Positions 1 through 23,315 of a DNA stretch of 23,315 bases are shown piece after piece. The notes below the pieces were generated by a model. It was not told the DNA's origin and searched no databases. It worked only from the letters and a program-made list of their open reading frames with translations. Within the stretch, counting starts at the first letter, position 1. The number at the start of each line of letters is the position of its first letter. The position numbers and the translations under genes were made by a program. The DNA comes from a virus, in the IMG/VR virus record IMGVR_UViG_3300042475_000779, positions 1 to 23,315 of that record, one strand, 5' to 3'.

Positions 1-1
1 T

Positions 2-769
2 CAAGGATTTGGACCAGCAAGAGAACTCATCCAAGTTGACAGGGGTGGCGTAATTACATTTGTGGATAAAGACAAAGTGCCAGCAGGTACAAGTCTTGGT
101 AAGACACTTGCACCTCAAGTAGTTGGCGGTGCAGAGGCTGGCGGTTACTTCCAAATTGGTGGCGGTGGCGGTGGCGGTGTAGGTGGCGCACCTCGTCCTG
201 CTGGCGCTCCAGCTCCTGCTGGCGCTCCTACTGGTGGTGCTGGCACACCTCAAGCAGCGCCTACTGGAATGCAACCATTAACTCCAATCATTCCATTACA
301 ACCAAAAGCACCAGAAGCGTTTATGAAGGCATCACGCCAACTTAATGACCTTCGTGGTGCTATTGATGACTACAAAATGGAGCTTAAATCTGGCGTGTGG
401 GTTGTACCTAAAAACATTCCTATCCCGTTTACTGACTCTGGCATACCTATGCCTATCGGTCAGGATAGTGCAAGGGTTGCTGGTAAGTACAACTCGTTAT
501 TGATGGGCGTTAAGAATCTGTATGAGTTAGGTGCTTTGACTGGTCCTGATATGTCAATCATTGAGCGTCAGTTAACTAACCCATCTTCATGGACTGGTTT
601 GCTGACAAGCAAGAACGCAATGAATGCTCAGGTTAAGGTGCTGGAGGATATGTTGGATCGCGCAGACAAGAATCTGTCTTCCTCATACAAGCAATCTATG
701 CCAGCAGCAGCCACAACGCAAAAGGTTTTTACATATAACCCTGCAACTGGTCAACTTGAGCAAAAGTAA
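2..769 (+). CDS. Gly/Pro/Ala-rich phage virion-type protein, 5'-truncated by the window edge
   Basis: The reading frame is open from base 2 with no stop, so the gene almost certainly begins upstream. The GTG at 62 is only the first in-window start-like codon, has no good Shine-Dalgarno sequence and is unlikely to be the true start. The visible part has a glycine run followed by repeated PAGAP/GAP units (about nt 150-250), then a mostly helical C-terminal half of about 150 residues. The low-complexity stretch resembles a flexible linker in virion proteins. It is followed after 9 nt by an ejection-protein-like gene, which supports a structural role. I do not recognise a specific family; tail, internal virion or ejection protein are all possible. 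Confidence 0.7.
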   Translation, partial: QGFGPARELIQVDRGGVITFVDKDKVPAGTSLGKTLAPQVVGGAEAGGYFQIGGGGGGGVGGAPRPAGAPAPAGAPTGGAGTPQAAPTGMQPLTPIIPLQPKAPEAFMKASRQLNDLRGAIDDYKMELKSGVWVVPKNIPIPFTDSGIPMPIGQDSARVAGKYNSLLMGVKNLYELGALTGPDMSIIERQLTNPSSWTGLLTSKNAMNAQVKVLEDMLDRADKNLSSSYKQSMPAAATTQKVFTYNPATGQLEQK

Positions 770-778
770 GGTTCTATC

Positions 779-2560
779 ATGGTTCAAAAAGTAACAGTAC
801 CAGACATAGGAGTTATTGAGTTTCCAGACTCAATGAGTCCTCAAGACATTGTTAAGGCTTTGCAATCAATGCAAGGCGTGCAAGCACCTAGACAACCTAA
901 GACGGTTACAGAGAAGGTCTTGGCTTCTCCTGTTGGCGGTGTTATTCGTGGCTTGCGTGACATTCCAGACGCTGGCGCACAACTGTTGACGCGAGGCTTA
1001 GAAGCCGTTGCACCTGCTGGCTCTAGCATGGAGAAGTTCATGCAAGCAGAGCGCAAACGAGTTGAAGACATAAACCGCGAGGCTGAACGCGCCTACCAAC
1101 AAGACTGGCGCATGGGTCAGATGAGACCTGACGAGTTTGATGTTGGTCGCGCTGTTGGTGGTGTTGCTGCTACCGCAATCCCCGCTACAACGGCTGTGAA
1201 GGCTCTTGGACTAACAACTGCACCTGTGCGTGCTGGCGCTGTCTCTGGTGTTATTGGAGGTGGCTTACAGCCAGTCCTTGAACCACAAGATTCATTTGGT
1301 GCGCAAAAGGCTACGCAAGTTGGATTAAGTGGTTTGCTTGGTGCTGGTGGCGGGTATCTTGGAGACAAGATCGCTAACCTTTTATTTGGTCGTGGTGCAG
1401 CTCCTGCCGTTGGCGGTGCTGGTGCTCCTAGTTCTGCTCAGGCAACTGTGAGCGCCACACCAACTGCTCAAGTTACTGGTGGTGGTGTCAACTTAGGCGC
1501 TGTTGCACCTGAGTCTGGCGCTGCCCTTACTGCTGCTCAAAAGGCTATCTTAGAGCGTGGCAAGGCTATGGGTTTCAAGACTACGCCAGCACAAGAGACA
1601 GGCTCACGCTCACTCCTCCAGATGGAAGCTCGAATGGAGTCAAGTCCATTCACTTCTGCACCGTTTAACACCATCAAGGCTGAAAACCAGAAGGTATTAA
1701 ACCGCGCCACAGCTCAAGCCATTGGCGTGAACTCTGACGAGTTGAGCAATCCAGTATTGGCTCAAGCACAGCGTCAGATCAGCGATGTCTACAAGAAGGT
1801 GGCAACACCAGATGTACGCAAAGTAGACGGCATGACCTTTATGAACAACATTGACCTTGTGGACAATGCCTTTGAAGGTCTTACCACTCAGCCGTTAAAG
1901 ACTAATGTCCTCGTCAAGCAGTTACAGGACTTGGCTCTAAAGGGTGAGGCTAGTGGCGTACAACTGCAAAACCTGTCTTCTAAGATCGGCAAGCGTGCCA
2001 AGAATGAGATGACTACCGCAATGGGTGACCGTGAGTTAGGCTCTGCCTTATTCCAGTTAAAGGAGATGGTCGACGACGCTCTATCTGCTGGACTCAGCAA
2101 GGCAGAGCAAGAGGCGTTTGCTACAGCTCGCAACAACTACCGCAACCTAATGACCATTCGCACAGCGTCTGGCGTTGTCAACCCGTCATCAGGCAATGTA
2201 TCTGGTTTGAATCTAGCGTCTGCCCTGACACGCAAAGACCCACAAGGTTTTGTGTTTGGCTCTAACCAGACACCAATGTATGAGGCTGCAAGGTTTGCAC
2301 AGGCATTTAGACCAATCGTCGGTGACTCTGGAACTGCGACTCGTTCGATGGAATACTCGCCATTGAATATGCTTTTGTCGATGCCAACAAACTTGGCTGC
2401 AAGGGCTTACACATCAGCGCCAGCGTCATCGGTATTGACCAGAACTGTTGGCGGTACTGGCTTGATGCCAAACGCACTAGAGCAAGCACAAGTAGAGTCA
2501 TTAAAGAGAGCACTTCCAATTACTGGTGGTCTTGGACTCGGTGGACTTTTAGGACCGTAA
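779..2560 (+). CDS. Putative internal virion / DNA-ejection protein
   Basis: A 593-residue Ala/Gly-rich protein. Residues about 5-30 contain a short beta-type element followed by a helix (IEFPDSMSPQDIVKALQ), a pattern frequent at the N-terminus of phage internal virion proteins. Glycine- and alanine-rich amphipathic or hydrophobic stretches lie at about residues 122-165 and 178-205. Residues about 250-500 are helical and charged, and the end is glycine-rich (GGLGLGGLLGP). Such composition is typical of ejection proteins that leave the capsid and enter the host envelope, but no catalytic motif (for example lysozyme) is visible. It lies between two other large virion-type genes in one transcription unit. 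Function is inferred from composition and context, not from a diagnostic motif. Confidence 0.6.
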   Translation: MVQKVTVPDIGVIEFPDSMSPQDIVKALQSMQGVQAPRQPKTVTEKVLASPVGGVIRGLRDIPDAGAQLLTRGLEAVAPAGSSMEKFMQAERKRVEDINREAERAYQQDWRMGQMRPDEFDVGRAVGGVAATAIPATTAVKALGLTTAPVRAGAVSGVIGGGLQPVLEPQDSFGAQKATQVGLSGLLGAGGGYLGDKIANLLFGRGAAPAVGGAGAPSSAQATVSATPTAQVTGGGVNLGAVAPESGAALTAAQKAILERGKAMGFKTTPAQETGSRSLLQMEARMESSPFTSAPFNTIKAENQKVLNRATAQAIGVNSDELSNPVLAQAQRQISDVYKKVATPDVRKVDGMTFMNNIDLVDNAFEGLTTQPLKTNVLVKQLQDLALKGEASGVQLQNLSSKIGKRAKNEMTTAMGDRELGSALFQLKEMVDDALSAGLSKAEQEAFATARNNYRNLMTIRTASGVVNPSSGNVSGLNLASALTRKDPQGFVFGSNQTPMYEAARFAQAFRPIVGDSGTATRSMEYSPLNMLLSMPTNLAARAYTSAPASSVLTRTVGGTGLMPNALEQAQVESLKRALPITGGLGLGGLLGP

Positions 2561-2564
2561 AGAT

Positions 2565-4940
2565 ATGGCAGACTATTCAGACCCACTTGGTTTACTGTTT
2601 GGCGGGGTTGATTATTTTGGTTCACCGCAAAAGTCAAAAGGCTTATTGCAGTTAACTCCGCAAGAGATAGAACGCATGGCAGCAGCTCAGAGTCCTGCCT
2701 TTGGCGTATTTCCGCAGATGCAACCGTATCGGTCTCAGCAAGACATTACGGCAAGCGCTAATGTGCCTGTCGATGTGGTGAGGGGTCGTATTGCTGGCAC
2801 ACGGGGCTTATTTGGCGATGTGGTGAACCAGCCGATACCAATGATCAGACCACTACAACTTTTAAGCCAAGCGCTTACAGGTCAACAAAAGTATCCTGAT
2901 ACTGAATATTATTTAGACACTATGCCATTGAAGTCAGACACACCAGTCGGTGATGTGGCTGGCAGAGTTGCTAGTTTCGCTCCAATCAATCCAATGCCAG
3001 CAGTCAGAGGTGTGCAGAAACTAGGCGGTCTGCTTGGTGAGGAGATGGCAACGAGACTCAATACTGGCAGACCTATATTGCCTAGTTTATTGGCTGAACC
3101 TCAGACAGCAATGTTTGCGGTGAACCCAGCAGAGCAAGCAATGACTAGCGGTCTATTGCAAGCCGAAGTGTCTCCTCTAGGGTTTTACTCAGCAGTTGAA
3201 CAGCAAGCACTCAAGATTCCTAGAAAGCAAGGAACTGGTGAGTCCTTCTTGAATGATCTTCTCAAAGGTCAGGATGTCAAGAAGTACGAGATTGAGGCTA
3301 TGGGCTTAGATACCTACCTCAAAGGCAAGCCAAATGTGACGCGCCAAGAGGTGCAGGATTTTATTGCTAACAATCGAGTTGATGTGCAAGAGGTTAGATA
3401 TGGCGCTCTGACTCCAGAAGATCAAGCGCAAAAAGATTTACTCAACAATAGATACAGACAATTAACCGATCAAATTGAAACAGCAAAACTAAGATATGAA
3501 GAGGGTGGTATTCCATATAGCGAATTAAGAAAAACAATGAGCGACATTTCAAAAGAAAGAACTGGTATTGAAGAATCATTATCATCTTTCCAAGGTGAAG
3601 CTCCTAAATTTGGGCAATACCAACTTGCTGGCGGTGAAAACTATCGAGAGTTGGTTTTTACTTTGCCAGAAAACATGAGCGAATATAACAAGTATGTAAA
3701 AACTCTAAGGGATAAGTATGGTCAAGGTGGATTTGATAATCTGCCTTTAACTGATATTGAAAGAGCAAGGCTTGATAAGTTTTATGCAACAGAAGAACTA
3801 GACCCATATAAATCTTCTCATTTTCCTGATATTAAAAACCCGTTAGCTCATATGCGCGTTAATGATCGCGTCGATGCTGAAGGCAAAAAGATGCTATTGA
3901 TTGAGGAAGTTCAATCAGACTGGCATCAAGCTGGGCGTGAGAAGGGTTATGACACGCCAGAAAGAAGAATGGCAAAGGAAACAGCATTAAATAATTTATT
4001 AGCAGAGCGCAGTAGATTACTTGATGAGCAGCAAAGACTTGAAGAATTGGCAAAACCATTTACAAGCATTGGAAAAGATGCTCCAGCAAACATAATAGAT
4101 CAATGGAGCATCGTGTCTAATAGGTTGCAAAATCTACAAACTGAGCAAAACAGACTTGGTAGAACTTCTATTGAAGGCGTACCAGACGCACCATTCAAAG
4201 ATACTTGGTATCAGTTAGCACTCAAGAGAGCAATCAAAGAAGCCGTAGACAAGGGATATGACAGAATCGGTCTGACTACTGGTGCGCAACAAGCAGCAAG
4301 ATATGACTTGAGTAAGCAAGTTGATAATTTGTTATATAGTAAAAATGCAGATGGAACTTATCGTGTTAGCGCACAAGTACAAGGTCGTGGGCAAATGATT
4401 GGAGAAGCAATACCAGAATCAAAATTATCTGATTATGTTGGAAAAGAAATTGCTGAAAAAATGTCCAAAGGAACTGGTAAACAAACAGAAGTTGCTGGGG
4501 AATATGATCCTGCTTCAATGACCTCAAACAAAAAATACATGACAGAGCTATCTGGCATTGACCTTAAAGTCGGTGGCGAAGGCATGAAGAAGTATTACGA
4601 CGAGATATATCCAAACTTCTTAAACAAGTACGGCAAGAAGTATGGTGCGCAGGTCGGTGAAACAGAAATTGGTTTGCCTCAAAAAACCTCAAGTTCATGG
4701 GCATATTTTAGAGATTGGTTTGCGGAAAATCATAGCAATGTTGGAGGTAGCAATACGGCTTTATCTAATTGGGAGCAAGGCTCAAATAATAAATATGTAA
4801 AAGAGTTTGAAAAATTTAGGAAAACTCCAACTCAAAAAGAAACTGTACGCTACCTAGACATCACACCAGAGATGAAGAAGGCGGTACAGAAGGGTCAACC
4901 TTTGGCTGCTGTCGAAGGCATGACTGGCTTACTGGCGTAG
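2565..4940 (+). CDS. Large polyvalent-protein-like virion protein
   Basis: A 791-residue protein. Three blocks match signatures I associate with phage and plasmid large polyvalent proteins: an EVQSDWHQAGREKGY block at about residues 446-461; a block starting VPDAPFKDTWYQLALKRAI and running through GYDRIGLTTGAQQAARYDLS at about 538-582; and a C-terminal DITPEMKKAVQKGQPL block near 763-779. Polyvalent proteins are thought to be delivered with the DNA and act early in the new host. The N-terminal 200 residues are Pro/Gln-rich without a recognised domain. The conserved blocks are interrupted by AT-rich, charged, coiled-coil-like segments (for example about 285-350 and 465-535), suggesting insertions. 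It starts 5 nt after the previous gene. The exact biochemical activity is unknown. Confidence 0.6.
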   Translation: MADYSDPLGLLFGGVDYFGSPQKSKGLLQLTPQEIERMAAAQSPAFGVFPQMQPYRSQQDITASANVPVDVVRGRIAGTRGLFGDVVNQPIPMIRPLQLLSQALTGQQKYPDTEYYLDTMPLKSDTPVGDVAGRVASFAPINPMPAVRGVQKLGGLLGEEMATRLNTGRPILPSLLAEPQTAMFAVNPAEQAMTSGLLQAEVSPLGFYSAVEQQALKIPRKQGTGESFLNDLLKGQDVKKYEIEAMGLDTYLKGKPNVTRQEVQDFIANNRVDVQEVRYGALTPEDQAQKDLLNNRYRQLTDQIETAKLRYEEGGIPYSELRKTMSDISKERTGIEESLSSFQGEAPKFGQYQLAGGENYRELVFTLPENMSEYNKYVKTLRDKYGQGGFDNLPLTDIERARLDKFYATEELDPYKSSHFPDIKNPLAHMRVNDRVDAEGKKMLLIEEVQSDWHQAGREKGYDTPERRMAKETALNNLLAERSRLLDEQQRLEELAKPFTSIGKDAPANIIDQWSIVSNRLQNLQTEQNRLGRTSIEGVPDAPFKDTWYQLALKRAIKEAVDKGYDRIGLTTGAQQAARYDLSKQVDNLLYSKNADGTYRVSAQVQGRGQMIGEAIPESKLSDYVGKEIAEKMSKGTGKQTEVAGEYDPASMTSNKKYMTELSGIDLKVGGEGMKKYYDEIYPNFLNKYGKKYGAQVGETEIGLPQKTSSSWAYFRDWFAENHSNVGGSNTALSNWEQGSNNKYVKEFEKFRKTPTQKETVRYLDITPEMKKAVQKGQPLAAVEGMTGLLA

Positions 4941-5312
4941 TCACACATCCCCATAAAAGGCAGCAGTCAACGGGTCGCGCTTGACCTTACGCTTGAGCTG
5001 TCTCTGCTTGGCTAGTCTTCTTTCCTTTGTGTCGGCATCTTCTTTGGATCGGTGCTTACGCAACCGAGAGCTGCTGCTCACAGGCTCAGGTTTCTCTGCA
5101 TCGACTCCAATGCCGTACCTATAAACAGCAGACCATTGCGTCACACTCGTCTTACGCCACGACTGAATGTGGACATTGCCTTCTGCTCTGAGTCTTTGGA
5201 TCATGTCTCTGCTAGACCTAATCGTGCAATGCAATAACTCGCAAAGCTCAACCGCGGTGTAACCCTTCTGAGTGATCAGGTTGACCAGCTTAGGCATTCT
5301 GGTGGACTTCAT
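4941..5312 (-). CDS. Small winged-helix-type DNA-binding protein
   Basis: 123 residues from the ATG at 5312. That start is preferred over an upstream ATG at 5369 because it overlaps the stop of the preceding 38-residue gene as ATGA and has an AAGGA-type ribosome binding site. Residues about 15-55 look like a helix-turn-helix or winged helix (YTAVELCELLHCTIRSSRD, then IQRLRAEGNVHIQSW), followed by an aromatic YRYGIGVD element. The C-terminal 50 residues are very basic (KERRLAKQRQLKRKVKRD) and could contact DNA or RNA. It is the last gene of the leftward operon, and its stop abuts the stop of the convergent polyvalent-type gene. A transcription regulator is plausible; the target is unknown. Confidence 0.7.
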   Translation of the reverse strand: MKSTRMPKLVNLITQKGYTAVELCELLHCTIRSSRDMIQRLRAEGNVHIQSWRKTSVTQWSAVYRYGIGVDAEKPEPVSSSSRLRKHRSKEDADTKERRLAKQRQLKRKVKRDPLTAAFYGDV

Positions 5313-5425
5313 TTGTCCTTGTCCAGACTCATGTATAAAACTGCAAAGATAACTGCCACGCCTATGCAAGCGCCAGTAAACAGCAAAACAAATAAGGTCA
5401 AGATACTGTGTAGTACTTCAATCAT
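5309..5425 (-). CDS. 38-residue single-helix membrane protein
   Basis: A short gene starting MIEVLHSILTLFVLLFTGAC and ending MSLDKDK. About residues 6-32 form one continuous hydrophobic transmembrane-type helix with a short acidic/basic tail. An AAAGGGG ribosome binding site lies upstream. The start overlaps the end of the upstream gene by 8 nt and the stop overlaps the next start as ATGA, so it fits the translationally coupled operon exactly. Possible roles, all inference, include superinfection exclusion, a membrane-perturbing peptide or a lysis accessory. No family recognised. Confidence 0.65.
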   Translation of the reverse strand: MIEVLHSILTLFVLLFTGACIGVAVIFAVLYMSLDKDK

Positions 5426-5588
5426 AGTTAAGCCCCTTTAATTTCAACTCGATATTCCTCGCGGTCTGCTCGATCTCGCAACCTCCTTTGGCGTAATGGA
5501 TACACTCGTGTATCTGCTCTTCGGTGAGGGATACCCACGGCTTTTTGTAGCTTTGGATGTCGTCGTCGTCTTCTGATTCTTTACGCAT
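5418..5588 (-). CDS. KPW-motif small phage protein (paralogue of the upstream gene)
   Basis: 56 residues: an acidic start (ESEDDDD), then KKPWVSLTEEQIHECIHYAK, and a helical end containing a run similar to ARNIELKLK. The upstream gene (5581-5775) has the same layout, KKPWIGLSETDINAL and then a charged helix ending RATERILKEK. The pair therefore looks like a diverged tandem duplication. The KPW-x-x-L-(S/T)-E motif recurs in small hypothetical proteins of aquatic phages as far as I know. The ATG lies inside the end of the upstream gene (8-nt overlap), with an AAAGAGAAA purine stretch upstream. Function unknown. Confidence 0.65.
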   Translation of the reverse strand: MRKESEDDDDIQSYKKPWVSLTEEQIHECIHYAKGGCEIEQTARNIELKLKGLNYD

Positions 5589-5775
5589 TGTTTTTCTCTT
5601 TCAATATTCTTTCTGTTGCCCTGACCACATCAACCCAATAGTAGAGATCAGGAAGACTGTGTTTAAGTGCGTTGATGTCTGTCTCAGACAATCCAATCCA
5701 AGGCTTTTTTCTGGGTTTAATTTCCTCGCCCCCTACATTGCGTTGCGGGACTGAGATGTTTATTGGTTTCCTCAT
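5581..5775 (-). CDS. KPW-motif small phage protein
   Basis: 64 residues with a basic N-terminus, the KKPWIGLSETDINALKHSLP motif at about residues 23-42, and a helical C-terminus containing VRATERILKEKNN. It resembles the next downstream gene, which shares the KKPW(I/V)xL(S/T)E motif. A good GAGGAG ribosome binding site lies just upstream, and its start overlaps the stop of the 158-residue gene as ATGA. The stop overlaps the downstream start by 8 nt. Function unknown; the Trp-containing turn followed by two helices suggests a compact protein-interaction fold, which is inference. Confidence 0.7.
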   Translation of the reverse strand: MRKPINISVPQRNVGGEEIKPRKKPWIGLSETDINALKHSLPDLYYWVDVVRATERILKEKNNA

Positions 5776-6248
5776 ACCGTCTTCTCCTCAATGACTCTGG
5801 CTCTACGCGACTTTATCTCATTGGTAACAATATCGAGCGCCTTCTCTAGCTGGGCGATGGTGGTGATGTCGAGCTGTGCGTCGTGCAGCTCCATGCCGTA
5901 ATTTATTGCCATCAACTCCGATGCCTTCGCCACAAACCTGTCTTGACGATTGATACCTCTGCGAGACAACTCCAGCAATGCGTCTTGACCTTCTTTTATC
6001 TCGTCTTTGTATTCATGCCCAATGCCAAGCCTTGAGAGGGCTTCGGAGACATTGAGGGCAGAGATGATGGAGTCGATGTCATAACGCTTTGCATGACCCG
6101 TCCTGAGCGCTTCCAAGGCACTATGGTTCTTTATCTTTAGATCGAGTACCGCGCTGCCAGTAGCGGAGACTGGCTTAAAGCCATTGATCACCCAAGTGGC
6201 GACATCTAGTCTGACTCCTTTGGGTTTGTATTTACTTCTTTTTCGCAT
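5772..6248 (-). CDS. Conserved hypothetical phage protein (MRKRSKYKPK type)
   Basis: 158 residues, the largest product of the leftward operon. It opens with a basic MRKRSKYKPKGVRLD segment, followed by an almost entirely helical body with LDLKIKNHSALEALRTG, DSIISALNVSEALSRLGIG, QDALLELSRRGINR and MELHDAQLD segments. I recognise this pattern as a conserved hypothetical protein of proteobacterial phages, but no function is established to my knowledge. The ATG is embedded in the end of the upstream 48-residue gene (17-nt overlap) and an AAGG element lies upstream. Its stop overlaps the next start as ATGA. It could be a regulator or an interaction scaffold; no catalytic motif is visible. Confidence 0.75.
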   Translation of the reverse strand: MRKRSKYKPKGVRLDVATWVINGFKPVSATGSAVLDLKIKNHSALEALRTGHAKRYDIDSIISALNVSEALSRLGIGHEYKDEIKEGQDALLELSRRGINRQDRFVAKASELMAINYGMELHDAQLDITTIAQLEKALDIVTNEIKSRRARVIEEKTV

Positions 6249-6378
6249 TGCGTTTTAACCTTGGGCAGTTTATGCAGAACACTTTTTCCTTGGACTGACA
6301 CACGCCAAGGGTCTCGCACTTGGTGCGTAGCGTTACCCACGGTGGCGGTGTTACCCACTTTGTTTTGACCTCAGTCAT
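6232..6378 (-). CDS. 48-residue four-cysteine (zinc-ribbon-like) protein
   Basis: A short gene with MTEVKTKWVTPPPWVTLRTK at the start and a basic end (RLKRNAKKK). Four cysteines at residues 21, 27, 35 and 38 (C-x5-C-x7-C-x2-C) could bind one metal ion. Its ATG overlaps the stop of the preceding 86-residue gene as ATGA, and it overlaps the next gene by 17 nt, so without it the operon would have an unusual 126-nt gap. Small zinc-ribbon proteins in phages often bind host transcription or replication factors; that role here is inference. Confidence 0.65.
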   Translation of the reverse strand: MTEVKTKWVTPPPWVTLRTKCETLGVCQSKEKVFCINCPRLKRNAKKK

Positions 6379-6635
6379 TGCTGCGCAATCATTTGCATCT
6401 CTAACTCTTTGACGCGCTCGGTCAACTCCTTGACGGTCAGCTCTGCGATCTCCAACTCGTTGCCGTGAGCGCGTCGTGCCATCTGCATTCCAGCGTCGTA
6501 ACCCATCATTGCACCTTTGTGAGCTGCTTCGCTTACCAGTTTACCGATGTCTTGTGGCGACATGATTCTGGCTTTGCCTTCGGCAGCAAGGATGTACTTT
6601 AAGACCATCTCTTTGATTTTCTTTTCTACTGACAT
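6375..6635 (-). CDS. Hypothetical helical/coiled-coil protein
   Basis: 86 residues. The N-terminal half (EKKIKEMVLKYILAAEGKAR, then SPQDIGKLVSEAAHKGAMMG) is helical. The C-terminal 35 residues form a leucine-heptad coiled coil (ELEIAELTVKELTERVKELE). The start lies 1 nt after the upstream stop (TAATATG), with an AGGAAAC ribosome binding site, and the stop overlaps the next start as ATGA. Probably an oligomeric small accessory protein; no family recognised. Confidence 0.7.
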   Translation of the reverse strand: MSVEKKIKEMVLKYILAAEGKARIMSPQDIGKLVSEAAHKGAMMGYDAGMQMARRAHGNELEIAELTVKELTERVKELEMQMIAQQ

Positions 6636-6636
6636 A

Positions 6637-6780
6637 TTAGTTTCCTGTGATCAAAATAAATGCAATGACACCGACGGTTACGCCAGCAAGGAAGATAAAG
6701 ACGCAATCCACAAGGCTGATTTTGTTGTCTTGGTAAGGTCCATCGACTTCAAAATTTTCGGTGTAGTTTTGATGTTTCAT
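6637..6780 (-). CDS. 47-residue single-pass membrane protein
   Basis: A short gene with a polar, aromatic-containing N-terminus (MKHQNYTENFEVDGPYQDNK) and one hydrophobic helix at about residues 24-44 (VDCVFIFLAGVTVGVIAFIL). Only three residues follow the helix, so the topology is probably N-terminus cytoplasmic with a short outer tail, or the reverse. Its ATG shares one base with the stop of the 77-residue gene (TAATG), and the next gene starts 1 nt after its stop. This is the second single-helix membrane protein in the operon. Function unknown. Confidence 0.65.
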   Translation of the reverse strand: MKHQNYTENFEVDGPYQDNKISLVDCVFIFLAGVTVGVIAFILITGN

Positions 6781-7013
6781 TATTCGCTTTCAGAGTTAAG
6801 TTGTGTGAGGGCTTCTTCGCAGATGTGATCCACGATGGACTGCGTAAGCAGATGGGCGATGTCAATCTTCTCGCAAAAGGCATTGACAAGATTCATGCAC
6901 TCAGGGAAGTCTGGCGCTTCCCCGTGGTTAAGTTCTTCGGGTTCGTGTTCTAGGAAGCAGACGAGAGTTACCCCTTCTACCTCACACTTGAATCTGAATA
7001 GGTCTTCTAGCAT
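6780..7013 (-). CDS. Hypothetical acidic protein
   Basis: 77 residues from the ATG at 7013, chosen over an upstream ATG at 7064 because it has a strong AAAGGAG ribosome binding site and leaves a normal 13-nt gap to the previous gene. The protein is acidic (LEHEPEELNHGEAPDFPE) with a beta-type start (FRFKCEVEGVTLVCFLEHE) and a helical end (NAFCEKIDIAHLLTQSIVDH). It contains four cysteines without a clear metal-binding spacing. Its stop shares a base with the next start. An acidic DNA-mimic or inhibitor role is conceivable but unsupported. No family recognised. Confidence 0.7.
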   Translation of the reverse strand: MLEDLFRFKCEVEGVTLVCFLEHEPEELNHGEAPDFPECMNLVNAFCEKIDIAHLLTQSIVDHICEEALTQLNSESE

Positions 7014-7026
7014 TTTGTTTTCTCCT

Positions 7027-7353
7027 TTAATAATCTTCACCAGCGCGTGCGGGTTGTGCGCCAAGGAATTGAGGGTTGTAGGGTGCGTTGTGATTCCATA
7101 CTGTCACCTCATCAATAATCCATTGATAAGGTTGTGAAAGAGAAATGTTTTCTGTGCGAGCAACTTCCCAAGGAATGATGGCTTGCATTAACTGGTTTCC
7201 ATCCATGTCTAAAAATGGTGGGATGTATTTGGCAGAACTCCAACGCTGAAGCACTTTTTTAAAGCTGTAAAAGCCATAAGGAAAACGCAAAACTAAACCT
7301 TGTGGAGAACTTCCAATAACTCCAACATTAAGAGTTTGTGTTGATGAATTCAT
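7027..7353 (-). CDS. Hypothetical protein
   Basis: 108 residues from the ATG at 7353 (MNSSTQTLNVGVIGSSPQG), which overlaps the stop of the upstream gene as ATGA and has a GAGGTG ribosome binding site; an upstream ATG at 7425 would overlap that gene by 76 nt. The protein looks globular, with a Trp/Tyr-rich central and C-terminal part (VLQRWSSAKYIPPFLDMDG and QPYQWIIDEVTVWNHNAPYN) and no transmembrane segment or catalytic signature. Function unknown. Confidence 0.65.
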   Translation of the reverse strand: MNSSTQTLNVGVIGSSPQGLVLRFPYGFYSFKKVLQRWSSAKYIPPFLDMDGNQLMQAIIPWEVARTENISLSQPYQWIIDEVTVWNHNAPYNPQFLGAQPARAGEDY

Positions 7354-7547
7354 GCTGTCACCTCTTTCTTTGCGTCGATGCGTGTGAAAAAATCTGCTTG
7401 TTTGCTGGCTGCGCACTTCGCGCATTGATACTGATCTGCCTTGAACTCAGACCAGTTACCTGACATTGGTGTGCGCAGTATGTTTCTACCGCAAGCAGTT
7501 CTGGATGTCATGCCAGAACCGTATTTGTTTAAGTGCATTACTCTCAT
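7350..7547 (-). CDS. Small Cys-containing (putative zinc-binding) phage protein
   Basis: 65 residues. Cys19 (TACGRN) and the later QCAKCAASK pair (Cys42, Cys45), together with the MHLNKYGSG start, resemble a common small phage protein with a TACG...C-x2-C arrangement; a His near the start may complete a metal site. It ends EVTA, the same as the upstream 59-residue gene. Start and stop both lie in identical 15-nt junctions containing a GAGGTG ribosome binding site and an ATGA overlap. Function unknown, probably a zinc-binding adaptor (inference). Confidence 0.7.
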   Translation of the reverse strand: MRVMHLNKYGSGMTSRTACGRNILRTPMSGNWSEFKADQYQCAKCAASKQADFFTRIDAKKEVTA

Positions 7548-7723
7548 GCTGTCACCTCATTATTCAAGATGGCTAATGCTTCTTTAGCGCTTGATGCCTC
7601 ATAGTCACGGCAGATGGCGAGTTCAATGCCATTGTCGTAAACAGCAATCCATGCACCTGATACGGTGCAATTAAGGCGAGAATTGAATTTTTCCTCTTGG
7701 CAATAAACTTCTACGACTTTCAT
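7544..7723 (-). CDS. 59-residue hypothetical protein, first gene of the leftward operon
   Basis: A short gene starting MKVVEVYCQEEKFNSRLNCT, with beta-type strands (WIAVYDNGIELAICRDYE) and a helical end (SSAKEALAILNNEVTA). A strong AAGGAG ribosome binding site sits 7 nt before the ATG, and a plausible sigma-70-like promoter lies 34-61 nt upstream. The stop overlaps the next start as ATGA. It is therefore the promoter-proximal gene of the leftward unit and probably the most strongly expressed early product. No family recognised. Confidence 0.7.
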   Translation of the reverse strand: MKVVEVYCQEEKFNSRLNCTVSGAWIAVYDNGIELAICRDYEASSAKEALAILNNEVTA

Positions 7724-7756
7724 GTTTGCTCCTTAGCTTCGGTTGTTGATATGCCA

Positions 7757-7784
7757 ATCATACATGAATTGACTAAGTAATCAA
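7757..7784 (-). promoter_or_regulatory. Leftward promoter of the small-gene operon
   Basis: Reading the - strand there is a TTGATT -35 element (7784-7779), a 16-nt spacer and a TATGAT -10 element (7762-7757). The predicted start is about 30 nt before the first gene's ATG. The -35 element lies within an operator-like inverted repeat. Predicted from consensus only. Confidence 0.55.
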
Positions 7785-7803
7785 TACCCTATGGTTTAGT
7801 CAA
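7769..7803. promoter_or_regulatory. Operator-like inverted repeat over the leftward promoter
   Basis: Perfect 8-bp arms TTGACTAA (7769-7776) and TTAGTCAA (7796-7803), 19 nt apart. The left arm is also half of an imperfect 16-bp palindrome (7769-7784, TTGA-N8-TCAA). The repeat covers the -35 region of the leftward promoter, so a protein bound here would block it. The HTH product encoded at 7975 is the obvious candidate binder (inference). Confidence 0.5.
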
Positions 7804-7815
7804 CTATTACCGCCA

Positions 7816-7821
7816 TAAAAT
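7816..7821 (+). promoter_or_regulatory. Candidate -10 element for the structured RNA
   Basis: TAAAAT lies 7 nt before the first base of the 5' hairpin at 7829, exactly where a sigma-70 -10 element would put the start. No good -35 element is seen at 16-18 nt spacing, so an activator or phage factor may be needed, or the match may be chance. Confidence 0.35.
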
Positions 7822-7827
7822 ACATAG

Positions 7828-7930
7828 TGACAGGGTGTAGTTTCCCTGTCGGCTGTGCCTTATGTCTCCGCAAGAGGTGCAGTTGCCTTAACAGGGGGGC
7901 TAGGTGACAGGACTTAGCCTCCCTTTTTTT
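7828..7930 (+). ncRNA. Candidate structured small RNA, about 100 nt
   Basis: No gene covers this stretch, yet it contains consecutive hairpins and ends in an intrinsic terminator. Hairpin 1 is a perfect 7-bp stem GACAGGG/CCCTGTC (7829-7835 with 7844-7850). Hairpin 2 pairs 7851-7860 with 7875-7887 (10 pairs including two G-U and a 3-nt bulge). Hairpin 3 is the 11-bp terminator stem 7894-7904/7913-7923 followed by seven T. A TAAAAT box is placed to start the RNA at the base of hairpin 1. CCTGTC of hairpin 1 can alternatively pair with GACAGG in the terminator loop. It could be a free sRNA or a leader/attenuator of the HTH gene. I know of no matching RNA family. Confidence 0.5.
7894..7930 (+). 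terminator. Rho-independent terminator before the HTH gene
   Basis: An 11-bp stem (7894-7904 with 7913-7923, nine Watson-Crick pairs and two G-U), an 8-nt loop and a run of seven T (7924-7930). It works only in the + direction. There is no upstream + strand gene to terminate, which implies a non-coding transcript or attenuation. Confidence 0.75.
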
Positions 7931-7937
7931 GTCTGCC

Positions 7938-7974
7938 TTGTTGAGTTAATCAATTCTAGGTTAACATACTCAAC
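7938..7974 (+). promoter_or_regulatory. Promoter and operator of the HTH gene
   Basis: A TTGTTG -35-like box (7938-7943), an 18-nt spacer and TAACAT (7962-7967) predict transcription starting at or next to the ATG at 7975. Perfect 7-bp arms GTTGAGT (7940-7946) and ACTCAAC (7968-7974) flank the promoter, and an imperfect palindrome of TTGA-N5-TCAA form lies at 7941-7953. Autoregulation by the HTH protein is likely (inference). Confidence 0.45.
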
Positions 7975-8187
7975 ATGAACTACATAACCGAAATAATAGA
8001 ACGCGCTGAAAAGGCGGGGTTCAAGATGGCAGATATATGCCGTGAGGCTGGCATAGACCAAGCCCAGATGTCTCGATGGGTGGCTGGGCATACTGTGCCT
8101 TTGGTCTCCTCCATCGAGAAGCTCAGAACCGCAACAGATCGCTTGATCGCTGGACGCATTGCGTCTTTAGGGGTCAAGAATGATTAG
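7975..8187 (+). CDS. Cro/cI-like helix-turn-helix regulator, probably leaderless mRNA
   Basis: A 70-residue protein with one XRE/Cro-type HTH domain: helix 1 MNYITEIIERAEKAG, then MADICREAGIDQAQMSRWVA as helices 2 and 3, then a terminal helix (VSSIEKLRTATDRLIAGRI). It has no dimerisation or cleavage domain, so it resembles Cro rather than full-length cI. No ribosome binding site precedes the ATG, and the predicted -10 box puts the transcript start at the ATG, implying leaderless translation. It is flanked by operator-like repeats and overlaps the RuvC-like gene by 8 nt. It probably controls the divergent early promoters. Confidence 0.8.
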   Translation: MNYITEIIERAEKAGFKMADICREAGIDQAQMSRWVAGHTVPLVSSIEKLRTATDRLIAGRIASLGVKND

Positions 8188-8650
8188 ATGCATGGGCTGT
8201 GATGTCGGGAATAACGGAGCTTTTGCTCTAATCGTCGATGGCGTGCTGGTGTCGGTAGTCGATATGCCAATCGTTGAGATTAAGCGCGGTAAGACGACAA
8301 AGCGCCAAGTGTCTGCGCAAGCCTTGGTGGGCATCATCAAGGAGATGAACCCGACTCATGCAGCAGTCGAGAAGGTCGGCTCAATGCCAAACCAAGGTGT
8401 GAGTTCTACCTTTGCGTTTGGACGCTCTGCTGGGGTCATTGAGGGTGTTCTGGCAGCGCTACAAGTGCCTGTGACTTATGTCCAGCCAGCAGTCTGGGCG
8501 AGGACTATGAATAAGGGCTACGGCAAGGACGCATCCAGACACCGCGCAATGGAGTTATTTCCAGACAAACAAGACTGGTTTAAGTTGGTTAAGCACGACG
8601 GTCGCGCAGAGGCTGTGCTCATTGCTATGTGGGGGTTGAAGCAGTTATGA
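8180..8650 (+). CDS. RuvC-like Holliday junction resolvase / endonuclease
   Basis: 156 residues with an RNase H-fold RuvC layout. Asp8 in MGCDVGNNGAFALI is the first catalytic acid. Glu64 in AAVEKVGSMPNQGVSSTFAF is the second. Asp140 and Glu144 in KHDGRAEAVLIA lie in the C-terminal catalytic helix. The length is close to bacterial RuvC (about 170). The role is resolving branched DNA during replication or before packaging. It starts within the end of the HTH gene (8-nt overlap) and ends overlapping the next start as ATGA, so it belongs to the early rightward operon. Confidence 0.88.
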   Translation: MIRCMGCDVGNNGAFALIVDGVLVSVVDMPIVEIKRGKTTKRQVSAQALVGIIKEMNPTHAAVEKVGSMPNQGVSSTFAFGRSAGVIEGVLAALQVPVTYVQPAVWARTMNKGYGKDASRHRAMELFPDKQDWFKLVKHDGRAEAVLIAMWGLKQL

Positions 8651-8847
8651 ACGACGAAGAACGCAACACTATGCGCGAGCACATTGTCTGGCTGACGAAG
8701 GAGCTGGAGGACACCAGAACCAAACTCAAGATTAGGGACGAGTTGCTCTCTGAGTTGCTCGATCCAGAGCAGCTCGGTCACGCAGTCACCAATGAAGTGC
8801 GCGGTCGCATCTACACAATTTTGTATTTACAGGAAAACAATAAATGA
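8647..8847 (+). CDS. Small coiled-coil protein
   Basis: 66 residues from the ATG at 8647, which overlaps the RuvC-like stop as ATGA; an in-frame ATG at 8629 would overlap more. Residues about 5-40 (ERNTMREHIVWLTKELEDTR and following) are a charged coiled coil; the rest is helical. Its stop overlaps the nuclease gene start as ATGA. No family recognised; it is perhaps an accessory subunit of a replication or recombination protein, from position alone. Confidence 0.7.
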   Translation: MNDEERNTMREHIVWLTKELEDTRTKLKIRDELLSELLDPEQLGHAVTNEVRGRIYTILYLQENNK

Positions 8848-9944
8848 TCAAACTACGCCCATCGGCAGCAACACGCTGGCTCTCTTGTCCTGCATCTGTC
8901 AGGCTTTGTGCCGACATCCCTTACCAGCCAGCAGGTGAAGCTGCGCAGATCGGTACTGCGATACATGAGGTGGCTGAGACTGCATACCTCACCAACGCAA
9001 GCCCCTACGACTGGATCGGTCAGACCGTCAAAGACATTGTGATCACAGAGCAGAACGCTGACTTTGCAATGGCTCATGTGAACCACATCAGGGACTTGGA
9101 GTTGCGTCTTGGAACGCTAAAGGTCGAGCAGTATGTAACCGTGTACAAGGACAAGGACATTGAACTTGGCGGTACTGCCGATGTGGTGGCATGGAACGAC
9201 GAGAAGTCAACCCTAGTCATTGCAGACTTGAAGACTGGTCGTGGCTATGTGGACGCTGACTCAGACCAGATGAAGATATACGCCATCGGTGCGATGCGTC
9301 ACGCAAAGACAGAGTTCAGCAACATCGAGCTGTCGATCATTCAGCCTCACCACGGTGAACCTCGCACTCACAAGATCACATTCAAAGAGTTGAACGATTG
9401 GGCAGCGACGAGGTTAACTCCAGCGATCCAAGCGATCAAGAAGGGTGACACCGAACCCACGCCAACAGAGGATGGATGCCAATGGTGTCCAGCGAAGGCG
9501 GTGTGTCCTGCACAGCGTAAAGGGTTCGAAGTCATTGCTGCATACCCAAGCATTGAGCACCTAAACAAAGAAGGTGTTAACGCTGCTCTTACAGCTCTCG
9601 CGCCAGAAGTTATTGCAGACCTATTAGAACGCGCTCCACTCGTTGAGAAGTTCATCGACGCTGTGCGTGCTCACGCTGTCACTCGCATTGAGGCTGGTGA
9701 GGTGATTAAGGGATGGCAGATGCAACCTAAGCGTGCGTACCGCAAGTGGATTGACGAGAACGACGCAAAGAATCAATTACACGACGCTGGTATCCCTGCG
9801 GATAAGTTGGTTACTAGCGAACTAATTAGTCCATCTGAAGCAGCAAAGCTATTGCCCAAAGAATCTAAAGACCTCATTGACACGCTCACACGCAAAGAGA
9901 GTAGTGGTTTAACTCTTGCGCGTGACTATTCTTTAGGTCAATAA
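8844..9944 (+). CDS. Cas4/RecB-like PD-(D/E)XK nuclease (DUF2800-type)
   Basis: 366 residues. It opens with RPSAATRWLSCPASV, the usual N-terminus of the phage DUF2800 nucleases. Likely catalytic residues are His41 (GTAIHEVAE), Asp113 (GGTADVVAW), Asp128 and Lys130 (IADLKTG) and Gln142 (DQMKIYAIGA). Cys15 with Cys212, Cys215 and Cys221 (DGCQWCPAKAVC) matches the four-cysteine iron-sulfur site of Cas4/AddB-type enzymes. It probably resects double-stranded ends for recombination, together with the neighbouring SSB. It has an AGGAAAA ribosome binding site and an ATGA overlap with the previous gene. No other CRISPR gene is present, so an adaptation role is not suggested. Confidence 0.85.
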   Translation: MIKLRPSAATRWLSCPASVRLCADIPYQPAGEAAQIGTAIHEVAETAYLTNASPYDWIGQTVKDIVITEQNADFAMAHVNHIRDLELRLGTLKVEQYVTVYKDKDIELGGTADVVAWNDEKSTLVIADLKTGRGYVDADSDQMKIYAIGAMRHAKTEFSNIELSIIQPHHGEPRTHKITFKELNDWAATRLTPAIQAIKKGDTEPTPTEDGCQWCPAKAVCPAQRKGFEVIAAYPSIEHLNKEGVNAALTALAPEVIADLLERAPLVEKFIDAVRAHAVTRIEAGEVIKGWQMQPKRAYRKWIDENDAKNQLHDAGIPADKLVTSELISPSEAAKLLPKESKDLIDTLTRKESSGLTLARDYSLGQ

Positions 9945-9994
9945 TCCATTCCCCCAAACCGTTGCCTTGTGCAACATAAACTCGAAAGGCTCAA

Positions 9995-10600
9995 ATGCTT
10001 AATCTTTCATCATCATCTGGCGGTGGAAACTACATCCGCTTTATGCCATCTGCTAACGCATGGCTCAACTCAAACAAGGAAGAATTCACACCAAAGAAAA
10101 TGGTTGTGGATACTGACTCGTTGCAGACTGGTTGGATGCACCTCGGAGAAGGTGTGCGCGACTGGCAACCAGACGCAAGTCTTGGAAAGAAGGGTGCTCA
10201 ACCGTCACCAGACCATAAGCGTGGTTTCTCCATCAAGTTCTACAACAAAGAAATGGGACTCGCTGAGTGGTCAGCTAACGGCACAGGTCCTAACATGGGC
10301 TTGGAGAAACTCTGGAAAGCAATCGAGGCGGGTCAAGCAGCCAATGCTGGTAAGTTACCCGTCATTGAGTACAAAGGAAGCACGCTAGAAAAGATCGGCA
10401 AAGGCACTACACGCATTCCTAACTTTGATGTGGTGTCGTGGATCGAGAGACCTGCTGGCATGGACGCTGTGGACGACGGCACGCAATCATTTGATAGTGA
10501 CGGCAAGATCACGATGGGAGCACCAGCTCCAGCACCGCAACCTAAAGCAGCGCCTAAGACTGCTATGGCTAGTGCGATTGACGACGACGAGATGTTTTAA
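9995..10600 (+). CDS. Phage single-stranded DNA-binding protein
   Basis: 201 residues. The N-terminal 150 residues form a globular domain with the pattern GGGNYIRFMPSANAWL, LQTGWMHLGEG, KRGFSIKFYNKEMGLAEWSA and KLPVIEYKGS, seen in phage proteins annotated as SSB-like. A disordered Pro/Ala linker follows, and the last residues are acidic with a terminal aromatic (DDDEMF), the hallmark of SSB tails that recruit partner proteins. It follows the nuclease gene and is closed by an intrinsic terminator, so it may be expressed at a high level. An AAAGG ribosome binding site precedes the ATG. Confidence 0.75.
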   Translation: MLNLSSSSGGGNYIRFMPSANAWLNSNKEEFTPKKMVVDTDSLQTGWMHLGEGVRDWQPDASLGKKGAQPSPDHKRGFSIKFYNKEMGLAEWSANGTGPNMGLEKLWKAIEAGQAANAGKLPVIEYKGSTLEKIGKGTTRIPNFDVVSWIERPAGMDAVDDGTQSFDSDGKITMGAPAPAPQPKAAPKTAMASAIDDDEMF

Positions 10601-10612
10601 CTCTTAGGAAGA

Positions 10613-10648
10613 ACGGGGCTGGCTGAAAGGTCAGTCCCGTTTTTTTTC
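10613..10648 (+). terminator. Rho-independent terminator after the SSB gene
   Basis: An 11-bp stem (10613-10623 with 10630-10640, two G-U pairs), a 6-nt TGAAAG loop and a run of eight T. It separates the SSB gene from the primase-helicase and could set their relative expression by partial termination. Confidence 0.85.
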
Positions 10649-10652
10649 CTCT

Positions 10653-10769
10653 ATGGAAAACACACAAGAATTTTGGATGCTGCTTCTTATTGCGTTGGCT
10701 CAACGGGTCTACGAACTGGAACAGAGATTAGAACTATTAGAAGGACAAGAATGCAAGCCGAACAAATAG
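10653..10769 (+). CDS. Possible 38-residue leader/coiled peptide
   Basis: An open frame MENTQEFWMLLLIALAQRVY continuing ELEQRLELLEG to a TAG at 10767. A hydrophobic segment runs into a leucine-rich coil, a composition like real small phage proteins. It begins right after the terminator T-run, has no ribosome binding site and overlaps the primase start by 19 nt. It could be a coupled leader peptide or chance. Coding status uncertain. Confidence 0.35.
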   Translation: MENTQEFWMLLLIALAQRVYELEQRLELLEGQECKPNK

Positions 10770-12799
10770 CGCAAGCGCTTGGCAACGCAAAGAAGGTTAA
10801 CGGGCAATGGATGGCGAGCTGTCCTGTAAGCTCACACGGGCAGGGTAACGGGGACAGGAATCCAAGTCTTTGCGTCAGCGAGACAGACGAAGGCAAGCCA
10901 CTCTTCAAATGCTTTAGTGGGTGCTCTCAGGAGTCGGTCTTCAATGCGGTCAAGGACTATGGTCTGCTGCCAGACTTACCCAATCCGACTGACTTCCTCA
11001 CCCAGATCAAGCCGTTACCGAAACCTCAAGAACCTGTCTTAGAGCAGGAGTGGCACTATACAGATGAGGATGGGGTCGTACAGCACATAAAACAACGCTA
11101 CAAGACCTTTGACTCCAAAGGAAAGACATACAAGCAGTACAGGGTCGACGAGAACGGCAGACGGCACGCATCTATGACGGGTGCGAACATTGTTCCTTAC
11201 AACTTGCCAGAGGTGGACTTTGCACGCAAAACAGGACGCACAGTCTTCTTGTGCGAAGGCGAGAAGGCAGCCGACGCTCTCAAGTCTTTAGGTGTGGTGG
11301 CAACCTGTACGCACCAAGGCGCAAGCAGCTTCCCCGAAGATGTAGTCAAGCACCTAGTCGGACTCACCATCGCAATAGTCCCTGACAACGACACGGTGGG
11401 CTGGGAGTACGCAAGAAAGGCAGTTGCAGCTCTCAAGTCGGTTACAAAAAGTATCCGAGTGGTAGACCTTGGACTCGACGAGATCAAGGAAGACGCATAC
11501 GAGTTTGTTTACAAGTATGGCGGGGACAAGGATCGGCTGGTTGACCTGACAAAAGCCACTCAAGCAGTCGTAAGTGAACTAGATGTAACGACTCCTGCAA
11601 GATTGAATAATTCTGTTGAGACGCAAGAAATTCAAGAGTTGGAGCTGCCACAAGCACCACTACAACGCGAAGGATTCAAGCTCGAAGCGTGGGACGACAT
11701 CGAGGATGAACCTGTCGAGTGGCTGGTACAAGGAGTCATACCGCAACGCTCCTTCGTCGCTTTATATGCACCGCCAGCGAGTTTCAAGTCCTTTGTGGCG
11801 CTCGATATTGCAGAGTGCATCGCCACAGGCAGACCATTCCTCGGCAACCAGATAGCCAAGCAAGGTGCAGTCCTGTACATCGCGGGTGAAGGTCATGGCG
11901 GTATCGGCACAAGGATCAAGGCGCTGAAGATTCACCACGGCACGCCAGAAGGAACACCAGTCTATTTCCTGAGACGGCAAGTCAACCTCAGAAGCAGTCA
12001 GACAGACCTCAAGGACTTGGTGCAAGCCATTGACGAACTCAAAGCAATCCATGAGATTCACTTTGAGATGATCATCATCGATACCTTAGCCAGAGCGTTT
12101 GGCGGTGGCAATGAGAACGCAAGCGAAGACATGGGTGCATTCATTACGGCTGCTGGCGCTATACAAGGCAAGTATGAGTGCTCTCTCTTGGTGGTGCATC
12201 ACGCTGGTAAGGACGCTACCAAGGGACTTAGGGGTCACTCTTCATTGCTTGGAGCAGTAGATACCGAGCTGGAGATTATCAGGATCGAAGGCGCTCAACC
12301 GCCAAAGGGAATACTCCACATCTCCAAGCAAAAGGACGGGGAAGACGGTCAACGCATAGGCTTCAAGATGGTCGAGGTCACGACTGGATCGTCTGGAGTG
12401 ATTGACTTTGAAGGTGCATCCAGTCTGGCGGTCGAGGCAGACGAGGAGATGGACACCGAAAGAAAGTCCATCAAACCGCCAGATAAGACAGGCAAGGGAA
12501 TGAACCAGAGACTCGCTTTGAACTGTCTGCACGACTCAATTAAGAAGTTTGGCGAGATGAAGGTGATCGACGACAAACGCAATAAGTGCATAAAGCTAGA
12601 CCTTTGGAGGGACGAATTCAAGGCTCGGATGGGCAGCGATGTGCAGTTGGCGAGCTTCAATAAGGCTTGGTATCGCGTCAAAGCAGACCTTGTTGATTTC
12701 AAGAAAGTAGTAATTTATGGTGATATGTGCTGGGCGGTTTATGCGGAAGATGACGACGCAAAAACAGCCAATTCGGTGGTCGTATCGATCAAGAAATGA
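10751..12799 (+). CDS. Primase-helicase (zinc/Toprim plus RepA-like ATPase)
   Basis: 682 residues from the ATG at 10751, chosen for its AAGGACAAG ribosome binding site; an upstream ATG at 10673 would add 26 residues unlike the family. Order of domains: a zinc-binding motif (Cys24, His29, Cys54, Cys58); a Toprim primase core with Glu170 (LCEGEKAADAL) and Asp212/Asp214 (VPDNDTVG); a linker; then a RepA/AAA_25-type RecA-fold ATPase with APPASFKS as Walker A near 340-347, MIIIDTLARAFGGG as Walker B near 440, and a VVHHAGKD motif; and a winged-helix-like C-terminus. It makes primers and unwinds DNA at the fork. The Walker A lacks both conserved glycines of GxxxxGKS, a variant worth noting. Confidence 0.85.
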   Translation: MQAEQIAQALGNAKKVNGQWMASCPVSSHGQGNGDRNPSLCVSETDEGKPLFKCFSGCSQESVFNAVKDYGLLPDLPNPTDFLTQIKPLPKPQEPVLEQEWHYTDEDGVVQHIKQRYKTFDSKGKTYKQYRVDENGRRHASMTGANIVPYNLPEVDFARKTGRTVFLCEGEKAADALKSLGVVATCTHQGASSFPEDVVKHLVGLTIAIVPDNDTVGWEYARKAVAALKSVTKSIRVVDLGLDEIKEDAYEFVYKYGGDKDRLVDLTKATQAVVSELDVTTPARLNNSVETQEIQELELPQAPLQREGFKLEAWDDIEDEPVEWLVQGVIPQRSFVALYAPPASFKSFVALDIAECIATGRPFLGNQIAKQGAVLYIAGEGHGGIGTRIKALKIHHGTPEGTPVYFLRRQVNLRSSQTDLKDLVQAIDELKAIHEIHFEMIIIDTLARAFGGGNENASEDMGAFITAAGAIQGKYECSLLVVHHAGKDATKGLRGHSSLLGAVDTELEIIRIEGAQPPKGILHISKQKDGEDGQRIGFKMVEVTTGSSGVIDFEGASSLAVEADEEMDTERKSIKPPDKTGKGMNQRLALNCLHDSIKKFGEMKVIDDKRNKCIKLDLWRDEFKARMGSDVQLASFNKAWYRVKADLVDFKKVVIYGDMCWAVYAEDDDAKTANSVVVSIKK

Positions 12800-12945
12800 T
12801 GATGGACAAATGGACAAATGGAGGACAAACGATGGACAACGAAAAATCCATTTGTCTATGCCAAAACGATGGACAGATGGATGGTGTGTGTATGTATACA
12901 CACCATCTGTCCATTGTGGCAATGCGTCCGATTTGGAAAAGTTAA
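12796..12945 (+). CDS. Possible 49-residue ORF across the ATGGACAA repeats
   Basis: The frame starts ATGATGATG overlapping the primase-helicase stop as ATGA and ends TAA at 12943-12945, just before the strong ribosome binding site of the next gene. The product (MMMDKWTNGGQTMDNEKSIC at the start) is mostly a readout of the repeats, so the DNA or RNA structure may be the selected feature rather than a protein. Confidence 0.3.
   Translation: MMMDKWTNGGQTMDNEKSICLCQNDGQMDGVCMYTHHLSIVAMRPIWKS
12802..12914 (+). repeat. ATGGACAA iteron-like repeats and hairpin downstream of the primase-helicase
   Basis: ATGGACAA occurs at 12802-12809, 12810-12817 and 12832-12839, with a degenerate GGACAA at 12823-12828. 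An inverted copy TCCATTTGTC lies at 12847-12856, and ATGGACAG begins at 12869. The last pairs with CTGTCCAT (12907-12914) in a long hairpin with a 4-nt bulge around a GT/AC-rich loop. Direct plus inverted copies next to a primase gene suggest an origin or a primase/helicase loading site (inference). Confidence 0.6.
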
Positions 12946-12960
12946 AAAAAGGAGAAGGTA

Positions 12961-13650
12961 ATGGTTAAGAAGAGTTTGAAGAAAGTTGTTGGTGGTCTAA
13001 AACAACCAGATTTCCCTATGAATACTTTTGAGGTATTTATGAATTCGAGGTTAGTTGAGCTGTCTGTGGTGAAGAGGGAGCACGAAAAGCGTTGGGGTAT
13101 CAACAGGTTGATCGAGTTGGTGGACTCAGAGTTTCGGATTAAGTTCTGGACACAAGCAGAGAGAGTGTTCGATGCGTCGAAGTCAAGGGACGAGATGAAG
13201 TTGGATCGTGCGGTCAATGGCATGGTTAAGGCTTATGCAGCGTTGGAAGCGTGGGCGGTCGAGAACGGTGTGCCTGAGATGCCAGCGATAGTTGCAGTCG
13301 AACATGAGATGCAAGACGGGTCGGTGATGGTGGTCGTTGGTACACATCACGACGCGACGCTGTATCAGCAGTTCAGACCCGATGTTGCCAATCGTCACAT
13401 CTGGACGATGGAGGAACTAGAGTTGATCATGGACTCGCCAGTCATCAAGGACACGATGAAAATTAAAGCGCTGATGCCGTGTGCTGCGATGGTCAGACTG
13501 GACAAGGATGCGAAGGAGTTTCCATTTGGCGGTGCGACAGGCTTTGATGATGTCAAGTCGGACGAGCTGGAGGCTTCGTCGTTGCCAAAGGTGTTCGATA
13601 CCAGCAAGATGCGCAAAAATACGGCTAACAGGGCTTTGGAGGAGATTTAG
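12961..13650 (+). CDS. Conserved hypothetical phage protein
   Basis: 229 residues with a very good GGAGAAGG ribosome binding site. A basic start (MVKKSLKKVVGGLKQPDFP) is followed by a helical region (REHEKRWGINRLIELVD, AERVFDASKSRDEMKLDRAV), then a small beta-type region (VAVEHEMQDGSVMVVVGTHH) and IWTMEELELIMDSP. I recognise the general pattern from hypothetical proteins near phage terminase genes, but no function is established to my knowledge. It sits between the replication and packaging modules, so either link is possible. Confidence 0.75.
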   Translation: MVKKSLKKVVGGLKQPDFPMNTFEVFMNSRLVELSVVKREHEKRWGINRLIELVDSEFRIKFWTQAERVFDASKSRDEMKLDRAVNGMVKAYAALEAWAVENGVPEMPAIVAVEHEMQDGSVMVVVGTHHDATLYQQFRPDVANRHIWTMEELELIMDSPVIKDTMKIKALMPCAAMVRLDKDAKEFPFGGATGFDDVKSDELEASSLPKVFDTSKMRKNTANRALEEI

Positions 13651-13707
13651 ATGCGAGTTGATACTTTGTGGTGGGTAAGTGGTTTTGATCGCTTGGAGGG
13701 CTTTTAA
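13651..13707 (+). CDS. Possible 18-residue ORF between the hypothetical gene and terS
   Basis: An ATG directly follows the TAG of the previous gene, with GGAGGAG upstream, and the TAA lies immediately before the small-terminase ATG. The peptide begins MRVDTLWWVSGF. Its end carries the ribosome binding site (GGAGGG) of the next gene. It may couple translation across the gap or be chance. Confidence 0.25.
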   Translation: MRVDTLWWVSGFDRLEGF

Positions 13708-14148
13708 ATGGCTGGAAGACCAAAACGAAAAGCAGACATGGCAACGCTTGACTTGATGCCACGCGAACATATCGTCTCGATGCTTGAGGCTGGACAACCG
13801 ATTGCTCGCATCTGTTACGCGCTTGGTGTTGGGCGTGTTGCACTTGAAGAATGGCTGAATTCACCCGATAATGAAGGTCTTGCCTCGCGTGCGCGCGCGA
13901 AGGCAGCAGATGACATGGTCGCAGAGAGCATCCTGATCGCTGACGAAACCGATGTGGAAGAGGTGCAGAAGGCGCGTCTGCGCGTCCAGACGAGGCAATG
14001 GGTAGCAGAGCGCTGGAATCCTGCCTCATATGCCCAGAATAAGATGCCTAGCGTGCAAGTGAACCTGTCTGGCATGAGGTTGGACGCATTGCGACGCATT
14101 GAGGTGGTCGAGGACATATCCACAGAAAACAGCGCAAAGTTATCCTAG
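13708..14148 (+). CDS. terS: Terminase small subunit
   Basis: 146 residues. The basic start MAGRPKRKADM is followed by an HTH region at about residues 20-52 (IVSMLEAGQPIARICYALGV, then ALEEWLNS). The segment KARLRVQTRQWVAERWNP (about 88-105) matches the conserved KLRxxxRKWLAxK-type helix of phage small terminases. It recognises the packaging site and recruits the large subunit. It has a GGAGGG ribosome binding site 7 nt before the ATG. Unusually, 337 nt of non-coding DNA, not the usual short gap, separates it from the large subunit. The last codons overlap a near-match DnaA box. Confidence 0.8.
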   Translation: MAGRPKRKADMATLDLMPREHIVSMLEAGQPIARICYALGVGRVALEEWLNSPDNEGLASRARAKAADDMVAESILIADETDVEEVQKARLRVQTRQWVAERWNPASYAQNKMPSVQVNLSGMRLDALRRIEVVEDISTENSAKLS

Positions 14149-14249
14149 TTATCCACAGTTGCGTGGAAACTGGCAGAGTTATCCACATTTATGCTTACAA
14201 ACCTGTGGATAACAGCAAAATAACTTTACATAATGAACATAGTGTAAAG
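14116..14249. other. Candidate replication origin: DnaA-box cluster and inverted repeat
   Basis: TTATCCACA, the consensus DnaA box, is present at 14149-14157 and 14179-14187 on the + strand and at 14204-14212 on the - strand. A one-mismatch copy (ATATCCACA) is at 14116-14124 inside terS. Boxes two and three form a 10-bp inverted repeat. Just beyond is a perfect 7-bp inverted repeat CTTTACA/TGTAAAG (14224-14230 and 14243-14249) in AT-rich sequence. This is the layout of a DnaA-dependent origin. Alternatives are a terminase-recognition (pac/cos) site or a regulatory site for terL. Box sequences are seen; function is inferred. Confidence 0.6.
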
Positions 14250-14485
14250 CAGACAGATACGACGATATGCGAATGTGTAGGTTTCATGCGCTCTGCTAGG
14301 AGAGTGGTCACTCACTAACCGATTCTGCCTGACTGATTCGGGTTTACCCCCCCCTTCGATCTGCGCGACGGGGCGGGCTGAAACTGCACCCCGACAGTTA
14401 TCGACTTAACACCCCCCCCCACTACCCCTCCCCACACCCCCACTCTCCCCTAAAAAAATAAAAAAAATCAAGGCACAATCCTGAC
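14149..14485. other. 337-nt non-coding region between the terminase genes
   Basis: No open frame with a credible start was found here. It contains the DnaA boxes and inverted repeat, a small GAGTG-GT-CACTC palindrome (14302-14313), a C8 tract at 14347-14354, a CGGGG/CCCCG pair around 14369-14393, the C-rich stretch 14412-14450, and A-rich sequence at 14452-14468 before the large-terminase start. No convincing sigma-70 promoter or intrinsic terminator was seen. Confidence 0.7.
14412..14450 (-). other. C-rich tract; potential G-quadruplex on the - strand
   Basis: C runs of 9, 4, 4, 5 and 4 separated by 1-5 nt mean the complementary strand has at least four G runs of four or more with short loops, meeting the usual G-quadruplex pattern; the + strand could form an i-motif. 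It ends 36 nt before the terL ATG and is followed by two A7 runs. Confidence 0.55.
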
Positions 14486-15985
14486 ATGACGACAGAATCA
14501 ACTGCACCAGAAAAAAAGAAACTACACCCCGATGTGGTGGCAAAGATAGACCGCATCCAAGACAGACAACAAGACGAACTCTCCAAGAATCCCTTTGTTG
14601 CGTTCACCATCCGCTACAAGAACAACCCCGTGCTCTTCGTCAAGGAAGTCTTAAAGGCGAACCCCGACACTTGGCAAGAGACATTCCTAATGCACATCGC
14701 AAAGGGCAACCGCAGAATATCGGTAAGGTCTGGTCATGGCGTAGGCAAGTCCACAGCAGCAAGCTGGGCGATCATCTGGTACTTACTCTTGCGGTATCCC
14801 GTCAAGGTGGTGGTAACAGCCCCCACATCCAGCCAGCTATACGACGCGCTCTTTGCGGAACTAAAGCGCTGGGTGAAGGAACTGCCAGAGACCTTGAGGG
14901 ATATGCTCGAAGTCAAGCAGGACAGGATCGAGGTCAAGGAAGCAGCGTCCGAGGCTTTTGTCTCCGCAAGGACATCGAGGGCAGAGCAACCCGAAGCCCT
15001 GCAAGGTGTCCACTCAGAGAATGTGATGCTGGTGGCTGACGAGGCATCTGGCATCCCAGAGGCTGTCTTCGAGGCTGCTGCTGGCTCGATGTCTGGCCAC
15101 AATGCCGTCACCCTTCTGCTGGGCAATCCCGTACGCTCTAGCGGATTCTTCTACGACACCCAGAACCGACTCGCAAATGATTGGGTGACGATGAAAGTCT
15201 CTTGCGTGGACTCGCCAAGGGTCAGCGATGCCTATGTCGAAGAGATGAAGGCTAGGTACGGGGAAGAGTCCAACGCATACCGAATAAGGGTACTAGGTGA
15301 ATTCCCAAGGTCAGACGACGACACGATCATCCCGATGGAGTTACTAGAACTTGCAAAGCACAGGGATGTCGAGACCTCCCAGCACGCCAAGCTGATCTGG
15401 GGCTTGGATGTCGCACGCTTTGGTGGGGACAGGTCGGCACTCTCAAAGAGACAGGGCAACGCGCTTATAGAACCCACAAAGACTTGGAAGAATCTGGACT
15501 TGATGCAACTCACAGGCGCTGTCGTCGCAGAGTGGGAAGCCCTACCGCCAAGCCAAAGACCCCACGAGATCATGGTGGACTCGATTGGTCTTGGCGCTGG
15601 TGTCGTTGACCGTCTGCGAGAACTTGGGTTGCCAGCTCGCGGTATCAATGTCTCCGAGTCTCCCGCGATGGGTACGACTTACAGGAATCTTCGGGCAGAG
15701 CTTTGGTACAAGGCAAAGGCGTGGTTCGAGGCGCGTGACTGCCGTATCCCCAATGACGAGGAGCTGGTTGCTGAACTGGCGACTGTGAGGTACTTCTTTA
15801 GCAGCTCAGGAAAGATGCAGGTTGAGGGCAAGGACGACATTAGAAAGCGTGGCTTGAAGTCTCCCGACAAGGCTGACAGCTTTGTGTTGACCTTCGCAAG
15901 CGACGCTGCCGTCTCGATGTTTGGTGCGAATACGAGTCAGAAGTGGTCTCAACCGTTGAAAAGAAACCTGTCAAGGGTTGCATAA
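14486..15985 (+). CDS. terL: Terminase large subunit (packaging ATPase and nuclease)
   Basis: 499 residues, the usual family length. ATPase: Walker A SGHGVGKST at 82-90, Walker B VMLVADE at 180-186 with catalytic Glu186, and a motif III-like LLLGNPVRSSG at 210-220. RNase H-fold nuclease: Asp308 (GLDVARFGGD), Asp365 (IMVDSIGLGAGVVDRL) and Asp464 (SPDKADSFVLTFA). It docks on the portal, drives DNA into the capsid and cuts the concatemer. The ATG at 14486 has only a distant AAGG and an A-rich upstream region, so initiation may rely on A-rich enhancer sequence. The nearest later gene starts 31 nt downstream. Confidence 0.95.
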   Translation: MTTESTAPEKKKLHPDVVAKIDRIQDRQQDELSKNPFVAFTIRYKNNPVLFVKEVLKANPDTWQETFLMHIAKGNRRISVRSGHGVGKSTAASWAIIWYLLLRYPVKVVVTAPTSSQLYDALFAELKRWVKELPETLRDMLEVKQDRIEVKEAASEAFVSARTSRAEQPEALQGVHSENVMLVADEASGIPEAVFEAAAGSMSGHNAVTLLLGNPVRSSGFFYDTQNRLANDWVTMKVSCVDSPRVSDAYVEEMKARYGEESNAYRIRVLGEFPRSDDDTIIPMELLELAKHRDVETSQHAKLIWGLDVARFGGDRSALSKRQGNALIEPTKTWKNLDLMQLTGAVVAEWEALPPSQRPHEIMVDSIGLGAGVVDRLRELGLPARGINVSESPAMGTTYRNLRAELWYKAKAWFEARDCRIPNDEELVAELATVRYFFSSSGKMQVEGKDDIRKRGLKSPDKADSFVLTFASDAAVSMFGANTSQKWSQPLKRNLSRVA

Positions 15986-16015
15986 TTCGGGTATCCCAAT
16001 CAAGGAGTCATTGAC

Positions 16016-16186
16016 ATGATGAAGTACGACAAGGCTGCTAAGAAAATTAGCAAAGTAATGGGCGAGTACAAGTCGGGGAAACTGCATAGCGGTGGAACTG
16101 GCAAGGTTGTAAAGAACCCTAAACAAGCCATTGCGATAGCAATGTCCGAGGCTGGCAAGAAGATGCCGATGAAGAAGGGCAAATAA
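16016..16186 (+). CDS. Small basic DUF6496-like protein
   Basis: 56 residues (MMKYDKAAKKISKVMGEYKS at the start, then GKLHSGGTGKVVKNPKQAIA, ending MPMKKGK). The KVMxEYKxGKLHSG and NPKQAIAIAMSEAG elements are what I associate with DUF6496, a small, very basic protein common in phages and bacteria, with no known function. It has an AAGGAG ribosome binding site and its stop shares a base with the next start (TAATG). A DNA- or capsid-associated role is conceivable from its charge. Confidence 0.75.
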   Translation: MMKYDKAAKKISKVMGEYKSGKLHSGGTGKVVKNPKQAIAIAMSEAGKKMPMKKGK

Positions 16187-16668
16187 TGGCTACCTCATAC
16201 CCCAAGAGCTTGCAAGGCGCAATGGATCAGATGATGTCTGACAGCGACACCAGCGAGTGTCCACTCCCCACGCAAGACATCACCCTTAATCTGAAGAACC
16301 GCGCCAAGGCGATCACGGCTGCGAAGTACGGTCCTGAGAACCCAGCACTACCTAACACGCCATTCTGGGCAAAGAAGGCAGACGCATGGGATGTGACTGT
16401 GGACGATGCCAAGCAATCCCTTTGCGGAAACTGTGCAGCGTTTAATGTCTCCGACAGCATCAAAGAGTGCATTGCACAGGGCATCGGAAACGAAGCAGAC
16501 CCGTGGGGAACTATCAAACTCGCAGACCTTGGATATTGCGAGATATTCGACTTCAAGTGCGCAGCGTCCAGAACCTGTGATGCTTGGGTCGTTGGCGGTC
16601 CTAATACTGGCGAAGCCAAGGACGAAGGCGAAGACATGAGCGAAGGCGAGATGGAGGACGAGAAATGA
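16186..16668 (+). CDS. Cys-rich conserved phage protein
   Basis: 160 residues. The core has six conserved-looking cysteines: Cys80 and Cys83 (LCGNCAAFNVS), Cys95 (KECIAQGIG), Cys118 (LGYCEIFDFKC), Cys125 and Cys131 (SRTCDAWVVGGP). The spacing suggests a metal or iron-sulfur site or structural disulfides. The C-terminus is acidic (DEGEDMSEGEMEDEK). Similar Cys-rich proteins are found near terminase and portal genes of many phages, without known function to my knowledge. It overlaps its neighbours by 1 nt upstream (TAATG) and as ATGA downstream, so it is coupled to them. Confidence 0.75.
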   Translation: MATSYPKSLQGAMDQMMSDSDTSECPLPTQDITLNLKNRAKAITAAKYGPENPALPNTPFWAKKADAWDVTVDDAKQSLCGNCAAFNVSDSIKECIAQGIGNEADPWGTIKLADLGYCEIFDFKCAASRTCDAWVVGGPNTGEAKDEGEDMSEGEMEDEK

Positions 16669-16823
16669 AGACTGGACTCTATTCAAATATTCAGGCAAAG
16701 AGAGCACGCATCGCTGCTGGCTCAGGCGAGAAGATGAACAAGGTCGGCTCTAAGGCTGCTCCAAGTGCTGCCGACTTCAAGGCTGCTGCCAAGACCGCCA
16801 AGAAGCCGAAGGCTAAGAAGTGA
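16665..16823 (+). CDS. Small basic phage protein (GLYxNIxAKR type)
   Basis: 52 residues: MKTGLYSNIQAKRARIAAGS, then GEKMNKVGSKAAPSAADF and a Lys/Ala-rich end. The GLYxNIxAKRxRIxAGSGEKM pattern recurs in small proteins near phage portal genes, in my knowledge, with unknown function. The start overlaps the previous stop as ATGA and the stop overlaps the next start as GTGA. High basic content suggests nucleic acid binding (inference). Confidence 0.75.
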   Translation: MKTGLYSNIQAKRARIAAGSGEKMNKVGSKAAPSAADFKAAAKTAKKPKAKK

Positions 16824-17113
16824 GTGCAGCTTGGCAGAGGAAAGAGGGCAAGTCACCAACTGGTGGCTTGAATGCTAAAGGTCGTGCCTCGGCTAAGGCT
16901 GAAGGCATGAACTTGAAGCCCCCTGTCAAGTCAGGAGACAACCCCAGACGAGCGAGCTTTCTTGCACGCATGGCGGGTAACGCTGGACCAGAGTACAAGG
17001 ACGGTGAAAAGACCCGTCTCCTTCTGAGTCTAAACGCATGGGGCGCAAGCTCAAAGGCAGATGCTAAGGCGAAAGCAAAGGCTATCAGCTCTAGGAATAA
17101 GGCTAAGAAGTGA
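16820..17113 (+). CDS. DUF6321-like small basic protein
   Basis: 97 residues from a GTG at 16820 that overlaps the previous stop as GTGA. It contains WQRKEGKSPTGGLNAKGRAS, PPVKSGDNPRRASFLARM and LLLSLNAWGASSKADAKAKA, a pattern I associate with DUF6321, found in phages near head genes. The pI is very basic, with a Lys/Ala-rich tail. No catalytic motif is visible. It precedes the glycosyltransferase-like genes through a further GTGA overlap. Confidence 0.75.
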   Translation: MSAAWQRKEGKSPTGGLNAKGRASAKAEGMNLKPPVKSGDNPRRASFLARMAGNAGPEYKDGEKTRLLLSLNAWGASSKADAKAKAKAISSRNKAKK

Positions 17114-17796
17114 CACCTATTGGAATATGCTCAAAAAATGAGAAGTGCTTACCCGTACTTCTTAAATCTATTGAGCTATATGTCCCAGAGGATGTTGAGA
17201 TTTTTATAACCAGTCCAAACATACAGTCTTTGCCAAGGCATAAAGTGCATCACTTTGTGCATACATACGAGACTGGCGGTGCTGCGCACAACTTCATGGC
17301 TCACAAGATATTTGAGACGCACGACAGTTTTGTCTCTATTGACGACGATGTGGTTTTAAACCCAAACACATACAGCGTATTGATTGATGATGTCAATCAA
17401 CTCAAGTCAATGGGCTTCAAACTTGGCATTGTGGCTGGAAGGACGAACTACGCAAAGGGCTTTCAGAATATTCGTACGGGAGAAGGAAAGCTGTATTCAC
17501 TTGGGTATGAGAGTGAAAGCCAGATTGTTGAGACAGATTATTTGGCAGGGATCGTCGCTTGGTGTCAGAAATCGACTTGGATTGATATTGCCCCAATAGA
17601 CTGGTTTTCAGACGACTTGCAATGCAATGAATTCATAAAAAACGATTGCAGATTGTTTGTATCCCGCGCATATTTCCATCATGTTGGGTCGCAAACATTT
17701 GGAACTGACTTTGCCAAGTGCAAAGAAAACTCAGAGGGCTGGTTGCGCGAAAACAGACCAGATATGCACGCAAAATACTTTGGGGATAAAAAGTGA
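17110..17796 (+). CDS. Glycosyltransferase-like protein (GT-A type), paralogue 1
   Basis: 228 residues from a GTG at 17110 (GTGA overlap). An N-terminal PIGICSKNEKCLPVLLKSIE resembles the nucleotide-sugar-binding start of family 2-like transferases. FVSIDDDVVLNP (Asp78-80) is a DxD-type metal and donor-binding motif, and FSDDLQCNEF and YFHHVGSQTFG are further conserved blocks shared with the next gene. It probably transfers a sugar to an unknown acceptor such as a virion protein, DNA or host surface. Base composition is AT-rich (21 GC in nt 17161-17220, 35%) against its GC-richer paralogue, which suggests separate acquisition. An activity other than glycosyl transfer cannot be excluded. Confidence 0.7.
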   Translation: MTPIGICSKNEKCLPVLLKSIELYVPEDVEIFITSPNIQSLPRHKVHHFVHTYETGGAAHNFMAHKIFETHDSFVSIDDDVVLNPNTYSVLIDDVNQLKSMGFKLGIVAGRTNYAKGFQNIRTGEGKLYSLGYESESQIVETDYLAGIVAWCQKSTWIDIAPIDWFSDDLQCNEFIKNDCRLFVSRAYFHHVGSQTFGTDFAKCKENSEGWLRENRPDMHAKYFGDKK

Positions 17797-18482
17797 TCCC
17801 CATCTGCATATCGACGGTTAACGGCAAAGGTTTGCCAGTTCTGCTTGAGTCAATCAAGCAATACGCACCAGAGGCATTTGTCTACCTTCGCGGTACTGAG
17901 CGCGTTATCTCTGGTTACAAGAACGCAAGGCTTATCTTTGGCGAACCCCGTAACTTTGGCGACGATTACAACGAAGTAATCGACGACGCATTGAAGTACG
18001 CACAGGCTTGCATCGTCTGCAACGACGATGTGGTGCTGACACCGACAAGCTACCAGCGACTATTGGAAGATGTGCAGGTGATCCGCGAGCTGGAGGTCAA
18101 TGTCGGCTGGGTGGGTGCAAGAAGCGATTGCGCGAGACCTTCACAGAATATTCGCTACAACCCAGACGGTGATCCTCTCCACATGAACCGCTTTAAGTCA
18201 GAGCAGTTTATTCGTGAGACTGACAATGTGTCACCAATCTTCGCGTACATCTCTAGAGACGCATGGCATCACGGCAGGTTTGGACCACTCAACTGGTACT
18301 CAGACGATGTGAGCTGCGCAGACCTCACCAATCAGGGTTATCGGCACTTTGTTTCAAGCGCCTATGTCCATCATGTTGGAAGTCAAACCATTGGAGATAA
18401 CGGACAACAACTTGTTGCCGAGGCTTTGCCTTGGATAAAAGAGAACCGCCCACAGTATGTCGAACACTTCTTTGGTACTTAA
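17793..18482 (+). CDS. Glycosyltransferase-like protein (GT-A type), paralogue 2
   Basis: 229 residues from a GTG at 17793 (GTGA overlap). It aligns along its whole length with the previous product: LPVLLESIKQYAPE, CNDDVVLTPTSYQRLLEDV (Asp78-79 as DxD-like motif), RPSQNIRYNPDG, LNWYSDDVSCADL, YVHHVGSQTIGDN and WIKENRPQ. The pair is therefore a diverged duplication or two acquisitions from one family. Local GC is high (35 of 60 in nt 18001-18060). The two may act in sequence on the same acceptor. It overlaps the methyltransferase by 26 nt if the latter starts at its ATG. Confidence 0.7.
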   Translation: MIPICISTVNGKGLPVLLESIKQYAPEAFVYLRGTERVISGYKNARLIFGEPRNFGDDYNEVIDDALKYAQACIVCNDDVVLTPTSYQRLLEDVQVIRELEVNVGWVGARSDCARPSQNIRYNPDGDPLHMNRFKSEQFIRETDNVSPIFAYISRDAWHHGRFGPLNWYSDDVSCADLTNQGYRHFVSSAYVHHVGSQTIGDNGQQLVAEALPWIKENRPQYVEHFFGT

Positions 18483-18990
18483 CTTAGGCTCTGGCAAGGA
18501 CTTTCGAGAAGACTGCATCAACGCAGACATTCAACTGCGCGTCAAGCACGACTGGTTGCTCGACATCTGCAATGTGCCGTGGGGCGACGCGATCTCCACA
18601 CGACTCGGAGACTTTGACATCCAGCCAGAGATGTTTGACGCAATACTGGCAAACGATGTGCTCGAACATCTGCCCGATCTGGTGGGTGCAATGACGAGCT
18701 GCAAGAAGTTGCTGAAGGTTGGTGGCGAGATGCGCATCCATGTGCCGTATGACTTGAGTTATGGCGCGTGGCAAGACCCGACTCACCTTCGCGCATTCAA
18801 CGAAAAGTCGTGGCTTTATTACACCGACTGGCATTGGTATCTTGGCTGGGAAGATCGGTTTTACATGACGAGCTTGGAATTTAGGTTAAATCCCATCGCA
18901 CAAGACCTAAAATTGACGCAAGAAGAACTGTTAAGGACTCCGCGAGCTGTGGACTCCATGTATGTCGTATTGACTAAGGGTAAAAAATGA
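18457..18990 (+). CDS. SAM-dependent methyltransferase
   Basis: 177 residues. Motif I is LVLNLGSG near residues 6-13, an acidic residue follows (INADIQL), and the later class I motif reads FDAILANDVLEHLPD (60-74), then LLKVGGEMRIHVPY. This is a class I Rossmann methyltransferase, of the type often beside glycosyltransferases. The start is uncertain: the ATG at 18457 lies in the previous gene, has no clear ribosome binding site and adds only six residues before motif I; a TTG at 18472 is an alternative. The stop overlaps the portal start as ATGA. It may modify the sugar or its precursor; the substrate is unknown. Confidence 0.75.
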   Translation: MSNTSLVLNLGSGKDFREDCINADIQLRVKHDWLLDICNVPWGDAISTRLGDFDIQPEMFDAILANDVLEHLPDLVGAMTSCKKLLKVGGEMRIHVPYDLSYGAWQDPTHLRAFNEKSWLYYTDWHWYLGWEDRFYMTSLEFRLNPIAQDLKLTQEELLRTPRAVDSMYVVLTKGKK

Positions 18991-21179
18991 ATATTACTAA
19001 CGAGCTGGGATTGAGCACCGACATCGCGTCACAGATTGACCCGACGCTCACCCCTATGACAGACACCGACTTAGAAGCGATCATGGGTCAAGAGATCACA
19101 GACGCTGTGAGCTACATCGACTCTGACCTCTCTCCTATCCGCGCTCGCGGTACTGAGTACTACCGTGGTGATCCCTTTGGTAACGAGGAAGAGGGTCGCT
19201 CACAAGTAGTGGCGATGGAGGTGAGAGACACCGTGTCTGCCATGCTGCCGTCCTTGATGAAGGTGTTTTTTAGCAGCGAGAACACGGTCGAGTTTGTCCC
19301 GCGTGGTCCAGAGGATGTAGACAGCGCACAGCAAGCCACAGACTACTGCAACTATGTTTTTAACAACGACAACAACGGTTTTATGGTGGCATACGCCACA
19401 TTTAAAGACGCTCTTGTCAGGAAGTGTGGCATTGTCAAGGTCTACATTGAGGACTCGGAGTCGGTGCGAATTGAGGAATATTCAGGTCTAGATGACCAGA
19501 CCTTGCAGGTCGTCATGCAAGAGGGAGACGCAGATGTGCAGATCGTTGCGAGTTATCCAGACGAGAGTATGCAAGGAGCGATGCAGATCGATCCGATGAC
19601 TGGAATGCCACTACCCCCAGCCATGATGCACGATGTGCAGGTCAAAAGAAAGATCGTTGACAAGCGTATCCATGTGGCGTGTTTACCGCCAGAAGAATTG
19701 CTACTGTCTCGCCAAGCGATGTCCTTCAAGGACTCACCTTTTATCGGTCACCGCAAGATGGCAACGGTTGCTGAGTTGGTCGGCATGGGCTACGACGAAG
19801 ACGAAGTTATGGACTATGTTGGCTCGTCCGACTTGTACGACAACGAAGAGGCTCTTGCACGCCAGCCACTTAGCAACTCTCAGTTCTTAAACGAGAGCGC
19901 GAACCCGATGATGCAAAGAGTTTTGTACATCGAGGGATACGCCAAGGTTGACTTTGATGGCGACGGCATTCCTGAGTTGAGGAAGATGTGCTTTATGGGG
20001 TCTGGCTACAAGATGGTTAGAAACCTGCCAGCGTCATACATCCCATTCGTTGAATTCCCTTGTGACCCAGAACCCCACACATCACCACTTGAGGCGATGT
20101 CGATCTTTGACATTACACGCGACTTACAAGAGATCAAGTCAGAAGTCATGCGCAATACGCTCGACTCTCTGGCGCAGTCGATCCATCCCCGCACCGTGAT
20201 CGTTGAGGGTCAGGTCAACATTGACGATGCCTTGAACAACGAGACGGGCGCGATCATTCGTGCGCGTGCTCCGAATATGGTGCAGCCGTTGGTAACCCCA
20301 TTTGTCGGACAGGCTGCTTTCCCTGTGCTCAACTACTTGGACGAGATCAAGGAAGGTCGCACAGGAATGTCTAAGGCATCTATGGGTCTCAACCCAGATG
20401 CGTTGCAGTCTTCAACTAAGGCTGCCGTGGCTGCCACAGTAAGCGCCAGCCAAGGACGCATCGAGCTGACTGCGCGTCTCATGGCTGAGGGCATGAAGGA
20501 GCTGTTTAAGACAATCCTGTTTTTGGTTACCACTCACCAAGACAAACCCCGCATGATCCGATTGCGCAATAAGTTTGTGCAGATTGACCCACGCGGATGG
20601 GACGCGACGATGGATGTCAACATCAATATCGGTCTGGGCAATGGCGATGCAAATGAGCGCCAGATGCAGCTCATGCAGGTACTCGCCAAGCAAGAATCCA
20701 TCTTGACTCAGTTTGGCTTAGAGAATGTGGTGGTGACTCCGCAGATGTATGTCAACACCTTAAAGAAGATCGTCGAGATGTCAGGAATCAAAGACGCATC
20801 GAGCTACTTCAACGACATACCAGAGGGCTACAAGCCCCCACAAGCACCGCCAAAACCAAGCCCAGAAGAGGTTTTGGCTCAGGTGCAAGCCGAGTCTATT
20901 CGTGCAGACATCCAGAAAAAGGCTGCCGACTTGGAGTTACAGCGCCAGAAGATGATCATGGACGACGACTTTAGACGCGATCAAATGAGTCAAGATAGAC
21001 TACTTAAACAAATGGAACTTGAGTTAAAGTACAACACACAACTGAATACCGCACAAATTGTTGCGGAGCAGAATGTCAACCGCGAGGTTATTCGAGAGCA
21101 AGGCGCGTTGGTACAACAGGCGATGGCGCAAGCCCAGCCAGCACCAATGCAACCCATCAACCCACAAGGAATGGTCTAA
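18987..21179 (+). CDS. Portal protein
   Basis: 730 residues. The start has DLSPIRARGTEYYRGDPFGN and VRDTVSAMLPSLMKVFFSSE, a signature of podovirus-type portal proteins. The middle has AMSIFDITRDLQEIKSEVMR and GRTGMSKASMGLNP, and the last 100 residues are a coiled coil with a Gln/Pro tail (PAPMQPINPQGM). The dodecameric portal forms the DNA-entry vertex of the capsid and docks the terminase. It is preceded by the methyltransferase (ATGA overlap) and followed by small, scaffold and capsid genes, the standard head-gene order. Confidence 0.9.
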   Translation: MNITNELGLSTDIASQIDPTLTPMTDTDLEAIMGQEITDAVSYIDSDLSPIRARGTEYYRGDPFGNEEEGRSQVVAMEVRDTVSAMLPSLMKVFFSSENTVEFVPRGPEDVDSAQQATDYCNYVFNNDNNGFMVAYATFKDALVRKCGIVKVYIEDSESVRIEEYSGLDDQTLQVVMQEGDADVQIVASYPDESMQGAMQIDPMTGMPLPPAMMHDVQVKRKIVDKRIHVACLPPEELLLSRQAMSFKDSPFIGHRKMATVAELVGMGYDEDEVMDYVGSSDLYDNEEALARQPLSNSQFLNESANPMMQRVLYIEGYAKVDFDGDGIPELRKMCFMGSGYKMVRNLPASYIPFVEFPCDPEPHTSPLEAMSIFDITRDLQEIKSEVMRNTLDSLAQSIHPRTVIVEGQVNIDDALNNETGAIIRARAPNMVQPLVTPFVGQAAFPVLNYLDEIKEGRTGMSKASMGLNPDALQSSTKAAVAATVSASQGRIELTARLMAEGMKELFKTILFLVTTHQDKPRMIRLRNKFVQIDPRGWDATMDVNINIGLGNGDANERQMQLMQVLAKQESILTQFGLENVVVTPQMYVNTLKKIVEMSGIKDASSYFNDIPEGYKPPQAPPKPSPEEVLAQVQAESIRADIQKKAADLELQRQKMIMDDDFRRDQMSQDRLLKQMELELKYNTQLNTAQIVAEQNVNREVIREQGALVQQAMAQAQPAPMQPINPQGMV

Positions 21180-21446
21180 GTGAGCAAACAAGAAGAAGAT
21201 GTAAGAAAAGGCAAGAAGGCTGAGTCGCTAATCGCTGACGAGGCTTTTTCAACTGCTTTACTAAAAATGGAGAACGATGCCGTCTGGTTTTGGAAAGATA
21301 CGAAGCCAGAGGACACCGTGAAAAGAGAACACGCTTGGCATATGTTGCGTGCGATTGACAACTTCCGAACCGAGATTTCAAAGATCATGGATAACGGGAA
21401 AGTCGCACAGCGCCAGATTGAGCGTGAACAAAAGTCGTTGGTGTAA
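21180..21446 (+). CDS. Small hypothetical protein between portal and scaffold
   Basis: 88 residues from a GTG at 21180 directly after the portal TAA (TAAGTG). It is highly charged and helical (KQEEDVRKGKKAESLIADEA, then AWHMLRAIDNFRTEISKIMD). Similar small helical products sit between portal and scaffold in several phages. It could be a portal-associated or head-completion factor; the evidence is its position only. Confidence 0.65.
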   Translation: MSKQEEDVRKGKKAESLIADEAFSTALLKMENDAVWFWKDTKPEDTVKREHAWHMLRAIDNFRTEISKIMDNGKVAQRQIEREQKSLV

Positions 21447-21458
21447 AGGAAGTAGGAA

Positions 21459-22442
21459 ATGGAAATAACCCAAACCCCTATGACCGTGGCTGATGCAGCC
21501 AGTGCTCTTGATCAATTAATGTTGCCGTTAGACGGAGAACAGCAGAAAACTGACAAGGCGCGTTTGACCGAGGATAACTCCGAGGTCGCGGTCTCTGTTG
21601 ATGAAGAACTCGATGTGCAAGACGACGAATTGAGTGACGAAACGACAGAGGAACAATCAGAGTTAGATGAAGAAACCGACGAAGAAGAAAAGCCCACAGA
21701 GGTCTACACCGTCAAAGTTGACGGTAAAGAGATCGATGTCACGCTAGACGAACTTCAAAAAGGATATTCTCGAACTCAGGATTACACACGAAAGACACAG
21801 CAAATTGCCGAGACCCGTAAGGCTGTTGAGGCAGAGGCTAGTGCGATTCGTGCCGAGCGTGAACAGTACGCCCAATTGTTGGGAGCGTTGAAACAGCAAC
21901 TTGAGTCAACTGAAGCACCTGTCGATATGGATCGACTCTATAACGAAGATCCAATCGAGTGGGTGAGACAGTCAGAAGTGATGCGCCAAAAGCAAGACAA
22001 ACTCGCAGCTATTCAGTCTGAGCAGCAGCGACTGTCGCAACTTACAGCGCAACAAAGAGCACAGGAAATGCAAGCTCACCTTGCGTCACAGCAAGAAGCC
22101 CTGATCCAAGCCGTACCTGAGTGGAAAGATTCCAAGAAGGCACAGGCTGAAAAGGCTCTACTCGTCGAATTCGGCAAAAAGATCGGATTCAGCGACGAAG
22201 AACTCAAGAATGTCTATGACCACAGAGCTGTCATTGCGTTGCGTAAAGCAGCGCTCTATGACCAGATGATGTCCAAGCGTGGGCAGATCAAGCCAGTCGT
22301 CAACAACGGTCCTCGCCCCGCCAAGCCTAGTGCAGCAGGTCGCGTCTCCACAACAACTGAAAGTACACGCGCAAAACAGCGTCTTGCAAAGTCAGGTCGC
22401 GTCAATGACGCTGCCTCCGCAATAGAACTTCTTTTGAAATAG
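21459..22442 (+). CDS. Capsid scaffolding protein
   Basis: 327 residues with a GGAAGTAGG ribosome binding site. An acidic, disordered N-terminus (about 40-80, rich in Glu/Asp) is followed by YTVKVDGKEIDVTLDELQKG and SRTQDYTRKTQQIAE (about 82-120), a motif I associate with phage scaffold proteins, then a long coiled coil (about 115-225) and a basic C-terminus that would contact the capsid protein. It sits immediately before the major capsid gene. It assembles the procapsid and is lost on maturation; no protease domain is visible. Confidence 0.85.
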   Translation: MEITQTPMTVADAASALDQLMLPLDGEQQKTDKARLTEDNSEVAVSVDEELDVQDDELSDETTEEQSELDEETDEEEKPTEVYTVKVDGKEIDVTLDELQKGYSRTQDYTRKTQQIAETRKAVEAEASAIRAEREQYAQLLGALKQQLESTEAPVDMDRLYNEDPIEWVRQSEVMRQKQDKLAAIQSEQQRLSQLTAQQRAQEMQAHLASQQEALIQAVPEWKDSKKAQAEKALLVEFGKKIGFSDEELKNVYDHRAVIALRKAALYDQMMSKRGQIKPVVNNGPRPAKPSAAGRVSTTTESTRAKQRLAKSGRVNDAASAIELLLK

Positions 22443-22451
22443 GACACTCAA

Positions 22452-23315
22452 ATGGCAATCGTAACCAACACCTTTACAACCTTTGATGCGAAGGGTATCC
22501 GCGAGGACTTATCCAACATCATCACTAACATCGCTCCCGAAGAGACTCCTTACATGAGTAATGTCGGACGCGAGTCAATCAGCAATTCATTGTTTGAGTG
22601 GCAAACCGACACATTGGCATCCGCAGCAGCTAACAAGCAGCTCGAAGGTGACGATGTAACTTCTTTCGACAGCGTTACCGCTACTGTGCGTTTGCAAAAC
22701 TATGCACAGATCAGCCGTAAAACAATCGTCTTGTCTGCAACTGAAGAGACCGTTAACAAGGCTGGTCGTCGCTCTGAATTGGCATACCAAATTGCCAAGC
22801 GTAGCGCTGAGTTGAAGCGTGATCAAGAGTTTTCAATGTTGAATGGCGCTGTCGCTGCTGCTGGTAACACCACAACAGCTCGCGGTACTGCTTCATTGCA
22901 AGCCTTCATCAAGACTAACTACGATATGCAGACGAACGGTGCTAACCCCACTTATACGACTGTGCCTACTGGCGCTCGTAGTGACGGCAATGTGCGTACC
23001 TTTACAGAGACCATCTTGAAGAATGTTATTCAACAAGTTTGGACTTCTGGCGGTACACCAAAAATCTTGATGGTTGGTCCAGTCAACAAGCAGCGCGTGT
23101 CTGGCTTCTCTGGTATCGCATCTTCACGCTTCAACATTGATGGCGGTGCTCGTCCTGCAACCATCATTGGCGCAGCAGACATTTATGTGTCTGACTTCGG
23201 CAATGTGCAAGTCGTGCCTAACCGCTTCCAGCGCGAGCGTGATGCTTTCGTGATCGATCCAGATTACGCAAAAGTCACAACTTTGCGTCCTTACCAACAA
23301 GTTGAGTTGGCAAAG
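22452..23315 (+). CDS. Major capsid protein, SU10-like (DUF5309), 3'-truncated by the window edge
   Basis: 288 residues are visible with no stop before the right edge. It opens MAIVTNTFTTFDAKGIREDL, then NIAPEETPYMSNVGRESISN and SLFEWQTDTLASAAANKQLEGDD, which matches the N-terminal region of the DUF5309/SU10 major capsid family. Later blocks, ILMVGPVNKQRVSGFSG and ADIYVSDFGNVQVVPNRFQR, fit the HK97-fold peripheral domain. A GGACACTC sequence gives a modest ribosome binding site. It forms the shell around the scaffold. Confidence 0.9.
   Translation, partial: MAIVTNTFTTFDAKGIREDLSNIITNIAPEETPYMSNVGRESISNSLFEWQTDTLASAAANKQLEGDDVTSFDSVTATVRLQNYAQISRKTIVLSATEETVNKAGRRSELAYQIAKRSAELKRDQEFSMLNGAVAAAGNTTTARGTASLQAFIKTNYDMQTNGANPTYTTVPTGARSDGNVRTFTETILKNVIQQVWTSGGTPKILMVGPVNKQRVSGFSGIASSRFNIDGGARPATIIGAADIYVSDFGNVQVVPNRFQRERDAFVIDPDYAKVTTLRPYQQVELAK

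Follow-up and report, generated by a model that had tools for sequence, protein, structure and literature searches.

A predicted RNA gene between two divergent operons

Does the gene-free stretch between the divergent early operons of an uncultured phage encode an RNA of its own, and what would such an RNA do? The window analysed here is the whole 23.3-kb IMG/VR phage record IMGVR_UViG_3300042475_000779, positions 1 to 23,315. An earlier note on its letters had described a stretch free of genes with three consecutive hairpins, a plus-strand terminator lacking a plus-strand gene upstream, and a TAAAAT box spaced to start an RNA at the first hairpin; our inspection bears out each of these features. 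The upstream neighbour is the leftward operon on the minus strand (4941-7723), whose first gene occupies 7544-7723 in the ORF list, and no plus-strand gene adjoins the stretch on that side. Flank comparison showed that the gene content of the leftward operon differs among phages. The 791-aa protein encoded on the plus strand at 2565-4940 matches a PHROG of endolysin type in its residues 411-703 (E 8e-24). The rightward operon begins on the plus strand with a Cro-like HTH gene (7975-8187), which matches the PHROG phrog_4 transcriptional repressor (E 3e-4) and Pfam HTH_Tnp_1 (E 1e-5), followed by genes for a RuvC-like resolvase and a DUF2800/PD-(D/E)XK protein.

All predicted parts of the RNA gene lie on the plus strand. 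The -10 box TAAAAT at 7816-7821 ends 7 nt before the first base of hairpin 1 (7829-7850), in which GACAGGG pairs with CCCTGTC around the loop TGTAGTTT. Hairpin 2 (7851-7884) exposes an apical CTCC at 7866-7869, which is C/U-rich and resembles an anti-Shine-Dalgarno sequence. The segment GCAGTTGCCTT at 7879-7889 joins the near-invariant 3' base of hairpin 2 to GTTGCCTT and is a putative seed (alignments A1, A2, A5 and A8), and GCCUUAAC is unpaired between hairpin 2 and the terminator hairpin in the window copy. The intrinsic terminator (7893-7930) consists of a hairpin at 7893-7924 with a 13-bp stem and the loop GACAGG, and a T7 tail at 7924-7930 that marks the predicted 3' end. This arrangement fits an RNA start at 7828-7829 and a predicted transcript of about 102 nt (7829-7930). 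Beyond the terminator lies a separate promoter of the rightward operon (7938-7967), composed of TTGTTG at 7938-7943, 18 nt, and TAACAT at 7962-7967.

The plus strand of 7829-7930 folds with an MFE of -52.6 kcal/mol, compared with -33.2 +/- 3.2 in dinucleotide shuffles (z = -6.0), and none of 200 such shuffles folded equally well. The opposite strand folds far more weakly (z = -2.6) and has no T-run. A simple scan of the region found seven terminator-like sites, while 5.9 were expected from shuffles; as this is no enrichment, we placed weight on the fold and on its conservation. The fold reached z <= -3 in all 21 lineages tested.

Two other readings of the letters were rejected. A nine-codon frame within hairpin 2 (ATG at 7862 to TAA at 7889-7891, MSPQEVQLP) has no Shine-Dalgarno sequence and is not kept beyond the window's clade, where its changes follow base pairing. 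The terminator loop GACAGG could also pair with the 3' arm of hairpin 1, but clades whose loops or stems differ do not preserve this pairing; the two hairpins share these letters by chance or descent.

Relatives and their layouts

The RuvC-like and DUF2800 proteins served as anchors in searches for contigs with related loci, alongside one DNA pattern; diverged RuvC-like proteins were then aligned, and searching with that alignment brought in further clades. Many IMG/VR phage contigs carry a close copy, and its place never changes: the leftward operon lies on one side, the rightward Cro-like/RuvC-like operon on the other, and the copy precedes the Cro-like gene. Apart from members, a further pattern scan of viral DNA (GTTTCTCC...GTTGCCTT) yielded mainly unrelated sequences.

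Two layouts are found. Two hairpins precede the terminator in the clade of the window and in the L022, L088, L097 and L273 clades; the L102, L140, L256 and L261 clades have one hairpin and the terminator, lacking hairpin 1 and retaining GCAGTTGCCTT. The predicted RNA size varies by clade from about 60 to 105 nt, and an intrinsic terminator with a G+C stem and T-run is present in all copies. Among the close phages L001-L146 (e.g. L001, L003, L016, L021 and L053), hairpin-2 and terminator variants appear in many combinations, as if these parts had been exchanged through recombination. The phages L103-L107 and L286-L335 carry the same Cro/RuvC/DUF2800 block, mostly without the RNA and with a different Cro start region; the carriers within the L286-L335 set are L300, L306, L309, L310 and L311.

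Covariation of the helices

The earlier note had proposed a covariance search of related phage genomes as a check. The covariance model R1, trained on eight sequences of the L022 clade only, did not include the window copy and recovered it at E = 1.8e-4, together with the other copies at syntenic positions; no further match in 585 kb reached E <= 1. The model R2, which comprises hairpin 2 and the terminator and likewise left out the window copy, found it at E = 7.9e-8 and gave one strong copy per RNA-bearing phage. In alignment A5, which is fitted to the structure, 95% of cells are paired, as against 40-59% with the partners slid, and double changes occur in 21 of the 25 pairs. Because A5 leans towards the structure, further controls were run.

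A sequence-only alignment of the window's own clade has 20 double-change cells, where shuffles have 7.0. For hairpin 2, a gapless alignment of 31 columns across diverse clades is 94% paired, with 13 double-change cells as against 3.3 in shuffles. When 3' arms were exchanged among 24 lineages, a test that needs no alignment, the own arms gave a mean of -11.4 kcal/mol and the permuted arms -7.5 +/- 0.45, and none of 20,000 permutations did as well. We also constructed a tree-aware null in which each column's substitutions are redistributed along the tree, and ran it on the structure-fitted A5. Here 17 of 25 pairs, distributed across all three helices, fall below p = 0.05 and 13 below 0.01, and the summed GT is 934 as against 160 +/- 37 (maximum 291). 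All five modelled pairs of hairpin 1 covary between clades (p 0.003-0.03), and the terminator stem covaries as well. Covariation beyond phylogeny, as expected of a structured RNA family, is thus observed: the stems covary under the arm swap, the gapless alignment and the tree-aware null, and the answer to the proposed check is strongly positive in all three helices. We hold it to be very probable that the element is a real, independently transcribed structured RNA.

Letters that stay fixed

The motif GUUGCC just 5' of the terminator is unchanged in all copies collected while the stems drift; several of the collecting patterns contain these letters, and the loci obtained through proteins are independent of them. 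Forms with one hairpin and forms with two both keep it invariant, and of 120 distinct control regions just one combines the TAACAT promoter with a lack of GUUGCC, namely the deletion in L258 (IMGVR_UViG_3300008259_000630). In the predicted folds, every lineage shown leaves GCC(U)U unpaired, consistent with a conserved accessible seed. The loop of hairpin 2 usually contains CUCC, as in UUCUCCU, CUCUCCU, UUUUCUCCA and CACUCCA (GUCUCCGC in the window). CUCC is absent from the loop in L259, L261, L272, L283, L102 and L310, and the loop of some lineages is UGCUUU or UUGUUUCC.

Promoters of the control region

The -10 box of the RNA is conserved in position as TANAAT: at least 74 of 79 copies have it (in this survey a few of the sites picked automatically lay elsewhere), and hairpin 1 begins about 5-9 nt further on. 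The promoter scan returned no recognisable or consensus -35 hexamer for the TAAAAT box; GTCRRSTATT is conserved in the -35 region of most clades. TAACAT stands exactly 7 nt ahead of the Cro-like ATG in 78 of 78 loci, and the Cro-like mRNA of RNA-bearing phages is predicted from this spacing to be leaderless. Across the 120 distinct control regions, the TAACAT promoter is present in 86/86 with the RNA and absent from 33/34 without it. The exception is L258, which by comparison with L264 has cleanly lost the RNA promoter, the hairpin and GUUGCC and has kept the terminator and the cro promoter. As the RNA-bearing phages are related clades, the association between RNA and TAACAT may be a single shared event and does not prove a functional link.

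Palindromes of the TTGA/TCAA type lie at 7769-7784, 7797-7806 and 7941-7953, around the RNA promoter and those of both operons. Their placement suggests possible operators of the Cro-like protein, and the RNA promoter may therefore be under its control.

Database searches

The earlier note had suggested that the RNA was undescribed, and our searches agree. Neither the window nor any of six relatives matched an Rfam 15 family at gathering score on either strand. With the threshold relaxed to E <= 5, cmscan of 7700-8000 returned only rli45 on the opposite strand, far under its gathering score. A blastn search of 7720-7980 against 50,697 records of named phages had no match. In MW202879.1, the nearest named phage by terminase (69%), a model match at 5479-5572 was judged false, since many pairs are broken and the match is the complement of a ribosome-binding site adjoining a terminator. 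A pattern scan of GTDB genomes yielded 45 stretches, none with the required layout, and nothing credible came from 399 genomes belonging to one order when the DUF2800 protein, the window DNA and model R2 were the queries. We found no description of the RNA in the open-access literature. In view of these Rfam, named-phage and bacterial searches, we read the RNA as a phage sRNA family that had not been described before, has a promoter and a terminator of its own and shows an unusual modular layout.

Proposed mode of action

We propose that this small non-coding RNA of tailed phages, whose gene lies between divergent early operons and has a TANAAT promoter and an intrinsic terminator of its own, would be expressed during infection and would act in trans by base pairing. 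One contact would be the loop of hairpin 2, usually CUCC, which is complementary to the Shine-Dalgarno core GGAG; the other would be the exposed GUUGCCUU, complementary to AAGGCAAC. By covering ribosome-binding sites of host and/or phage mRNAs, the RNA would lower their translation. The Cro-like regulator could escape, because its mRNA is predicted to be leaderless and would need no Shine-Dalgarno site. We give a probability of about 0.5 to this reading of a trans-acting antisense sRNA that masks ribosome-binding sites. Analogy with the alpha-r14 sRNAs (PMC10746234, PMC7143759) and with phage sRNAs such as PreS and VpdS (PMC12197685) lends it support.

Some phages offer matching sites of their own. 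In L102, the loop UCUUGUUUCC is a perfect complement to GGAAACAAGA, where the first leftward gene begins; in L140, the loop GUUUCUCC is complementary to GGAGAAAC of the first leftward gene, and GUUGCCUU to AAGGCAAC ahead of the DUF2800 gene. A test of own versus swapped targets was weakly positive, with uncorrected p = 0.013 for the left mean and 0.007 for the right minimum, and its other two measures were not significant. Candidate ribosome-binding sites differ among clades, and no conserved target within the phages' own genes was found. The gene with ATG at 6635 was rejected as a conserved target; its ribosome-binding site ACAGGAAACUA pairs with UAGUUUCC/UGU of hairpin 1 with one bulge, and this is unmatched in other clades. 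In the window (6628-6645, minus strand) the pairing of its ACAGGAAACUAAUAUG with the hairpin-1 loop consists of 8 bp, a bulge and 3 bp; it is common within the window's clade and absent elsewhere. The gene at 9995 and the DUF2800 gene were also rejected: they have AAGGC-like sites in certain clades but not in others, and comparable sites are present in phages that lack the RNA. Host genes appear likelier targets than the phages' own. Because the own-phage target tests are weak, we infer the masking mechanism rather than observe it.

The absence of a conserved own-phage mRNA target also fits an RNA that acts in trans without silencing mRNAs. Such an RNA might be a sponge for a host small RNA, or a ligand or decoy for a protein, be it Hfq, ProQ, RNA polymerase or one made by the phage; GUUGCC and the loop would make the contact. 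That GUUGCC is the sole strictly invariant part of both forms speaks for this, and phages have precedents in AgvB and VpdS for sponging and chaperone competition (PMC12197685). However, we saw no sign of a partner, an Rfam family match included, and a pure decoy would not need the anti-Shine-Dalgarno core that the loop usually has. We hold this alternative as a tentative one, with perhaps a quarter of the weight.

The position of the RNA raises a further alternative. It lies on the same strand as the Cro-like operon and directly upstream of it in every phage, its terminator is always kept, and the co-occurrence with the TAACAT cro promoter is complete. Hairpins 1 and 2 might thus act in cis as a leader that controls read-through of the terminator, by attenuation or by RNA-based antitermination as in HK022 put, and the early operon would be switched from the upstream TAAAAT promoter. 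The put RNAs measure about 70 nt and form two stem-loops behind early promoters (PMC9378689). Yet the operon has its own conserved promoter beyond the terminator, which L258 also keeps after deletion of the RNA promoter and hairpin, and on these grounds we disfavour a cis role. Moreover, no conserved alternative pairing of hairpin 2 or GUUGCC with a terminator arm was seen, and the one-hairpin forms do not have the two-stem put architecture. We consider this leader role unlikely.

That the terminator alone matters, as an insulator between divergent transcription units with incidental hairpins upstream, would suit its retention in every copy, even in L258 where the rest is lost, and the ordinary frequency of terminator-like sites in the region, but this reading is very improbable and already largely refuted by the independent covariation of hairpin 2, and an insulator needs neither the kept spacing of the -10 box to the first hairpin nor an invariant GUUGCC.

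The proposed masking of ribosome-binding sites could be extended to a translation switch made by the phage, in which the loops would dampen leader-dependent translation while the Cro-like regulator, predicted to be leaderless in RNA-bearing phages, is still made, the RNA and the regulator forming a two-part device. We regard this extension as a long shot.

Comparison with known RNAs

The closest likeness is to the alpha-r14 or "cuckoo" sRNAs (NfeR1 of Sinorhizobium), short intergenic three-hairpin RNAs with their own sigma-70-type promoter, in which the stems vary and anti-Shine-Dalgarno loops stay fixed (PMC10746234, PMC7143759). The phage family shares these traits, including C/U-rich anti-Shine-Dalgarno motifs in unpaired regions between drifting stems. 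In contrast to alpha-r14, its motif is UCUCC or only CUCC instead of CCUCCUCCC and is not found in every loop or lineage; the loops carry CUCC, UUCUCCU, UUUUCUCCA, UGCUUU and others, and the terminator loop is unrelated, so CCUCCUCCC is not unpaired in all three hairpins. Its fixed element is GUUGCC beside the terminator, it is borne by phages and not by alphaproteobacterial chromosomes, and the cmscan of 7700-8000 matched no known RNA family model.

Lambda PreS and VP882 VpdS (PMC12197685) are similar as small phage RNAs, and ours too is probably made in infection and likely reprograms other RNAs. They show no relation in sequence or structure to the present family, as judged from literature descriptions and not by alignment, and what defines this family is the covariation seen across many uncultured phages.

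Lambda OOP, P22 sar and P1/P7 c4 (PMC12197685) are also short structured RNAs near a phage regulatory region, and the exposure of target-complementary loops to a ribosome-binding site is a trait of c4 that our RNA would share. OOP and sar overlap the gene to which they are antisense, whereas the opposite strand here (7724-7974) has no gene except a mechanical 63-aa ORF at 7900-8091 that overlaps the Cro-like gene, and the window has no Rfam match to any family at gathering score.

HK022 put RNA (PMC9378689) likewise has two adjacent hairpins near an early promoter. It acts in cis within the transcript of its operon, whereas the phage RNA ends at its own terminator ahead of a separately promoted operon and exists in one-hairpin forms; the terminator and the conserved cro promoter separate the two, and weak read-through may occur.

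Significance

To our knowledge, the small RNAs of uncultured phages have hardly been catalogued. This one is missing from Rfam although a widespread group of phages has it in its main control region. Several evolutionary constraints make the role of the RNA testable, namely the paired stems, the invariant GUUGCC, the one-hairpin and two-hairpin versions and a natural deletion. The strict pairing of the RNA with a repressor gene that is predicted to be leaderless raises the question of how these phages separate their own translation from that of the host.
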